Source: Frankiales bacterium
GTDB taxonomy: Bacteria; Actinomycetota; Actinomycetes; S36-B12; CAIYMF01
Length of the DNA: 64,000 nt
Reading direction: 5' to 3'
Assembly: GCA_016125335.1 (NCBI GenBank)
Contig: WGLY01000020.1
Span: forward strand, 1-64,000
Shown here: in pieces, positions 1 to 64,000 of the stretch
Position numbering within the stretch: the stretch's first letter is position 1
Layout: every line of letters begins with the position of its first letter
Notes under the pieces: generated by a model
The model's database searches: none
What the model was told of the DNA's origin: nothing
What the model saw: the letters and a program-made list of their open reading frames with translations, nothing else
Position numbers and translations under genes: made by a program

Positions 1-625
1 CCGGGTCATGCCGCGCGATCAGCTTGTCGAGGAACTTGCGCAGCTCCGAGGCAGTCAGGGTGCGGGCCTTCTCCAGCGCTTGGGTCTCGATCGTCGCGAG
101 GACCTCGGGATCCGTGAGGTAGCGGGTCTGGTCCACGAGGACGGCGCAGTGCCGCTCGGTGATCTCACCTGCCGCCAGCGCGGCACGGAACGCGGGGAAG
201 ACCTCCTTGAGCGCGAGTGCGCGGCCGATCTCCCTCGACGCGCCGTAGGCGCTGTTGCGGGTGGCGTAGGCGACCTCCTGCTCGGCCGCGGCCTCCGCGT
301 ACGCGTTGCTGACCCTCGGGTCCGGGCACGCCTTCCCAGCGAACGCCGCCTCCGCCGCCAGACGCAATGACGCCAGCCGGGCTTCGAGCCGTCCCACCAC
401 CGACAGGTAGTCGATCAGCTCGGCCGGCTCCGTGATCGCCTCGACGTCGACCTGCTCGAACAGGATCAGGTCGGTCGCGTCCACGGGCTGCTCGAGCAGC
501 GGCAGCAGTGCGCTGGGGTCGCCGGTCAGCCAGGCGATCGGGTCGTGGACGTCCCAGTCCGGGTGGAACCCGAGGCCCACCGGGCCGAACGAGGGGGCGG
601 TGTCCCGGTCGTCGACGACGGTCAT
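1..625 (-). CDS. DUF222 domain protein (HNH-endonuclease family), 3' part beyond window edge
   Basis: The reading frame starts at the ATG at 625 on the minus strand and runs open past position 1, so only the first 208 residues are visible. These show the alanine/leucine-rich helical DUF222 region found upstream of a C-terminal HNH nuclease in the actinobacterial REP13E12-like family (for example VVGRLEARLASLRLAAEAA, then TLTASELRKFLDKLIARHD). The HNH motif would lie outside the window and is not seen. A GGGAGG ribosome site sits about six bases before the ATG, which fixes the start. These genes are often multicopy in actinomycete genomes and their cellular role is not established. No neighbouring mobile-element gene is visible. 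Confidence 0.85.
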   Translation of the reverse strand, partial: MTVVDDRDTAPSFGPVGLGFHPDWDVHDPIAWLTGDPSALLPLLEQPVDATDLILFEQVDVEAITEPAELIDYLSVVGRLEARLASLRLAAEAAFAGKACPDPRVSNAYAEAAAEQEVAYATRNSAYGASREIGRALALKEVFPAFRAALAAGEITERHCAVLVDQTRYLTDPEVLATIETQALEKARTLTASELRKFLDKLIARHDP

Positions 626-670
626 CGGGCACCTCCCACAGGTTCGGCTGGGGTTCGAACGAATGTTGGA

Positions 671-699
671 ATGCTACCCGAGACCACTGACAGGCACAA
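671..699 (-). promoter_or_regulatory. Putative sigma-70-type promoter of the DUF222 gene
   Basis: On the minus strand, TTGTGC (694-699) and TAGCAT (671-676) are separated by exactly 17 bases in a locally AT-richer stretch. This would give an untranslated leader of about 38 bases before the ATG at 625. Predicted from sequence only. Confidence 0.45.
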
Positions 700-972
700 C
701 CCTCAATCCCCAGTATTTCCAAGGGATTTCGCCGTTCCGTCCTCCACAGCCTGTGGACGCCGGGACGGGCAGGTGAAAGCCCAGCCCGGGCTTGAGCGTG
801 GACGCGTCGCAGCGCACGACCGGGAGGTCGGGGGCGCGGAGGCCTCGTCGTAAGAGCCGTGAATGCTGCGAGAGCCGAGAGACGCGCAGCACGCGCCGTC
901 GATCGTCACCGGCTGGTGGACGTGCCCGCGCGGAGCCCCGTCGGAGGTGCTGCGACACGTGCCCGGACGCAC

Positions 973-1006
973 CTCGGGGCGGCCACCCGCAGGTGACCGC
1001 CCCGAG
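973..1006 (-). terminator. Terminator-like hairpin after the Bax-inhibitor gene
   Basis: Fourteen-base arms (973-986 and 993-1006, one mismatch) flank a six-base loop, 20 bases after the stop of the minus-strand gene at 1026. No U-tract follows, which is common for actinobacterial hairpin terminators. Confidence 0.5.
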
Positions 1007-1025
1007 AGGAGCGTGGCGCGCCGGA

Positions 1026-1769
1026 TCAGCGGTTGAGGATCGCCAGCAGGCGCAGGAGCTCGAGGTAGAGCCACACGATCGAGGACGCCAGCGCCATGCC
1101 GAGCGACCAGGACCACGAGCGCGGCGCACCGGCGGCGATGGCGTTGGCGGCGGCGCCGATGTCGACGAGCAGCGACCAGCAGGCCAGCGCGACGCCGACG
1201 GCGCACAGCACCAGGCCGATGCCGGACACGCCGTAGAAGCCCCACCCGCCGCCGACGCCGAACAGCGCGGCGACGATGTTGGCGATGCCGAGCAGGAAGT
1301 AGCCGATCATGACGCCGATGAACAGCTTGCCGGCGCGGCTCGCCCGCTTGCCGAAGGGCGTGGAGTACACGAGCAGCATGGCGACCGCGCCCGCGACGGT
1401 GCCGAGCACGGCCTGCGTGATGAGGGCGACGTTGTCGTTGTAGCCCGTGGTGGCCATGTGGGTGAAGGCGCCCATCATGAGGCCGAGCAGGGCGCTGTAG
1501 CCGAGCGCGAGACCGGGGCTCACCGGCGAGCGCCGCGCGACGTAGAACCCGGCGGCCATGAGGACGACGATCAGGCCCAGGTAGAGGACGATGCTCCCGC
1601 TCAGGAACAGCCAGCCGGGAACGGCGGCGACGATCGCGATGCCCAGGCAGGCGGCGGTCGCGACGATGACGTCCGGGAGCTGGACCGTCTCGGTCGTGGT
1701 CGTCATCGAGGTGCGAGCAGGGCCGTCCTTGAGGGCCTTCTCCACCTCGGCCAGCATCTGGTTGGCCAC
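1026..1769 (-). CDS. Bax inhibitor-1 / YccA family membrane protein
   Basis: This 247-residue protein has a short cytosolic N-terminus (MANQMLAEVEKALKDG) followed by about seven hydrophobic segments. The C-terminus SSIVWLYLELLRLLAILNR is the typical end of the Bax1-I/YccA family, which includes calcium-leak channels and FtsH-linked YccA-type proteins. Length and topology fit the actinobacterial branch. The specific function is unknown, and a role in membrane or ion homeostasis is only family inference. The gene is monocistronic, with a hairpin just downstream at 973-1006. Its divergent side faces the arsenic regulator gene across 146 bp. Confidence 0.88.
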   Translation of the reverse strand: MANQMLAEVEKALKDGPARTSMTTTTETVQLPDVIVATAACLGIAIVAAVPGWLFLSGSIVLYLGLIVVLMAAGFYVARRSPVSPGLALGYSALLGLMMGAFTHMATTGYNDNVALITQAVLGTVAGAVAMLLVYSTPFGKRASRAGKLFIGVMIGYFLLGIANIVAALFGVGGGWGFYGVSGIGLVLCAVGVALACWSLLVDIGAAANAIAAGAPRSWSWSLGMALASSIVWLYLELLRLLAILNR

Positions 1770-1915
1770 GCGGACTCCATCTGTCGGGGGTGTCGGGACC
1801 GGCCCGCACCCTCTGCGGCGAGCGCTGCTCTGCAGCGATCACTCCGATGATAACCGGGGGTCCGGAATCCGGCCCGGGCGTCGCCGCAGGCAGGGGCGTC
1901 CTTCGCCCCCGCCGA

Positions 1916-2287
1916 TCAGCGGAAGACGGCCGCGATCTCCGCGAGCCGCTCCGGGACGACGGAGTACCAGGCCCACGTCCCGCGGCGCTCGCGCCTCACG
2001 AGACCTGCTTCGCCGAGCACCTTGAGGTGGTGCGACACCGTGGGCTGGCTGAGCCCGAGCGGCTCGGTCAGGTCGCACACGCAGGCCTCGCCGGAGTCGG
2101 CGTCGCGCAGCAGCGCGAGCAGCTGGAGCCGGGCCGGATCGGCCACGGCTTTGAGCAGCGCGGCCAGCGCCTCGGCCGTGCCGCGGTCCATCGGCTCCGC
2201 GATGCCCGTGGGGCAGCACTCGGGCCCCGAGAGCAGCGGCAGCGCGGTGCGGTGAGCGGGCCGCGTACGGGTGCGGGCAGCCGGCAC
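1916..2287 (-). CDS. arsR: ArsR/SmtB-family arsenic-responsive repressor
   Basis: A 123-residue winged-helix repressor with the ArsR helix-turn-helix (LSQPTVSHHLKVLGEAGLV). It has two cysteine pairs: ECCPTG near residues 24-25 and ACVCDL at 69-71. Paired N-terminal cysteines plus a cysteine in the recognition-helix region resemble the As(III)/Sb(III) site of Corynebacterium-type ArsR rather than the E. coli type; this comparison is from memory. The GTG at 2287 is chosen because AGGAGG lies five bases upstream; an in-frame upstream codon at 2341 has no such site. It is divergent from arsI, arsC and the MIP channel gene. Operator-like repeats lie between, so it probably represses that operon and itself. 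Confidence 0.9.
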   Translation of the reverse strand: MPAARTRTRPAHRTALPLLSGPECCPTGIAEPMDRGTAEALAALLKAVADPARLQLLALLRDADSGEACVCDLTEPLGLSQPTVSHHLKVLGEAGLVRRERRGTWAWYSVVPERLAEIAAVFR

Positions 2288-2307
2288 GGGTTCCTCCTCG
2301 CCGTCCC

Positions 2308-2373
2308 TTGCATCGATGGTCGTCGATGTCCTACGGTGCATCGACCGTCATCAACATAGACCATGATCGATGC
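2308..2373. promoter_or_regulatory. Divergent ars control region with operator-like repeats
   Basis: CATCGA (2311-2316) and TCGATG (2323-2328) form a perfect inverted repeat with a six-base spacer. A second pair, GCATCGA (2338-2344) and TCGATGC (2367-2373), flanks 22 bases. A possible plus-strand promoter is TTGCAT (2308-2313), 18 bases, TACGGT (2332-2337), so the first dyad would overlap the -35 element and spacer. This placement fits repression by the adjacent ArsR but is untested. Confidence 0.6.
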
Positions 2374-2383
2374 AGGAGTCACG

Positions 2384-2890
2384 ATGGCACGTGTGCAGCT
2401 CGCCCTCAACGTCGCGGACCTCGAGGCGTCGGTCGCCTTCTACTCGACGCTGTTCGGCGTCGAGCCGCACAAGCGGCGTCCTGGCTACGCGAACTTCGCG
2501 ATCGACGAGCCGCCGCTCAAGCTGGTCCTCATCGAGGTGCCGGCCGAGGCGCGCGGGGCCGGCGTGCACGGGGCGCTCAACCACCTCGGCGTGGAGGTCG
2601 CCTCCACCGAGGAGGTAGAGGCCGGTGCCGCACGGCTGTCGGCCGCCGGACTGGCCACCTTCGACGAGAAGGACACCACCTGCTGCTACGCGCTGCAGGA
2701 CAAGGTGTGGGTGCACGACCCGGCCGGCGCGCCCTGGGAGCTGTACGTCGTCAAGGACGACGACCCCGCCGGCGCCCGCCCGGCCACGGCGTCGCTCCCG
2801 CTGCTCGAGCTGGCCGGCGACGGCACCTGCTGCACGTCGACGCCGGTCCCCGCCGGCGCCGAGCCGGAGTCCGTCACCGCCTGCTGCTGA
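2384..2890 (+). CDS. arsI: ArsI/CadI-family metalloenzyme (VOC fold)
   Basis: A 168-residue glyoxalase/bleomycin-resistance (VOC) fold protein. It opens with VQLALNVADLEASVAFYSTL and contains the diagnostic cysteine pair in TTCCYALQDKVWVHDP, followed by PWELYVV. ArsI enzymes cleave the C-As bond of trivalent organoarsenicals, and the closely related CadI proteins are metal-induced. The Cys-Cys pair and vicinal histidines are the expected metal/arsenic site. The tail carries extra Cys pairs (DGTCCTS and TACC), typical of the family. The ATG at 2384 is preferred because GGAG precedes it; the ATG at 2363 lies inside the operator repeats. It is the first gene of a tight operon with arsC. Confidence 0.88.
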   Translation: MARVQLALNVADLEASVAFYSTLFGVEPHKRRPGYANFAIDEPPLKLVLIEVPAEARGAGVHGALNHLGVEVASTEEVEAGAARLSAAGLATFDEKDTTCCYALQDKVWVHDPAGAPWELYVVKDDDPAGARPATASLPLLELAGDGTCCTSTPVPAGAEPESVTACC

Positions 2891-2903
2891 GGAGCGAGCC
2901 ACC

Positions 2904-3314
2904 GTGCCCGACACCACGTCCGTCCTGTTCGTCTGCGTCCACAACGCGGGCCGCTCGCAGATGGCCGCGGCCTACCTCGCGGCGCTCGCCGGCGACCGTG
3001 TGCAGGTGCGCTCGGCCGGCTCGGCGCCCGCCGACTCGCTCAACCCCGCGGTGGTCGAGGCCATGCTCGAGGACGGCATCGACATCTCGGCGGAGTCCCC
3101 GAAGATCCTCACCACCGAGGCCGTGCAGGACTCCGACTACGTCATCACGATGGGGTGCGGCGACACCTGCCCGTTCTTCCCCGGCAAGACCTACCTCGAC
3201 TGGGAGCTCGACGACCCGGCCGGCCGCGGGGTGGAGGCGGTGCGACCGATCCGCGACGAGATCCGCCGTCGCATCGAGGCGCTGGTCGCCGAGATCGACG
3301 CGGCCGCGACGTGA
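2904..3314 (+). CDS. arsC: Arsenate reductase, low-molecular-weight phosphatase family
   Basis: A 136-residue LMW-PTPase-fold protein. The N-terminal loop VCVHNAGRSQMAAAYL is the arsenate-binding site with its nucleophilic cysteine and closing arginine. The C-terminal half has GCGDTCPFFPGK and DWELDDPAG, typical of actinobacterial ArsC. Such enzymes reduce As(V) to As(III). In mycothiol producers they use mycothiol/mycoredoxin, which fits the mycothiol amidase gene elsewhere in this window, although the reductant here is inferred. The GTG at 2904 follows GAGGAGCGAGCCACC. It is separated by 13 bases from arsI and overlaps the channel gene by four bases, implying coupled translation. Confidence 0.92.
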   Translation: MPDTTSVLFVCVHNAGRSQMAAAYLAALAGDRVQVRSAGSAPADSLNPAVVEAMLEDGIDISAESPKILTTEAVQDSDYVITMGCGDTCPFFPGKTYLDWELDDPAGRGVEAVRPIRDEIRRRIEALVAEIDAAAT

Positions 3315-4024
3315 TCGCGACGCCCTTGGGGCGTCGGCTGCTCGCCGAGGCACTCGGCGCCGGGCTGCTCGTGGCCGCCGTCGTCGGCTCCGGGATCATG
3401 GCCGAGCGGCTCTCGCCCGGTGACGCCGGCCTCGCCCTGATGGAGAACGCCGTCGCCACGGGCGGTGCCCTCGTGGTGCTCATCGCGCTGCTCGGCCCCG
3501 TCTCCGGGGCGCACCTGAACCCGGTCGTCTCCCTCGTGGAGGGGTGGCTGGGCGGCCTGCCGTGGCGCGAGGTGCCGGCGTACGTCGCGGCGCAGGTGGC
3601 CGGCGCGTGCCTGGGTGCCGTGGTGGCCAACCTCATGTTCGGGCTCTCCGCGGTGAGCGTGTCGACCCACGACCGCAGCGGCCCGGGCGCGCTGCTCTCC
3701 GAGGTGGTCGCGACCGCCGGGCTGCTGCTGGTGGTGATCGGGCTCGTGCGCGGTGGACGGTCCGCCTGGGTGGCACCTTCGGTCGCGGCCTACATCGTGG
3801 CCGCCTACTGGTTCACGGCGTCGACGTCGTTCGCCAACCCGGCCGTCGCCGTGGCCCGCACTCTCTCCGACACCATCGCCGGCATCGCGCCGTCGAGCGT
3901 GCCGGGGTTCGTGGCGGCGGAGGTGGTGGGTGCGGTGCTCGGCACCGCGACGGCGCTCGTGCTCTGGCCCGTGCACTCGACCGCGCCCGCGGTCGCGGTG
4001 GAGGTCGTCGCGCCCGTGGACTAG
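3311..4024 (+). CDS. MIP/aquaporin-family channel, probable arsenite exporter
   Basis: A 237-residue membrane protein with six hydrophobic segments and the two pore half-helices of the MIP family: GAHLNPVVSL (an NPV variant of the usual NPA) and FANPAVAVAR (NPA). The GTG start at 3311 overlaps the arsC stop. Its place as last gene of an ars operon suggests the AqpS-like role, passive efflux of arsenite formed by ArsC; no arsB or acr3 pump is present locally. It lacks a long hydrophilic domain. A general glycerol or water channel is the alternative. A strong hairpin follows at 4040-4085. Confidence 0.88.
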   Translation: MIATPLGRRLLAEALGAGLLVAAVVGSGIMAERLSPGDAGLALMENAVATGGALVVLIALLGPVSGAHLNPVVSLVEGWLGGLPWREVPAYVAAQVAGACLGAVVANLMFGLSAVSVSTHDRSGPGALLSEVVATAGLLLVVIGLVRGGRSAWVAPSVAAYIVAAYWFTASTSFANPAVAVARTLSDTIAGIAPSSVPGFVAAEVVGAVLGTATALVLWPVHSTAPAVAVEVVAPVD

Positions 4025-4039
4025 CCCGCGGACGGCGAA

Positions 4040-4085
4040 GCCCCGCTCCGCGCCGCCCGGGGTGCCGGGCGAGGTGGAGCGGGGC
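4040..4085 (+). terminator. Terminator-like hairpin after the ars operon
   Basis: Perfect ten-base arms GCCCCGCTCC (4040-4049) and GGAGCGGGGC (4076-4085) enclose a GC-rich insert that can itself fold. It lies 15 bases after the channel-gene stop. Confidence 0.6.
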
Positions 4086-4127
4086 CTCGGGCCGCCGTCG
4101 TCGACGCAGGTCGACGCAGCGGGTGGG

Positions 4128-4355
4128 TCAGCCGAGCTTGCGGTGCGCGCGCACCATGTCGGCCTCGTGCACGATGGCGGTGGCGAACCCGTGCGAGAGC
4201 CCGTGCTCGTCGCGCAGCCAGTTGACCTTCTCGTCGAACCGGGAGAACGAGGGGCCGTCCTCGAGCGCGCGCATCCAGTCCTTGAGGTCGCGGCCGGTGG
4301 CCGTGGGGAGGCGGTCGACGAGCTGCTGGTGGGTCTCCTCGGAGTGACGGATCAT
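4128..4355 (-). CDS. Small DUF4287-type protein
   Basis: A 75-residue protein, MIRHSEETHQQL then LKDWMRALEDGPSFSRFDEKV and LSHGFATAIVHEADMVR. The pattern of an N-terminal helix, a central W.....G..SF.E...WL block and a histidine-rich C-terminal helix matches the DUF4287 family of small cytosolic proteins of unknown function. The ATG at 4355 is preceded by GGAG at a good distance, and translating further upstream has no support. It is convergent with the ars operon and stands alone. Confidence 0.75.
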   Translation of the reverse strand: MIRHSEETHQQLVDRLPTATGRDLKDWMRALEDGPSFSRFDEKVNWLRDEHGLSHGFATAIVHEADMVRAHRKLG

Positions 4356-4463
4356 CGACGTCTCCTGTGCTCGGGCCGGTGTGCTGACCCACCGTAGCCC
4401 GGCCGGGTGCCGCTTGGGCAGGCCAACCGACCGATTCGTGGACGCCTCTGGGAGGCTCCTGGC

Positions 4464-4823
4464 GTGGACCAGGACGCCGACCCCGCGCAGGCCGCGCGGA
4501 CCCAGCTCGAGCGCACCGTCGACCGGGTCCGGGCGATGGGCCTGGCCCGCCTCGAGGCCTCGTTCGAGCCCGAGCCGACCCGCGCCGAGGCGGTGCGGCG
4601 GGCGGCCCAGCGGCTGGCCGACCTCGCCGCCGCGCTCGAGGACGAGCCGGTGCGGCCAGTGCCGGTGCTGGCCGTCCACGCGGTGGGCGACCAGCTGGCC
4701 GTGTGCGGCCACGACCTGCTCGACGCCGCGGCCGGGCCCGCTGCAACGGACCGTGCGGAGGCGGCCCGGGCGGCCCTCGTGGAGGCGGCCGACGTCCTGC
4801 TGGACCTGCGCCGCCGCCTGTGA
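4464..4823 (+). CDS. Hypothetical alpha-helical protein
   Basis: A 119-residue alanine- and arginine-rich protein that I do not recognise. It appears entirely helical: an N-terminal segment with LERTVDRVRAMGLARLE, a middle segment RRAAQRLADLAAALED, a short stretch PVPVLAVHAVGDQLAVCGHD, and a C-terminal helix ending DVLLDLRRRL. The GTG at 4464 is preferred because GGGAGG lies about ten bases upstream; an ATG at 4407 is in frame but has no ribosome site. Codon third positions are strongly GC, as expected of a real gene here. No signal peptide or membrane segment is seen. Confidence 0.65.
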   Translation: MDQDADPAQAARTQLERTVDRVRAMGLARLEASFEPEPTRAEAVRRAAQRLADLAAALEDEPVRPVPVLAVHAVGDQLAVCGHDLLDAAAGPAATDRAEAARAALVEAADVLLDLRRRL

Positions 4824-4845
4824 CCCGACGCCCTGGCCAGAGCTC

Positions 4846-5730
4846 TCAGGCGCCGGGGAGGGCCGGCACCGGGCCCGTGCCCGACTCCGGGCGGGCCAGG
4901 CCCACAGCCTCGAGGACGTCGGGCAGCATGGCGTGGGCGCACGCGGCGTAGCCCTCGGCGGAGGGGTGGAACCGGTCGGCCGAGAAGTACACCTCGGGCT
5001 CGGCCGCGAACAGGGCGCCGATCTTCTCGGCGAGGGGCACCGGGCGCCCGCCCGCTCGGCGCACCCCGATGTCCTGCGCGGCGGCGAGCTCGCGCGACAT
5101 CCGGCCGGCCACCTGGCGCAGCGGCGCGGCGATCGGCCGCACGGTGCCGAGGTCCGGGCAGGTGCCGACGACGACCTCGCTGCCCGCCTCGCGCAGGCGG
5201 GCCACGGCCTCGCTGAGCAGCTGGACGGACTTCTGCGGCCGCACCAGGTGCGTGACGTCGTTGGCGCCGATCATGATCACGGCCACGTGCGGGCGGACGG
5301 CGAGCACTCGCTCCACCTGAGCCTCGAGGTCGCGGCTCTGGGCCCCCACGACGGCGACGTTGGTGAGCAGCACCGGCCGGTGCGAGGCGGCCGCGAGCTC
5401 GGCCGCGAGCCGGCCGCCGGCGGTGCCCTGCGCGTGCTCGGCGCCGAGGCCGGCCGCGCCGGAGTCCCCGAGCACGGCCAGGCGCAGCGAGGTGCCGCGC
5501 GCGGCGTCCGAGCCGGGGGGCAGGTAGCGGCCGTCGGCGTACGGCGGGACACCGCGACGGGGGCCGATCGCCCGCCGCGCCTGGCGCGCCTGGACGACCA
5601 TCACGCCCACCGCCGCCCCCGCCACCGCGGTGCCGACGCCGAGCAGCCCGCCGCCGCCCTTGGCGGCGGCGGACGCGATACGGCGCACCCGCTCGTCGCG
5701 GATCGGCAGCACCGGGAAGGTCGCGGGCAC
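4846..5730 (-). CDS. SGNH/GDSL-type lipase/esterase, membrane-anchored
   Basis: A protein of about 294 residues with an N-terminal hydrophobic segment (GGGLLGVGTAVAGAAVGVMV) followed by a SGNH hydrolase domain. Block I is LAVLGDSGAAGLGAE (catalytic Ser), block III is IMIGANDVTHLV, and block V is SADRFHPSAEGYA with the Asp/His pair. The enzyme is therefore probably anchored in or exported across the membrane and hydrolyses an ester; the substrate is unknown. The GTG at 5730 is chosen for GGGAGG eight bases upstream; GTG at 5736 is only two bases from the same site. It is divergent from cystathionine beta-synthase. Confidence 0.85.
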   Translation of the reverse strand: MPATFPVLPIRDERVRRIASAAAKGGGGLLGVGTAVAGAAVGVMVVQARQARRAIGPRRGVPPYADGRYLPPGSDAARGTSLRLAVLGDSGAAGLGAEHAQGTAGGRLAAELAAASHRPVLLTNVAVVGAQSRDLEAQVERVLAVRPHVAVIMIGANDVTHLVRPQKSVQLLSEAVARLREAGSEVVVGTCPDLGTVRPIAAPLRQVAGRMSRELAAAQDIGVRRAGGRPVPLAEKIGALFAAEPEVYFSADRFHPSAEGYAACAHAMLPDVLEAVGLARPESGTGPVPALPGA

Positions 5731-5902
5731 GGCCACATCCTCCCCTCTGGGTCCGACGTATGCACCGCTGTTCGGGCCCGTCCTGTGGGCCTCGCCACGT
5801 CCGGCGCGTCGACCCGGCCGCTTCGCCGTCCCCCGCGCGTGCCGCGACAGCGTGCGCCGCTCGAGGCGGGACCACCCCTCGCGGGCGGCTAGGGTCGGCG
5901 CC

Positions 5903-7276
5903 ATGCAGGTCTACGACAGCGTGGTCGAGCTGATCGGGCACACGCCCCTGGTGCGGCTCCACTCGGTGACGGCCCATCTCGGCCCCGACGCCCCGGACGT
6001 CCTGGCGAAGGTCGAGTACCTCAACCCCGGCGGCTCCGTGAAGGACCGCATCGCCACCCGCATGATCGAGGCCGCCGAGGCCTCCGGCGAGCTCCAGCCG
6101 GGGGGAACGATCGTCGAGCCGACGAGCGGCAACACCGGTGTCGGTCTCGCGATCGTGGCGCAGCGCAAGGGCTACCGCTGCATCTTCGTGTGCCCGGACA
6201 AGGTCAGCGCCGACAAGCAGAACGTGCTGCGCGCCTACGGCGCCGAGGTGGTCGTGTGCCCCACGGCCGTCGACCCCGAGGACCCGCGCTCCTACTACTC
6301 GGTGTCCGACCGCCTGGTGCAGGAGGTGCCGGGCGCCTGGAAGCCGGACCAGTACTCCAACCCGCACAACCCCCGGTCGCACTACGAGACCACCGGTCCT
6401 GAGCTGTGGGAGCAGACCGACGGGCGCATCACGCACTTCGTCGCCGGGGTCGGCACGGGCGGCACCATCAGCGGCACCGGCCGCTACCTCAAGGACGTCA
6501 GCGACGGCCGGGTGCGGGTGATCGGCGCCGACCCGGTCGGCTCGGTCTACTCCGGCGGCACCGGCCGCCCCTACCTCGTGGAGGGCGTCGGCGAGGACTT
6601 CTGGCCGACGACGTACGACCGCACGGTGGCCGACGAGATCGTCGCGGTGTCCGACCGCGACTCGTTCCTCATGACCCGCCGGCTCGCGCGCGAGGAGGGC
6701 CTGCTCGTGGGCGGCTCGTGCGGCATGGCCGTGCAGGCCGCGCTCGAGGTCGCCGCCCGCGCCGCCAAGGACGACGTCGTCGTCGTGCTCCTGCCCGACG
6801 GCGGCCGCGGCTACCTGTCCAAGGTCTTCAACGACGAGTGGATGGCCGACTACGGGTTCCTCCAGACCTCGGGCGAGCGCACCGTGGGCGACGTGCTGCG
6901 CAGCAAGTCCGTCGACCTCCCGCAGCTGGTGCACACGCACCCGCAGGAGACGGTGCGCGAGGCGATCGACATCCTGCGCACCTACGCCGTGTCGCAGATG
7001 CCCGTGGTGCGCGCCGAGCCGCCGGTGAAGGCCGCCGAGGTGGTGGGCTCCGTCGTCGACCGCGACCTGCTCGACGCGCTGTTCGAGGGGCGGGCGCACC
7101 TGTCGGACCCGGTCGAGAAGCACATGAGCGCCGGGCTGCCGATGATCGGCTCCGGCGAGCCCGTGGCCGCGGCGGTCTCGGCGCTGGAGAAGGCCGACGC
7201 CGCGATCGTGGTCGACGACGGTCTGCCGGCCGGCGTGGTGACCCGGCAGGACCTCCTGCACTACCTGTCCAGCTGA
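5903..7276 (+). CDS. cbs: Cystathionine beta-synthase
   Basis: A 457-residue PLP enzyme. The catalytic domain begins IGHTPLVRL, has the PLP lysine in NPGGSVKDRIA, the substrate loop EPTSGNTGVGLA, the phosphate-binding glycines GVGTGGTISGTG and the C-terminal PDGGRGYLSK. From about residue 335 a pair of CBS domains follows (TVGDVLRSKSVDLPQLV onward), as in full-length two-part enzymes. It condenses serine or O-acetylserine with homocysteine (transsulfuration). A cystathionine gamma-synthase-family gene lies at 23207, so both cystathionine-handling steps are present in the window but not in one operon. The ATG at 5903 starts at the family N-terminus; no strong ribosome site precedes it. Confidence 0.95.
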   Translation: MQVYDSVVELIGHTPLVRLHSVTAHLGPDAPDVLAKVEYLNPGGSVKDRIATRMIEAAEASGELQPGGTIVEPTSGNTGVGLAIVAQRKGYRCIFVCPDKVSADKQNVLRAYGAEVVVCPTAVDPEDPRSYYSVSDRLVQEVPGAWKPDQYSNPHNPRSHYETTGPELWEQTDGRITHFVAGVGTGGTISGTGRYLKDVSDGRVRVIGADPVGSVYSGGTGRPYLVEGVGEDFWPTTYDRTVADEIVAVSDRDSFLMTRRLAREEGLLVGGSCGMAVQAALEVAARAAKDDVVVVLLPDGGRGYLSKVFNDEWMADYGFLQTSGERTVGDVLRSKSVDLPQLVHTHPQETVREAIDILRTYAVSQMPVVRAEPPVKAAEVVGSVVDRDLLDALFEGRAHLSDPVEKHMSAGLPMIGSGEPVAAAVSALEKADAAIVVDDGLPAGVVTRQDLLHYLSS

Positions 7277-7378
7277 GCGCCGGCGGCGACGCGCCGTCAC
7301 CCGCCCGGCGCGCGGCCGGAACCTTTCCGCACGACGGGGTCGTTAGGCTCGCGACGACGGCCCGACCGAGGGGGACCA

Positions 7379-8269
7379 GTGCCCGACCAGCCCGACACGC
7401 CCGACCAGGGCGGCGCGCAGGGGAAGCCCGGCAAGCCGGGGAAGTCCGGCAAGCCCGGGAAGCAGGACGCCCGCTCCACCCGGGAGAAGGCGGCCGCCGC
7501 CCGCGCCGAGGCGCTGCGCGCCGAGCGGGCCCGTCAGCGCCGCACCTCGATCCTCATCGGGCTCGGGCTCGTGGTGCTCGTGGGGCTCATCGTCGGCGCC
7601 GTCGTCTGGAACAACGCGCAGTCCTCCACCCCCAGCGGCTCGGTCACGCTTCCCGCCCCCGACCCCGGCGCCGCCCTCCCCACGGGAGTGCTCGGCAGCG
7701 ACTCCGACACGGCCTACGGCTATCCCCTCGACCCAGCGGCGGGCACGCCGGTCCTCCAGGTGTGGGAGGACTTCCAGTGCCCCATCTGCAAGGAGTTCGA
7801 GGCGACCTACGGCAGCAGCCTGAAGAAGCTCGCGCAGGACGGGACCGTGAAGGTGGTCTACCGCCCGACCATCTTTCTGGACTACAGCCAGCTGGGGCTG
7901 GGCACCGACCACGCGTCCGCCCGCGCCACGTCCGCATGGGGCTGCGCCATCGACGCCGGCGTCGGCGAGGCCTACCACTCCACGGTGTTCGCCAACCAGC
8001 CCACCGAGGGCGTGGGCTACACACAGGACGTGCTGAAGCAGTTCGGGGCCACGGCCGGCCTGAGCGGGGGAGCGCTCACGACCTTCGACTCGTGCGTCGA
8101 CCAGCAGACCTACCTGGGCTGGGCGTCGAACTCCTACCAGGCCTTCCAGGACAACGGGATCCCCGGGACGCCCAACCTGGTGCTCAACGGCAAGGAGCTG
8201 CCCGACTCGGTGCGCGGGCTGTCGCCGGCGGACTTCGTCGCCTACATCACGCAGCACCGCAACGACTGA
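7379..8269 (+). CDS. Membrane-anchored DsbA-family thiol-disulfide protein
   Basis: A 296-residue protein with a lysine/glycine/proline-rich cytosolic tail containing four GKPGK/GKSGK-like units (residues about 12-30). A charged helix and one transmembrane segment (ILIGLGLVVLVGLIVGAVVW) follow, then an exported thioredoxin-fold domain with the active-site pair in EDFQCPICKEFE (CPIC). The cis-proline loop GIPGTPNLVLNGK is present. This is the actinobacterial DsbA/DSBA-like type that acts outside the membrane. A third and fourth Cys (WGCAID, DSCVDQ) could form a structural disulfide. The GTG start follows a G-rich site. No DsbB or VKOR partner is adjacent. Confidence 0.9.
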   Translation: MPDQPDTPDQGGAQGKPGKPGKSGKPGKQDARSTREKAAAARAEALRAERARQRRTSILIGLGLVVLVGLIVGAVVWNNAQSSTPSGSVTLPAPDPGAALPTGVLGSDSDTAYGYPLDPAAGTPVLQVWEDFQCPICKEFEATYGSSLKKLAQDGTVKVVYRPTIFLDYSQLGLGTDHASARATSAWGCAIDAGVGEAYHSTVFANQPTEGVGYTQDVLKQFGATAGLSGGALTTFDSCVDQQTYLGWASNSYQAFQDNGIPGTPNLVLNGKELPDSVRGLSPADFVAYITQHRND

Positions 8270-8305
8270 CGCCGGCGCGTCGACGTCGCGCCCGTGCCGC
8301 CTTCG

Positions 8306-8776
8306 TCAGAGCTTGCGCACCATCTGGATGGCGGTGACCTCGAAGCCCATCTGTTCGTAGAGGGCCTGGGCACCGAGGTTGTGCCCGAACACGTTGAGCC
8401 CTACGGAGACGACGCCCCTCGCGCGCAGCTCCTCGACGGCGGCCTCGAGGATCGCGCGGCCGTAGCCGTGCCGCCGCAGGGGCTCGGGCACCTCGAGGTC
8501 GTAGCCGAACGCGGTGGTGCCGTCCGGGGTGTCGGTCAGCGCGACCCAGAGGATCCCGACCTCGCGCTCGCCGTCGTACGCCGTCCAGAGGAGCTGACCC
8601 GGCGTCGCGAGCCCGTCGGGGAGCAGGCGCGCGTAGTCCTCGGCCGCCTTGGCCCGTGACTCGGCGTCGCCCTTGGCCCCGGCCAGGCGCATGCTCTCGG
8701 CGTACCCCTCCTCCGCGGTCGCGCGGTAGGCGTCGTACTGCTCCTGGGTCATCGGCTCGAGCCGCACCTGCACCAT
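8306..8776 (-). CDS. GNAT-family N-acetyltransferase
   Basis: A 156-residue GNAT protein. The acetyl-CoA-binding motif A is recognisable as LEVPEPLRRHGYGRAILEA, preceded by the central strands EVGILWVAL and followed by VVSVGLNVFGHNLGAQALYE and the C-terminal MGFEVTAIQMVRKL, giving the canonical fold over the full length. The substrate cannot be told from sequence. It is convergent with the DsbA-like gene (36 bp apart), so the two share a termination region. Confidence 0.85.
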   Translation of the reverse strand: MVQVRLEPMTQEQYDAYRATAEEGYAESMRLAGAKGDAESRAKAAEDYARLLPDGLATPGQLLWTAYDGEREVGILWVALTDTPDGTTAFGYDLEVPEPLRRHGYGRAILEAAVEELRARGVVSVGLNVFGHNLGAQALYEQMGFEVTAIQMVRKL

Positions 8777-8870
8777 GCGCGGACCCTAGCCGCGGGGCCG
8801 GGCGGGACACGGCTCGGTTTCGACGGGGACGGCGCCGGTGCGCCCGGGTGATGCTGCCAAGGTGGTGCCC

Positions 8871-11493
8871 GTGGTCCCCCCGTTGTGGAAGCGCGCCCCG
8901 CTGCGCGCGTTCACACGCGGGGGCGGCGGGGTGCTGCTCGTGGGCGCGCTGCTCGCGGCCACCACGAGCGCCGCGTCGGCGCCGATGTTCGGCCAGCTGG
9001 CCGGCGAGGCGGCCCTGTCCGCGACGCTGGCCACCGTGCCGGAGGGAGCCCGCACGTCGGACTCTCCCGCCGTGAGCCTCGTGGGCGGCCGGTCGCCGCG
9101 CAGCGCCGACCAGGTCGTGTACCAGCAGCGGATGGCGCTCATCCCGGGGCTGACCACGCCGACCATCACCGGGCAGTCCGTGGGCCCGGACCTGCACCAC
9201 GCACCCGCCGCGGCCGAAGGACCCCATCCCGCCCACGATCACGCTGCCGCTGGCCGGCACGTACGCCGTCGCCGCCGACGGACGCCGCCCCGCCGACCCG
9301 CCGGGCACGGCCATCTGGTCGCGGCGCGTCGGCGGCCTGCCCACCGACGCCTCGCTCACCACGCTGCCCGCCTACCTCGTGGTGGGCGACGTCGACACCG
9401 TGGACCGCGCCTCGCAGGCGATCGGCGACGACCTCATCTGGCGGGTGAACGCCGAGCTCGCCCCGGGACTGACGCTGGACGCGGCGAAGGTGACCGCGGC
9501 CGGCGTCGCGGAGCTGCGCGACGAGACGAAGGCGCCCAACGGCGAGCCGCCCGGTCCGCTGCGGCTCGGCGTGGTGTCGGGGATCGAGTCGCTGGTGGCC
9601 GAGGCGGACTTCCTCGCGGGGCTCACCCGGCAGCGTGGCGACCTGCTCGCCGGCGCGGGCGTGGCGGCGGGGCTGCTGACAGCGCTCGGCCTCGCGGTGC
9701 TCCTGGTGCTCGACCGTCGGCGCGAGCTGCGCCACGGGGCTGCCGTGGGGGTGGGGCCGGTGCGGGTGCTGGGCCTGTGGTCGCTCGAGGCGCTGCTGCC
9801 CGCCGTCGTCGCGGTGCTGCTCGGCGTGCTCGTCGCCTGGCTGGTGCTGCGCGCGGCCGGACCCCCCGGGCCGCTGCTCGCGACGTCGGTCGGCACGGGC
9901 GCCCGGCGGGCCGTGCTGGTGGGGCTGCTCGGCGTCGTCGGGATCGGCGCCGTGGGGGCCGTGGCCGTGGTGACGCTCGAGCGCGGCCTCACGGCGCGAC
10001 CGCGCGTGCGCGTGCCGTGGGTGGCGGTGCTCGTGGTGGGTGCGGTCGTCGCCGCGGTCGCGGCGTGGACGACGCCGGCCAGGTCGCCGGGTCCGGTCGC
10101 GCTCGCGGTGCCCGCCCTGGTGTGCGCCGCCGTCGGCGCGCTCGTGGCGGTGCTCGTCGGTTGGGCGGTGCGGGTGGTCGCGCGCCGCCGCGCGGCGGCC
10201 CTGCCCCGCAGCGCCGCGCGCGCCTCCCGCTGGCTCGCCGTCCGCCGCCTCGCCGGCGCCGGAAGCGAGCAGACGTTCGTGGTGTCCGTGATGGCGCTCG
10301 GCCTCGGCATGACCCTGTTCGCGATGTCCGCCGTCGCGGCGGCCCAGGTGGCTGTCGCGGACCGGGTGGCGGTGGCGAACGGCGCCGCCACGGTCGCCCA
10401 GATCGACGGCTCGTGGCTGCTCGACCCCGACGCGCCGCGCCTGCCGACGAACGAGGAGCTCGCGGCCGGCGTGAAGGTGCCGAAGGGCCGCACGCCGCCG
10501 GTGCCCGACGGCATGACGCTGGTGTGGCGCTCGCTCGTGTCGCTCAGCGGCGAGTTCGGCTACCGCGACCTCATGGCCGTCGACCCGGCGCAGCTGCTCG
10601 CCGTGGCCGACTGGGGGGAGGGCGCCACCATGGCCCGGGCGCGCGACGCCGTCACCGCACTGGCCTCCGCGGACGCGGTCGCGATGCAGGATCCGTCGCG
10701 CGCGGCGATCCCGGTCATCGCCGTGAACGAGCCGAGCCTGCGCGCCGGCGACCTCGCGGTGCTCAGCGGCCAGGCGTGGACCTCGCCCGTGTCGGTCGTG
10801 GCGAGCGTGCCGGCGTTCCCGGGGCTGCGCAGCCGGCCGATGCTCGTGGCGGCCACGCCCACGCTGTTCGCCAGCCAGGCGCGCTACGACCCGCGCCTCG
10901 CGCCGCCGGACGAGACGCTGTCCAACCGGCCGTTCGCCGAGACCTGGCTGTGGTCGTCGGGCTCCTCCCGCGAGCTCACCGACTACCTGGCGCAGCACGG
11001 CGTGACGCCCACCGCGCTGACGACGACGGACCAGGCCGCGCAGACGCCCACCATCGCCGCGGCGACGCGCTCGCTCGGCTACCAGGGCGCGGTGGGCGCG
11101 TTCCTCGCGCTCGTGTCCGTGGTGGTCGCCGCCGTGTACGCGCGCCGGATGGTGCGCCGCTCCCGCGCGGCCGACGCCCTGCTCGTGCGGGTCGGCGTCG
11201 GGCGGCGCGGGGTGGGGGCGGCGCGCACGTGGGAGCTCGGGCTGCTCGTGGTGGTGGCGCTCGTGGCGGCCGTGGCGTCGGTCGTGCTCGTCTCGCCGCT
11301 CGGCCCCCTGCTGCTCGACCTCGACCGGGGCGCGAGCCCCGCCTACGAGCTGCACCCGACGTGGGCCGGTGTCGCGGTCACCTGCGCGGTGGCGCTCGTG
11401 ATGCTCGTGGTGGCGTGGCTGTCCGGGGTGCGCCCCACGACGTCGTCGCGCGGACCGTCGCCGGAGGAGGTGCTGCTGCGTGAAGGGAGCTGA
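8871..11493 (+). pseudogene. FtsX-family ABC permease gene with apparent frameshift
   Basis: Two consecutive frames together encode one permease of about 870 residues. The first (from GTG at 8871, with AAGG upstream) gives the N-terminal transmembrane segment GGVLLVGALLAATTSAASAP and an exported stretch to about TITGQSVGPDLHH. The frame one base later resumes with ITLPLAGTYAVAADG and continues to 11493 with the remaining membrane segments, including GVAAGLLTALGLAVLLVLD. The later frame has a TGA at 9151-9153, so the shift lies between about 9155 and 9235 and equals one extra base or two missing bases. The 3' end overlaps the first ATPase gene by 14 bases. Either the exporter is inactivated or the sequence has an error; the intact downstream ATPases favour a recent event or an error. 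Confidence 0.8.
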
Positions 11494-12328
11494 GCCGGCG
11501 TCCCAGGTGGCCGTGCGCTGCCTGCGGCTGGTGAAGATGTACGCCGCCCCCACCGGCGAGACGCAGGCGCTGCGCGGGGTCGAGGCGGAGTTCCGCACCG
11601 GCACCGTGAGCGCCGTGACCGGGCCGTCGGGCAGCGGCAAGTCGAGCCTGCTCTCGATCGTCGCGCTCCGGGAACGCCAGACCGGCGGCGACCTCGAGGT
11701 GCTCGGGCACGCGGCGTCGGCGATGTCGACGTCGGCCCTCGCGGCCTTGCGCCGCAAGCACATCGCGTGGGTGGCGCAGCGCCCGACGGAGGTGCTGTTC
11801 CCGCACCTCACGGCGCAGGAGCAGCTGGCCCAGACCGCCGCGCTGCGCGGCGGCGACGGCGAGGACGTCACCGCGCTGCTCGGGCGCATGGGTCTCGAGC
11901 ACCGGCGTGCCGCGCACGTCGCACAGCTCTCGGGTGGCGAGCAGCAGCGGCTGGCCGTGGCGGTTGCGGTGCTCTCGGGCGCGGACGTCGTGGTGGCCGA
12001 CGAGCCGACGGCCGAGCTCGACGACGAGTCCGCCGCCCTCGTGCTCGCCGAGCTGCGCCGGCGCGCGGAAGCCGGTGCGTGCGTAGTGATCTCGACCCAC
12101 GACGACCGCGCGATGCGGGCGGTGGACCGCACGCTGGCGCTGCGGCACGGCGTCCTGTCGTCGGAGCGCTCGCAGAGCGGCGTCTCGCTCGCGGCGATCG
12201 ACTCCGCCGGGCGGCTCCAGCTGCCGGCGTCGGCCCTGGCGCTGTTCCCGGACGGGCGCGCCGTGCTCGAGGTGGGCGACGCCGAGGTGCGGCTGCGGCC
12301 ACCGCACGACACGGGGGAGGGGTCGTGA
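11480..12328 (+). CDS. ABC transporter ATP-binding protein (LolD/MacB type)
   Basis: A 282-residue nucleotide-binding domain: Walker A GPSGSGKSSLL, Q-loop AQRPTEV, signature LSGGEQQRLAVA, Walker B VVVADEPTAELD and switch histidine STHDD. A 50-residue C-terminal extension follows (SLAAIDSAGRLQLP onward), as in ATPases that pair with large FtsX-type permeases. It overlaps the permease gene by 14 bases and the next ATPase gene by four (GTGA), so the three genes form one translationally coupled unit. The export substrate is unknown. A GTG start with a GGAGG about ten bases upstream supports the chosen N-terminus. Confidence 0.9.
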   Translation: MKGAEPASQVAVRCLRLVKMYAAPTGETQALRGVEAEFRTGTVSAVTGPSGSGKSSLLSIVALRERQTGGDLEVLGHAASAMSTSALAALRRKHIAWVAQRPTEVLFPHLTAQEQLAQTAALRGGDGEDVTALLGRMGLEHRRAAHVAQLSGGEQQRLAVAVAVLSGADVVVADEPTAELDDESAALVLAELRRRAEAGACVVISTHDDRAMRAVDRTLALRHGVLSSERSQSGVSLAAIDSAGRLQLPASALALFPDGRAVLEVGDAEVRLRPPHDTGEGS

Positions 12329-12978
12329 GCGCCGCCGCCTCCGGGGACGCCACCGTGGTGGTCGTCGACCGGGTGACGCACGCCTTCGGGCCCGAGGCGT
12401 CCGACGTCGTGCTGCACGACGTCTCCTTCGAGGTGGGACCGGCCGAGCTCGTGGTGCTCGCGGGCCGGTCCGGCTCGGGCAAGTCGACGCTGCTGCACCT
12501 GGTGGCCGGCGTCGCGCACCCCACCCACGGCACGGTGCAGGTGCTGGGCCGCGCGGCCGACTCGTGGGGTGACTGGGCCACCGTCGCGCTGATGCCGCAG
12601 CGCTCGTCGGTGAGCCCGGAGCTGTCGGTGCGCGAGAACGTCGGCCTGCCCGCCGCGCTGCGCGGGCGCGACGTCGACGACGCGCTGCTCGATGCGCTGG
12701 GGCTGGCCGAGATCGGGCACCGCCCGGCCGCCGACACGTCGCTGGGGGAGCAGCAGCGGGTGTCGGCCGCGCGGGCGCTCGCCCTCACGCCCACCCTCGC
12801 CCTGCTCGACGAGCCGACCAGCCACCAGGACGACGACCACGTCGACCTTGTGCTCGCGGCGCTGCGCGACGCCGGCCGCGCGGGGACGGCGCTGCTCGTG
12901 GCCACGCACGACCCCCGGGTGATCGCGATCGCCGACCGCACCGTGCACCTCGCCCAGGGCCGCGTCGTCGACCCCTGA
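12325..12978 (+). CDS. ABC transporter ATP-binding protein with altered signature motif
   Basis: A 217-residue nucleotide-binding domain with Walker A GRSGSGKSTLL, Walker B LALLDEPTSHQD and switch histidine ATHDP. The usual LSGGQ signature is replaced by TSLGEQQRVS. Together with the preceding intact ATPase it probably forms an asymmetric heterodimer in which one composite site is degenerate, as seen in several heterodimeric ABC exporters. The GTG start overlaps the upstream stop by four bases. It is the last gene of the unit and is followed by an 18-base inverted repeat. Confidence 0.88.
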   Translation: MSAAASGDATVVVVDRVTHAFGPEASDVVLHDVSFEVGPAELVVLAGRSGSGKSTLLHLVAGVAHPTHGTVQVLGRAADSWGDWATVALMPQRSSVSPELSVRENVGLPAALRGRDVDDALLDALGLAEIGHRPAADTSLGEQQRVSAARALALTPTLALLDEPTSHQDDDHVDLVLAALRDAGRAGTALLVATHDPRVIAIADRTVHLAQGRVVDP

Positions 12979-12990
12979 CCCCGCCCGACC

Positions 12991-13055
12991 CCGTCGTTAC
13001 GGCCCGAAAGCGCGGAGACCGGGCCCGGATCCGGTTCTTCGGGCAGTAACGACGG
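12991..13055. terminator. Long imperfect inverted repeat, probable terminator
   Basis: Eighteen-base arms (12991-13008 and 13038-13055) match with one mismatch around a 29-base spacer that is itself partly self-complementary. It starts 13 bases after the last ABC gene stop. The arms contain GTCGTTAC and GTAACGAC, unlike ordinary GC clamps here, so a repeat-family element is an alternative to a terminator. Confidence 0.5.
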
Positions 13056-13319
13056 GTCCGGACCGGAACGCGGTTGACCGACGCGGTCGCGTGGGCCAGC
13101 CTTCACGGCGGCCGGGGTCCGCCCGGCCCCATCCCGAGGAGCACCCGTGCACACCCCCGTCGACGCGACGAGCACCCGGCGCAGCGAGCGCCCGGCGCCC
13201 GGCTGCGCGTATCGACGCCGGGCCGGGCTCCTGGGCCATCCGTTCCCCAGTCGGCGCGAGGACCGCCCCCAGCGCTGAGGACGGCGCCCCGCGCGCAGCG
13301 GCGTCGTCGTCCGCGCAGC

Positions 13320-13401
13320 GGCGCGAGCAGGCCGCTCCGGGGCGAGCACGCCGCGCTCCGGGGCGAGCAGGCGCGCTCCGAGGCGAGCAGTCCGCGCTCC
13401 G
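13320..13401. repeat. Short GC-rich tandem repeat, about four copies of 20-21 bp
   Basis: The core GCTCCG recurs at 13334, 13355, 13375 and 13396 (spacing 21, 20 and 21), each followed by a variant of GGGCGAGCA. Copies differ at a few bases. It lies in the non-coding region before rtcB. Confidence 0.7.
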
Positions 13402-13555
13402 GCCGTGCGCCGTGCGCTCGCGCCTCGGTCGTCGTCAGCCGCGTCGTCCGGCTGCCCGGCCCGACGCCGGCCCCCGTCCCCATCCGATCGTCCGCGACCG
13501 TCCCCTGGCCGCGGTGCGGCATCGTCAGCAGCACCACCACGAGAGGAGAAGTCCC

Positions 13556-14725
13556 ATGAGCCCCACCGCCACGGCGCACGGCACCGTGCTGTCGTGGGCG
13601 TCCACGATCGAGCCGGACGCGCTCGCCCAGGCAGCGCGCACGGCGTCGATGCCGTTCGTCGTCACGCCGCTCGCCCTCATGCCCGACGCCCACGTGGGCA
13701 AGGGGTCCACCGTGGGCTCGGTGATCGCGACCGAGGGCGCGATCATCCCCGCGGCCGTCGGAGTCGACATCGGCTGCGGCATGGCCGCCGTCGACACCGG
13801 TCTCACGTCGCACGACCTGCCCGACACGCTCACCGGCCTGCACGGCCGGATCTCCGGCTCCGTACCGGCCGGCGTCGGGAAGGGCCATGGCGACCAGGAC
13901 GTCGACGTCCTGCGCGTCGTGACCCGTCAGCCGGCGACGGACCTCGCGCAGCGCGGCCTCGACCGCACGGCGCGGGAGCAGTACGGCTCGCTCGGGTCCG
14001 GCAACCACTTCGTGGAGGTGTGCCTCGACGAGCGCGACCACGTGTGGGTCGTGCTGCACTCCGGGTCGCGCGGTGTCGGCAACAAGCTGGCCGCGGCGCA
14101 CATCAAGGCCGCGCAGGGCCTGATGAAGCAGTGGTTCATCAGCCTGCCGGACCCGGACCTCGCCTACCTCCCGCAGGGCACCGCGCAGTTCACGGCCTAC
14201 GTCCGCGACCTGCTGTGGGCGCAGGAGTACGCCGCGGCCAACCGGGCGCGGATGCTGCGGATCGTCCTGGACGAGTTCGCCGCGTTCCTCGGCCGGGCGC
14301 TCGAGCCGGTGGAGGAGATCAACTGCCACCACAACTTCACGCAGCAGGAGCACCACCGGGGTCGCGACCTCTGGATCACCCGCAAGGGCGCAATCCGGGC
14401 GGACGCCGGCCGGCTCGGGATCATCCCCGGCTCGATGGGGACCCGCTCCTACATCGTGGAGGGCCTCGGGTCGCCGGCGTCGTACGAGTCGTGCTCGCAC
14501 GGCGCGGGACGCCGGATGTCGCGCTCCGCGGCCACGAAGGCGCTCTCGGTCGAGTCGCTGCGCTCGGCCATGGAGGGCCGCACGTGGAACGCCGGCGACG
14601 CGGCACGGCTGGTCGACGAGCACCCCGCGGCGTACAAGGACATCGACGAGGTGATGGACGACCAGCGCGACCTGGTCCGTCCGCTGCACACCCTGTCGCA
14701 GATCCTGAACTACAAGGGGGTCTGA
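13556..14725 (+). CDS. rtcB: RtcB-family RNA-splicing ligase
   Basis: A 389-residue RtcB protein, full length for the short bacterial branch. The metal and GMP site motifs are all present: MPDAHVGKGSTVGSV, VGVDIGCGMAAV (Cys and Asp metal ligands), SLGSGNHFVEV, LHSGSRGVG, NCHHNF, GSMGTRSYIV and SCSHGAGRRMSR with the guanylylated histidine. RtcB joins 2',3'-cyclic phosphate or 3'-phosphate RNA ends to 5'-OH in a GTP- and Mn-dependent reaction. No archease or rtcA/rtcR gene is adjacent, so the regulator seen in enterobacteria is absent. The ATG at 13556 follows GAGAGGAG at good spacing. A perfect 19-base hairpin terminates the gene. Confidence 0.95.
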   Translation: MSPTATAHGTVLSWASTIEPDALAQAARTASMPFVVTPLALMPDAHVGKGSTVGSVIATEGAIIPAAVGVDIGCGMAAVDTGLTSHDLPDTLTGLHGRISGSVPAGVGKGHGDQDVDVLRVVTRQPATDLAQRGLDRTAREQYGSLGSGNHFVEVCLDERDHVWVVLHSGSRGVGNKLAAAHIKAAQGLMKQWFISLPDPDLAYLPQGTAQFTAYVRDLLWAQEYAAANRARMLRIVLDEFAAFLGRALEPVEEINCHHNFTQQEHHRGRDLWITRKGAIRADAGRLGIIPGSMGTRSYIVEGLGSPASYESCSHGAGRRMSRSAATKALSVESLRSAMEGRTWNAGDAARLVDEHPAAYKDIDEVMDDQRDLVRPLHTLSQILNYKGV

Positions 14726-14726
14726 C

Positions 14727-14769
14727 GACGACGCTCGGCCCGGTCGGAGAGACCGGGCCGAGCGTCGTC
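14727..14769. terminator. Perfect 19-bp hairpin between convergent rtcB and msrA
   Basis: Arms 14727-14745 and 14751-14769 are exactly complementary around a five-base loop (GGAGA). The hairpin starts one base after the rtcB stop and ends 23 bases before the msrA stop, so it can serve both strands. Confidence 0.85.
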
Positions 14770-14792
14770 ACGGGGTCACCGCAGTGCGGGCG

Positions 14793-15446
14793 TCACAGCG
14801 GGGGAAGGGCGATGCCGGTCTCCGCGTGGCAGTCGTAGCCGTGGGGCACCTTGAACAGGTACTGCTGGTGGTAGTCCTCGGCGTAGTAGAACGGCAGGCC
14901 CTCCGCGGAGAGCACCTCGGTGGTGATGGGGTCGAAGCCCTTGGCCACGAGGACCTTCTCGTAGGCGTCGCGCGTGGCGGTGGCCAGCGCGGCCTGCTCG
15001 TCGGTGGTCGTGTAGAGCGCCGAGCGGTACTGCGTGCCGACGTCGTTGCCCTGGCGGTAGCCCTGGGTCGGGTCGTGGTTCTCCCAGAACACCTTGAGGA
15101 CGTCGTAGGTCGACACCTTGGCGGGGTCGTACACGACGAGCACGTTCTCGGCGTGCCCGGTGCGGCCGGTGCACACCTCCTCGTACGTGGGGTTCGGCGT
15201 CACGCCGCCCTGGTAGCCGACGGCGGTGGTGTAGACGCCGGGCAGCCGCCAGAAGCGCTTCTCCGCGCCCCAGAAGCAGCCGAGGCCGACGTAGAGGTGC
15301 TCGAGGCCCTCGGGGAAGGGGCCCTCGAGCGGGGTGCCGAGCACCTCGTGGCGCTCGGGCACGGCGAACGGGCGGGTGGGGCGACCGGGCAGGGCGTCGT
15401 CGGGGGTGACCATCCGGGTCTTGGCCGAGGAGCCGAACAGGAACAT
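14793..15446 (-). CDS. msrA: Peptide-methionine (S)-S-oxide reductase
   Basis: A 217-residue MsrA. The catalytic motif [13 protein letters not shown] (nucleophilic Cys) is followed by [28 protein letters not shown] and FWENHDPTQ, and the YHQQYL block near the C-terminus. It reduces the S-epimer of methionine sulfoxide in proteins and free Met. The N-terminal 40 residues ([19 protein letters not shown]) are the usual actinobacterial extension. The ATG at 15446 starts this conserved extension. No msrB gene is adjacent. It shares a bidirectional hairpin with rtcB. Confidence 0.95.
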
Positions 15447-15727
15447 GGGACCAGCCTCTCCGGGGGTCGCGGTGTGGGCAACCGCTGACCCGCACCCATC
15501 CCAACCGCGCGGCAGGCCCGGGGCTTCCCCCGGGTCCTTACCGACCGATGACGTCGCCCCGGCCGGGCCGCGGCGCGACGACGACGGGTCCCGCGTGCGG
15601 GTGAGCGACCGCCCGGCCGGCTCAACCCCGGCCCGATGCTGCCGATGCCTCACCGGAGGGCACGCGCGACGGTACTGAGGGGTCCGTCGCGGATCCGGAA
15701 CGGCAGAGCGGGCAGGGGCGCACGGTC

Positions 15728-17869
15728 ATGAGGACGCCGGAGCGGGTCGACGACGTCGACCCCGATGCGGGGGTCGGCGGGGAGCCGACGCCCGGCCGCG
15801 CCGTGCCGCCTTGGGCATCCGGCCGGGTCGGCCCGCGACTGCGGCTGCGCTGGGTCGTGCCGGTCACGCTCGCCCTCGCCCTCGTGCTGATCAGCTCGGC
15901 CAGCGTCCTCGCGGTCGCCGTCGCGTCGCGGGCCCACGAGGCCGAGAGCCAGCAGGAGCTCACCCTCGCCTCCGCCGCGCGCGAGGCGTCCGCGCAGGTC
16001 TCGCGGCAGGTCGACGTCGTGCGCCTGGCCGCGCTCCTCGCCGGGCGCGACCCGGCCCTGGCCGCGGTGCTCACGTCGCCGACGGCGCCGACGCCGGCCC
16101 AGCAGGAGGCGGCCCGGCGGCCGCTCGTCGCCCTCACCGAGCTGCGGCCCGGGCTCGTCGCGGTGGCGCGGCTGCGCACCACCAGCGGGCGCGAGGTGCT
16201 GCGCGTGCTCGACACGACGACGCCCACGGCCGACGGCCCCCTGCCGCTGATGCGCACCGGACTGGGCTCGCCCTGGCTGGCGACGGCGCTCGCGCAGGGA
16301 CCGGGCACGGCGTACACGACCGAGCCGCACGCGTCGGTGACCGTGGTCGACCCCGTCGTCACCACGGTGACGGCGGTGGGCCCGGCGGGCGAGCCGGCCG
16401 GGGTGCTGGAGATCGAGTCCTCGGTGCCGCAGCTCACCGCCGCGGCCGCCCGCTCGCTGCCCGCGGGCGCGCAGCTCGGGGTGCAGTCGGCAGGCGAGGC
16501 GGTGATGCACCTCGGGGTCGACCTCGGCCACGGGTCCGGCGGCGTCGTGGCCGACGCCGGGTTCGTCACGGCGTGGCAGCGCACCTCCTACGACGCCGCG
16601 CTGCCGGGCGCGGTCGACCTCGACTGGGTGGTGAGCGTCTCCGAGCCGGTGGCCGCCGTGGCGGCGTCCGGCGAGCAGCTGGCCGCGCTCCTGCTGGGCG
16701 GCCTGGGTGCGCTGCTCCTCGTCGTGGGGCTGGCCGGCGCCGTCGCGTGGGTGGTGCAGGTGCGCCGACGCCGGCGCGCCGAGGCCGAGCAGGCGGTGCG
16801 GCTGCAGCGACGCCTCGCCGACATGTCCGAGGCGCTCGGCCGGGTCGCGCAGGGCGACCTCGCCGCGGCGATCCCGGTGGAGGACTTCGCCGAGAGCGAC
16901 CTGCGCGCGATGGCGGCGTCGTTCGACTCGACGATCGCCCGGCTGCGCGGGCTCGTCGCGCAGGCGCAGGAGTACGGCGGCGCCCTCGCGGAGGCCAGTA
17001 CGGCGCTGCGCGCCGGCGCCACGCAGCAGGCCTCGGCGGCCGCGGAGCAGACCAGCGTGGTGGCCGAGACGACGGCGACGATCGAGGAGCTCGCGGCGAC
17101 CGCGGCCCAGATCGCGCTCACCTCCGAGCAGGTGGCGCGCGTGGCCGGCGACACCCTGCGACTCACCGAGGAGGGCCGGCTCGCCGTGGGCCAGTCGGTC
17201 GAGGCGATGGACGTCGTGGCCGACCGGGTCGAGCGGATCACCGAGCGCGCGGTGTCGCTCGGGGAGACCGGCCGGGAGATCGGCCGCATCCTCGAGGTGA
17301 TCGACGACCTGTCCGAGCGCACCAACCTGCTGGCGCTCAACGCCGCCATCGAGGCGGCGCGAGCGGGCGAGCACGGCGCGGGGTTCGCCGTCGTCGCAGC
17401 GGAGGTGCGGCGCCTGGCCGAGCGGGCCCGCGCGTCGACGACGCGGATCCAGGGCCTCGTCGGCCGGATCGCGACCGAGGCGGGCGCCACGGTGCTCGTC
17501 GCGGAGGAGGGCCAGCGCGAGGTGGACCGGGCCCGCATCGTCGCGCACGACGCGGCGGCCGCGCTCGACCGCATCGCCGACATGGTCGACGAGACCACCA
17601 CGGCCACGCGCGAGATCTCGATCGCCTCGGCGCAGCAGCGCTCGGCGTCCGACCAGGTGGTGCTCGCCATGGGTCAGGTGTCGCAGGTGTCGCGGCAGTA
17701 CAGCGCCGGCTCGCGCCAGGCGGCGTCGTCGGCCCGCGAGCTCGCGGCGCTGGCCGAGTCGATGCGCGGCTCGATCGACACCTTCACCGTCGCGCACCCG
17801 GGCCGCCCTCCCGCGGCGCCGGACGTGCACGAGGCCACCGCCGAGGCGCCGGTCGACGAGCTGGTCTGA
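15728..17869 (+). CDS. Methyl-accepting chemotaxis protein
   Basis: A 713-residue receptor. Two transmembrane segments (about residues 42-64, [20 protein letters not shown], and about 322-345, [18 protein letters not shown]) enclose an extracytoplasmic sensor domain of about 260 residues resembling single-Cache/double-domain sensors. A HAMP region follows ([18 protein letters not shown]), then the signalling domain with the invariant hairpin [20 protein letters not shown] and [16 protein letters not shown]. The ligand is unknown. No cheA, cheW or flagellar gene is in the window, so the receptor must work with signalling genes elsewhere. It is convergent with the ABC gene nine bases downstream. 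Confidence 0.93.
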
Positions 17870-17878
17870 TCCGGGCGG

Positions 17879-19432
17879 TCACCGGCGGTCAGCGCGCGGC
17901 GTCCCCGGTGCTCGGCCGAGGTCGACCACCGTGTCCGCGGCGTCGACCAGCACCGGGTCATGACTGGCCACGACGACGGCGCACCCGTCGCGCGCGGCCT
18001 CGCGCAGCGCCTGCGCGACGATCTCGGCGTTGCCCTCGTCGAGCTGGCTGGTGGGCTCGTCGAGCACGGCGACCCGCGGGCGCACCGCCAGGCAGCGCGC
18101 CACCGCCACCCGCTGGCGCTCGCCGCCGGAAAGCGCCGACACCGGCCGGCTGCCCAGCGCGGTCAGCCCGAGCAGGTCGCACAAGCTCGTGACGAGGTCG
18201 TCGTCGTCAGGCAGGCCGCGCGCCGTCCGAGCGAGGCTCAGGTTGTCCCGCACGTGCATGGTCTCCACCAGCGAGCCGCCCTGCGCCGCGACGGCGACGC
18301 CGGAGCGCCGCACGGCGGCCCGCCCGTCGCGGTCGAGCTCGTCGAGCCGGCGACCGAGCAGGGTGACCGATCCGCCGTCCACCGGAGCCAGGCCGGTGAG
18401 CGCCCGCAGCAGGGTCGACTTGCCGGAGCCGGAGCGGCCCGACACCACCGTCAGCGACCCGGACCTCACCTTCAGGTCGAGACCGTCGAGGACGCGGACG
18501 CCGTCGTAGGCCACGGCCACGGCGTCCAGCGTCGCGACCACCTCGCCGTCGCGGGACGGCGCGGCCGGCTCGTTCGCGCGGGTGGGTCGGACCGCGTCGC
18601 CGGTGCCGGTGAGCAGCACGCCCCGGGGTGTGGCGACCGCCCTCGCTCCGCTGGCAGCGCCGGCCCCGTGCCGCAGCGCGTCGGGCAGCCGCACCCAGCC
18701 GCGGTCGTCCACCACGAGGGTCTCCGACGACGGGTCCGCCGGGTCCCACTGCTCGGAGAGCCGGCCGTCGCGGATGCGCACCACGCGGTCGGCCACGCGG
18801 GTGGCGCGAGGGTCGTGCGTGACCAGCACCAGCGTGGCGCCCAGCTCGGCGACCGCCCGCGCGAGGACGTCGTAGACCTGGTCGGCGGCCGACGGGTCCA
18901 GCTCGCCGGTGGGCTCGTCCGCGAGCACCACCTCCGGGCCGTGCGCGAGCGCGGCGGCGACGGCGACCCGCTGCGCCTCGCCGCCGGACAGCGTGGCCGG
19001 CCGGCGCACGGCGAGCCCGCCGAGGTCGAGCCGGTCGAGCATCTCCCGGGCGCGGTCGCGCGCCCGGACGCGACCCATGCCGGCCACGCGCAGCTGGAGC
19101 GCCACGTTGTCGAGCACGTCGAGCTCGGGCCGCAGCGCGCGTCGCGCGCTCTGGTCGATCAGCCCGAGCCGGTGGCGGCGCAGCGCGGTGCGCGTGGCCT
19201 CGTCGGCCCCCACCAGGTCGATGCCGGCCACCCGCACCCGCCCGGCGCTGGGCGCCACCTCCGCCGCCAGCACCGAGAGCAGCGTCGACTTGCCGGACCC
19301 GTTGGGGCCGTTGACGACCAGGCGCTCGCCGCGCGGCACGACGAGCGAGAGCCCGCGCAGCGCCGCCACCGCGCCGTGCGGCGAGGAGTAGAGGCAGAAG
19401 AGGTCGTGCGCCTCGACGGCGGGAGCGCTCAT
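17879..19432 (-). CDS. Fused tandem ABC ATPase (two nucleotide-binding domains)
   Basis: A 517-residue protein with two complete ABC domains in one chain. Domain 1 has Walker A GPNGSGKSTLL, signature LSGGEAQRVAVA, Walker B VVLADEPTGELD and VTHDP. Domain 2 has GRSGSGKSTLL, LSGGERQRVAVA, VAVLDEPTSQLD and ASHDP. Both sites look intact. The 4-bp overlap (19429-19432) with the 998-residue FtsX-type permease shows one operon and probably a 1:1 exporter. It resembles the 8.9-13 kb system but with its ATPases fused instead of separate. The substrate is unknown. Confidence 0.92.
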   Translation of the reverse strand: MSAPAVEAHDLFCLYSSPHGAVAALRGLSLVVPRGERLVVNGPNGSGKSTLLSVLAAEVAPSAGRVRVAGIDLVGADEATRTALRRHRLGLIDQSARRALRPELDVLDNVALQLRVAGMGRVRARDRAREMLDRLDLGGLAVRRPATLSGGEAQRVAVAAALAHGPEVVLADEPTGELDPSAADQVYDVLARAVAELGATLVLVTHDPRATRVADRVVRIRDGRLSEQWDPADPSSETLVVDDRGWVRLPDALRHGAGAASGARAVATPRGVLLTGTGDAVRPTRANEPAAPSRDGEVVATLDAVAVAYDGVRVLDGLDLKVRSGSLTVVSGRSGSGKSTLLRALTGLAPVDGGSVTLLGRRLDELDRDGRAAVRRSGVAVAAQGGSLVETMHVRDNLSLARTARGLPDDDDLVTSLCDLLGLTALGSRPVSALSGGERQRVAVARCLAVRPRVAVLDEPTSQLDEGNAEIVAQALREAARDGCAVVVASHDPVLVDAADTVVDLGRAPGTPRADRR

Positions 19433-22425
19433 CGCAGTTCCTGCCCCGGCCTCGAGGGCCAGGCGGAGCGCAGCATCCGGCCCGCGACCAGCGCGCACAC
19501 GAGCAGCGCCAGGCCGAGCCCGGCGAGCAGCACCGCCGATGTCCACCCGGGCCCCACCGCGGGCTCCAGGGGCGGCACCGGCGACGTGCCGCCGGCGGAG
19601 AGGGCGACCAGCGACGACACCGCGCGGGTGAGGAGCAGGCCGACCACGCCGCCCGCGAGCAGGCCGGGGACGGCCGCGCCGACTGCGCGCCACCAGAGGC
19701 TGCGGCGCAGCGTCGAGGTGGGGACGCCGTCGGCCTCCTGGGCCAGCAGCACGCCGTCGTCGTCGCGCCGCTCGCCGGCCACGAGCAGCACGAGCGAGAG
19801 CAGCGCCACGGTCAGGGCGACGGCCGCGGCCACCAGGAGCAGCGAGGCCGCACCCTGCGCGACGGCGTCGGACTCCAGCGCCGCCCGGCGCTCGTCGCGC
19901 CGCTCGACGGTGGCACCGTCCCAGGGCGCCGCGGCCAGCCGCGCGTCGAGCCCGGAGACGACGGCCGGGTCGCCGCCGGCGTCCGCCCACACCTCGCGCG
20001 GGGCGCCGGTGCCGGGCTCGTGGTCGTCGAGCGCGGCGCCCAGGGCGCGCAGGTCGGCCACGACGAACCGCGGGCCGGACGTCGGGAACCGGGGGAGCGT
20101 CCCCACCACCTGGGCGGCCACGGCGTCGCCACCGCCGAGGTCGAGCCGCAGCGTGGTGCCGAGGGACGCCGTCGTCGGGTCGACCAGCACGCGCACGGGC
20201 GCCCGTCCCACGAGCCCGGGCCGCACCACCACCACGGTGCCGGTGAGCTGGTAGGCGACGGCGAGGCCGGACGCGTCGGAGGACGTCGTCGCGGTGGCCG
20301 ACGACCAGCCGTCCCACGAGCCCCCCGGCGGCGGTGCCAGCACCACCCGGCCCGAGAGCACGGCGTCGACGGTGCCGCCCTCGCCGATGCGGTGCTGGCG
20401 CCGGGTCGCGTCCTGCGGGTTCTCCCGCAGCGTGAGGGCTGTGAGCGTGCGGCCGGTGCCGGCCGGCAGCGCCCCGGTGAGCCGGTCGCCCGTGAGCGTG
20501 AGCGGCACACCGGACTCGCGCCCGTCCGGCGTGGACACCCAGGCGACGACGTCGACGACGCCGACGGCGGAGCGGCTCCACGAGACCACCCCGAGGTTCA
20601 GCGTGCGGGCGCCGTCCGCGATCGGGACCCCGGCGGCGGGGGTGGGCGCGGCGACCAGAGCCGCCGCGTCGGCGCCGGAGGACGCGCCCACGGTGCGGTC
20701 CCACCGGGCCAGGCGCGGCAGCACGTCCGGGTCGACGCCGAGGAGGGCGACGGCGTCGCCGCTCGTGGCGGACGTGCGCACCCCGGCGACCGAGCGCAGC
20801 ACCGGCCACGCCGTCCCGGGCAGCGGGGCGGCGGCCTCGAGGGTGAGCGGGTCGACGCCGTCCGCGCCGATCGTCACGCGCGCGTCGGTGGGCACGTCGA
20901 AGGCGGCGGTGTCGGCGGCGTTCGCCGCCAGCGTCGCCCGGTAGGAGCCGGCGAACACCACCGTGCCGACCGCGGCCGTGACGAACCCGACCGTGACGAC
21001 CGTGCGCAGCGGGCGGCGCACGCCGCCGGACGCCGCGAGCCGCGCGCCCACGGCGCGGGCGGGCAGGTGACGGCTCACCGCCGCCGCGAGCGGCACCCAC
21101 AGGCGTGCGGCGAGCAGCCCCCCGGCCGTGAGCGCGAGCACCGGCAGCACCAGCGAGAGCGGGTCGCCGCCCGACGTGCCCGCCGTGACCGCCCCCCGCC
21201 CGGCGGCGAGCGCGACGGCGAGCAGGCACACGGCGGCGAGCAGCTCGACGACGTGCCACGCCGTGCCCTCGCGCGCCGAGGGCCACACCAGCACCGCCGA
21301 CGTGAGGACGACGGCGGCGACCACGAGCAGCAGAGAGGCGGGCAGCGCGTCGAGCAGCGCGCCGGCGACCAGAGGGCCGACGGGTGGCTGCGGGCTCGTG
21401 GTGGCCGCCATGGCCCACGCGGCAGCGGCACCGATCAGCGTGCCGGCCAGCGCGCCGACGGCCACGGCGGCCGCCGTCCCGAGACCGGCGAAGGCCACGA
21501 GGGAGCGGCGCGAGGCGCCGCGGCGCCGCAGCAGCGCGGCCGCCTCGGCGTGCTCGCGCCGCAGTCCCACGGCAGCGACCAGGACGAAGCCCAGCACCAG
21601 CACCGCGGCTGCGCCGCCGAGCAGGGCGAAGCGCCCCTGCGACGCCGCGGCGCGGGCGTCCTCGCGCAGCAGCGCGTCGTCCGGCACCGACAGGACGAGG
21701 GCGCGCACCTCGAGCGAGAGCTCGTCGGCGACCGACCGGGACAGCGCGGCGTAGGCCGGCACGCCCATCGAGACGATGCGCGAGGTGTCGAGGGCGGCCA
21801 CCCATCCACTGCCGCGGGGGAACTGCTGCAACGCCGAGAGCCGTTGCAGCGCATCGGGATCCGAGCCGAGCAGGATGTGCGCGGCCGGCCCGGGGTCGAA
21901 CGTGCCGGGGAGCAGCAGGGGGTCCTCGGCGGTGGCCGTCCCCACGACGACGAGTCCCAGCGAGGGGTCGAGCCGCGGTGGCACCGTCGCCCCGACCAGC
22001 ACCACCTCGCAGCGCGTCGGGGCGCACGAGCCGGGGAGGCGGCCCGACGTGAGGCGCACCTGGGCGGCGAGGTCGTCCGTCGCGGCGAGGCGGAACGTGG
22101 CGCCGGCGGTGTCCGCGATCGGCCCGTAGAGCACCTGGTGGGTGATCCGGGCGGAGGTGAGCCGGGCGATGCCGGCCCGCACGATGCCGGCGTCGACGGA
22201 CTGCTGCGCAGGATCCGCGGTGCCGCCGTACGACGCGATGACCGTGCGCTCGCCCGCGGGGAGCTGGTCGACCGCGTGCGTGAGCGCACGCGCCGCGACC
22301 ACGCGGCCCGTGGCGGCGCTGAGCACGGGCAGGGCCAGGGCGACCGCCACGCCGAGGACCAGGATCGCCCAGTGCGCGGGCCGGTGCCGCAGGCGTGCCC
22401 ATGTCAGCCGGCCGACCGCGCCCAC
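19429..22425 (-). CDS. Large FtsX-like ABC permease
   Basis: A membrane protein of about 998 residues. It begins with a transmembrane segment (WAILVLGVAVALALPVLSA), then a large exported domain, a central group of membrane segments (including AAVLVLGFVLVAAVGLRR and LVALALAAGRGAVTAG), a second exported domain, and a C-terminal FtsX-type bundle (LLLVAAAVALTVALLSLVLL, AVLLAGLGLALLVCALVAG). This is the double-FtsX architecture of MacB/LolCE-like exporters with both halves in one polypeptide. GTG at 22425 is preferred because GGAGG precedes it; in-frame codons up to 22491 would run into the divergent operator. It is co-transcribed with the tandem ATPase and probably controlled by the adjacent CGNR protein. 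Confidence 0.85.
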   Translation of the reverse strand: MGAVGRLTWARLRHRPAHWAILVLGVAVALALPVLSAATGRVVAARALTHAVDQLPAGERTVIASYGGTADPAQQSVDAGIVRAGIARLTSARITHQVLYGPIADTAGATFRLAATDDLAAQVRLTSGRLPGSCAPTRCEVVLVGATVPPRLDPSLGLVVVGTATAEDPLLLPGTFDPGPAAHILLGSDPDALQRLSALQQFPRGSGWVAALDTSRIVSMGVPAYAALSRSVADELSLEVRALVLSVPDDALLREDARAAASQGRFALLGGAAAVLVLGFVLVAAVGLRREHAEAAALLRRRGASRRSLVAFAGLGTAAAVAVGALAGTLIGAAAAWAMAATTSPQPPVGPLVAGALLDALPASLLLVVAAVVLTSAVLVWPSAREGTAWHVVELLAAVCLLAVALAAGRGAVTAGTSGGDPLSLVLPVLALTAGGLLAARLWVPLAAAVSRHLPARAVGARLAASGGVRRPLRTVVTVGFVTAAVGTVVFAGSYRATLAANAADTAAFDVPTDARVTIGADGVDPLTLEAAAPLPGTAWPVLRSVAGVRTSATSGDAVALLGVDPDVLPRLARWDRTVGASSGADAAALVAAPTPAAGVPIADGARTLNLGVVSWSRSAVGVVDVVAWVSTPDGRESGVPLTLTGDRLTGALPAGTGRTLTALTLRENPQDATRRQHRIGEGGTVDAVLSGRVVLAPPPGGSWDGWSSATATTSSDASGLAVAYQLTGTVVVVRPGLVGRAPVRVLVDPTTASLGTTLRLDLGGGDAVAAQVVGTLPRFPTSGPRFVVADLRALGAALDDHEPGTGAPREVWADAGGDPAVVSGLDARLAAAPWDGATVERRDERRAALESDAVAQGAASLLLVAAAVALTVALLSLVLLVAGERRDDDGVLLAQEADGVPTSTLRRSLWWRAVGAAVPGLLAGGVVGLLLTRAVSSLVALSAGGTSPVPPLEPAVGPGWTSAVLLAGLGLALLVCALVAGRMLRSAWPSRPGQELR

Positions 22426-22459
22426 CAGCACCTCCGTCTCCGGCCCGACCCTGACACCA

Positions 22460-22488
22460 CTAACCGCTTCATGGCAATATCCGGTTAG
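22460..22488. promoter_or_regulatory. Operator-like inverted repeat between CGNR regulator and ABC exporter
   Basis: CTAACCG (22460-22466) and CGGTTAG (22482-22488) form a perfect inverted repeat with a 15-base spacer that is AT-rich for this genome (contains GGCAATATCC). It sits in the 90-bp gap between the divergent starts at 22425 and 22515, where both promoters must lie. Confidence 0.6.
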
Positions 22489-22514
22489 CAACGATCCAGC
22501 GCCGAGGCGGGACG

Positions 22515-23162
22515 ATGGCCAACCACCGCGTGTCCGGGCAGCTCGTGCCCGACGCCGTGTCGGGCCATGTCGCCCTCGAGATCGCGAACACGAGGGCGGG
22601 CTGGGGCACCGATCGCCCGCGCGAGTACCTCGTGTCCTACGACGCGCTCGCCGTGTGGGCCGGCGACGTCGGGCTGGTGTCTCCCGGCGAGGTGCGCCTG
22701 CTGCGCCGGCAGGCGGCCGAGCGCCCCGCGCTCGCGACCCGGCAGGTGCGGGCCGCGATCGAGCTGCGCGAGGCCTGGTACGCCGTGGCCACCGCCGGCG
22801 GCGCGGGCCGGCACCCGGACGAGGCCGATCTCGCCGTACTGGCCGCAGCGGTCGAGCGGGCCACGCGTGTCTCGCGCCTCGAGCCGCTCGTGGACGGGCG
22901 CGTGGTGCTCGACGGCGGCGACCCGGACCGGGCCGGGCCGGCCCTGCCGGTGCACCGGGCAGCCCTGGCCGCCTACGACCTGATGGCCTCGGGCGGCGCC
23001 GCGCACGTGGGCCGGTGCGGCGGGGCCGGCTGCGGCTGGCTGTTCCACGACCCGACCCACCGGCGGCACTGGTGCATCATGGCGATCTGCGGCAACCGCG
23101 CGAAGGCGCGCGCCTACGCGCAGCGCCGGCGCGAGCAGGCAGCGTCCCCCTCGACCGCCTGA
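22515..23162 (+). CDS. CGNR zinc-finger protein with ABATE-type domain
   Basis: A 215-residue protein. The N-terminal part (ALEIANTRAGWGTDRPREYL onward) matches the ABATE/DUF1470-type putative stress-sensing domain. The C-terminus has the treble-clef CGNR finger: RCGGAGCGWLFHDPTHRRHWC then MAICGNRAKARAYAQRRR, with four cysteines and the basic tail expected for DNA binding. Family members are presumed transcription regulators. Its divergent position across an inverted repeat from the large ABC exporter suggests it controls that exporter and itself. The ATG follows GAGGCGGGACG. Confidence 0.88.
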   Translation: MANHRVSGQLVPDAVSGHVALEIANTRAGWGTDRPREYLVSYDALAVWAGDVGLVSPGEVRLLRRQAAERPALATRQVRAAIELREAWYAVATAGGAGRHPDEADLAVLAAAVERATRVSRLEPLVDGRVVLDGGDPDRAGPALPVHRAALAAYDLMASGGAAHVGRCGGAGCGWLFHDPTHRRHWCIMAICGNRAKARAYAQRRREQAASPSTA

Positions 23163-23206
23163 CGCGCGCGGGATGACGGCCCTCGTCGCGGGGCTACGCT
23201 GGCGCC

Positions 23207-24376
23207 GTGAGCGACGCCGCCGGGTTCGAGACCCTCGCCATCCACGCCGGGCAGGAGCCCGACCCCACCACCGGTGCCGTGGTGCCGCCGATCTACCAGG
23301 TGTCCACCTACGCGCAGGACGGCGTCGGCGGGCTGCGGAACGGCTACGAGTACTCACGGTCGGGCAACCCCACGCGCACCGCGCTCCAGGAGTGCCTCGC
23401 CGCGCTCGAGGACCCGGCCGGCGCCGCCGCGGGCACCACCCGCGGGCTCGCCTTCGCCTCGGGGCTGGCCGCGGAGGACACCTTGCTGCGCACGGTGCTC
23501 GAGCCGGGGTCGCACGTCGTCCTCCCCGACGACGCCTACGGCGGCACGTTCCGCCTCGTCGACAAGGTCGCCTCGCGCTGGGGCGTCGAGCACACGCCCG
23601 CCCGGCTGACCGACCTCGACGCCGTGGCCGCGGCGGTGCAGCCCGGCCGCACGCGACTGGTGTGGGTCGAGACCCCGACCAACCCGCTGCTGCGCGTCGC
23701 GGACATCGCCGCGATCGCGGAGGTGGCCCACGCCGCCGGGGCGCTGCTCGTCGTCGACAACACCTTCGCCTCGCCCTACCTCCAGCAGCCGCTGCTGCTC
23801 GGCGCCGACGTCGTCGTCCACTCGACGACGAAGTACCTCGGGGGGCACAGCGACGTGGTGGGCGGCGCCCTGGTGGCGAGCGACCCCGAGCTCGCCGAGC
23901 GGCTCGCCTTCCACCAGAACGCGATGGGCGCGGTCTCCGGCCCGTTCGACTCGTGGCTCACCCTGCGCGGCATCAAGACGCTCGCCGTGCGCATGGACCG
24001 CCACTGCGACAACGCGCGCGCGGTCGCCGAGGTGCTGCGCGAGCACCCCGAGGTGGTGGAGGTCCTCTACCCCGGCTTCGAGGGCCACGAGGGCCACCAC
24101 GTCGCGGTCAAGCAGATGCGCGACTTCGGCGGGATGGTGAGCTTCCGGGTCCGCGGCGGCGAGCAGGCGGCGCTGGACTTCTGCGCCCGCACGCAGGTCT
24201 TCACGCTCGGCGAGTCGCTCGGCGGCGTCGAGTCGCTGGTGGAGCACCCCGGCCGGATGACGCACGCCTCGGTCGCCGGCTCGGCGCTCGAGGTGCCGCC
24301 GGACCTGGTGCGCCTCTCGGTCGGGATCGAGACCGTCGAGGACCTCGTGGCCGACGTGCTCCAGGCGCTGGGGTGA
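23207..24376 (+). CDS. metB: Cystathionine gamma-synthase (Cys/Met-metabolism PLP enzyme)
   Basis: A 389-residue PLP enzyme of the gamma-family. Motifs are YEYSRSGNPTR, SGLAAEDTLLRTVLEPGSHVV, VWVETPTNPLLRV, VDNTFASPYLQQP and the PLP-lysine site HSTTKYLGGHSDVVGG, ending SLGGVESLVEHPGRMTH and RLSVGIETVEDLV. It condenses an acylated homoserine with cysteine to cystathionine. Some homologues instead act as cystathionine gamma-lyase, and sequence alone does not separate these. Its stop overlaps the start of the GlmL-like gene by four bases. The cystathionine beta-synthase gene is 16 kb away. Confidence 0.9.
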   Translation: MSDAAGFETLAIHAGQEPDPTTGAVVPPIYQVSTYAQDGVGGLRNGYEYSRSGNPTRTALQECLAALEDPAGAAAGTTRGLAFASGLAAEDTLLRTVLEPGSHVVLPDDAYGGTFRLVDKVASRWGVEHTPARLTDLDAVAAAVQPGRTRLVWVETPTNPLLRVADIAAIAEVAHAAGALLVVDNTFASPYLQQPLLLGADVVVHSTTKYLGGHSDVVGGALVASDPELAERLAFHQNAMGAVSGPFDSWLTLRGIKTLAVRMDRHCDNARAVAEVLREHPEVVEVLYPGFEGHEGHHVAVKQMRDFGGMVSFRVRGGEQAALDFCARTQVFTLGESLGGVESLVEHPGRMTHASVAGSALEVPPDLVRLSVGIETVEDLVADVLQALG

Positions 24377-25743
24377 CCCCGGGGTACGTCGTCTGCGTCG
24401 ACACCGGGTCGACCTTCACGAAGGCAGCCGCCGTCGCGGTGACGCCGGGGGACGCCGGGCGCCTGCTCGCCACCGCCTCGGTCCCCACCACCGTCGGGCC
24501 AGGGCTCGACGTCCTCACCGGGCTCGACGACGCCGTGGGGCGCGTCGTCGCGGAGGCGGGCGGCGAGCCGCTGGACGTGCGTGCGTGCTCCTCGGCCGGG
24601 GGCGGCCTGCGCCTGGCGGTGGTCGGCTACGAGCGTGTGGTGACCGCGGAAGCCGGTGCGCGCGTGGGACTCTCGGCCGGCGCCAAGGTGGTGCACGTCT
24701 CCAGCGGGCCGCTCGACCGGCCGGCGGTGGCGGACCTCGCGACCTCCCGGCCCGACGTCGTGCTCCTCGTGGGCGGCACCGACGGCGGCGACGCCGAGGT
24801 GCTGCTGCACAACGCGCACCGGCTGTCCGTGTCCGGGCCGCGCGTCCCCTACGTCGTCGCCGGCAACGCCGACGCCCGCGAGCACGTCGTCGCCGAGCTC
24901 GAGCGCCGCCGCCGCACCGTGGTGGCGTGCCCGAACGTGCTGCCGCGCATCGGCGTCCTCGACCCGCTGCCGGCCCGCGCCGCCATCCGCGACGTGTTCG
25001 TGCGCCACGTGATCGGCGGCAAGGGGCTCACGCGCGGCCCGCGGTTCGCCCGGCTGGTGCGCGGCGCCACCCCCGATCTCGTGCTCGCCGGCATCGAGCT
25101 GCTCGCCGACCACGTGGACGGCGACGTGCTGCTCGTCGACGTCGGCGGTGCGACCACGGACGTGTACTCCGCGCTGACCCCGGACGCCGAGGAGTCGTCC
25201 TTGCACCGCGAGGTCGTCGAGGTGCTGTGGCGCGGCCGCACTGTCGAGGGCGACCTCGGGATGCGCTGGGGCGCCACGGGTGTCGTCGGCGCCGCGCTGG
25301 CGGAGCGGCTGGTCGCGCCCGGTCCGGCGTACGACGCGCTGGCGAGGGCCGCCGACGTGCGGCACGAGCAGCCGGGCTGGCTGCCGTCCACCGATGCGGA
25401 CCGGGACGAGGACGCCGAGCTCGCCCGCCTCGCCCTCACGGTCGCCCTGCGCCGCCACGCCCGCCCCGCCGAGACCGCGGAGGGCCGCACCCCGGGACGC
25501 GACCTGAGCCGGGTGTCGCTGGTGGTCGCGAGCGGCGGCGTGTTCCGGCACGCCGACCCTGCCCTGCTCGTGCGGATGCTCGCGCCCGTGACCACCGACC
25601 ACGCGGGCGGCTGGCGCGTGCCGGCGTCCCCGAGGGTCACGGTCGACCGTCGCTACGTCATCGCCGCGGCGGGCCTGCTGGCGCCCGACCACCCGGCGGC
25701 CGCGGCGGCGCTCCTGCACGACGCCCTCGACGACGTGGTCTGA
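24373..25743 (+). CDS. GlmL/MutL-like ASKHA ATPase
   Basis: A 456-residue protein starting VCVDTGSTFTKAAAV, the phosphate-1 motif of the actin/Hsp70 ATPase superfamily as found in glutamate mutase L (GlmL/MutL). Further motifs are DVVLLVGGTDGGDAEVLL, PYVVAGNADA and LLVDVGGATTDVYS (phosphate-2), and the C-terminal VVASGGVFRHADP. GlmL is thought to be a chaperone or reactivase for the B12-dependent glutamate mutase, but no mutase subunit gene (glmE/glmS) is nearby. The four-base overlap with metB implies co-translation, so a role linked to sulfur amino acids or another B12 enzyme is possible but unproven. Confidence 0.88.
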   Translation: MTPGYVVCVDTGSTFTKAAAVAVTPGDAGRLLATASVPTTVGPGLDVLTGLDDAVGRVVAEAGGEPLDVRACSSAGGGLRLAVVGYERVVTAEAGARVGLSAGAKVVHVSSGPLDRPAVADLATSRPDVVLLVGGTDGGDAEVLLHNAHRLSVSGPRVPYVVAGNADAREHVVAELERRRRTVVACPNVLPRIGVLDPLPARAAIRDVFVRHVIGGKGLTRGPRFARLVRGATPDLVLAGIELLADHVDGDVLLVDVGGATTDVYSALTPDAEESSLHREVVEVLWRGRTVEGDLGMRWGATGVVGAALAERLVAPGPAYDALARAADVRHEQPGWLPSTDADRDEDAELARLALTVALRRHARPAETAEGRTPGRDLSRVSLVVASGGVFRHADPALLVRMLAPVTTDHAGGWRVPASPRVTVDRRYVIAAAGLLAPDHPAAAAALLHDALDDVV

Positions 25744-25827
25744 CCACCGGGCGCGATGGCCGCGAGCGGCGCGTCGCACCCGCCCCGCGCGGCATAGTGG
25801 GTCCCGACACGGACCCGGGGAGCAGTC

Positions 25828-26931
25828 ATGGCACAGGAATGGTCGCTGACGCCGCAGCAGCCGGCAGCCGTCGCACCGAAGGGCAAGGGCGCCATCGTCA
25901 CGGGCGTCGTGCTGCTCCTCGCCGGCATCGTGGCGGTGGTCGTCGGCATCGTGGGTGTCGCCGGATCGGCGGCGGACCTGGTGCGGGAGTTCGGCTCGCC
26001 CCTGCCGACACCGCTCGACGTGCAGCGCCCGCTCACCGGCGGCACGACGTAAGCCGTCTACGAGGCGTCCACGGGCGGCACGGGCACCGCGAACGACCCG
26101 CTCACCGGCAACGTGGTCGCGAGCGACATCACCGTGACGGCGCCGGACGGCACGGACGTCGCCATCGTCGACTCCGGCGACTCCGTGCAGACCTACACGA
26201 ACAACGGCACCACCTTCGGCGCCGTGGCGACCTTCGAGGCGCCCTCCACCGGCACCTACCGGATCCAGGTGAGCACCGAGGGCTCCGAGGTCGTGATCGC
26301 GCCGTCGTTCACCGAGTTCCTGCGCGTGCTGCCGTGGCTGGCGGCGATCGGGCTCGGCGCCCTGCTCGGGCTCATCGGCCTCATCGTGCTCATCGTCGGG
26401 CTGGTGCGCCGGTCACGCTCGAAGCGGCCCCCGGCCGGCGCGGGCTACGGCGCACCGGCCTACGGCGCGGCGGGGTACGCCGGCCAGCCGCAGTACGGCC
26501 AGCCCCAGTACGGGCAGCCGCAGTACGGGCAGCCGCAGTACGGGCAGCCCGTCGGCCAGCCCCAGTACGGCCAGCCCGCCTCCGGTCAGCAGCCGCCCGC
26601 GCAGAACCCGTACGGCGCCCCGGCGCCGACGCAGCCCGCGGCGCCCTCGGCCGACCCGACGCTGGCAGCCGAGCCCGTGGCCCAGCCGTTCCTCGAGCAG
26701 CCGTCGCAGGCCAGCGACACCGTCATCCCGGAGTCGGTCTCCGCGCCCGACCCGGCGGCCGAGCCCGGCGCGCCCACGGTCGCGCCGGTCGAGCAGCCGA
26801 CCCCGGCGCCCGCCCCCGCCCCTGCTCCCGCGCCGGCCGCGCTGCCGCCCGCCGGCTGGTACGCCGACCCGGGCCGGCCGGGCGGCCAGCGCTACTGGGA
26901 CGGGTCGGCCTGGACCGACCACACCGCCTGA
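25828..26931 (+). pseudogene. DUF2510 membrane protein split by an in-frame TAA
   Basis: The frame from the ATG at 25828 gives a transmembrane segment (GVVLLLAGIVAVVVGIVGVA) and stops at TAA (26050-26052) after PLTGGTT. The same frame continues without any shift as [19 protein letters not shown], an exported beta-rich domain, a second transmembrane pair ([20 protein letters not shown]), five QYGQP repeats, a proline/alanine linker and a C-terminal DUF2510 domain ([18 protein letters not shown]). The continuity shows a single 367-codon gene interrupted by one nonsense codon, most simply TAC to TAA. A second start at 26113 could make the distal part without its first membrane segment. Decay, readthrough or a sequence error are the options. 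Confidence 0.8.
26482..26580 (+). repeat. 15-bp coding tandem repeat (QYGQP units)
   Basis: Near-identical 15-base units (CAGTACGGGCAGCCG type) encode five QYGQP copies plus one GQP insertion in the linker of the DUF2510 protein. Such repeats can expand or contract by slippage. Confidence 0.85.
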
Positions 26932-26992
26932 CACGGCCGAGGCCGGTCAGCACCCCCGCTTCACCGGTCGTGCCGAGGTTGTCGGCAGGGCG

Positions 26993-27301
26993 TCAGCCGG
27001 TGCGGACGAAGTCCAGCAGCGTCGCCGAGACGCCGAGCACGAGGGTGTGCTCGCCGTGGGTGAGGCGCAGCCCGCGCCCGTCCCAGCTCGGCTCCCAGCC
27101 GCCGAGGTCCACGGTGTGGGTGGCCGCGCGCACGAGCGCCGAGGCCCGTTCCTCCTCGTCGCGCAGCTTCATGTCCGAGCCGAGGCTCACGAGGTAGCGC
27201 ACCTCGTCGGTCTCGCGGTCGCCGAGCCGCTGTAGCTCGCGATCGACGGCCAGGGTGACGGGGGCGAGTCGGAGGTCGACCACGTCTCGCGGGTGTTCCA
27301 C
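26993..27301 (-). CDS. Hypothetical protein
   Basis: A 102-residue protein with no family I recognise. It is strongly charged and looks like a small alpha/beta domain: VVDLRLAPVTLAVDRELQRL, then DEVRYLVSLGSDMKLRDEEERAS split by short turns, and a C-terminal beta part with WEPSWDGRGLRLTHGEHTLVLG. There is no signal peptide or membrane segment. The GTG at 27301 has GGGAGG nine bases upstream, which is good support for a real gene. It is convergent with the split DUF2510 gene and stands upstream of ung on the same strand, with 89 bases between ung's start region of regulation and this gene's start; no functional link is visible. Confidence 0.7.
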   Translation of the reverse strand: MEHPRDVVDLRLAPVTLAVDRELQRLGDRETDEVRYLVSLGSDMKLRDEEERASALVRAATHTVDLGGWEPSWDGRGLRLTHGEHTLVLGVSATLLDFVRTG

Positions 27302-27390
27302 GGCAGTGCCTCCCGAGGTGCGGTGCCGGTGTCGTCGGGCGTCTGCTTACTCCACTTAACGGTGTGTGTCCAGACGGCGGCGCCGCGGGA

Positions 27391-28068
27391 TCAGGGGAGC
27401 GCCCAGTCCACCGGCTCGGCATCGCGTCCGGACAGCAGCGCGTTCACCCGGGTGAACGGCCGGGAGCCGAAGAAGCCGCTCGAGGCCGAGAGCGGGCTCG
27501 GGTGCGGGCTGGCCACCACGGGGGTGGCGCCCAGCATGGGGATGAGGCTCTGCGCGTCGCGGCCCCAGAGCACCGCGACGAGCGGGCGGTCGCGCGCGAC
27601 GAGGGCGCGGATCGCCTGCTCGGTCACCGCCTCCCAGCCCTTGCCGCGGTGCGAGCCCGGCCGACCCGGCGACACGGTGAGCACCCTGTTGAGCAGCAGC
27701 ACCCCGCGGTCGGCCCAGGGCGAGAGGTCGCCGTTGGACGGCTCCGGCACCCCGGTGTCGTCCACGAGCTCGCGGTAGATGTTCGCGAGGCTGCGGGGGA
27801 TCGGCCGCACGTCCGGGTTCACGGAGAACGACAGACCCATGGCGTGGCCGGGAGTGGGGTAGGGGTCCTGGCCCACCACGAGCACGCGCACGTCGTCGAA
27901 GGGCCGTTGGAGCGCGCGCAGCACGTGGTCGCCGGTCGGCAGGTAGCCGCGGCCGGCGGCCACCTCGGCGCGCAGGAAGTCGCCCATGCGCGCGATGTCG
28001 GCCGCCACCGGCTCCAGCGCGGCGGCCCAGCCGGGATCGACGATCTCCTCGAGCGGTCTCGGTGCCAC
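27391..28068 (-). CDS. ung: Uracil-DNA glycosylase, family 1
   Basis: A 225-residue (from GTG at 28068) UDG. The water-activating loop is [20 protein letters not shown] with the catalytic Asp. The uracil-specificity Asn is in [11 protein letters not shown] and the DNA-intercalation loop is [19 protein letters not shown]. It excises uracil from DNA to start base-excision repair. The GTG at 28068 is preferred to an ATG at 28077 because AGGATGGG is spaced correctly for the former. The flanking methyltransferase gene starts its own operon, so ung appears monocistronic. Confidence 0.95.
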
Positions 28069-28100
28069 GGGACCCATCCTGCCGGGAACCGCGGCGTCGC

Positions 28101-28982
28101 TCAGGTCCGTGTCGCGAGCAGCGTCAGGTACGCCGGCAGCGGCTGCGGGGCCTCGCCCGGGTTCGCCCCGCGGCCGACGAGCAGGCGGTAGAGGCCGTCC
28201 TCGCCCTGGGTGAGCACGTCGTCGCCGCGCGGGTTGATCTCGATCGCGGTGTGCTCCTCGAGCAGGTCCACCCGCAGGCCCGCGCGGATGGCTCCGGTGA
28301 CGATGTCGCCGACGGAGTGGGCGTAGCACGTCGTGGTCGAGCTGATCTGCGCCGTGGGATCGGCGTAGGTGCCCGTGCCGGTGTAGCTCAGCCCCGCGCC
28401 GCCGCCGGAGGGGAAGTCGACGACGAGGTCCGGGCTCCGGGCGTCGATCATCTGGTACATCGGGTGGATCTCGACCATCACCAGGCGCCCGCCCAGTCGC
28501 AGCGCGAGGGCCACCTGACGCATCCAGAGGTCGAGGTCGTCGATCCAGCAGATCGCGCCCACGGTGACGTACACGAGGTCGAAGCGCCCGTGCAGCGAGG
28601 CCGGCAGGTCGCGCGAGTCGCACACGACGGTCTCGATCGTGACGCCGACCCGCTCGGCGAGCTCGGCCGCCCGGGCCAGGGCGGTGGGCGAGAAGTCGGC
28701 GCAGGTCACCCGGGCACCGGCCCGGGCCATCACGACGCCGTCGGCCCCGAGATGGCTCTGGAGGTAGAGCACGTCGCGGTCGCGCACCCCGGCCAGGGGG
28801 TCGTCCTCGGTGCCGCCCATGGCCTCCGCGAGCGCGCGCTCCTCGGCCCGGGTCATGAGCGAGCCGCCCTCGACGACCTTGTCGAAGTGGTAGTGCAGGT
28901 CGTTCTCGGTCGTGCCGTGGGTGGCGGCCGCCTTCTCCCAGTAGTCGAAGTTGCCGTCGTACTCGCTCTGCGTCCCGCTCAT
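28101..28982 (-). CDS. Class I SAM-dependent methyltransferase
   Basis: A 293-residue methyltransferase. After a leader ([16 protein letters not shown]) comes the SAM-binding region: [20 protein letters not shown] (motif I, with a degenerate glycine pattern), [17 protein letters not shown] (the acidic residue that binds the ribose), and [16 protein letters not shown] and [14 protein letters not shown] (motifs IV-V). The substrate is unknown. Its ATG overlaps the stop of the MFS transporter gene by four bases, so the two are expressed together. One reading is modification plus export of the same small molecule; this is inference only. Confidence 0.85.
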
Positions 28983-30310
28983 GGCCCGGGAGTCTGCCCG
29001 CCCTCGGCCTCGCCCGTCGCGGGAGTTCCGAGCTCGCGGGCCTCGGCGCGGCGCAGCGTCTCGGGCATGGTGGCCGACATCACGAACGTGAGCGCGAGCA
29101 CCACGGCGCCCACCACGAAGCCGACGGAGTAGGAGCCGGTGCTGGTGACGATCAGCCCGGCGATCAGCGGGCCGGCGACCGCGCCGACGTCGCTCATCAT
29201 CTGGAACGTCGCCACCACGGGACCCTCCCGGCGCCCCTGGGTGACGTCCCCGACCACCGCCGAGGGGCCGGCGCCGAGGAACGCGGCACCTGCGCCGAGC
29301 ACGCCCATCGCCGCGAGGTAGCCCCACCACTGGCCGGTGAGCGCGAGCACGACGAACCCGGCGGTGGTCACCCCCGTGCCGATCATCAGCGCCAGCCTGC
29401 GGCCGCGGGTGTCGGAGAGCCGGCCGGCGCGCACGAGGAACGGGAACTGCACGAGCGCCGAGGCGAACGCGCCCCACCCGGCCCAGGACTTGTCCAGGCC
29501 CAGGCCGTTGACGACGAACAGCGGGATGATCGCGGACCGCAGCCCGAACGACGCGAAACCGTTGCCGAGGTTGACCGTCAGGGCGGTGACGTAGGAGCGG
29601 TTGCGCAGCGCCTCGGCCAGCAGCGCCCACGAGCCACGCCCGGTCGCGCTCGGCGCGGCCTTGCGCACCCGCTCGCGCAGGTGCGTGTGCGCCATCAGGA
29701 CGATGACCACGAACGCGGCGACGGCGAGGGTGACGGCGTAGAAGAAGAACGGCAGGCGGATCGAGATGACGAGCAGGACGCCGCCGATGGCCGGGCTCAC
29801 CACGCCGCCGATGAGGAAGCCGCCCTGGAAGGCGTTCGCAGCCCGGCCGCGCTGATCGGGCCCGACGATGCGCAGCAGCAGCGCGAGCGAGGACACCGTG
29901 AACATCGCCGAGCCGATGCCCCCGACCCCGCGCAGCACGATCAGCTGCACGTAGGTGCCCGACAGCCCCGCGAGGGCCGAGGACAGCGCGACGATGATGA
30001 GGCCGGTCGCGAGCGTGGTGCGCTCGCCGACCCGGTCGACGAGCCACCCCGCGGGCAGCGCGCCGACGAGCCGCATCGCGGCGAAGACGCTGACGACGGC
30101 GCTGGCCTGCAGGTCGGTGACGCCGAACTCGTCGGCGAAGATCGGCAGGGCCGGACCCACGATGCCGAAGCCGAGGGCGACGCAGAACGAGACGATCGAG
30201 AGGATGAAGACCTCGCGCGGCATCCCCTCGAACAGCGACGTCCGGCCCAGCCACCCGCCGACTGCGGCACCCTCGCGCGGGGGAGCGGGGCGGTCGACGG
30301 GCTCGGTCAC
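28979..30310 (-). CDS. MFS transporter, DHA1-like
   Basis: A 443-residue membrane protein with twelve predicted segments. The first begins [20 protein letters not shown] and the loop 2-3 motif A reads [15 protein letters not shown], typical of proton-driven drug/metabolite exporters. The second half repeats the pattern with [16 protein letters not shown]. It probably exports a small hydrophobic compound; the substrate is unknown. The GTG at 30310 ([11 protein letters not shown]) is chosen over longer in-frame starts because AGGA lies eight bases upstream and the residues before it are arginine-rich non-conserved sequence. It is first gene of a two-gene operon with the methyltransferase. Confidence 0.9.
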
Positions 30311-30371
30311 ACGGCGGATCCTGTCACCCGGCAGGCGCGAGCCCGGTGACCCCCCGCCGCGCGCGACGACG

Positions 30372-32330
30372 TCAGGCCGAGCGCCGCCGGCCGTTGCGCC
30401 GGCGCAGGTAGTCGCTGACGACATAGTCGCCGAGCCGGTCGCCCTCGGGCGCGAGCACGCGACCGCCGTTGCGCCGGGCGACGTCGTCGAGGAACTGCGC
30501 GAGCCGCGGCTCGTCGCCGAGGCGGAAGAACGAGATCGGGACGCCGCGGCGGGTCATGCGGTCGACCTCGGCGAGGGTGAGCGCGATGGTGTCCGAGCCA
30601 GGCGGCCACGAGAACCACCACTCGCCGTCCTGGTCGAGGTGCGCCGTGGGCTCGCCGTCGGTGACGACGAGCACCACGGGCTCGGCGTCGGGGTGCCGGT
30701 CGAGGAACCGCCCGGCCAGCATCAGCGCGTGCTGGAGGTTCGTGCCCTGCACCTCGTTGGCGTCGAGGTCGGGCAGCTCGTGCGGGGCGATGCGCCGGGC
30801 GAGGTTGGCGAACGCGATGATCTCGATGGCGTCGGCCGGGAACTGCGTGGAGGCGAGCGCGTGCAGCGCCATCGCGGTGGTCTTCGCCGTGCGCCACGTG
30901 TCGTTCATGACCATGGAGAACGACTGGTCGACGAGCAGCGCGACCGCCGCCCGGGTGCGCCGCTCGGTCTCGCGGATCTCGAAGTCCTCCGGCCGCAGCC
31001 GCGGCCCGTCGGGGTCGATCATGCGACGCCGCACCGCGTTGGACACCGTGCGCACGACGTCGAGCGGCTGCTCGTCGCCGAAGCGCCACTCGCGGGTGGA
31101 GCCGGTGAGCTCGCCGGCCGCCCCCGCGTCGTGGACGTCGTGGTCGCCGCGCCCGCCGGACTCCAGCGACGCGAACACGCGGCGCAGCGCCGTCTGGCCG
31201 ATGCGGCGGATCGCCTTGGCGGTGAGCTCGACGTCGCCGCCGCGCCGCACCAGGTAGCCCTGCCGCTCGAGCTCGCGCTCCACCTCCTGGAGCCGGCGCA
31301 GGTCGTCGACTGCCTGTCGGCCGAGCGCGCGCGCCACGGCCTCCTCGTCGACGTCCTCGAGGCTCGCCCCGGGGTAGTCCTGGGCCAGCGCGTCGGAGAG
31401 CTGCTCGAGGTCGGCGAGGTCGGCGAGCGCCTCGGTGGCGTCGCCGAGCCCGAGCGGCTCGTCGCCGCGCAGCCGCTGGCGCCCGCTCCACGGGAGGTCC
31501 GGGCGCATCATCCGCAGGTTGTCCGTGAGCCGCCCCATCTCGGAGGCGAGGTCGAGGTCGCCGAGCGCCTGCACCATCAGCTCCATGAGCTCCTGGCGCT
31601 GCTCGGGCGACATCGAGTCGAGCATCCGCTGCATCGCGGCCGCCTGCCGCGCGAGCTGGTCGAGCAGCTCGTCGAGCGACTGCGGGTCCTCCGGGAAGAA
31701 CTGGCCGTGCCGGTCCATGAAGTCGCGGAAGTCCTGCTCGGTGTCCTCACCGCGCTGACGCTTCTCGAGCAGCTGGTTGAGGTCGCCCATCATGTCCTTG
31801 AGCGCCTGCCGGCTCTCGGACCCGGCCGGGTCCGCCAGCGCCTGCTTCATCCCGCGGAACTGCTGGTCGAGCACGTCGCGGCGCAGCATGTCGCGCAGCT
31901 CGTCGTACGCCGCCCGCGCCTCGGGGGAGCGCCAGTCGTAGTCGCTCAGCTCGCGCACGGCGGCCGCGGTCTGCGGCGGCAGGGCGTCGAGCTGCGCCTC
32001 GCGGAAGCGCGCGTCGTCCGAGGGGTCCGGGAACAGCGCGCGGCGCTCCTCCTCGACGGCGCGGTCGAGCAGGTCGCGGGCGCGCTCGAGCATGCCGTCC
32101 ATGCGCCCGGACCGCTCCAGCGACCGCCGCCGCTGCGCGACGCGACGCATGAGGTCGTCGAGGCCGCGCAGGCCGTCGGTGCCCCGCTGCATCAGCTCGC
32201 GCAGCGCGTCACGGACGCCGGAGCCGTCGAGCACGCGGTCGCCGAGCTCGTCGACGGCGCGGGCCGCGTCGTAGGGCTCGGCCAGCGGGTCGGGACCGTC
32301 GTCGTACGCGCCGTAGCGATAGCGGCTCAC
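30372..32330 (-). CDS. VWA-domain protein, partner of the AAA+ ATPase
   Basis: A 652-residue protein. The first 400 residues are charged and helical (DELLDQLARQAAAMQRML; QRQELMELMVQALGDLDLA). The C-terminal von Willebrand A domain starts AVALLVDQSFSMVMNDTW. The metal-site motif here is DQSFS, a variant of DxSxS that keeps Asp and both Ser, and VLVVTDGEPTAH carries the second site. It is paired with the AAA+ gene at 32857-34284, the classical MoxR/BchI plus VWA arrangement used for metal insertion or protein remodelling. A DUF2510/YbjQ gene on the other strand sits between the two. The GTG start follows AGGTGTCCGG. Confidence 0.9.
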   Translation of the reverse strand: MSRYRYGAYDDGPDPLAEPYDAARAVDELGDRVLDGSGVRDALRELMQRGTDGLRGLDDLMRRVAQRRRSLERSGRMDGMLERARDLLDRAVEEERRALFPDPSDDARFREAQLDALPPQTAAAVRELSDYDWRSPEARAAYDELRDMLRRDVLDQQFRGMKQALADPAGSESRQALKDMMGDLNQLLEKRQRGEDTEQDFRDFMDRHGQFFPEDPQSLDELLDQLARQAAAMQRMLDSMSPEQRQELMELMVQALGDLDLASEMGRLTDNLRMMRPDLPWSGRQRLRGDEPLGLGDATEALADLADLEQLSDALAQDYPGASLEDVDEEAVARALGRQAVDDLRRLQEVERELERQGYLVRRGGDVELTAKAIRRIGQTALRRVFASLESGGRGDHDVHDAGAAGELTGSTREWRFGDEQPLDVVRTVSNAVRRRMIDPDGPRLRPEDFEIRETERRTRAAVALLVDQSFSMVMNDTWRTAKTTAMALHALASTQFPADAIEIIAFANLARRIAPHELPDLDANEVQGTNLQHALMLAGRFLDRHPDAEPVVLVVTDGEPTAHLDQDGEWWFSWPPGSDTIALTLAEVDRMTRRGVPISFFRLGDEPRLAQFLDDVARRNGGRVLAPEGDRLGDYVVSDYLRRRNGRRRSA

Positions 32331-32359
32331 CCGGACACCTCCGCACCTACCCTGGCGGC

Positions 32360-32848
32360 ATGACGACCTCGACGCCCGCCGGCTGGTACCCCAACCCCGA
32401 CAACCCGAAGCAGCTGCGGCTCTGGGACGGGCAGCAGTGGACCGACCAGGTCCAGGCCTCCATCTCCGAGCAGCCCGACGCCGCCATCGGCCAGGGCCCC
32501 GCGCGCTACTCCGGCCCGCCGATCCTGGTGGTGACGACGAACGACCTCCCGGGCTACCGCATCACGCAGGTGCACGGCGAGGTGTTCGGCATCACCGTGC
32601 GCGCGCGCAACGCCTTCTCCAACATGGGCGCGGGCTTCCGCACCATGTTCGGGGGCGAGGTGAAGGGCTACACGCAGCTGCTGTCCGACAGCCGACTCGA
32701 GGCGGTGGAGCGGCTGCGCTACGCGACCGTGCAGGTGGGCGGCAACGCGGTGGTGGGCATGCGCTTCGACACCGGCGAGATCGCCGACATGATGAACGAG
32801 GTGGCGGCGTACGGCACGGCCGTCACCGTGGAGCGCATCGCCGGCTGA
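32360..32848 (+). CDS. DUF2510 plus YbjQ-family protein
   Basis: A 162-residue protein with an N-terminal DUF2510 motif (TPAGWYPNPDNPKQLRLWDG then QQWTD) joined to a YbjQ/DUF74-type domain: ILVVTTNDLPGYRITQVHGE, GITVRARNAFSNMGAG, LLSDSRLEAVERLRYATVQ and GGNAVVGMRFDTGEI. YbjQ domains form pentamers and are annotated as putative metal-binding, but the role is not established. The gene is convergent or divergent with the VWA and AAA+ genes that flank it on the other strand, an unusual interruption of that normally adjacent pair. It shares DUF2510 with the split gene at 25828. Confidence 0.88.
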   Translation: MTTSTPAGWYPNPDNPKQLRLWDGQQWTDQVQASISEQPDAAIGQGPARYSGPPILVVTTNDLPGYRITQVHGEVFGITVRARNAFSNMGAGFRTMFGGEVKGYTQLLSDSRLEAVERLRYATVQVGGNAVVGMRFDTGEIADMMNEVAAYGTAVTVERIAG

Positions 32849-32856
32849 GCGCATGC

Positions 32857-34284
32857 TCACGCGCCGCCGTAGACGGCGCGGCCACCGCCGGGGACCTCGT
32901 CCTTGGAGATCCGCCGGGTGAGGTAGAGGCCCTCCAGGGCGGTCTCGAGGCACGAGGCGACGACGCCGGGCGACTCGGCGGCCGCGTCGTCGCCCTCGAG
33001 CGCGGTGACGAGCCGGCCCATGCCCTCGAGCGGGCCGACGCGGCGCAGCACGTCCTCGCTCGTGACGAGGTCGCCGACCTCGATGGTGCCGCCGCCGTCG
33101 ACCCGCTCGACGAGCGCGGCGAGGTCGACGCCGCCGAGGCGGGCGCGGAAGGTCTCGGCGACCGCGCGCCGCAGCAGGTGCTGGAGCACGTCGTCCTCGC
33201 GGCCCTCCTCGCTGACCTCGAACTCGACCTTGCCGCGCAGCGTCGGCACCACCGCGGGCAGGTCGCCGACCCGGGCGACCGCGGAGTCCTCGCCGGTGAT
33301 CGCGGCGCGGCGCAGAGCGGACGCCGAGAGCGACTCGGCCGCGGCGACGGCGAAGCGCGCCGACACCCCCGAGCGGGAGTCGACGGCCGGCGACTCGCGC
33401 ACGAGCCGGGTGAACCGGGCCACCACCTCGAGCAGGTGCGAGGGGACGAGGGCGCGCAGCTCCGCCTCCTGCCGCACCAGGCTGACCTCGTCGCCGAGCC
33501 GCAACGGGTAGTGGGTGCGGATCTCGGCGCCGAAGCGGTCCTTGAGCGGGGTGATGATGCGCCCGCGGTTCGTGTAGTCCTCGGGGTTGGCGCTGGCCAC
33601 GAGCAGCAGGTCGAGCGGGAGCCGCAGGGCGTAGCCGCGCACCTGGATGTCGCGCTCCTCGAGCACGTTGAGCAGCGACACCTGGATGCGCTCGGCGAGG
33701 TCGGGCAGCTCGTTGATGGCGAAGATGCCGCGGTTCGTACGGGGGACCAGGCCGTAGTGCACCGTCTCCGGGTCGCCGAGCGTGCGGCCCTCCGCCACCT
33801 TCACGGGGTCGACGTCGCCGATGAGGTCGCCGACGCTGGTGTCCGGCGTGGCGAGCTTCTCGCCGTACCGCTCGCTGCGGTGCCGCCAGGCCACCGGCGT
33901 CGCGTCGCCGTGCTCCGCGACGGTGCGCCGTCCCCACACGGACACCGGCTCGTAGGGGTGCTCGTGCAGCTCGCTCCCCTCGATCACCGGCGTCCACTCG
34001 TCGAGCAGGCCCACGAGGGTGCGCAGCAGCCGCGTCTTGCCCTGCCCGCGCTCTCCCAGCAGCACCAGGTCGTGCCCGGCGAGCAGCGCGCGCTCGAGCT
34101 GCGGACGGACCGTCTCCTCGATCCCGACCACCCCGGGGAACGGGTCGCGACCGGCACGCAGGGCGGCCACGAGGTTCTCACGCAGCTCGTCCTTGACGGT
34201 GCGGTACTCGTGCCCGGAGGCGCGCAGGGCGCCCAGGGTGCGCGGGAGGTCGGCGGGGGCGTCGGGAGCGAAGGCGGAGGTCAC
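32857..34284 (-). CDS. AAA+ ATPase of the MoxR/Mg-chelatase (BchI-like) type
   Basis: A 475-residue ATPase with Walker A LLGERGQGKTRLLRTL, a Walker B region in RGIFAINELPDLAERIQVSLL (the ELPDL acidic pair), sensor 1 LLLVASANPEDYTNRGR and arginine-finger region LKDRFGAEIRTHYPL. These match the BchI/ChlI-like AAA+ subfamily. About 150 C-terminal residues form an additional helical lid. It very likely acts with the VWA protein encoded 500 bp downstream on the same strand. No chelatase substrate genes (cobalamin or chlorophyll) are seen, so a remodelling role of the MoxR kind is more probable. Start is GTG at 34284. Confidence 0.9.
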   Translation of the reverse strand: MTSAFAPDAPADLPRTLGALRASGHEYRTVKDELRENLVAALRAGRDPFPGVVGIEETVRPQLERALLAGHDLVLLGERGQGKTRLLRTLVGLLDEWTPVIEGSELHEHPYEPVSVWGRRTVAEHGDATPVAWRHRSERYGEKLATPDTSVGDLIGDVDPVKVAEGRTLGDPETVHYGLVPRTNRGIFAINELPDLAERIQVSLLNVLEERDIQVRGYALRLPLDLLLVASANPEDYTNRGRIITPLKDRFGAEIRTHYPLRLGDEVSLVRQEAELRALVPSHLLEVVARFTRLVRESPAVDSRSGVSARFAVAAAESLSASALRRAAITGEDSAVARVGDLPAVVPTLRGKVEFEVSEEGREDDVLQHLLRRAVAETFRARLGGVDLAALVERVDGGGTIEVGDLVTSEDVLRRVGPLEGMGRLVTALEGDDAAAESPGVVASCLETALEGLYLTRRISKDEVPGGGRAVYGGA

Positions 34285-34434
34285 GCTTCGACCGTACGTC
34301 CGTCCCGGGACGAGCGCGATCCCTCACTGTTCGCTCTGCATGAACGAGGGCGACCCTCACCCGCCACCCGGACGGCCCATGGTCGGCGGGCGGACGCCGT
34401 GCGGCGGCGGACCTGGCTGGGCCACCATGGCCGC

Positions 34435-35610
34435 ATGAACCACGCGACGCGCATCGGCGACGGGCTCGCCCTCGGCGACAACCTGGCGGTGGCGGCCGAC
34501 CAGGCCGTCTCCATGGCGCTGTCGCCGCTGCGCGGGGCCCGGCCGGACCTCGCGTTCGTCTTCGTCTCCGGCGGCACGCCGGCCCAGACGCAGGAGGCGC
34601 TCGAGCACGCCCGCGCCGCCATCGGCGCGCGGACGACCCTCGGCTGCGGCGCGCACGGCGTCATCGCGGCCGGACGCGGCATCGAAGGGGTGCGCGGCGT
34701 GAGCGTGTGGGTGGCCAGCCTGCCGAACGTCACGGTGCGCGCCTTCCACCTCGAGGTGCTGCGCACGTCGGATCACCTCGCGGTGCTCGGGCTGCCCTCG
34801 CGCCAGCACGACGACGTGGTCGGCGTCCTGCTGGCCGATCCGCACTCGTTCCCCGTCGGCGGTTTCGTCGAGCACTCCCGCGAGTCGCTCGGCGGCCTGC
34901 CGCTCGTCGGGGCGCTGGCCTCCGGGACGTCGACCGCGGGGGAGACCCGGGTGCTCCTCGACGGGCGCGTCTTCGACCGCGGCGCCGTCGGCGTCGTGCT
35001 CGGGGGAGACCTGTCCGTGCATACGCTCGTGTCCCAAGGGTGCCGGCCCATCGGCCTGCCGATGGCGGTCACCGGCGTCGACGGCGAGCGGCTGCTGTCG
35101 CTGGCCGGGCGCTCCGCGCTCGACCAGGCCAAGGCGGCGATCGCCACCCTGCCCCCGGCCGAGCAGCCGCAGGCGCTGCGCGGCCTTCACCTCGGCGTCG
35201 CCGTCGACGAGTACGCCGACGAGCACCTCGCCGCCGACTTCGTCGTCCGCACGATCGTGGGCGCGGAGCAGGTGGACGGGTCGATCACCATCGGCGAGCG
35301 GCTGGCGGTGGGCACCACCGTGCAGTTCCTGCTGCGCGACGCGCACGCCGCGCACGACGACCTGGCCGAGGTCCTCGCGGGCCTGCGCTCGCGGATGGGG
35401 CTGGGGGCGCTGGCCGGCGCCTTGCTGTTCTCCGCCGACAGCCGTGGCCGGTCGCTGTTCCCCACCCCGGACCACGACGTCGCCGCCGTCAGGGCCGCCC
35501 TCGACGTCGGCCCTGTGGCGGGGTTCTTCGCCAGCGGCGAGATCGGCCCCGTGGGCGGCCGCAACCACGTCCACGGGAGCACGGCCTCGCTGCTCGCCTT
35601 CGGCTCGTAG
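34435..35610 (+). CDS. FIST-domain signal-transduction protein
   Basis: A 391-residue protein of the FIST (F-box and intracellular signal transduction) type. The FIST_N region runs from about residue 15 (LGDNLAVAADQAVSMALSPL, FVFVSGGTPAQTQEALEHAR, LGCGAHGVIAAGRGIEG). The FIST_C domain ends with GALLFSADSRGRSLFP and GFFASGEIGPVGGRNHVHGS, a signature C-terminal block. Such domains are proposed to sense small ligands, perhaps amino acids. No linked kinase or receptor gene is present here. The ATG at 34435 is in frame; another ATG at 34427 is not. Confidence 0.9.
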   Translation: MNHATRIGDGLALGDNLAVAADQAVSMALSPLRGARPDLAFVFVSGGTPAQTQEALEHARAAIGARTTLGCGAHGVIAAGRGIEGVRGVSVWVASLPNVTVRAFHLEVLRTSDHLAVLGLPSRQHDDVVGVLLADPHSFPVGGFVEHSRESLGGLPLVGALASGTSTAGETRVLLDGRVFDRGAVGVVLGGDLSVHTLVSQGCRPIGLPMAVTGVDGERLLSLAGRSALDQAKAAIATLPPAEQPQALRGLHLGVAVDEYADEHLAADFVVRTIVGAEQVDGSITIGERLAVGTTVQFLLRDAHAAHDDLAEVLAGLRSRMGLGALAGALLFSADSRGRSLFPTPDHDVAAVRAALDVGPVAGFFASGEIGPVGGRNHVHGSTASLLAFGS

Positions 35611-35652
35611 CCGGCCGGCGCGCGGGTGCGCGCCGTCGGGCAGTCTGGGCGC

Positions 35653-36561
35653 GTGACCACCGTCCTCGCCCTCGACGTCGGGGGCACGAAGCTCGCCGCC
35701 GGGCTCGTGTCCGCGGACGGCTCGCAGCTCGCGCGCCACGAGCTGCCCACGCCGTCGGGCGGCGCCGAGGAGGTGTGGGACGCCGTCGTAGGGGTGCTCG
35801 ACGAGGTCGCCGGGCGCGCGCCGTACGAGGCGGTGGGCATCGGCTGCGGCGGGCCGATGCGCTGGCCGGACGGCGTGGTCTCGCCCGGCAACCTCCCCGC
35901 CTGGAGGGACTTCCCGCTGCTCGAGCGGGTGGCCCTCCGCTGGGGCGGGGGCCGGCCGACGGCGGTCCACAACGACGCGGTGGCGGTGGCGCTGGCCGAG
36001 CACCGGTGGGGTGCGGGCCGTGGGTCGCAGCACGTGATGGGCGTGACGGTGTCGACCGGCGTGGGCGCCGGCCTCGTGCTGCACGGGCGCCGGGTCGACG
36101 GCGCCAGCGGCAACGCCGGGCACCTCGGCCACGTGGTGGTGGAGCCGGACGGCGACCCGTGCACCTGCGGCGGCCGCGGCTGCCTGGAGACCGTCGCCCG
36201 CGGGGCGGCCCTGGTCGCCCGGGCCGAGCGGCTCGGCTGGCACGGGCCGCGCACCGGGCGCGCCGTTGCCGAGGCCGCCCACGCCGGGGACCCGGCCTGC
36301 CGTGCGGCGTTGCGCGACGCGGGCCGCGCGGTGGGCGTGGCCGTCGCGTCGGCCGCCGCCCTGCTCGACCTCGAGGTCGTCGCGGTCGCGGGCGGCGTCG
36401 CGGAGTCCGGCCCCGCGTTCTGGGAGCCGCTGCGCGCGGCGTTCGACGAGCACGCGGGATGGGCCTTCGTGCGGGCGGCGCGGGTGGTGCCGGCCGCGCT
36501 CGGTCGCGACGCCGCGCTCGTGGGCGCGGGTGCGATCGGGCTCGACGCCCTCGCCCGGTGA
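35653..36561 (+). CDS. ROK-family sugar kinase
   Basis: A 302-residue ROK protein with ATP-binding LALDVGGTKLAAGLVSADG, GIGCGGPMRWPDG, the catalytic Asp region PTAVHNDAVAVALAEHRWGAG, GVTVSTGVGAGLVLHGR, and the ROK zinc signature GHVVVEPDGDPCTCGGRGC with Cys-x-Cys-x4-Cys. There is no HTH domain, so it is an enzyme rather than a repressor. Glucokinase is the commonest activity in this group. GTG at 35653 begins directly before the first strand. It is 42 bases downstream of the FIST gene on the same strand. Confidence 0.9.
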   Translation: MTTVLALDVGGTKLAAGLVSADGSQLARHELPTPSGGAEEVWDAVVGVLDEVAGRAPYEAVGIGCGGPMRWPDGVVSPGNLPAWRDFPLLERVALRWGGGRPTAVHNDAVAVALAEHRWGAGRGSQHVMGVTVSTGVGAGLVLHGRRVDGASGNAGHLGHVVVEPDGDPCTCGGRGCLETVARGAALVARAERLGWHGPRTGRAVAEAAHAGDPACRAALRDAGRAVGVAVASAAALLDLEVVAVAGGVAESGPAFWEPLRAAFDEHAGWAFVRAARVVPAALGRDAALVGAGAIGLDALAR

Positions 36562-36588
36562 CCGGCTGACGGACCGGACGGCCGACGG

Positions 36589-38079
36589 TCAGGCGTGCTG
36601 CGCGTCGCGGGCGTGCAGCGTCATGGGCAGCCCGTGCATCGGGCGCAGCGTCACCGCGGCCTGGGTACGGACGACGGACCCGGGCACGAGCCGCGGAGCC
36701 CAGCGCGAGCCCAGCGCCGCCAGCACCAGCACGGCCTCCGTCCAGGCGAACTGCTCGCCGATGCAGCGGCGGTTGCCGAACCCGAACGGGATCCACGCCC
36801 CGCGCGGCACACCGGGTGCCGACTCGTCGAAGCGGCCGTCGCCGTCGAGCCAGCGCTCGGGGCGGAACGAGCTCGCGCTGTCCCACAGGGTGGGGTCGCG
36901 GTGCAGGATCCACGGCGCGGCCAGCACGATCGAGCCCGAGGGCAGCTCCCAGCCGCCCACGTTCAGGTCGGTGAGCAGGCGCCGGCCCAGCGTCCACGCC
37001 GGCGGGTAGAGCCGGATGGTCTCGGCCACCACGGCCCGCGTCCACGGCAGCTCCGCGAGGTCGGAGTACGCCGGGGCCCGCCTGCCCCCGGCCCCGTCGT
37101 CGAGCACCCGGTCGAGCTCGGCGTGCAGGCGCCCGGCCTCGGCCGGGTGGGTCGACAGCAGCCACCAGGCCCACGACAGCGCCATCGCCGTGGTCTCGTG
37201 ACCGGCCAGCACGAACGTCATGACCTCGTCGCGCAGCTGCTCGTCGGTCATCGCGGTGCCGTAGCGCGCGGCGGACTCGTCGTCGCGCGCGGTGATCAGC
37301 CACGACAGCAGGTCCGCGCGCTCGACGCCGGCCGCTACGTCCGCGCGGTGCTCGTCCACGATGCGCTGCACCACGGCATCCAGGTCCTCCACCCGCGACA
37401 GGAGGTAGCGGCCCTTGGGCAGCGCGCGCACGAGGCGCTCGTTGCCCAGCGCCGAGAGCTGCCCGAACCCGCTCAGCAGCTCCGCGAGGGTGTCGCCGAA
37501 CGTGCGGGCGTCGCCGGTGAGGTCGGTGCCGAAGAGCGTGCGACCCACCACCGCGAAGGTGAGGCCGGTCATCTCCTCGACCATGTCGACGCGGTCGCCG
37601 TCGGCCCAGCGCGCCGCGTGGCGCTCGGCCTCGGAGACCATCTGGGCGGAGTACTCCACGATGCGGTCGCGGTGGAACGCCGGCTGGGCCAGGCGCCGCT
37701 GGCGCAGGTGGAACTCGCCCTCGCTCGTGAGCAGCCCGTTGCCCAGCAGCGGGCGCGCGGCCTGCAGGCCCCGGCCCTTCATCACGTCGCGCGCGTGGGT
37801 GAGGAACACGTCGGTCACGAGCTCGGGGTCGCTGAGGATGTAGACGTGCTCGCCCGCGAGCCGGGTGTGGGCGACGGGGCGGTGGGCCCGGGCGATCGCC
37901 TCGAACAGCTCGTTGGGCGACTGGCGCCCGCGCAGCAGCTCGGCGAGCAGGAGCAAGCCGTGGGGGCCGTCCGGCCGGGCGACGCGGCCGAGCGCGGACG
38001 GCGCCGGCACGGGGGAGTCCGGCGGGGGCTGCCGGCGCGCGGCGGCCCGGGCCGCCGCCTGCTTCGCGGTGGTGCTCAT
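36589..38079 (-). CDS. Cytochrome P450
   Basis: A 496-residue cytochrome P450 with all key motifs: I-helix VLAGHETTAMALSW, K-helix ETIRLYPPAW (ExxR), and the heme-binding loop WIPFGFGNRRCIGEQFA with the cysteine ligand. At 496 residues it is longer than most soluble bacterial P450s (about 400) and resembles the bacterial CYP102/CYP4-like length class. No N-terminal membrane anchor is obvious; the first 20 residues are Ala/Arg/Pro-rich. No ferredoxin or reductase gene is adjacent, so the electron donor lies elsewhere. It is convergent with the ROK gene (27 bp). Confidence 0.94.
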   Translation of the reverse strand: MSTTAKQAAARAAARRQPPPDSPVPAPSALGRVARPDGPHGLLLLAELLRGRQSPNELFEAIARAHRPVAHTRLAGEHVYILSDPELVTDVFLTHARDVMKGRGLQAARPLLGNGLLTSEGEFHLRQRRLAQPAFHRDRIVEYSAQMVSEAERHAARWADGDRVDMVEEMTGLTFAVVGRTLFGTDLTGDARTFGDTLAELLSGFGQLSALGNERLVRALPKGRYLLSRVEDLDAVVQRIVDEHRADVAAGVERADLLSWLITARDDESAARYGTAMTDEQLRDEVMTFVLAGHETTAMALSWAWWLLSTHPAEAGRLHAELDRVLDDGAGGRRAPAYSDLAELPWTRAVVAETIRLYPPAWTLGRRLLTDLNVGGWELPSGSIVLAAPWILHRDPTLWDSASSFRPERWLDGDGRFDESAPGVPRGAWIPFGFGNRRCIGEQFAWTEAVLVLAALGSRWAPRLVPGSVVRTQAAVTLRPMHGLPMTLHARDAQHA

Positions 38080-38188
38080 GCCGTCAGTTCTACGCCGAGT
38101 CCGTGAGCGGCGCGTGCGGGGAAGGTCCGGGGACGGTCAACCCGGCGCGCTGCCCCCGCGACAGGCCCGGATCCGACACACTGCCGGT

Positions 38189-39397
38189 GTGGCCGAGACG
38201 GTGACGATCTCCGACGTCCGCGCGGCGCAAGACCTGCTGCGCGGGATCGCCCGCGTGACGCCGATGCGCTCGGCGCGCTGGTTGGCCGACAAGGTCGGCG
38301 GCCCGGTGGACCTCAAGTGCGAGAACCTCCAGCGGGCCGGGTCGTTCAAGATCCGCGGCGCGTACACGCGACTGGCGCGGATGACCGACGAGCAGCGGGC
38401 GTACGGCGTCGTCGCGGCCAGCGCCGGCAACCACGCGCAGGGCGTGGCCCTGGCCGCGAGCATGCTCGGCGTCCGCGCCACGGTGTTCATGCCCGAGGGC
38501 GCACCGCTGCCGAAGGTGTCGGCCACCCGCGGCTACGGCGCGCAGATCGAGTTCGTCCCCGGCACGATCGACGACTGCCTGGTGCGGGCGCGCGCGTTCG
38601 AGGCGGAGACCGGCGCGGTGCTCGTGCACCCGTTCGACCACCCCGACATCGTGGCCGGGCAGGGCACCGTGGGCCTGGAGATCCTCGAGCAGCGGCCCGA
38701 CGTGCGCACCGTGGTGGTGTGCACGGGTGGCGGCGGGCTGCTCGCGGGCACGGCGGTCGCCGTGAAGGCGCTGCGGCCCGACGTGCGCGTCGTCGGCGTC
38801 CAGGCCTCGGGTGCGGCGGCCTACCCCCTCTCGCTCGCCGAGGGGCACCCCGTGGCTCTGCCGTCGATGGCGACGATGGCCGACGGCATCGCCGTCGGCC
38901 GGCCCGGCGACGTCCCCTTCGCGCTCGTCGAGGGGCTCGTGGACGAGGTACGGGTGGTGGACGACGACGCCATCGCCCGGGCGCTCGTGCTCACCCTCGA
39001 GCGCAGCAAGCTCGTGGTGGAGCCGGCCGGCGCGGCCGCCACCGCGGCGGTGCTCGAGCATCCCGCGGACTTCGAGCCGCCCGTCGTGGTGGTCGTATCC
39101 GGGGGCAACGTCGACCCGCTGCTGCTGCTGCGCGTGGTGCGCCACGGCCTGGCCGCGGCCGGCCGCTACAGCACCCTCACCTTCCGCGTGCCGGACCGGC
39201 CGGGCTCGCTCGCCGCGATCCTGGCCGCGCTCGCGGCGGCCGACGCCAACGTGCTGGAGGTGGAGCACGCCCGGATCGACCCGCTGCTGCGCATCGACGA
39301 GGTGGAGATCGTCGTGCAGGTGGAGACCCGCGGACCCGCGCACCGCGACGACATGCTGGCCCGCCTCGTCGCGGAGGGCCTCACCGTGACCACCTGA
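38189..39397 (+). CDS. ilvA: Threonine ammonia-lyase (threonine deaminase)
   Basis: A 402-residue PLP enzyme. The catalytic lysine lies in LQRAGSFKIRGAYTRL, the substrate loop is ASAGNHAQGVALA and the phosphate clamp CTGGGGLLAGTA. The C-terminal 80 residues form an ACT-type regulatory domain (LTFRVPDRPGSLAAILAAL). A single ACT-type domain makes this the short form of biosynthetic/catabolic TdcB/IlvA, common in actinobacteria and sometimes less strictly feedback-controlled than the long form. It makes 2-oxobutanoate for isoleucine. GTG at 38189 is in frame (VAETVTISD). The gene stands alone with divergent P450 upstream. Confidence 0.94.
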   Translation: MAETVTISDVRAAQDLLRGIARVTPMRSARWLADKVGGPVDLKCENLQRAGSFKIRGAYTRLARMTDEQRAYGVVAASAGNHAQGVALAASMLGVRATVFMPEGAPLPKVSATRGYGAQIEFVPGTIDDCLVRARAFEAETGAVLVHPFDHPDIVAGQGTVGLEILEQRPDVRTVVVCTGGGGLLAGTAVAVKALRPDVRVVGVQASGAAAYPLSLAEGHPVALPSMATMADGIAVGRPGDVPFALVEGLVDEVRVVDDDAIARALVLTLERSKLVVEPAGAAATAAVLEHPADFEPPVVVVVSGGNVDPLLLLRVVRHGLAAAGRYSTLTFRVPDRPGSLAAILAALAAADANVLEVEHARIDPLLRIDEVEIVVQVETRGPAHRDDMLARLVAEGLTVTT

Positions 39398-39469
39398 CCG
39401 GCCCTGGCGGCAGGGCGACCCCAGTCCAGGCCCCCACCCGAACTGCTGGGTGCGTTTTGTAAACAGGGG

Positions 39470-39506
39470 TTGCCATTCTCGGAAGTGCGCTTTACAGTTC
39501 TCGGCA
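39470..39506 (+). promoter_or_regulatory. Promoter with consensus-like -35/-10 and predicted leaderless start
   Basis: TTGCCA (39470-39475), a 17-base spacer, then TACAGT (39493-39498). The first coding ATG is at 39506, eight bases after the -10 element, so transcription is expected to start at or next to the A of the ATG. No ribosome-binding site precedes the ATG, which fits leaderless translation. Confidence 0.7.
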
Positions 39507-40312
39507 TGACCTCCTCCGACCTTCCCCCCACCGGCAGCCTGCGCGACGTCCTCGCGCGGGTCGCGGCCGGCGACCTCGACCCCGCCGAGGCCGCCCGCCT
39601 GCTCGACGAGGACGAGTCCGCGCCCTCGGTCGAGCACCCCGACCTCACCGACACCCTCGTGGCCCCGACCGCCTCCTCCTCGGTCGGGTCCGTCTCCCTT
39701 CTCGCCGGCGGCGTCAAGCTCGTCGTCGTCGCCGACCCCACGGTGGCCACCGCCGTCGCCGACGGCCCGCACTCGGTCCGGCACGAGGGCTCGACCCTCG
39801 TGATCGAGGCGCCCAGCGGGGAGGGCTACCAGGTGCGCGACAAGCCCAAGTACCTCGGCTGGGTCCCCACCGTGTGGACCGGCGGCCGGGGCGAGCGGGT
39901 GACCGTGCGCGTCAACCCGGACCTCGCCGTGTCGCTGGACGCCACCGCGTGCAGCGTCAGCGTCACCGGCCTGCATGCCGACCTCGCGGTCAAGGCGCAG
40001 GCGTCCTCGGTCAAGGTGCGCGAGCACCGCGGCACCGTCCACGGCACCAGCGCCATGAGCAGCCTGAGCCTGGTCGGCGTCGTCACCGGCGACAGCTCCC
40101 TCGTGTGCGAGTTCGGCAGCCTCGACCTGCGGCTGCAGCCCGGCTCGGACGTCGTCGTCGAGGCGGTGTCCGAGATGGGCTCGCTGCGCATCGGCGACGG
40201 CCACCCGTCGTCGGAGGACAACGGCATGCGCTCGCGCGGGAGCACCGGCTCCGGGTCGCACCGGTTCGACGTCACGGTGCGCATGGGCTCCGCCTCGGTG
40301 GTGGCGGCATGA
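39506..40312 (+). CDS. Putative DUF4097-like adhesin-fold protein, partner of DUF2089 protein
   Basis: A 268-residue protein. The N-terminus has a helical motif SLRDVLARVAAGDLDPAEAA and LLDED, the same kind of motif as at the C-terminus of the DUF2089 protein encoded next. The rest is beta-rich, with strand repeats such as VKLVVVADPTVATAV, STLVIEAPSGEGYQV and GRGERVTVRVNPDLAVSLD, resembling DUF4097-type putative adhesin folds. No signal peptide is seen, so it is likely cytosolic. The gene overlaps the downstream start by four bases and has a strong leaderless promoter. Function is unknown; the pair recurs in other actinobacteria from memory and may be a regulator with its sensor partner. Confidence 0.75.
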   Translation: MTSSDLPPTGSLRDVLARVAAGDLDPAEAARLLDEDESAPSVEHPDLTDTLVAPTASSSVGSVSLLAGGVKLVVVADPTVATAVADGPHSVRHEGSTLVIEAPSGEGYQVRDKPKYLGWVPTVWTGGRGERVTVRVNPDLAVSLDATACSVSVTGLHADLAVKAQASSVKVREHRGTVHGTSAMSSLSLVGVVTGDSSLVCEFGSLDLRLQPGSDVVVEAVSEMGSLRIGDGHPSSEDNGMRSRGSTGSGSHRFDVTVRMGSASVVAA

Positions 40313-40698
40313 GCGCCCGCCACCCCGAGGACCTGCACCGCCCGCCGCGGGAGTGCCCGGTGTGCTCCGCGCAGCTCGTCGTCACGGGGTGCGGGTGCAC
40401 CTCGTGCGGCACCGGCATCACCGGCGAGTTCCGGATGTGCGCCTACTGCGGGCTCACCGACGAGGAGACCGAGATGCTGCGCGTCTTCCTCGTCAGCCGG
40501 GGCAACATGCGCGAGCTCGAGAAGCACCTCGGCGTCTCCTACCCCACGACCCGCGCCCGCTTCACCGAGCTGCTCGCCAAGCTCGGCCTCGAGGACCCGG
40601 CCGCGGCCGGGCGGCGCGTCGACCGCGACAAGGTGCTCGCCGACCTCGCCGCCGGCCGGCTCAGCGTCGACGAGGCGGAGGCGCTGCTCGCCGACTGA
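40309..40698 (+). CDS. DUF2089-domain protein with zinc-ribbon start
   Basis: A 129-residue protein matching DUF2089. An N-terminal zinc ribbon (ECPVCSAQLVVTGCGCTSCG, Cys pairs) is followed by a helical domain resembling an HTH (EKHLGVSYPTTRARFTELLAKLGLE). The C-terminal motif DKVLADLAAGRLSVDEAE then ALLAD mirrors the N-terminal motif of the neighbouring protein. DUF2089 proteins are of unknown function; the HTH-like segment suggests DNA binding. The ATG overlaps the upstream stop by four bases, so it is translated together with the preceding gene. An eight-base hairpin follows immediately. Confidence 0.85.
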   Translation: MSARHPEDLHRPPRECPVCSAQLVVTGCGCTSCGTGITGEFRMCAYCGLTDEETEMLRVFLVSRGNMRELEKHLGVSYPTTRARFTELLAKLGLEDPAAAGRRVDRDKVLADLAAGRLSVDEAEALLAD

Positions 40699-40718
40699 CG
40701 CGGCCCCCGAGGGCCGCG
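40699..40718 (+). terminator. Short hairpin after the DUF2089 gene
   Basis: CGCGGCCC (40699-40706) and GGGCCGCG (40711-40718) pair perfectly around a four-base loop, starting right after the stop codon. No U-tract follows. Confidence 0.5.
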
Positions 40719-40869
40719 CCACCCCGTCCCCCTTCTGCCCGCGTCCCGGCCCCCGGCCGGGACGGCGGTCCCGCACGCCCCGCACCGCCTCGTGACCCGC
40801 ACCCGTCCGCCCGGCCGTCCGACCCCGGACGCCGTCCCCTCGCACCGCACGTCCCGGAAGGAGACCGCC

Positions 40870-41064
40870 GTGCACCACATCCCCGAGCAGGTCGCCGACG
40901 AGCACCGCCGGCTGCTCCTCACCGAGGTCCCGCTCGGCCGGCTGCGCCGCGCCGCCGCGGCCGCCCGCCGGGCCGAGCGCGCCCAGCGCCGCGCCGACCT
41001 CGCCCGCCTCGACGCCGAGCGCGCCCTGGCCGCCGCCACCGGTCCCGCGGGGGTGACCCGATGA
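40870..41064 (+). CDS. Small basic helical protein
   Basis: A 64-residue protein (VHHIPEQVADEHRRLLLTEV, then PLGRLRRAAAAARRAERAQ and RADLARLDAERALAAATGP). It is arginine/alanine-rich and would form one or two amphipathic helices; I do not recognise a family. GTG at 40870 has GGAAGGAG about eight bases upstream, and its TGA overlaps an in-frame ATG at 41061 of the DrrA-type gene, so the pair may be translationally coupled. Short length means a spurious call cannot be excluded. Confidence 0.6.
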   Translation: MHHIPEQVADEHRRLLLTEVPLGRLRRAAAAARRAERAQRRADLARLDAERALAAATGPAGVTR

Positions 41065-41129
41065 CCGCCCCTGTTCGCCCAGCGCAAACCCCGGTGCCGG
41101 CCGTCGGACCCAGACGGAAGGCTCGCCCC

Positions 41130-42137
41130 ATGACCCCTGCCCCGGCCGAGGCCGCCATCCACGCCGAAGGACTCGTCAAGCACTTCGGGGAGGTCCGGGC
41201 GCTCGACGGCCTCGACCTCACCGTCCCCTACGGCACCGTCGTCGGCCTGCTCGGGCCCAACGGCGCCGGCAAGACCACCACCGTCCGCGTGCTCGCGACG
41301 CTCCTGCGGGCCGACTCCGGCCACGCCACCGTCGCCGGCGTCGACGTCGCCGCCGACCCCGAGGCGGTGCGGCGGGCCATCGGGCTCACCGGGCAGTACG
41401 CCGCCGTCGACGAGTACCTCACCGGCCGCGAGAACCTCGACATGGTCGGCCGGCTCTACCACCTGCCGTCCAAGTACGTGCGGGCCCGCGCCGACGAGCT
41501 GCTCGAGCGCTTCTCGCTCACGGACGCCGCCGACCGCCCCGCGCGCACCTACTCCGGCGGCATGCGGCGCCGGCTCGACCTCTCGGCCAGCCTCGTCGGC
41601 TCGCCGTCGATCCTCTTCCTCGACGAGCCCACCACCGGGCTCGACCCCCGCTCGCGCCTGCAGATGTGGGACGTCATCGCCGACCTCGTCCGCGACGGCA
41701 CCACGGTGCTGCTCACGACGCAGTACCTCGAGGAGGCCGACCAGCTCGCCGACGACATCGTCGTCATCGACCGCGGCCGGGTGATCGCGCACGGCACCAG
41801 CGACGAGCTCAAGACCCAGGTGGGCGGCGACCGCCTCGAGGTGGTCGTGAGCGTCGGCTCGGACCCGGCCGTCGCCGCGTCGGCGCTGCGCGCGGTCTCC
41901 GACGGCGACGCGACCGTCGACGCCGACACGCGCACGGTGGTCTCGCCGGTGTCCGGCGGCTCGACCGTGCTCGTGGAGGCCGTGCGCGCCCTCGACGCGG
42001 CGGACGTGCGGATCGACGACCTCGCGCTGCGCCGGCCCACCCTCGACGACGTGTTCCTCTCCCTCACCGGCCACGTGGCCGAGGAGGAGACCCCCGCCCC
42101 CACCACGGGTCGCAGCCGCGGCCGCAAGGAGGCCTGA
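41130..42137 (+). CDS. DrrA-type ABC transporter ATP-binding protein
   Basis: A 335-residue ATPase of the daunorubicin-resistance family. Walker A is GPNGAGKTTTVRVL, the Q-loop GLTGQYAAVDEYLTG, the signature YSGGMRRRLDLS and Walker B LFLDEPTTGLDPRS. The characteristic DrrA C-terminal regulatory segment (RRPTLDDVFLSLTGHV) is present. It pairs with the permease gene one base downstream to form a DrrAB-type exporter for a hydrophobic compound. ATG at 41130 (preceded by GGAAGG) is preferred, with ATG at 41061, overlapping the upstream gene, as the alternative. It is probably the second gene of the small operon beginning at 40870. Confidence 0.92.
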   Translation: MTPAPAEAAIHAEGLVKHFGEVRALDGLDLTVPYGTVVGLLGPNGAGKTTTVRVLATLLRADSGHATVAGVDVAADPEAVRRAIGLTGQYAAVDEYLTGRENLDMVGRLYHLPSKYVRARADELLERFSLTDAADRPARTYSGGMRRRLDLSASLVGSPSILFLDEPTTGLDPRSRLQMWDVIADLVRDGTTVLLTTQYLEEADQLADDIVVIDRGRVIAHGTSDELKTQVGGDRLEVVVSVGSDPAVAASALRAVSDGDATVDADTRTVVSPVSGGSTVLVEAVRALDAADVRIDDLALRRPTLDDVFLSLTGHVAEEETPAPTTGRSRGRKEA

Positions 42138-42138
42138 C

Positions 42139-43002
42139 ATGGCCAGCATCACCGCCACCGGCGCGGTGGCCACCGCCCCGAAGCGCCGCCCGGCCCTCGG
42201 CTGGCTGCTGCACGACGGCGTGGTCGTCGCCAAGCGCAACCTGATCCAGACCGTCCGGGTGCCCGAGATGATCTTCTTCTCGCTGGTGCAGCCGGTGATC
42301 TTCGTCGTGATGTTCGCCTACGTGTTCGGCGGCGCGATCCCGATCCCGGGCGCCGACCCGGGGGCGGGCGCCGCGGCGTACCGCGAGTACCTGGTGCCGG
42401 GCATCTTCGGGCAGACGGTGGCCTTCGCCGCGGCGGCCTCGACGGTGGGCCTCGCCGAGGACCTGCACAAGGGCATCATCGACCGCTTCCGGTCGCTGCC
42501 GATGGCCTCGGGCGCCGTGCTGTTCGGGCGCACCGCGGCGGACGCGATCCGCCAGATCCTCGTGCTGGTAGTGCTGTCGGTGACCGGTCTGGTCGTCGGC
42601 TGGCGGATCCACAACGGCGTGCTCGACGCGCTGGCCGCCTACGGGCTGCTGCTGCTGTTCGCCTACACGGTCGCCTGGATCGGCGCGTGGGTCGGGCTGC
42701 ACATGCCCAACCCCGAGACCGCGAACACCGCCGGCCTCATCTGGCTGTTCCCGCTCACGTTCCTCTCCAACTGCTTCGTGCCGCTGTCAGGCATGCCGCC
42801 GGTGCTGCAGACCATCGCCGAGTGGAACCCCGTGTCCTCGATGGTGCTGGCCTGCCGGCAGCTGTTCGGCAACCCGACCGGCGAGATCTCCGACGCGTGG
42901 CCGATGCAGAACCCGATCCTCTACACCGTGATCTCCTGCTCCGTGCTCATCGCGGTCTTCTCGGTGCTGGCCGTCCGCAAGTACCGTCGCTCCAACGGCT
43001 GA
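42139..43002 (+). CDS. DrrB-type ABC-2 permease
   Basis: A 287-residue membrane protein with six predicted segments, of the ABC-2/DrrB type (VPEMIFFSLVQPVIFVVMF, then the loop containing YREYLVPGIFGQTVAFAAA, and ETANTAGLIWLFPLTFLSN). It partners the ATPase encoded just upstream; the stop and ATG are one base apart. Substrate is unknown. A strong perfect hairpin at 43036-43068 follows, ending this operon. Confidence 0.93.
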   Translation: MASITATGAVATAPKRRPALGWLLHDGVVVAKRNLIQTVRVPEMIFFSLVQPVIFVVMFAYVFGGAIPIPGADPGAGAAAYREYLVPGIFGQTVAFAAAASTVGLAEDLHKGIIDRFRSLPMASGAVLFGRTAADAIRQILVLVVLSVTGLVVGWRIHNGVLDALAAYGLLLLFAYTVAWIGAWVGLHMPNPETANTAGLIWLFPLTFLSNCFVPLSGMPPVLQTIAEWNPVSSMVLACRQLFGNPTGEISDAWPMQNPILYTVISCSVLIAVFSVLAVRKYRRSNG

Positions 43003-43035
43003 GCCGCAGGATCTGCCCGGTCTCCTCCGGGACGA

Positions 43036-43068
43036 CGAAGGCCCCCACCTGACCGGTGGGGGCCTTCG
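43036..43068. terminator. Perfect 14-bp hairpin after drrB-type gene
   Basis: CGAAGGCCCCCACC (43036-43049) and its complement (43055-43068) flank the loop TGACC. It lies 33 bases after the permease stop and before the convergent greA end, so it can serve both strands. Confidence 0.85.
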
Positions 43069-43094
43069 CGCGGAGTGCGGTCGCGGGTGATCGC

Positions 43095-43592
43095 TCAGCC
43101 GGTGTAGGGCTCGGCGGAGACGACCTCCACCTGCATCATCGCGCCGGTGGGCGTCTCGTACTCGACCGTCGAGCCGATCCGCGCGCCGAGCACGGCCGCG
43201 CCCAGCGGCGAGGTGGGGGAGTAGACGTCGATGGACGCCGTGGCGGCCTCCTCGCGGCTGCCGAGCAGGAACGTCTCGGTGTCGTCGAACGCCGGGAAGC
43301 GCACCGTGACGACCTGGCCCTGGGCGACGAGACCGTCGGCGGCGGGCGGGGCGCCGATCTGCGCGGTCTCGAGCAGGTGCACGAGCACCTTCACCCGGGC
43401 CTCGTTCTTGCCCTGCTCCTCCTTGGCGGCGTGGTAGCCGCCGTTCTCGCGCAGGTCGCCCTCCTCGCGCGCGGCCTCGATCCGCTTGACGATCTGCGCG
43501 CGGCGGGGGCCCGTCCGGTCGGCGAGCTCCTCCTGGAGACGGTCGTACGCCTCCTGGGTCAGCCAGGTCTCGGGGGTTCCGGTGTCGCTCAA
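43095..43592 (-). CDS. greA: Transcription elongation factor GreA
   Basis: A 165-residue GreA. The N-terminal coiled coil carries WLTQEAYDRLQEELADRTG and AREEGDLRENGGYHAAKEEQ, with the acidic tip residues that stimulate RNA polymerase cleavage. The C-terminal FKBP-like domain ends IGSTVEYETPTGAMM. It releases backtracked polymerase. The start appears to be TTG at 43592 (MSDTGTPETW), since this gives the full conserved N-terminus; an AAGG about ten bases upstream is the only ribosome-site candidate. It is adjacent to DUF4307 and mca, a gene order also seen in other actinobacteria. Confidence 0.94.
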   Translation of the reverse strand: MSDTGTPETWLTQEAYDRLQEELADRTGPRRAQIVKRIEAAREEGDLRENGGYHAAKEEQGKNEARVKVLVHLLETAQIGAPPAADGLVAQGQVVTVRFPAFDDTETFLLGSREEAATASIDVYSPTSPLGAAVLGARIGSTVEYETPTGAMMQVEVVSAEPYTG

Positions 43593-43723
43593 CGTGTCGC
43601 TGCCTTCGATGGTGGGTGACGGTGCCGACGACCCCGGGATGAGGGGGTCGTCGCGGGAAGCCCGGTGCTACCCGGGGCGCCCGGTGCGAACCCCCAGGGT
43701 ACGTGCGTCGGCCGGGGAGCGTC

Positions 43724-44194
43724 TCACGAGCCGTCGATGGTCGGCTGCTGCGCCGGGTTGGTCGTGCCCGGCAGGAACGCGGGCGCGTCCACGCGCGGCG
43801 GGCCGTCCGCCGCGCAGCCCAGCACCTCGGCGGTCGTGGCACGGGCGTAGGTGGCGAGCGGGTAGACGGCGCGCACGGAGCCGGAGCCCGCCGTGATGGT
43901 CACCGTGGCGTATCCCACATCCGCGTGGTGCTCGTCCTGCGCCCGCAGCACGCAGGTCGTGGCCTGGCCCTGCGTGCGGTGGACGTCGAACGTGACATCG
44001 ACGCGGTGGTCGTCGACGACGACGAAGCGCACCACGGAGGCCTGCACGCCGTTGGTGGCCAGGTGGTAGGTGACGAACGCCAGGATCCCGAGGAACACGA
44101 CGACCAGCACGCCGATCCCCACAGCCAGCCCGGGCGAGCGCCGTCCGACGCCGTAGCGCGCGGCCATCGCCGGGCTGAGGGTGCGGGCGGGCAC
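43724..44194 (-). CDS. DUF4307-type membrane protein
   Basis: A 156-residue protein with one transmembrane segment near the N-terminus ([21 protein letters not shown]) and an exported beta-rich domain ([20 protein letters not shown], then [20 protein letters not shown]). This matches DUF4307, a family of unknown function restricted to actinobacteria and usually found beside mca and greA, as here. GTG at 44194 is chosen because GAGGAG lies seven bases upstream. It is divergent from mca (about 108 bp). Confidence 0.85.
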
Positions 44195-44302
44195 GGGCGG
44201 TCTCCTCGTCGCGGTGCCGGTGCGCCGGAGCGGCGCGGGTTCGGCGGGGTCGGCGGTGTCTGGGAGACTGCAGTGTCCCCCACCACCCCCTGGGAGCCGA
44301 TC

Positions 44303-45247
44303 GTGACCCTCGAGGCGACCCTGCCGCAGCCCGGCGAGCCGCTGCGGCTGATGGCCGTGCACGCGCACCCCGACGACGAGTCGAGCAAGGGTGCGGCCAC
44401 CATGGCGCGCTACGTGAGCGAAGGCGTCGAGGTGCTCGTCGTCACCTGCACCGGCGGCGAGCGCGGCGACATCCTCAACCCGGCGCTGGCCCACGACACG
44501 GCAGTCCTCGCCGACATGCCCGCCGTGCGCCGGGCCGAGATGGCCGAGGCGGCCCGGATCCTCGGCGTCGACCAGACCTGGCTCGGCTTCGTCGACTCGG
44601 GCCTGCCCGAGCCCGGCGAGGACGGCGTCACCCCGCCGCTGCCCGAGGGGTGCTTCGCGCTCGTCCCGCTCGACGAGGCGAGCGAGCCGCTGGTGAGGCT
44701 CGTGCGCGAGTTCCGCCCGCACGTGCTGACGACGTACGACGAGAACGGTGGCTACCCGCACCCGGACCACATCCGCACCCACGAGGTGTCGATGCGCGCC
44801 TTCGAGGCGGCGGGCGACCCGGCGCAGTTCCCCGGCACCGGCGACCCCTGGCAGCCGGCCAAGCTCTACTACCACCTCACCTTCCACAAGGAGCGGCTCG
44901 TCGCCCTGCACGAGGCGTGCCTCGCGGAGGGGCTCGAGTCGCCCTTCGCGGAGTGGCTCTCGACCTGGGAGGACAAGCCCGAGGACGCCGCCCGGCTCAC
45001 CACCCGGGTGCCGTGCGGGGACTTCTTCGAGGTGCGCGACGCGGCGCTCAAGGCCCACGCCACGCAGGTCGACCCGAACGGCCGCTGGTTCCACCTGCCC
45101 ACCGAGGTGCAGCGCCGGGTGTGGCCGACCGAGGACTACCAGCTCGCCCGCTCGCTCGTGCCGGGCGCACCGGCCGGCGAGCGCCCTCCGGGCGAGCACG
45201 AGGACGACCTGTTCGCCGGCCTCCGCGTGCCCGCCACCACCGCCTGA
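44303..45247 (+). CDS. mca: Mycothiol S-conjugate amidase
   Basis: A 314-residue zinc amidase of the LmbE/GlcNAc-PI deacetylase family. The metal-binding motif is [18 protein letters not shown] (AHPDDE), followed by [12 protein letters not shown] and [13 protein letters not shown] (second histidine set). Length and the region [14 protein letters not shown] fit Mca rather than the deacetylase MshB. Mca cleaves mycothiol S-conjugates so that mercapturic acids are exported, detoxifying electrophiles. This supports a mycothiol-producing host. GTG at 44303 with GGGAG upstream is used as start. The small membrane gene follows 12 bases later. Confidence 0.93.
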
Positions 45248-45259
45248 CCGAGGATCACC

Positions 45260-45520
45260 GTGCTGTTCCTGCTCACCGTGCTCGTGCCGTTCGCGGACTC
45301 GCCGTCGCCCTCGCCGTCGCCCACGGTCACCCCGCCCCCCGACGACATGGTGAGCCCGGGGCTGCTCGGCTTCCTCGCCCTGCTGTTCCTCGTCGTCGCG
45401 GGCTACTTCATCGCGCGCGGGCTGAACAAGCAGCTCAAGCGGGTCGACTTCGACGAGGAGGCCGTGAACGCCCCGGACGACGGAGTCGACGGGAGCGAGG
45501 GGCCGACGGCGCAGGGCTGA
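45260..45520 (+). CDS. Small single-pass membrane protein
   Basis: An 86-residue protein. It opens with a hydrophobic stretch that may be a signal or first segment (LFLLTVLVPFADS), then a Ser/Pro linker (SPSPSPSPTVTPPPDD), one clear transmembrane segment (LLGFLALLFLVVAGYFIARG), and an acidic cytosolic tail (FDEEAVNAPDDGVDGSEG). GTG start after GAGGATCACC. It lies 12 bases after mca on the same strand and probably shares its transcript. No family is recognised. Confidence 0.7.
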   Translation: MLFLLTVLVPFADSPSPSPSPTVTPPPDDMVSPGLLGFLALLFLVVAGYFIARGLNKQLKRVDFDEEAVNAPDDGVDGSEGPTAQG

Positions 45521-45524
45521 GCGC

Positions 45525-46148
45525 TCAGACCTCGGTGGTCTGGGTGTCCTCGACGTCCACGCCGTCCGCGCCGTCCACCGTCAGTGGGTCGGAGGCGACC
45601 CGACGCCGGGTGACGACGAGCAGGCCCACGGCGATAGCCGCCACCAGACCGACGCCCACGAGCCAGACGGAGGAGGTCATCGACCCCGTGTCGGTCGACG
45701 CCGCCGGTGCGGCCGCGGCCTGGTCGCCGGGCGCGGCCGGGTAGCTGAAGATGAGCGTGCCCTCGACCGGGTCGCCGTCGTCGGAGACGATCTGGTAGCC
45801 CACCCGGTAGAGGTCGCCCGGGGTGCCGGCCGGCCACGACACCGTCACGGTCTGGCCGTCGAGCACGGGATCGCCGAGCGCCACGAGCGGCCCGTCGTTG
45901 GTCGACTGCGCCTTCACCGAGACCACCGACGCCGGCACCTCGTTGAAGGTGAGCACGATCTGGGTGGGGGCGGCGTCGAGCGCCGCACCTTGCTTCGGGT
46001 TGCTGTCGACGAGCTGCGTGTGCGCGCTGGCCGGCCCGGCCGCGACGAGCGCGACCAGCAGGGCGAGCAGGGTGACGACGGTGAGCCGCAGCGAGCGGCC
46101 GGCGGCGGCGGGCTGGTCCCACGTGCGGCGCGGCGTCCAGGTGTCCAT
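45525..46148 (-). CDS. CopC-like copper-binding domain protein with C-terminal membrane anchor
   Basis: A 207-residue exported protein. The signal peptide ends AAGPASA before His43, so the mature N-terminus would start with histidine (HTQLVDSNPKQGAALDAAP), the usual CopC copper ligand. The CopC beta-barrel continues to RVGYQIVSDDGDPVEGTLIF. The DGH motif typical of CopC is here DGD, so a second ligand His may be lost. A C-terminal transmembrane segment (SSVWLVGVGLVAAIAVGLLV) follows. It is convergent with the small membrane gene (four-base gap) and lies 22 bases downstream of the LuxR-type regulator gene on the same strand. Confidence 0.88.
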   Translation of the reverse strand: MDTWTPRRTWDQPAAAGRSLRLTVVTLLALLVALVAAGPASAHTQLVDSNPKQGAALDAAPTQIVLTFNEVPASVVSVKAQSTNDGPLVALGDPVLDGQTVTVSWPAGTPGDLYRVGYQIVSDDGDPVEGTLIFSYPAAPGDQAAAAPAASTDTGSMTSSVWLVGVGLVAAIAVGLLVVTRRRVASDPLTVDGADGVDVEDTQTTEV

Positions 46149-46170
46149 GAGGTGTCTCCTCCCGTCGTGG

Positions 46171-46842
46171 TCAGCTCGCGGAGCGCAGGATGCCGCGCCG
46201 CTTGGCGATCGCGACCGCCTCGAGCTGCGAGTGGGCGTCGAGCCGGGCCAGCAGCGTCTTCACGTAGCCGCGGGTCGTGTGGATCGACAGGCCGAGGCGG
46301 CGCGAGATCTGCTGCACCGCGAACCCCTCGCTGAGCAGGTGCAGCACCTCGCGCTGGCGCGGGGTGAGGTCGGCGTCCTCGACCTCCTGGACGCCGAGGT
46401 CCTCGGTGGCCGCGACGACGAGGTGGGCCGGCGCGATGAGGGTGCCCACGCGGCTGGACCGGATCGCCTCGAGGATGTCCTCGAGCGGCGAGGCCTTCAG
46501 CTGGTAGGCGCACACGCCGGCGCGGGCGGCGGCGCGCAGCACGTCGGGCCGCGGGCTGTCGGCGACCATCACGATCCGGATGTCCGGGCGGCGGGCGAGC
46601 AGGTCGCGGGCGAGGCCCACGCCGCCGTCGGCCGCGATCCCGGTGTCGATCACGACGACGTCGGGGGCGCTGGACAGGAACGCCTGGCGCCCCTCGGCCT
46701 CGGTAAAGGCCCGGGCCACGCAGTCGAGGTCGGGCTGCGTGTGCAGCACCGCCGACAGCAGCTCGGCGAAGAGCCGGTGCGTGTCGACCACGAGCACCCT
46801 GCCGTGCCGGCCCTGGCGCGGGAACGCGCGCTGCTCGGACAT
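46171..46842 (-). CDS. LuxR-family response regulator, orphan
   Basis: A 223-residue two-domain regulator. The receiver has RVLVVDTHRLF (one Asp of the usual acidic pair replaced by Thr), VVVIDTGIAADGGVGLARDL with the phosphoacceptor Asp, and the conserved Lys in CAYQLKASP. The LuxR/GerE HTH follows: LTPRQREVLHLLSEGFAVQ and GLSIHTTRGYVKTLLARL. ATG at 46842 follows GAGGGTGATGGG; upstream in-frame residues look random. No histidine kinase is adjacent. It is divergent from the giant secreted-protein gene across a 545-bp gap with several palindromes, so it is the prime candidate regulator of that cluster and of the CopC-like gene. Confidence 0.9.
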   Translation of the reverse strand: MSEQRAFPRQGRHGRVLVVDTHRLFAELLSAVLHTQPDLDCVARAFTEAEGRQAFLSSAPDVVVIDTGIAADGGVGLARDLLARRPDIRIVMVADSPRPDVLRAAARAGVCAYQLKASPLEDILEAIRSSRVGTLIAPAHLVVAATEDLGVQEVEDADLTPRQREVLHLLSEGFAVQQISRRLGLSIHTTRGYVKTLLARLDAHSQLEAVAIAKRRGILRSAS

Positions 46843-46883
46843 CCCATCACCCTCACGATCTCCGGGCCCCGGCCCGGTCCGCC

Positions 46884-46907
46884 GTCGTACGTCCGAGGAC
46901 CTACGAC
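46884..46907. promoter_or_regulatory. Inverted repeat with TACGAC-type arms
   Basis: GTCGTACGTCC (46884-46894) and GGACCTACGAC (46897-46907) pair with one mismatch around a two-base centre. A related half-site GGTCCTACGAC occurs at 46965-46975 and a full palindrome GGTCGTACGACC at 47185-47196. They could be repeated sites for one regulator. Confidence 0.5.
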
Positions 46908-46976
46908 CCTGTCGAACTGCCTGACGACCGTAGTTGCGCAGCGTCACGCCGACCTCGGCAGATCGGGTCCTACGAC

Positions 46977-47030
46977 TCATCCGTTCGGATGAGGGCAGGA
47001 GAGGCTCACCTCACTGACCCGAACGGGTGA
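46977..47030. promoter_or_regulatory. Pair of CCGTTCGG operator-like palindromes
   Basis: TCATCCGTTCGGATGA (46977-46992) and, on the other strand, TCACCCGTTCGGGTCA (47015-47030) agree at 13 of 16 positions; each is a near-perfect dyad. Their centres are 38 bp apart. They sit midway between the LuxR-type gene and the secreted-protein cluster. Confidence 0.55.
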
Positions 47031-47094
47031 TGCCGTCACCCCCCGTGGCGGCACGCCGGGATACCGATCACGTTCCGTCGAGATCCGGCCTCCC

Positions 47095-47116
47095 GACCCC
47101 CCAGATGCGGGGGGTC
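47095..47116. other. G/C-run hairpin in the 5' region of the giant gene
   Basis: GACCCCCC (47095-47102) and GGGGGGTC (47109-47116) form a perfect eight-base stem with a six-base loop. If transcribed it would be a stable leader hairpin or attenuator for the cluster starting at 47388. It resembles no riboswitch I know. Confidence 0.45.
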
Positions 47117-47184
47117 ATGGCTCCGGAGGCACCGCAGTTTCGGGATAGGCAGTCACGCGGCGTCGCTGCTTCCCTCGCCCCTGG

Positions 47185-47196
47185 GGTCGTACGACC
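47185..47196. promoter_or_regulatory. Perfect 12-bp palindrome GGTCGTACGACC
   Basis: GGTCGTACGACC (47185-47196) is exactly self-complementary and shares its TACGAC core with the sites at 46884-46907 and 46965-46975. Confidence 0.45.
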
Positions 47197-47387
47197 TCAG
47201 ACCGGGCCGGGGGGCCCGGCGCAACCCTGTGGGGGGAGTTGCACCAGATGGTCACTCATCGTGAGCGCACCGCGGGCCTGCTCCCGGCGGCCGTGCGCGC
47301 AGGTCGTCACCTCTCGCTCCGTGCGGGCGACCTCCCCCTCCCCTCGCTGTCGATCGAGCGCCCTGCGGCGCAGTTGGGACGTGCATC

Positions 47388-50300
47388 GTGACCGGCATCT
47401 CTGCGATGGCTGACGCTGTCCTGCGGGGCTCGAGGCGAGCGGTGCGCTCGCGGGTCACCGCCCTCGCCGGCGCCTCCGCGCTGCTGCTCGGCCTCGTGGC
47501 GGTGACGACGACGACGATCGCCGCGCCCGCCTCGGCCGCGCCGATCACCGACCTGTCGCTGAGCTTCGTCTCGGGCGTCAACGGCGACATCCCCAAGGGC
47601 GCCCCGCTCCCGGCGGACCTGAAGTACCAGTTCCTCATCCAGATGGAGACGACCGGCGTCTGGAACGACTCGACGAAGAACTGCCTTCCGCCGGCGCCCA
47701 AGTCGACCGGCACCGATCCCAACTACCCGAACGACTGCCAGTGGCCGGGCACCCGCACGTCCAACACCGGCGACCCGATCGTCGCCTCGGGCAACCAGGA
47801 CGACATCGCTGCGGGCAACATCCACCTCTCGGTGCTCCAGCAGGCGTGCAACGACTACGCGGCCACGGCGCCCCGTACGGCGAACTCGCCGGCGCAGCCC
47901 TGCCGCTTCCTGATCTCGGTCAAGGCCGAGGGCTACGAGATCGGCGGCGCGCACTTCTCCGTGCCCACCTCCGGCACCGCTGAGCTCGCGTCCGCCCCGG
48001 TGGTCTCGCTGCTCCAGTACCCGATCCCGCTGGCCACGATCCGCGCGCGCATCTTCCAGGACACCGTGCCGGCCGACGGTGTGTACGAGATCGACGCCGA
48101 GGCGCCGCTGCGCGGCTTCCGCGCCTTCCTCAACGACCTGCTCGGCGACGTGTCGACGGACTACTACGGCAACCCGCTGTGCACCACGTACGAGCACGAC
48201 AACAACGGCAAGATGATCTTCGTCGACGGCGCACCCGTCATCAGCTCCACCAGCACCGGCAAGTGCGTCTCGGACAGCAACGGCGACATCGTCATCCCGA
48301 ACATGGCGCCCGGTCGCTACGGCATCGTCATCCGGCCCGACGCCGTGCACCAGAACTGGCTCCAGACCACCACGCTCGAGGGCGCCCAGGACCACGACTG
48401 GTGGGTCATGGCCGGCGACACCGGCTACGGCACCGAGACCACGGCCGGTGGCGAGCTCGTCCCCGAGGTGCAGTTCGGCTTCGTACCGCCGGAGCCGACC
48501 GTGGCGCACCCGTGGGTGCGGGCCACCTACGACAGCTCCACGCACCTGACCACCGACCAGTTCAGCACCCGCACCAGCCCGAACGGCGTGACCGGCTCGC
48601 ACTCGATCTCCGGCTCCGTGCACGAGGGCTGCACGTACATCGCCTCGGTCGGCGGTGCCTACGTGCCCAACGCCGTGCCCGGCGCCAACGGCTCCTCGGA
48701 CTGCGGCCCGATCAAGAACCCCAACGTCGCGATCAGCGCGATCGACGCCGGTGACCAGGTCGTGTGGGCCGGCAAGGGCGACGCGAACGGCAACTACACC
48801 GTGAACGGCCTCGCGGACGGCCAGTACATGGTCACCGTGTGGGACGCGCCCATCAACCACATCCTCGAGACGTTCAACGTCAACATCACCGGCTCGGACG
48901 TCAACGCCGGCGTCACCTACGTGGGCGGCTGGTTCACCCACATCACCGGCTCGGTGTTCATCGACACCAACGGCAACGGCAAGCGCGACCCGGGCGAGCA
49001 GGGCGTCGCCCGCACCACGCTCACCTTCCGCGAGCGCGACAACACCCCGATGGACCAGTTCACCAACCTGATCGACACGGACCCGACGGGCCACTACGAC
49101 ATCATCCAGGCGTACCCGCTGTCGCGGTTCATGATCCTCGAGCACGCCAACCCGCGGTTCAAGCCGACCGGCATCACCGTGCAGGCGTGCAACGAGGACA
49201 AGTCCACCACCTACCTCGGTGGTGCCGTCGACATCTCCGTCGAGCCCGTCATCGGCCTCTGCGGCAACATCGACTGGGCCGTGGAGCCGTTCAAGGACGG
49301 CGAGACCGGCGGCATCGCCGGCACGATCTCCTACGGCACCACGCGCAACGAGCTCACCCCGGCCGACGCGGCGACCGAGGACTGGCAGCCCGGCATCCAG
49401 GGCGTCCCGGTCAACCTCTACGCGCCCGTCCTCTGCGGCTCGACCCTCGACCCGTCGCTCATCTCGGACCCGAAGTTCGACGCAGCCTTCAACGGCTGCC
49501 CCAACGGTCCCAACGGCGACCCGATGGTCAACGCCGACGGCTCCCTCGTGCACGGCCCGCAGCTCGCGGAGACCTACACCTCGGAGTCCTACCAGCGCCC
49601 GCAGGCCTGCGTGGCCCGTGACCGCACAGGCGCGGTGCTGACCGGCGAGCAGGTGCTCGCCGACCCGTCCAAGAACACCGACTGCGTCGAGGCCCCGCTC
49701 GCGGGCTGGTACGCCAAGCCCAGCGACTCCACCCCGGGTGCCACGGCCCAGACCGTGAACGGCAACTACGGCTTCGGCTCCTCGCGGCTCAACCTGTTCG
49801 ACCCGGCGACGACGCCGGCGTGCACCGTCGCGCAGATGGCCGAGATCCGCAGCACCGGCACCTACCCGCTGCCCGGCTGCGCCCCGCTGAACGCCGACGA
49901 CTCCGCGCCGCTGGCCTGGTACGCCGACCTGTCGGCCGCCGGCCTGCCGGACATGGGCCTCAAGCCCGACCAGTACATCGTCGGCGTGGAGATCCCGAAG
50001 GACTCCTTCGGTCACGACATGTACAAGATCACCAAGGAGGAGGACGTCAACATCTTCGGCGGCGACCAGATGCTGCCGCAGGAGAACTTCCCCGCCTCCG
50101 CCGACGCCGGAAGCAGCAGCACGTGCACGCCCGGCGACCCCAACTACAACGCGGCGGCGTGCTCCGGCCCGGGCGGCGGTGAGGGCCTCGGCGTCATCCC
50201 CGAGTGCGCCGGGCCGATGCACACCGTGCACGTCACCAACCCGGACTTCATCGACGGTGGCGGCAGCCCGTACGAGGGGCAGCAGACCCCGCTGTGCACG

Positions 50301-53300
50301 GACAAGCTCGTCGACGTGGTGAGCGGCACGGCGCAGTTCACCAACTTCGAGATGTTCACCGACGTCCCGCTGGCCTCGCACTTCTGGGGCCTGATCCTCA
50401 ACGACCTCGGCGTGTCCAGCGACCCGACGAAGATCCAGTACGGCGAGGTCGAGGGCATCCCGAACGCGCCCACCGGCATCTACGACTGGGCCGGCAACCT
50501 CGTCGACACCGCGATCGCGGACCCGAACGGCTTCTACGAGGCCATCGAGCCCTCGACGGTGCGCATCAACAACCCGTCGCCCAGCGGCGTCTCGCCGGGC
50601 ATGTACAAGTTCGTCGGCAACGACCCGGGCACGCCCGGGCACCTCAACCCGACGTACGACTCGCGCTACCGCACGATCGCGACCAACTTCCAGGCCTGGC
50701 CCGGGCTGTGGACCGTGACCGACACGGCGCCCACGCTGACCGCCGCCCAGACCTTCGACGGCCAGATGACGGCCGTGAAGTGCACCGTGTCGGACAACGA
50801 GCCCCAGCTGTTCCGGGTCGACGACCCGGTCGTGCAGGGCGCCCGCACCTTGACGATCACCGGTCGCGACTTCGGCTCTTCGGGCCAGGTCCTGCTCGGC
50901 GGGGCCGGTGAGAAGGCAGCCGACCCGCTGACCGCGACACCGCTGTCGGTCCTCTCGTGGAGCGACACCCAGATCACCGTGGCCGTGCCGGCTCCGAGCT
51001 CGTCGTTCAACGGCGCCCGGCAGCTCATGGTGCGGCGCGCCGACAACGGCAAGGTGACCACGAACGGCGTCACCCTCCAGGTGCTCGGCGGCTCGTACAC
51101 CTTCGACCGGATCTACCGCGTCGGCCCCGGCCTCACCGGAGCCAACGAGGTGAACACCGACACCGGCGGCACGCTCCAGGACGCGCTGAACCAGGCGCGC
51201 GCCTACGAGCGCGGCCCGCGCAACTCGATCCGGACGACCCTCGTGGTGGCCTACCCGCAGACGCCGGTCACCGGGTCCGACACCGTCGTGCCGAACCCGA
51301 CCGGGGCCTACCAGGAGAACCTCATCCTCGACTCGGGCACCAAGATCCAGGGCGTCGGCCCCGGCGGCTTCCAGGCCAACGGCGACTACGTCCAGGGCTC
51401 GGTCATCGACGGCTCGTTCTTCGACGAGGGCCTGCCCTCGGGCCAGAACTGGCTGACTCTGCTCGGCTCGCTGAGCTACGACAACTCCAGCATCGCGGTG
51501 CCCGACTCGGCCGCGGTGACGGTCCTCTCGCCGACGTACAACGGATCGCCCGCCCCGGCCCTCGACGGCTTCACCATCACCGGCGGCATCCAGAGCACGA
51601 CGCCGACGAACATCAACATCCTCACCGGCGGCAGCACCACGCCGTACGGCGGCACCGGCGCGGTCGTGACGCAGGGCGGCGGCATCTACGTCCACGGCGG
51701 CACGAACGGGCTCGTCATCAGCAACAACAAGATCGACGGGAACTCCGGCTCGTACGCCGGCGGCATCCGCGTGGGCACGCCGTACGCCAACAGCCCCACC
51801 CTGGGTCTGCGCACGACGTCGACCGGCTACCGCCTCAGCACGAGCGACAGCTACTCGCTGCGGAACCAGAACCTCGTCGTCGCGCACAACTCCATCACCA
51901 ACAACGGTGGTGCGAACCTCGCCGGCGGTGTGGGCCTGTTCTCGGGCACCACGAACTACCGCGTCGCCTACAACGACGTCTGCGGCAACTTCAGCGCGGA
52001 GTACGGCGGCGGCATCAGCCACTACGGGTACAGCGGCTCGAGCACGACCAACCCGAACCGCATCGACCACAACCGCATCTGGTTCAACGAGAGCTACGAC
52101 GAGGGTGGCGCCGTCCTGGTGGCCGGTGAGATCCCGCCGAACCCCGACGCCCTCTCCGGCGGCTCCGGCACTGTCCTGCTCGACCACAACCGGATCGACC
52201 AGAACCTCGCGAACGACGACGGTGGCGGCATCCGCCTGCTCAACGCCGGCGCCCGCCTGGTGACGATCGAGAACAACGAGATCGTGAACAACGTCAGCGC
52301 CCACGAGGGTGGCGGCATCTCGCTCAACGACGCCAGCAACGTGACGATCGACGCCAACACGATCGCCCGCAACGTCACCACCGCGACCGCCGTCACCAGC
52401 GACGGCACCCCGGCCGCGGCCGGCATCTCGACCTCCGGCCTGAGCACCCTGCTCAAGCAGCTGGTCGGGAACGAGCCGACCACCCCGCAGGTGTCGTTCA
52501 CCGACCCGACCACGTACAACAACGTGATCTGGGACAACCGCGCCGGTGCCTTCGACGGCATCGCCATCCACGGCATCAGCGACGGAGACGCCAACGTCTG
52601 GGACATCGGCTCGGTCGACGAGCCGGGCTCCCTGGTCGACGTCCGGACCTCGGTCCTGAGCTCGACCACGGGCACCACCGGTGACGCCTCCAACAGCGCG
52701 GTGGACCCGAAGTTCGCCTCGCCCTACACGCTGTCCGTGCACGCCGACGCGCGCCGCTCGTTCGTGGCCTTCCGCCAGACGGTCATCAACGACATGACGC
52801 AGTCGCCGTGGAACTACGCCGACTACGCGATCACCACCGGCTCGCCGGCGATCGACTTCGGCACCACGCTGCCGGCGGTCACCACCGACGTCACCGGCTA
52901 CGACCGCATCGGCATCCCGGACGCCGGAGCCTTCGAGCTGCGCACGGGCGCCGACGCCCTCGCGGCCCCGGGCGTGCCCACCATCGGTGACGTCACCGCG
53001 GGCAACGGCTCGCTGGCCGTCGCCTGGACTGCGGGCGCGGCCGGCAACCCGGCGGCGACCTCCTTCATCGCCCGGGCCTGGACCGCCGCCTCCGGCGGCG
53101 ACCTGGCCGGCGTCTGCACCAGCACCGGGACCGGGTGCACCATCACCGGCCTCACCAACGGCACGACTTACCACGTGGACGTGCTCGCCTACAACGCCGT
53201 CGGCCAGTCGGCCGCCACCGACCCCCGGGTCGAGGGCACGCCGACCATCCCGCCGCCCGGCACCCCGACGAACCTCACCGTCACCCCGGTGACCTCCGGG

Positions 53301-54185
53301 CTCGTCGCGGGGCACGCGCTGGACATCCGCTTCACGCCCAACGCCATCAACGGCCTCTCGACGGGGTACCTGGCCACGGCTCACACGGCGGCGGACGGCA
53401 GCGGCTCTGCGGGCACCTGCACCGCAGGCCCCGCCACGAGCACCTCCCAGCAGTCGTGCCGGATCTCCGGGCTCACGACGGGGACGACGTACTGGGTCGA
53501 CGTGGTCGCCACCTACGCGGTCGCACCGGGCACGTCCTCGGCCCCGACTGCGCTCGTGAGCGGCATGCCGGCCACGACCCCTGGGGCGCCGACCGGCGTC
53601 ACCTTGGTCCGCGGCAGCACCGCCGGTTCGCTCGTGGCCAACTGGACCGCACCGGGCAACACGGGCGGCGTGCCGCTGGTGTCCTACACGGTGCAGCTCC
53701 AGTACCGGGTCGGATTCAACGGGTGGGCGAACACGGGACCCTCTCACTCGGTGACGGCGCCCACCACCACCTACACCTTCACCGGGCTCCCGAACTTCCG
53801 GACCTACCGGGTCTCGGTGACGGCGACCAATGCGGCCGGACTGACCGGCAACGGCGGTACGAGCTCGAGCACCGGTGTGACCCCGGCGTTCCGGGCCGGG
53901 ACGGTGGCCGCCCTCTACGCCCCTGGGCTGCGGGGCGGGGTGCGGATCGCGTTCACCGCACCGGGCAGGGCCGCGGCTCCCGGTACGACGTGGGTCGTGG
54001 CCGCCTTCACCACCTCGCGCGGCTACCGCGTGGCGGGGGTCTGCACGGCCAAGGGCGGCACCGCAGCGGTCTGCACCATCACGCACCTCGTGCGCGGCCG
54101 CACGTACTTCATCTCCATCAAGAAGGCCGGCACGTCGTGGCCCTCCCCGGTCAAGGTCGTGCGCACGAAGGTGCGTGCGCAGTGA
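47388..54185 (+). CDS. Giant secreted beta-helix / Fn3 surface protein
   Basis: A 2265-residue exported protein. The signal peptide is ALAGASALLLGLVAVTTTT to PASA|API. Then come several beta-rich modules of the SdrD-B/collagen-binding-like kind (for example ITGSVFIDTNGNGKRDPGE at about residue 517), and an IPT/TIG-like domain near 1145-1235 (LTITGRDFGSSGQVLLGG). A large right-handed parallel beta-helix spans about 1260-1860 (GGGIYVHGGTNGLVISNNKI, LDHNRIDQNLANDDGGGIRL) ending in a choice-of-anchor-like NSAVDPKF and GSPAIDFG. Three to four Fn3-type modules follow. There is no LPXTG or membrane anchor, so it is released or bound non-covalently. It is the first gene of the cupredoxin cluster and its stop is 98 bases before the next chosen start. 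GTG at 47388 or ATG at 47406 may be the start. Confidence 0.9.
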   Translation: MTGISAMADAVLRGSRRAVRSRVTALAGASALLLGLVAVTTTTIAAPASAAPITDLSLSFVSGVNGDIPKGAPLPADLKYQFLIQMETTGVWNDSTKNCLPPAPKSTGTDPNYPNDCQWPGTRTSNTGDPIVASGNQDDIAAGNIHLSVLQQACNDYAATAPRTANSPAQPCRFLISVKAEGYEIGGAHFSVPTSGTAELASAPVVSLLQYPIPLATIRARIFQDTVPADGVYEIDAEAPLRGFRAFLNDLLGDVSTDYYGNPLCTTYEHDNNGKMIFVDGAPVISSTSTGKCVSDSNGDIVIPNMAPGRYGIVIRPDAVHQNWLQTTTLEGAQDHDWWVMAGDTGYGTETTAGGELVPEVQFGFVPPEPTVAHPWVRATYDSSTHLTTDQFSTRTSPNGVTGSHSISGSVHEGCTYIASVGGAYVPNAVPGANGSSDCGPIKNPNVAISAIDAGDQVVWAGKGDANGNYTVNGLADGQYMVTVWDAPINHILETFNVNITGSDVNAGVTYVGGWFTHITGSVFIDTNGNGKRDPGEQGVARTTLTFRERDNTPMDQFTNLIDTDPTGHYDIIQAYPLSRFMILEHANPRFKPTGITVQACNEDKSTTYLGGAVDISVEPVIGLCGNIDWAVEPFKDGETGGIAGTISYGTTRNELTPADAATEDWQPGIQGVPVNLYAPVLCGSTLDPSLISDPKFDAAFNGCPNGPNGDPMVNADGSLVHGPQLAETYTSESYQRPQACVARDRTGAVLTGEQVLADPSKNTDCVEAPLAGWYAKPSDSTPGATAQTVNGNYGFGSSRLNLFDPATTPACTVAQMAEIRSTGTYPLPGCAPLNADDSAPLAWYADLSAAGLPDMGLKPDQYIVGVEIPKDSFGHDMYKITKEEDVNIFGGDQMLPQENFPASADAGSSSTCTPGDPNYNAAACSGPGGGEGLGVIPECAGPMHTVHVTNPDFIDGGGSPYEGQQTPLCTDKLVDVVSGTAQFTNFEMFTDVPLASHFWGLILNDLGVSSDPTKIQYGEVEGIPNAPTGIYDWAGNLVDTAIADPNGFYEAIEPSTVRINNPSPSGVSPGMYKFVGNDPGTPGHLNPTYDSRYRTIATNFQAWPGLWTVTDTAPTLTAAQTFDGQMTAVKCTVSDNEPQLFRVDDPVVQGARTLTITGRDFGSSGQVLLGGAGEKAADPLTATPLSVLSWSDTQITVAVPAPSSSFNGARQLMVRRADNGKVTTNGVTLQVLGGSYTFDRIYRVGPGLTGANEVNTDTGGTLQDALNQARAYERGPRNSIRTTLVVAYPQTPVTGSDTVVPNPTGAYQENLILDSGTKIQGVGPGGFQANGDYVQGSVIDGSFFDEGLPSGQNWLTLLGSLSYDNSSIAVPDSAAVTVLSPTYNGSPAPALDGFTITGGIQSTTPTNINILTGGSTTPYGGTGAVVTQGGGIYVHGGTNGLVISNNKIDGNSGSYAGGIRVGTPYANSPTLGLRTTSTGYRLSTSDSYSLRNQNLVVAHNSITNNGGANLAGGVGLFSGTTNYRVAYNDVCGNFSAEYGGGISHYGYSGSSTTNPNRIDHNRIWFNESYDEGGAVLVAGEIPPNPDALSGGSGTVLLDHNRIDQNLANDDGGGIRLLNAGARLVTIENNEIVNNVSAHEGGGISLNDASNVTIDANTIARNVTTATAVTSDGTPAAAGISTSGLSTLLKQLVGNEPTTPQVSFTDPTTYNNVIWDNRAGAFDGIAIHGISDGDANVWDIGSVDEPGSLVDVRTSVLSSTTGTTGDASNSAVDPKFASPYTLSVHADARRSFVAFRQTVINDMTQSPWNYADYAITTGSPAIDFGTTLPAVTTDVTGYDRIGIPDAGAFELRTGADALAAPGVPTIGDVTAGNGSLAVAWTAGAAGNPAATSFIARAWTAASGGDLAGVCTSTGTGCTITGLTNGTTYHVDVLAYNAVGQSAATDPRVEGTPTIPPPGTPTNLTVTPVTSGLVAGHALDIRFTPNAINGLSTGYLATAHTAADGSGSAGTCTAGPATSTSQQSCRISGLTTGTTYWVDVVATYAVAPGTSSAPTALVSGMPATTPGAPTGVTLVRGSTAGSLVANWTAPGNTGGVPLVSYTVQLQYRVGFNGWANTGPSHSVTAPTTTYTFTGLPNFRTYRVSVTATNAAGLTGNGGTSSSTGVTPAFRAGTVAALYAPGLRGGVRIAFTAPGRAAAPGTTWVVAAFTTSRGYRVAGVCTAKGGTAAVCTITHLVRGRTYFISIKKAGTSWPSPVKVVRTKVRAQ

Positions 54186-54283
54186 CCGCCCGCAACGAGG
54201 CCCACGGGCCCTCGACCAGCGCGGAGGCCCTCGCGGCCCCGCCCGGCAGCCAGATCCGAACCCGCAACGACGGAGGAACGACC

Positions 54284-55612
54284 GTGAACGACGAGAGCGC
54301 GACGAGCGCGACGGGCTCCGGCCTCATCTCGCGTCGCACCGTGCTGCGCGCGGGTGTGGTGACGGCGGCCGGTGCGGGGATCGCGGGAGTCGCCGCCACC
54401 CGCGGCGGCTCCCAGGCGATCGCGGCCGACGCCACGTGGAAGCCGACCTACCGCACGGAGGTCCACCTCGCGGCGACCGACGGCTGGGTGTCGATGCCGG
54501 ACTCCGCCAAGCCGGTCAAGGGCTTCTGGCCCGACGAGCTGGCCCCGGCGCCGTACAACATGTACGTCTTCGGATTCCGCGACGTCACCGGCTACAACGA
54601 CGCCAAGGTGATCGGCGAGCGCGGCAAGGCGCAGATCTCCGCCCCGCCCCTCTTCTTCGACGAGGGCAGCGAGATCCGGGTCCAGCTGACCAACCTCGGC
54701 CTCTCGATGCGTCCGGACCTCGTCGACGGGCACACGATGCACTGGCACGGGTTCAACAACGCCATCCCGATCTTCGACGGCGTCCCCGAGATGTCGGCGT
54801 CGGTGCCGATCGGCAAGACGATCACGTACCTGTTCCGGCCGCACGACGCCGGCACGTACATGTACCACTGCCACTTCGAGGACGTGGAGCACGTCCAGAT
54901 GGGCATGACCGGTCTGGTCTGCGTGCGGCCGCTGATGAACTACGAGACCGACGGCAAGACCCAGCGCTACGACGCCGACGGCAAGGCGCTGCGCTACGTC
55001 TTCAACGACGAGGCCACGCGCTACGACCGCGAGTACCCGCTCTTCCTCACCGAGAACATGCCCGAGGACCACTGGCGCGACGCGCACATCCAGATCAGCG
55101 ACTGGGCCTACTTCCGGGCCGGCTTCGCGCTGTTCAACGGCCGGGCGTTCCCCGACACGATCGAGGACACCTTCGACCCGGCCCCCACCGTGTCCTACGC
55201 CGCGGGCTCCGCGGGCGAGCGGCTGAAGTACCAGCCGCGCACCGCGCGGATCGACGCCGAGGTGGGGGAGGTCGTCCTGCTCCGCATCTCGAGCCTCGGC
55301 TCGCTGCGGCACTCGATCACCATGGACGGCATCCCGATGCACGTGGTGGGCGCAGACGCCAGCCAGCTCAAGGGCAAGGACGGCCACGACAACAGCTACG
55401 TGACCAACTCGGTGGACTGCGGCCCGGGCGAGTCGCGCGACGTGCTCTTCACCGCGCCGAGCACCCCCGGCACCTACCTGCTCTACGACCGCAACTTCAT
55501 GAACCTGCAGAACGACGGCGCCAGCGGGTACGGCGGCATGCTCACCCATGTCGTCGTCCACCCCGCGGGCACCCTCGGCCAGCAGCCTCTCGAGCTCCCG
55601 ACCCGGATGTGA
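54284..55612 (+). CDS. Tat-exported multicopper-oxidase-type cupredoxin protein
   Basis: A 442-residue protein with a twin-arginine signal (LISRRTVLRAGVVTAAGAG, residues 14-32). Domain 1 has copper motifs DGHTMHWHGF (His153, His155) and MYHCHFEDVEHVQMGM (His195-Cys196-His197, His203, Met206/208), a type 1 plus type 3 pattern. Domain 2 keeps two histidines (LRHSITMDGIPMHVVG, His343 and His353) but has YDRNF where a second HCH motif would be. NGRAFPDT (285-292) is shared with the two following proteins. GTG at 54284 is preferred because GGAGG is well placed; GTG at 54182 overlapping the upstream stop is the alternative. It probably oxidises a substrate outside the membrane, as one part of a multi-protein complex. 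Confidence 0.9.
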   Translation: MNDESATSATGSGLISRRTVLRAGVVTAAGAGIAGVAATRGGSQAIAADATWKPTYRTEVHLAATDGWVSMPDSAKPVKGFWPDELAPAPYNMYVFGFRDVTGYNDAKVIGERGKAQISAPPLFFDEGSEIRVQLTNLGLSMRPDLVDGHTMHWHGFNNAIPIFDGVPEMSASVPIGKTITYLFRPHDAGTYMYHCHFEDVEHVQMGMTGLVCVRPLMNYETDGKTQRYDADGKALRYVFNDEATRYDREYPLFLTENMPEDHWRDAHIQISDWAYFRAGFALFNGRAFPDTIEDTFDPAPTVSYAAGSAGERLKYQPRTARIDAEVGEVVLLRISSLGSLRHSITMDGIPMHVVGADASQLKGKDGHDNSYVTNSVDCGPGESRDVLFTAPSTPGTYLLYDRNFMNLQNDGASGYGGMLTHVVVHPAGTLGQQPLELPTRM

Positions 55613-56961
55613 TGGCGATGAACCTGACCCGACTCACCGCGTTCGGCGCGGGAATCGCCGTGATCGCGGCCACGCTCGTCGGCACCTCGGTGGCCTCGCA
55701 GGCGGTGCCCACGGCGCAGTCCGAGGGCATCGAGTGCGAGCCCGGCGACCAGAGCTCGCTGCACCCGAGCTTCAGCATCTCCACCGCCACGGGGCACATC
55801 TCCATGCCCGACGGCAACGTGCTGTTCTCCTGGGGCTTCAAGACCGACTCGCACGCCTTCCAGCTGCCCGGCCCGATCTTCTGCGTGCAGCAGGGCGCGA
55901 CGGTGTCGATCACGCTGACCAACACCCTCGACGAGGACACCTCGCTGGTGTTCCCCGGCCAGAGCGACGTGACGGCCAACGGGAACCCGTCGGAGCCGCA
56001 GTTCGGCGGTGACGGCCAGCTCACCTCGCTCGCACCCACCGCGGCGGCCAACGGCGGCCAGGTGACCTACACCTTCACGGCGGCCGACCCGGGCACGTAC
56101 CTGTACGAGAGCGGCACCGACCCGGCCAAGCAGGTCGAGATGGGCCTCTACGGCGCGATCGTCGTGCGGCCGGCCGGCCACCCGGACCAGGCGTACGCGG
56201 ACATCCGCACCAAGTTCCAGCCGGGGCGCGAGTTCATCCACATCCTGGCCCAGGTCGACCCCGACCTGCACCTGGCCGTGGAGCAGCACAAGGCCTTCAA
56301 CTGGAACAACTACTCGGCCAAGTACTTCCTGCTCAACGGGCGCAGCTCACCGGACACGACCAGCCCCAACGACGCCTCGTGGCTGCCGAGCCAGCCTTAC
56401 GGCGCCATGGTGCACGTGAAGGAGCAGTACCAGCCGGACGCGCCTCTGGTGAACGGCGTCAACCCCACCAACGGCGGTGACACGCTGCCCGCGCTCGTGC
56501 GCTACATCAACGTCATGCCGACCGACGCGGCCTTCCACCCGCACGGCAACACCGAGCGCGTGATCGCAGAGGACGGCCAGCCGCTGGACAAGACCGGCCA
56601 GCCCGACAGCTCGTACGGCAAGTACCTCGTGGACATCGGCGCCAACCGCACGGTCGACGCCATGTTCACCTGGACCAACGTCGAGAACTACAACCCGATC
56701 ACCAACCCCGTCCCGGTGCCGATCAGTCCCTACCAGGACGTCCTCACCTCGGCGAGCACGTGGTACTCGATGAGCCCCTACCTGGGCTTCCAGGGCGAAC
56801 TCCCCGCCGGCGTGACCTCGATGAACGTGTGCGGCGAGTACTACCACATGGCCCACAACCACGCGCTGCAGTTCGCCACGAACTTCGGGGCGTCCTTCGG
56901 CGGCCAGATGACGCTGATCCGCATCGACCCGGCAGCCAACCAGCTGTGCCTGGCGCAGTGA
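55612..56961 (+). CDS. Exported cupredoxin-domain protein with HPH and HNH motifs
   Basis: A 449-residue exported protein (signal peptide GAGIAVIAATLVGTSVASQA). Cupredoxin domain 1 ends GTYLYESGTDPAKQVEMGL, where the copper-binding HCH of the previous protein is replaced by YES, so domain 1 is probably metal-free. Domain 2 holds AAFHPHGNTERV (His309, His311) and VCGEYYHMAHNHALQF (Cys407, His412, His415, His417), with Met433 downstream. The shared motif NGRSSPDT begins at residue 242. The ATG at 55612 overlaps the upstream stop (TGATG). It lacks a type 1 Cys-His pair like that of its neighbour and may supply the other half of a trinuclear copper centre. Confidence 0.88.
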   Translation: MAMNLTRLTAFGAGIAVIAATLVGTSVASQAVPTAQSEGIECEPGDQSSLHPSFSISTATGHISMPDGNVLFSWGFKTDSHAFQLPGPIFCVQQGATVSITLTNTLDEDTSLVFPGQSDVTANGNPSEPQFGGDGQLTSLAPTAAANGGQVTYTFTAADPGTYLYESGTDPAKQVEMGLYGAIVVRPAGHPDQAYADIRTKFQPGREFIHILAQVDPDLHLAVEQHKAFNWNNYSAKYFLLNGRSSPDTTSPNDASWLPSQPYGAMVHVKEQYQPDAPLVNGVNPTNGGDTLPALVRYINVMPTDAAFHPHGNTERVIAEDGQPLDKTGQPDSSYGKYLVDIGANRTVDAMFTWTNVENYNPITNPVPVPISPYQDVLTSASTWYSMSPYLGFQGELPAGVTSMNVCGEYYHMAHNHALQFATNFGASFGGQMTLIRIDPAANQLCLAQ

Positions 56962-56975
56962 GCGAGGACATCGAC

Positions 56976-59900
56976 ATGGACACCCGCACCCGGCGCCCTG
57001 CGCGCACCGCCGCCACCTTCGGCGTCGGTATCGCCCTGCTCGCTGCCACGGGGGTGGCGGCCGCCACCCCCGTGGTCTCCTCCCTCGCGGCCCAGCCCAC
57101 CGCTGCCCGCCCCGCCGCAGTCACCGCGCCCGCGGCGATCCACGGCACCGCGGTGTCGGCGCCCAAGCCCAGCCTGCTGCCGCCCCAGGGCGCAGCGGCC
57201 GGCGTCGACTGCACCGATGCGTCCTCGGACGCGTCGGGCGGGTGCACCATCCACGCCCGCACCGGCACGGTGTCGGTCGCGGGCGTGGCGAACCCGCTGC
57301 AGCTGTGGAAGTTCAGCGCCGACAACACCGAGACGGGTGCGGGCTCGGCCCTCATCGTCGGCCAGGTGGGCGTGAAGATGACCATCCACCTGGTCAACGA
57401 CCTCGCCGCGCCCGTCGGGCTGTCCATCCCGCAGCTCGACGGCGTCGGGCACGGCCTCCAGGCCGTCGACGGCAACGGCGCCTACACCGCGGCCGCGGCC
57501 CCGGGCGGTGGCACCCAGGCCTTCACCTTCACGCCCGACCGCGCCGGCACCTACGTGTACCAGGCAGGCCTCACCGACGCCGCCAACCCGGGCACCTCGG
57601 TCGACGGCGTGCGCGAGGTCGCGATGGGCCTCGTGGGCGCTCTCGTCGTGCGGCCCGCCGCCGGCTCGGCCGACGCCTACGACGTCGCCGAGAGCACGTT
57701 CGACGACGAGGCGGTCCTCGTCTACACCGACGTCGACACGCACATGCTCGCGAACCCGGGCGCGTTCAACATGCGCAACTGGACGCCGAACGTGCACCTG
57801 ATCAACGGCCACTCCTACCCCGACACCCCGCCGATCGCGACGGCGCTGCACCGCACGACCATGCTGCGCTTCGTCAACGGGTCGCTGCTCGAGAAGAGCC
57901 CGACCATCCTTGGCACGCGCATGACGCAGGTGGCCCGCAGCGGCCGGCCCGTGCCGGCCCCGCTGTCGGTGTCCGGCCGGTTCATGAACACCGGCGACAC
58001 CTTCGACGCCACCGTGTTCGCGAACACCGAGGAGCGCTTCGCGATCTTCGACTCGCCCGGCGTGCTGCGCAACGACCTGCGCCTCACCGCCGGCTCGCCC
58101 AACGCCCCGCGCGTCGGCGGTGCCATCACCTTCCTCGACAGCACCGGCGCCGCGGCCACACGCATCTACGGCCCGACCGTGTCCGGCTTCACCGCCGCCG
58201 GCCAGCCCGGCGGCCCCGGTCGTCCGATCACGCTGACCGCCACCTTCACCGGCTCGGGCAGCTCGAACGTCCAGGGCGCCGACATGTACGTCGACGACCT
58301 CGGGGCGCTCCCCACCCCGGTGACGTTCACCCCCGGCAACCCGGTGACGGTCACCTGGCCGCTGCCCGGCACGATCCTCGACGGCCTCGCCAGCGGCGAG
58401 CACACCATCTGGGTGACGGCCTACGACGGCAGCGCCTACGGCGCGCGCGCCAGCGTCAAGGTGCGCGTCGACCGTGACGGCCCCGCCGTCAGCGGCGTGA
58501 CCCTCTCGCGCAACCACGTCAACGGCACGCAGGACGTCGACCTCGGCGCCACGCTCGACGAGCGGAACACGGGCGGCAGCCAGTCGGTGGCGGCCCGGTA
58601 CTGGATCGACGGCTCGGCGACCGACCCGACCGGTGCTCCCGTGTCCGGCACGATGGACACGAACGGCCCGCGCTCGGTGGCGGCCGCGACCGGCACCATC
58701 GCCAAGGCCGACATCGCGACCCTCGCCGAGGGCACGCACTCGGTCCGCGTGCAGGGCCAGGACGACCTCGGCCAGTGGGGCGCGGTGACCTCGAAGGACA
58801 TCGTCGTCGACACGACCGCCCCGGTCACGACGGCCATCACGCTCAACCCGGTCGCCACCAACGGCCTGGTGGGCAGCCCGAACAAGCCCGGCAACGTCAC
58901 GATCACCGCGACCGTGACCGACGCCGCCAGCGCTGTCACCGGCGTCGAGGGCTTCCTCGACTCCGTCGGCCCCGCGGGCAGCGCCAACGGCCTCTACTTC
59001 TCCCCGCTCGGCGGCGGGAAGTGGCAGACCGACATGCCGCTCGCCTGGCTCGCGGGCAAGAAGGCGGACGGGCTGGTCAGCCTCTACGTCGTCGGCACCG
59101 ACGCCGCGGGCAACCGCAGCGACGGCACCGGCGCCACCGAGTCGACCACGATCAACCTCGACCGCACCAAGCCGACCCTGTCGCTGGACAGCCTCGTCCA
59201 GGGCACCGGCTACCTCGCCAACCGCACGCTGACCGTCGGCTTCACCGCCGCGGACAACGCCACTGCGACCGGCTCGGGCATCGTCTACGCCGAGTGGTTC
59301 GTGGGCGCCGACCCCGGCCAGGGCCGCGCCACTGCCCTCGCCGTGCCGAGCTCGCCGAACGTCGGGCCGTTCAGCGGGTCGTTCACCTACGACCTGTACG
59401 CGGCCGGCCTGTTCAACGGCGGCAACGTCTCGGTGACCTTCCGGGTGAAGGACGCCGCCGGCAACTGGGCGCAGACGCGCAGCACGGTCGCCACGACCTC
59501 GCTGTGGTTGTTCCGCAACTTCTTCGAGTCCTCCGGCACGACGGCCCAGCGGATCAGTCAGCTGTCCGTGCCCTGGAACCTGGGAGCGAGCGGCAACGTC
59601 GGCTTCGCCACCACCACGGCGACGGGACGGATCCAGGGTCAGACCAGCCTTCTGGTCCCGGTGCGGCCGGCCGCCTACTTCGCGGTCGACCTCTCGGCGC
59701 CGAACTACGCCAACCAGCCGCTGAGCACCTTCCACGCGACGTTCGACATGCGGAGCCTGACCGCGGTGACTGGGTGCTCCGGCCCCGGCAGCACGGCCAC
59801 CTGCCGCCCCGGCGGGGTGACGGTGTTCCAGGCCACCGGCTCGAACGGCACCGTGCTCGTCGTCCAGTACGGACGGGCGGCGGCCAACCGTGCCGCCCGG

Positions 59901-60182
59901 TTCCGGGTCGGCATCCGCGGCACGACCGGTCTGGCCTTCCCCGGCGGCAACTCCCAGGGCTGGGTGACGGTGGGCTCCGCCACGACGCAGTCGTTCAACG
60001 TCGTGGTCGACTGGAGCAGCTCCGGCCGTCGCGGCACCGCGCACGTCAACGGGGGAGGTGCCATCAACTCGCCGCAGGGCTCCAGCGGGCAGACGGTGAC
60101 GTCCTTCTCGGTCGGCTCGGTGAACCTGGCGCCGCTCGGCTCCACCGGCAACCTGTCGTTCGACAACGTCAACATCGCCTGA
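56976..60182 (+). CDS. Exported cupredoxin-like protein with Ig-like repeats
   Basis: A 1068-residue exported protein (signal FGVGIALLAATGVAAATP). The first 380 residues repeat the two-domain cupredoxin layout of the two upstream proteins, with the shared motif NGHSYPDT at 277-284. However, GTYVYQAGLTDAANPG replaces the HCH site and no HxH pair is seen, so it is probably non-metallated. About five Ig/bacterial-Ig-like domains follow (VTLSRNHVNGTQDVDLG; AITLNPVATNGLVG; TLTVGFTAADNATATGSG). The last 230 residues form a LamG-like beta domain. ATG at 56976 (GAGG upstream) is preferred over GTG at 56958. It may be a structural or surface-binding subunit of the oxidase complex. Confidence 0.85.
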   Translation: MDTRTRRPARTAATFGVGIALLAATGVAAATPVVSSLAAQPTAARPAAVTAPAAIHGTAVSAPKPSLLPPQGAAAGVDCTDASSDASGGCTIHARTGTVSVAGVANPLQLWKFSADNTETGAGSALIVGQVGVKMTIHLVNDLAAPVGLSIPQLDGVGHGLQAVDGNGAYTAAAAPGGGTQAFTFTPDRAGTYVYQAGLTDAANPGTSVDGVREVAMGLVGALVVRPAAGSADAYDVAESTFDDEAVLVYTDVDTHMLANPGAFNMRNWTPNVHLINGHSYPDTPPIATALHRTTMLRFVNGSLLEKSPTILGTRMTQVARSGRPVPAPLSVSGRFMNTGDTFDATVFANTEERFAIFDSPGVLRNDLRLTAGSPNAPRVGGAITFLDSTGAAATRIYGPTVSGFTAAGQPGGPGRPITLTATFTGSGSSNVQGADMYVDDLGALPTPVTFTPGNPVTVTWPLPGTILDGLASGEHTIWVTAYDGSAYGARASVKVRVDRDGPAVSGVTLSRNHVNGTQDVDLGATLDERNTGGSQSVAARYWIDGSATDPTGAPVSGTMDTNGPRSVAAATGTIAKADIATLAEGTHSVRVQGQDDLGQWGAVTSKDIVVDTTAPVTTAITLNPVATNGLVGSPNKPGNVTITATVTDAASAVTGVEGFLDSVGPAGSANGLYFSPLGGGKWQTDMPLAWLAGKKADGLVSLYVVGTDAAGNRSDGTGATESTTINLDRTKPTLSLDSLVQGTGYLANRTLTVGFTAADNATATGSGIVYAEWFVGADPGQGRATALAVPSSPNVGPFSGSFTYDLYAAGLFNGGNVSVTFRVKDAAGNWAQTRSTVATTSLWLFRNFFESSGTTAQRISQLSVPWNLGASGNVGFATTTATGRIQGQTSLLVPVRPAAYFAVDLSAPNYANQPLSTFHATFDMRSLTAVTGCSGPGSTATCRPGGVTVFQATGSNGTVLVVQYGRAAANRAARFRVGIRGTTGLAFPGGNSQGWVTVGSATTQSFNVVVDWSSSGRRGTAHVNGGGAINSPQGSSGQTVTSFSVGSVNLAPLGSTGNLSFDNVNIA

Positions 60183-60208
60183 TCGCACCTACGAGAAACG
60201 AGAACGCC

Positions 60209-60676
60209 ATGACCAGTTCCCACTCCGGCCGCATGCGGCTGGTGGCTCTCGGGGCCGGAGCCACGCTTCTCACCGGCGCGATCTTCGCGGGCTCCGTGAT
60301 CGCCAACCAGTCGGCGAACGCCGTCGGGTCGACGAGCCCGGTCCCCGTGTCGCGGACGGTGGAGGCCGCCACGGGCATCCGGGTGCTCGCCGCCCATGTG
60401 GTGGGCGCCGGCGGCATCGTCGAGCTGACCTACCAGATCCTCGACCAGGAGAAGGCCTCCATCGTCGAGGGCGACGTCACCCGGACGCCGCTGCTGCGCA
60501 GCCAGTCCAACGGCCACACCCTCCAGGACACGGCCGCCATGCGGCACGGTCACACCCTGCGACCCGCGGGGACCTACTTCCTCCTCTACTACAACAAGGA
60601 CGGTGCCGTCCGCGTGGGTGACAAGATCGACGTGGTCATCAACGGCACCACGCTGTCGGGGGTGCCGGTCACGTGA
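60209..60676 (+). CDS. Small exported protein of the cupredoxin cluster
   Basis: A 155-residue protein with a signal peptide (LGAGATLLTGAIFAGSVIANQ) and a single small beta-rich domain (GIRVLAAHVVGAGGIVELTY, then RPAGTYFLLYYNKDGAVRVG). AAMRHGHTLRPA carries a His-x-His that could bind metal. No family is recognised. It starts 27 bases after the Ig-repeat gene and overlaps the CopCD gene by four bases, so it is translated in series with them. Its position between the oxidase-like proteins and the copper importer suggests copper handling. Confidence 0.75.
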   Translation: MTSSHSGRMRLVALGAGATLLTGAIFAGSVIANQSANAVGSTSPVPVSRTVEAATGIRVLAAHVVGAGGIVELTYQILDQEKASIVEGDVTRTPLLRSQSNGHTLQDTAAMRHGHTLRPAGTYFLLYYNKDGAVRVGDKIDVVINGTTLSGVPVT

Positions 60677-62382
60677 GCCGCGCTGCTCGTCGACTCACCG
60701 CGGTCCTGGTGGCGGTCCTCGCCGCCATCGGGCTCGCCGTGCTCCCCGCCGGTCCGGCCTCGGCGCACGCCTACGTGCTGTCGAGCACCCCGGGTGACGG
60801 GCAGCGGGTGGAGACGAGCCCGCGCGAGGTCACCCTCACGCTGTCCGAGAACGGCGACCCCGAGTCCGTCGTCGCGTCCCTGGTGGGGCCGGCCGGGCCG
60901 GTCGCCACACTCGGTGCGGCGTACGTCAAGGGCGCCGACCCGCAAGGCCACCAGGTGCTCGCCATCCCGGTCGGCAGCACCCTCGATGCCGGCCTCTACC
61001 GGCTCTCCTTCCAGGTGACGTCGACCTTCGACGGCCACACCACCGAGTCGTGGCTGCTGTTCGGCGTCCGCACGGACGTCGCCTCGCCCATCGGCGTCGA
61101 CAACGCCGTGAGCACCAACGCCCTCTCGGACACGCTGCGCGGCGCCTTCGAGGGCACGCTGCTCATCGCCGCGGGCATCGCGTTCGGGCTGCTCGTCCTG
61201 ACGCCGCTGTCCGCGGGCCGCGGCCGTCGCACGGCCCGCGTCGCCGGCACGGTCGCGGTCGTCGCGGCGCTCGCGGTCGGTGCGGAGTGGCACAACGGCA
61301 ACGGCCTGCTCGTGGCCTCGTGCGGCGTCGTCGGCGCCGCCCTTCTCACCCTGCTGGCGACCCGTCCCGGGCTCGGGGGCCGGGCGCGCCTGGCCGCCGC
61401 CTGCCTCGGGCTCGTCCTCGCCGTCGCGCCCCTCGGGCTCGTCGGGCACGCGGCCGCGCAGGGCCCGCTGATGACCGTGGTCGCCGTGCTGCACATGGTC
61501 TCCACGGCCGCCTGGGTGGGCACCGTGGTCGCCGGTGCGATCGTCACGCGCGGCGTCGCGCGCGAGGAGCGGCGCGAGGTGCTGCGCCGCACCTCGCTCG
61601 TCGGCACCTCGACGTTCCTGGTGGCACTGATCACCGGTCTGCTCATGGGCAACGCGATGGTGCCCTCGCTCGGCGGCCTCACCGGCTCGACGTACGGCCA
61701 GGCGCTGGTGGTGAAGACGCTGCTGGTGCTGGGCGTGCTCGCCCTCGCGCTCCTGTCCCGCGAGCGCCTGCGCTTCGGTCGCACCACGCCGATGCTGCCC
61801 GAGGCCGTGGTGCTCGTGGCGGTGGCGGTGATCGGCGTCTTCGTCGCCACGCAGGCGCCGCCGCTGTCGGCCCGCTACCAGCCGCTGCCGAGCACGTGGT
61901 CGGTCGACACCGCGCCGTCCGCCACGCAGGTCGACGACCTGCTCGTGAGCGCGAGCATCGACCCCAACACCCCCGGGACGCGGTTCCTCGTGGTGCGGGT
62001 CGACAACGTGCGGCGTCCCGCGCCGGCACCGGTCACCGCCGTGTCGGCGGCGGTCGGCGACGGCGACCTGGTCCCGCTCACGCGCGGCGAGGACGGCCAG
62101 TGGACGACCTCGGTGTCGGTGCCCGCGGCGGGTCCGCTCTCGCTCACCGCCGTGGTGTCGCGTCCGGGCATGCCCGACGCCGTGGCCGACACGACCTGGA
62201 CCGTCGGCCCCACCCCCGGCGAGTACGCCGGCGGCTCGCCGCTCACCCTTTACGTCGCCGGCGCCATCGCCGGCCTGCTCGGCGCCTGGCTGCTGCTCCT
62301 GCTCGTGGAGGGCTACCTGCGTCCGCGCGAGTCGGAAACGGCCGTCGGCGCGGACGAGCTCGCCGAGCAGCTCACCGTCTGA
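60673..62382 (+). CDS. CopC-CopD fusion copper protein
   Basis: A 569-residue protein. The signal peptide (LVAVLAAIGLAVLPAGPASA) is followed by His32 and the CopC domain (HAYVLSSTPGDGQRVETSP) including DGH in TSTFDGHTTESWLLFGV. This keeps both Cu(II) ligands that the lone CopC at 45525 partly lacks. A CopD membrane domain of about eight segments follows (GTLLIAAGIAFGLLVLTP, MTVVAVLHMVSTAAWVGTVV), then a large exported domain and a final transmembrane segment. CopCD-type fusions take up copper across the membrane. GTG overlaps the upstream stop by four bases. It likely delivers copper to the cupredoxin proteins of this cluster. Confidence 0.92.
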   Translation: MSRAARRLTAVLVAVLAAIGLAVLPAGPASAHAYVLSSTPGDGQRVETSPREVTLTLSENGDPESVVASLVGPAGPVATLGAAYVKGADPQGHQVLAIPVGSTLDAGLYRLSFQVTSTFDGHTTESWLLFGVRTDVASPIGVDNAVSTNALSDTLRGAFEGTLLIAAGIAFGLLVLTPLSAGRGRRTARVAGTVAVVAALAVGAEWHNGNGLLVASCGVVGAALLTLLATRPGLGGRARLAAACLGLVLAVAPLGLVGHAAAQGPLMTVVAVLHMVSTAAWVGTVVAGAIVTRGVAREERREVLRRTSLVGTSTFLVALITGLLMGNAMVPSLGGLTGSTYGQALVVKTLLVLGVLALALLSRERLRFGRTTPMLPEAVVLVAVAVIGVFVATQAPPLSARYQPLPSTWSVDTAPSATQVDDLLVSASIDPNTPGTRFLVVRVDNVRRPAPAPVTAVSAAVGDGDLVPLTRGEDGQWTTSVSVPAAGPLSLTAVVSRPGMPDAVADTTWTVGPTPGEYAGGSPLTLYVAGAIAGLLGAWLLLLLVEGYLRPRESETAVGADELAEQLTV

Positions 62383-62737
62383 CCCTCGTGCGCCGGGCGG
62401 GCGGCGGGTCGTGTGCGGCGTGGGACGGGTCGCCCGTCCCTCCGGGCGGTCAGGCTTGATCCCTGCGGGCCGGGCGACCCGCCCCCCGCCCTCGGGTTCG
62501 CTTCTGTGATGTCGTGAGCCCCTTCGGGCCGGGCGACCTCATCCCGTCTTCGTCTGCCTGTGGTGTGCGGGTCGTCTTTGGCGTGGGGCGGGTCGCCCGT
62601 CCCTCCGGGCGGTCAGGCTTGATCCCTGCGGGCCGGGCGACCCGCCCCCCGCCCCCTCGTGCGGCCGTGATGCCGTGGTCCGTCCGGGCCGGGCGACGCG
62701 TCACTGATGCCTGTGGGGTGGCTCGTGCGGCGGGCTG
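62383..62737. other. 355-bp intergenic region holding a large imperfect tandem repeat
   Basis: No gene is seen. The stretch is filled by the duplication described at 62418-62716 and by several copies of GGGCCGGGCGAC (62526, 62632 region, 62686). Confidence 0.6.
62418..62716. repeat. Imperfect 163-bp tandem duplication
   Basis: A 74-base core at 62418-62491 recurs at 62581-62654 with one mismatch, offset 163 bp. Within the core, 65 bases (62427-62491 and 62590-62654) are identical. Weaker matches continue on both units to the shared GCCTGTGG (62556 and 62709). Each core contains a perfect ten-base inverted repeat GGGTCGCCCG ... CGGGCGACCC (62427-62436 with 62471-62480). It lies between the convergent copCD-type and arfB genes. 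Confidence 0.85.
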
Positions 62738-63163
62738 CTAGTCGTGGTCGGGGCGGCGCAGGCGCTTGATCTCGCCGCGGCGCTTCTTCGCGTCGATGCG
62801 GCGCTGGCGGGAGCGGGCGCTGGGCCGGGTGGGCACGCGCGGCCGGGGCGGCGGGGCGATGGCGGCGGCGAGCAGGTCGGCCAGCTTCTGCTCGGCGGCC
62901 TGGCGGTTCTGCCACTGGCTGCGCTGCTCGGAGGCCGACACGGTGAGGACGCCGTCCACGAGGCGGTCCTCGAGGCGCGCGATCGCGCGCTCGCGCAGGG
63001 CGGGCGAGAGCGCGGTGGTGCGGGAGACGTCGAGGCTGAGCTCCACGCGCGAATCGGTGGTGTTCACGCCCTGGCCGCCGGGACCCGACGAACGCGAGAA
63101 TCGCCAGGAGAGCTCCGCCTCGGGGACGACGACGGAGCCGCGGATCCTCAGGTCGCCCGGCAT
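62738..63163 (-). CDS. arfB: Alternative ribosome-rescue factor B (peptidyl-tRNA hydrolase)
   Basis: A 141-residue protein with the release-factor-type GGQ loop in SSGPGGQGVNTTDSRVEL and the basic C-terminal tail (RPSARSRQRRIDAKKRRGE then IKRLRRP) that enters the ribosomal mRNA channel. Lacking the codon-recognition domain of RF1/RF2, it is ArfB (YaeJ type), which frees stalled ribosomes. ATG at 63163 (MPGDLRIRG) starts the conserved N-terminus; upstream in-frame residues are not family-like. It is divergent from the SURF1-like gene (95 bp). Confidence 0.93.
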   Translation of the reverse strand: MPGDLRIRGSVVVPEAELSWRFSRSSGPGGQGVNTTDSRVELSLDVSRTTALSPALRERAIARLEDRLVDGVLTVSASEQRSQWQNRQAAEQKLADLLAAAIAPPPRPRVPTRPSARSRQRRIDAKKRRGEIKRLRRPDHD

Positions 63164-63257
63164 GCCCCCAGGATGCCTGACGCGGCGGCCCGCGTCGGGC
63201 GGGTTGCCGGCCGCCGCCGGGGCCCGGACGTCGGGCGACGGCGGATACCGTGGGGCG

Positions 63258-63986
63258 GTGCTCGCGCTGCTGCTCACCCGCAAGTGGGTGGGGCTCACGG
63301 TGCTGGTCGTCGTGCTGATCGTCGGGTTCGGCGCCCTGTCTGCGTGGCAGTGGCAGCGCGCTCAGCGCCAGGACGTCGCCGCGCCCGTGCCGTCGTCCAC
63401 GGTGCTCGGGGAGGCGGGGCTGGCGACGTCGGACTACGGCACGCGGGTGCAGGTGAGCGGTCGCTACGACGCCGCCCACCAGACGCTGGTGCAGCACAGC
63501 CCCACGTCGTACTGGGTGGTGACCCCGCTCGTGCCCGACGACGGCCGCGCCGTGCCGGTGGCGCGGGCCACGGTGAGCAGCCCGCAGGACCCCGCGGTGC
63601 GCGACGTCACGGCGGGGACGGTGGACGTCGTGGGGGTGGCGCAGCCCTACGAGGGCGATCCCGGCACGCCGTCGGCGCTGCCGCCAGGCCAGGTGCCGCG
63701 CCTGACGTCGGCCGCGCTCGCCCTGCCCTACCCGGTCACCGGTGGGTGGATCGCGCTGGAGTCGCAGGAGCCCGCGGCGGCGGTGGCGGCGGACCCGGTC
63801 GTGCCGCCGGTGGGCAGCTCGGCGCCGTCGCCGCTGAGGCTGCAGAACCTGTCCTACGCGGTGCAGTGGGTGCTCTTCGCGGGCTTCGTGATGTTCTTCT
63901 GGTGGCGGATGTTCCGCGACGACCTGCGCGGCACCGGCCGACGCCGACCCCCGCAGGGCGCGCCCCCGGTGCGTGAGGTGTACTGA
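63258..63986 (+). CDS. SURF1-family cytochrome oxidase assembly protein
   Basis: A 242-residue SURF1-like protein. An N-terminal transmembrane segment (WVGLTVLVVVLIVGFGALSA) is followed by the SURF1 start WQWQRAQRQD. An extracytoplasmic domain (VQVSGRYDAAHQTLVQH, VVTPLVPDDGRAVPVARAT) leads to the C-terminal QNLSYAVQWVLFAGFVMFFW, the typical final membrane segment. SURF1 helps assemble heme-copper oxidase subunit I. GTG at 63258 gives a start just before the first segment. It faces away from arfB. The proximity to a copper-protein cluster may be coincidental. Confidence 0.88.
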   Translation: MLALLLTRKWVGLTVLVVVLIVGFGALSAWQWQRAQRQDVAAPVPSSTVLGEAGLATSDYGTRVQVSGRYDAAHQTLVQHSPTSYWVVTPLVPDDGRAVPVARATVSSPQDPAVRDVTAGTVDVVGVAQPYEGDPGTPSALPPGQVPRLTSAALALPYPVTGGWIALESQEPAAAVAADPVVPPVGSSAPSPLRLQNLSYAVQWVLFAGFVMFFWWRMFRDDLRGTGRRRPPQGAPPVREVY

Positions 63987-64000
63987 GCGGGCAACGAGGT

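Follow-up and report, generated by a model that had tools for sequence, protein, structure and literature searches.

Multicopper oxidases and their shared active sites

Two-domain multicopper oxidases are homotrimers, and their trinuclear cluster forms where domain 1 of a protomer meets domain 2 of its neighbor (PMC13151041). In the type C enzymes (structures 3g5w and 2zwn; haloarchaeal proteins of the WP_276255833 type) one polypeptide carries all of the ligands, twelve per protein, and the homotrimer has three active sites; domain 1 holds the type 1 copper, with an HxxHxH and an HCH motif, and domain 2 contributes two His pairs. The initial annotation of the DNA analyzed here set out from the premise that a single chain must carry all four His-x-His pairs of a trinuclear center. 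The homotrimeric two-domain oxidases, which share the site between chains, show that premise to be wrong (PMC13151041). The description of a shared center as unusual must also be narrowed: since inter-chain sharing as such is normal in homotrimers, only a heteromeric split, with the site divided between two different proteins, is out of the ordinary.

The six-domain oxidases (ceruloplasmin and MnxG/MofA) are single chains made up of three two-domain units, with one trinuclear site and with most domains free of copper; in the bacterial six-domain proteins the type 1 copper has been assigned to an even domain, domain 2 (PMC3600357). The accepted origin of the ceruloplasmin- and MnxG-like enzymes is a homotrimeric two-domain enzyme that became a fused chain and lost most of its sites (PMC3600357). 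A multicopper oxidase can also be made as a multi-protein complex, as is the case for Bacillus MnxEFG (PMC5622069), in which MnxG is the sole multicopper oxidase; MnxE and MnxF are not oxidase paralogues and have no known homologues. Plant and fungal laccases, for their part, have been reported as heteromeric oligomers (PMC8517187). The literature that we found reports no split site among heteromeric laccases. To our knowledge, every subunit of such an oligomer is a complete laccase with a site of its own.

The A-B-C locus

The locus lies toward the downstream end of the window, as the whole 64,000-nucleotide stretch of DNA that was analyzed is called here. Its genes, all on the + strand, are as follows.

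47388..54185, + strand: protein U, a 2265-aa secreted scaffold with SdrD_B, beta-helix and fibronectin III domains (Pfam; synteny)
54284..55612, + strand: protein A, 442 aa, two cupredoxin domains (Pfam Cu-oxidase_2/3; ligand residues; 14 homologues)
55612..56961, + strand: protein B, 449 aa, two cupredoxin domains (Pfam Cu-oxidase_3; 13 homologues)
56976..60182, + strand: protein C, 1068 aa, a two-domain cupredoxin paralogue devoid of copper ligands, followed by Ig-like repeats
60209..60676, + strand: a 155-aa protein of no known family, secreted or anchored, conserved in the cluster
60673..62382, + strand: a CopC-CopD fusion (Pfam CopC, 2e-12, and CopD, 4e-8; synteny), overlapping the preceding gene by 4 bases

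The stop codon of A and the start codon of B share one base (TGATG at 55610-55614), and the two genes are in different reading frames in the window as well as in the relatives used for models. Protein C is 34% identical to B (E 4e-16), and one of its orthologues matches Cu-oxidase_3 at E 4e-12.

The layout of this locus is closest to that of the type C two-domain oxidases, which are also its best sequence and profile matches: A resembles their domain 1, with its type 1 copper site, HxxHxH and HCH motifs, and B resembles their domain 2, with its two His pairs. The difference is that the two halves of the site are found here on separate proteins and that the third paralogue is ligand-free; the rule of one polypeptide with all of the ligands fails for A and B in every homologue. 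The likeness to the six-domain oxidases, drawn in the case of MnxG/MofA from published description, is that of three two-domain units with mostly copper-free domains, but these units are the products of three genes instead of segments of one chain. The parallel with MnxEFG is limited to the making of an oxidase from several proteins; unlike in MnxEFG, it is the ligands of one active site that are divided here between paralogues.

Partition of the copper ligands

The residues that define the partition are these.

54731..54748, + strand: A His150, His153 and His155 (HTMHWH), the type 1 His and the first trinuclear pair; invariant in 14/14 homologues
54866..54907, + strand: A His195-Cys196-His197, His203 and Met208, the second trinuclear pair and the remainder of the type 1 site; invariant in 14/14 homologues
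56536..56544, + strand: B His309 and His311 (HPH), the third trinuclear pair; present in 13/13 homologues
56854..56862, + strand: B His415 and His417 (HNH), the fourth trinuclear pair; present in 11/11 homologues not truncated at a contig edge

All eight ligands of domain 1 are found in A: His150, Cys196, His203 and Met208 of the type 1 site and the trinuclear His153/155 and His195/197. The sequence HTMHWHG is an instance of HxxHxH, the motif of multicopper-oxidase type 1 domains. Domain 2 of A has lost its ligands, and the HxH pairs of the whole protein, exactly two, are both in domain 1. Protein B, likewise with exactly two HxH pairs, is the complement: domain 1 has lost all of its ligands and domain 2 supplies the other four trinuclear His. 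Jointly, the two proteins account for every ligand of a textbook site, namely the eight trinuclear His and the four type 1 residues (His, Cys, His and Met); four His-x-His pairs and a type 1 site are provided by A and B combined and by neither singly. The initial annotation had placed the HWH and HCH pairs, Cys196, His203 and the Met of A, and the HPH and HNH pairs of B, correctly; it had also recognized that the second domain of A lacks the other two pairs, that the first domain of B lacks a copper site and that the sum over the two proteins is exactly four pairs, two on each. What it overlooked is His150, which completes the type 1 site of A. The further residues that it listed in B, Cys407 and His412, exist, but a role as core ligands is not borne out: they are replaced by T and by Y/F in the betaproteobacterial homologues, and were rejected as copper ligands for this lack of conservation.

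Comparison with proteins of known structure leads to the same assignments. The Cu-oxidase_2/3 matches of A and the Cu-oxidase_3 match of B are above the Pfam cut-off. The solved structures nearest to A are the two-domain oxidases 3g5w and 2zwn, which have type 1 copper in domain 1; the A profile matches 3g5w with an E value of 2e-25, and HTxHWHG and HCH fall on the domain-1 ligands. With the B profile, which matches these chains too, the ligand-free first domain overlies their domain 1, and FHPHG and HVAHSH align on the domain-2 pairs, HTHG and HDH. Taken by itself, the profile match of the last His pair of B is weak (0.1 and 1.7 bits); the assignment of this pair to the domain-2 motif follows from the joint alignment and from conservation.

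Conservation was assessed in a ligand table of 42 aligned proteins (14 A, 13 B, 11 C and four single-chain relatives from plasmids), with homologues belonging to several families of the Actinomycetota and, among the Betaproteobacteria, to Cupriavidus and Paraburkholderia; A and B homologues alike extend down to 34% identity. Each of the 14 A proteins has the eight domain-1 ligands and none of the domain-2 four. The 13 B proteins show the reverse, the domain-2 four and none of the domain-1 eight, with two of them cut at a contig edge before the last pair; the third pair is HPH or HEH and is kept throughout, and the one exception to the loss is that two or three B proteins retain Met at the axial position. 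No copper ligand is present in any of the 11 C homologues, and all 12 are present in the three haloarchaeal single-chain two-domain oxidases of the same alignment. In a phylogenetic tree A, B and C form separate clades (support of 97-100% for A and C, and of 79-95% for B), and the division of labor thus probably arose once, before these lineages split or exchanged genes.

The number of pairs is in itself unremarkable: at least two HxH pairs occur in 8% of shuffled A sequences and in 5% of shuffled B sequences. A chance pairing of motifs is therefore possible on count, and is rejected on conservation across homologues; it is the position and conservation of the HxH pairs, rather than their number, that is striking. 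All three proteins are under purifying selection, C least so (dN/dS of 0.10-0.38 for A and B, and of 0.20-0.56 for C).

Gene neighborhood and co-occurrence

Among 395 genomes of the class, the 7 that have an orthologue of A are also the ones that have an orthologue of B, and the same is true of 3 genomes out of 397 of the phylum; the two genes are adjacent in every case. In ten further genomes of the class there is a match to the first domain of B only, at E values of 1e-16 to 1e-19, as is the case for generic oxidases. The initial annotation had proposed a search for a conserved adjacent pair and had regarded the occurrence of either gene alone as telling against a joint enzyme. The adjacent pair is found in Actinomycetota and in Betaproteobacteria, and neither A without B nor B without A was encountered in the genomes searched (395 of the class and 397 of the phylum).

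The loci closest to that of the window come from Candidatus Nanopelagicales and from other actinobacterial metagenome genomes. The Actinomycetota order, U-A-B-C-155 aa-CopCD, is kept wherever contigs are long enough, with the last genes diverged in the most distant loci; the order A-B-C is also kept in Cupriavidus and Paraburkholderia. A and B are separate genes in all of the loci examined, with no fusion of the two. A search of plasmids with the second domain of B, which might have uncovered a fused A-B protein or an MnxG/MofA homologue, returned the same eight Cupriavidus and Paraburkholderia records and two weak matches, one of them a single-chain two-domain oxidase, and viral contigs searched with the A and B profiles yielded no match.

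Two genomes have more than one copy of the cluster. One (G594) carries two diverged A-B-C sets on different contigs (L029 and L030), which suggests that a cell may have more than one enzyme of the A-B-C type. In the other (G077) the two copies are on short contigs (L027 and L028), and B of the second copy is interrupted, a frameshift or an error of assembly having divided it between two overlapping frames (L028:4066-4659 and 4449-5063).

In the Betaproteobacteria the gene that follows A and B encodes a protein of ~2,700 aa that begins with a match to C (and B) and matches U over the rest of its length (E 1e-51). This C-U fusion is found in Cupriavidus metallidurans CH34 and in Paraburkholderia (L037:12788-20884 and L038:12808-20979), whereas U is a separate upstream gene in the Actinomycetota. 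The fusion ties parts of the cluster together; it concerns C and U, and not the contact between A and B.

A putative heteromeric oxidase

The exact complementarity of the ligands, the conserved adjacency of the genes in two phyla and the finding of neither gene alone favor a heteromeric oxidase with a shared center, and this is the best-supported reading of the sequences. The homology of each half to single-chain oxidases implies that the trinuclear site would lie at a protomer interface, and since homotrimers build their site between domains 1 and 2 of neighbors, an A-B heteromer, probably A-B-C, is the simplest reading. The proposal of the initial annotation thus stands as regards complementarity and adjacency; its two-protein unit gives way to one that probably consists of three paralogous two-domain proteins, A, B and C. 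The working enzyme would still probably be two different proteins joined at one shared site, with C, the proposed third member of the complex, as a likely inactive partner. We regard it as likely that A, B and C are paralogous multicopper-oxidase subunits of an extracytoplasmic heteromer, most simply a ring with A:B:C in the proportion 1:1:1, which is one of several stoichiometries compatible with the data. We lean, with less assurance, toward the more specific notion of an obligate heterotrimer of three paralogues with one trinuclear site, its His distributed 4+4 over two proteins, as the unfused counterpart of a six-domain oxidase.

How such an assembly might work can be outlined by analogy. 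Domain 1 of A would contribute half of the trinuclear cluster in addition to the type 1 copper; domain 2 of B would dock on it and bring the other half, and the four pairs would converge, provided that A and B pack as their two-domain relatives do. The type 1 copper of A would oxidize the substrate (a metal ion, Cu(I) or a phenolic compound are the candidates), and the electrons would travel by way of the His195-Cys196-His197 strand to the A/B interface, where they would reduce oxygen to water. The two remaining interfaces of the ring, involving the faces of A domain 2 and B domain 1, and C, would be dead. The oxidase would probably be associated with the cell surface together with scaffold U, and copper would probably be supplied through the CopC-CopD protein. 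A has a twin-arginine motif, SRRTVLRAG (with a weak Pfam TAT_signal match, E 0.08), and B has a Sec-type signal, as judged by eye. In the lineage of the window the two halves thus seem to leave the cytoplasm by separate pathways, A by Tat and B by Sec, which would mean that the site is completed only outside the cytoplasm. AlphaFold models based on five sequences each have mean pLDDT values of 41 (A) and 35 (B), and with alignments this shallow are too unreliable to use.

Whether C belongs to the enzyme is the point at which an alternative has the most to recommend it. A and B could share the site in an A-B dimer or an A3B3 ring, with C an adhesive surface protein that has kept the cupredoxin fold. 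The absence of ligands from all 11 C proteins, the weaker constraint on C that its dN/dS values indicate, its long Ig-like repeats and its fusion to the scaffold in the Betaproteobacteria all fit such a role. Yet on every contig that extends far enough C comes directly after B; it shares its two-domain family with A and B and suits the third position of a trimer, and the six-domain oxidases likewise have mostly copper-free domains; we consider the exclusion of C conceivable and rather doubtful. It is improbable that no trinuclear cluster forms at all, and that A acts by itself, either as a partial oxidase or carrying electrons on its type 1 copper, while B is structural or stores copper. The type 1 site of A is indeed complete and its assembly with B is a prediction, but the four trinuclear His in A and the four in B would then be without an evident separate role and are nonetheless invariant over two phyla, the matching positions on the other domains have all been lost, and a simple electron carrier has no need of HxH pairs.

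The remaining alternatives concern the kind of enzyme. Copper nitrite reductases form trimers and have their type 1 copper in domain 1, they are among the solved relatives of A and B, and their type 2 site is also located between subunits, so that A and B might be pieces of an enzyme of that sort. However, the type 2 site of nitrite reductase uses three His, whereas eight His of the trinuclear type, in both pairs of A and both pairs of B, are kept here; the best profile matches are two-domain oxidases, and the curated nitrite reductase model TIGR02376 scores 32 bits against a cut-off of 296. There is very little to be said for this interpretation. Membership in the MnxG/MofA family, which would make the complex an unfused six-domain oxidase of Mn(II) or Fe(II) at the cell surface, is compatible with the heteromeric A-B-C oxidase, which it would extend by naming a family and a substrate. 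Six-domain oxidases with a single trinuclear site are known from bacteria, MnxG among them (PMC3600357), three two-domain subunits make six domains, and a mof-type operon of Rubrivivax holds a putative copper chaperone (PMC8218464), as the cluster described here holds CopC-CopD. That A has its type 1 copper site in its first domain, and not in domain 2 as in the bacterial six-domain proteins (PMC3600357), speaks against this assignment, which is unlikely as things stand.

Implications

No heteromeric or heterotrimeric multicopper oxidase with a split site was found in a search of the literature that covered few subscription journals. What is apparently new is a site predicted to be divided between two different proteins, neither of them sufficient alone; sharing within homotrimers and the existence of heteromeric laccases were already known. 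If the heteromeric A-B-C oxidase is real, a conserved heteromer with complementary loss of ligands represents an intermediate or a parallel outcome that is missing from the fusion scheme for the six-domain oxidases. There is also a practical consequence: automatic annotation that proceeds chain by chain would call each of these proteins a defective or partial oxidase, and the enzyme would be missed.

Downstream genes of the cluster

The 155-aa protein is conserved across 11 aligned loci and has no Pfam or NCBIfam match. It has an MRHGH stretch which, together with its layout, recalls a copper chaperone; the motif is lost in distant members. The predicted CopC-CopD protein fits a function in supplying copper to the enzyme and one in copper tolerance equally well. 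On its 3' side, at 62744-63976 of the window, is a 410-aa reading frame that lacks a family match and is partly present in the nearest relative.
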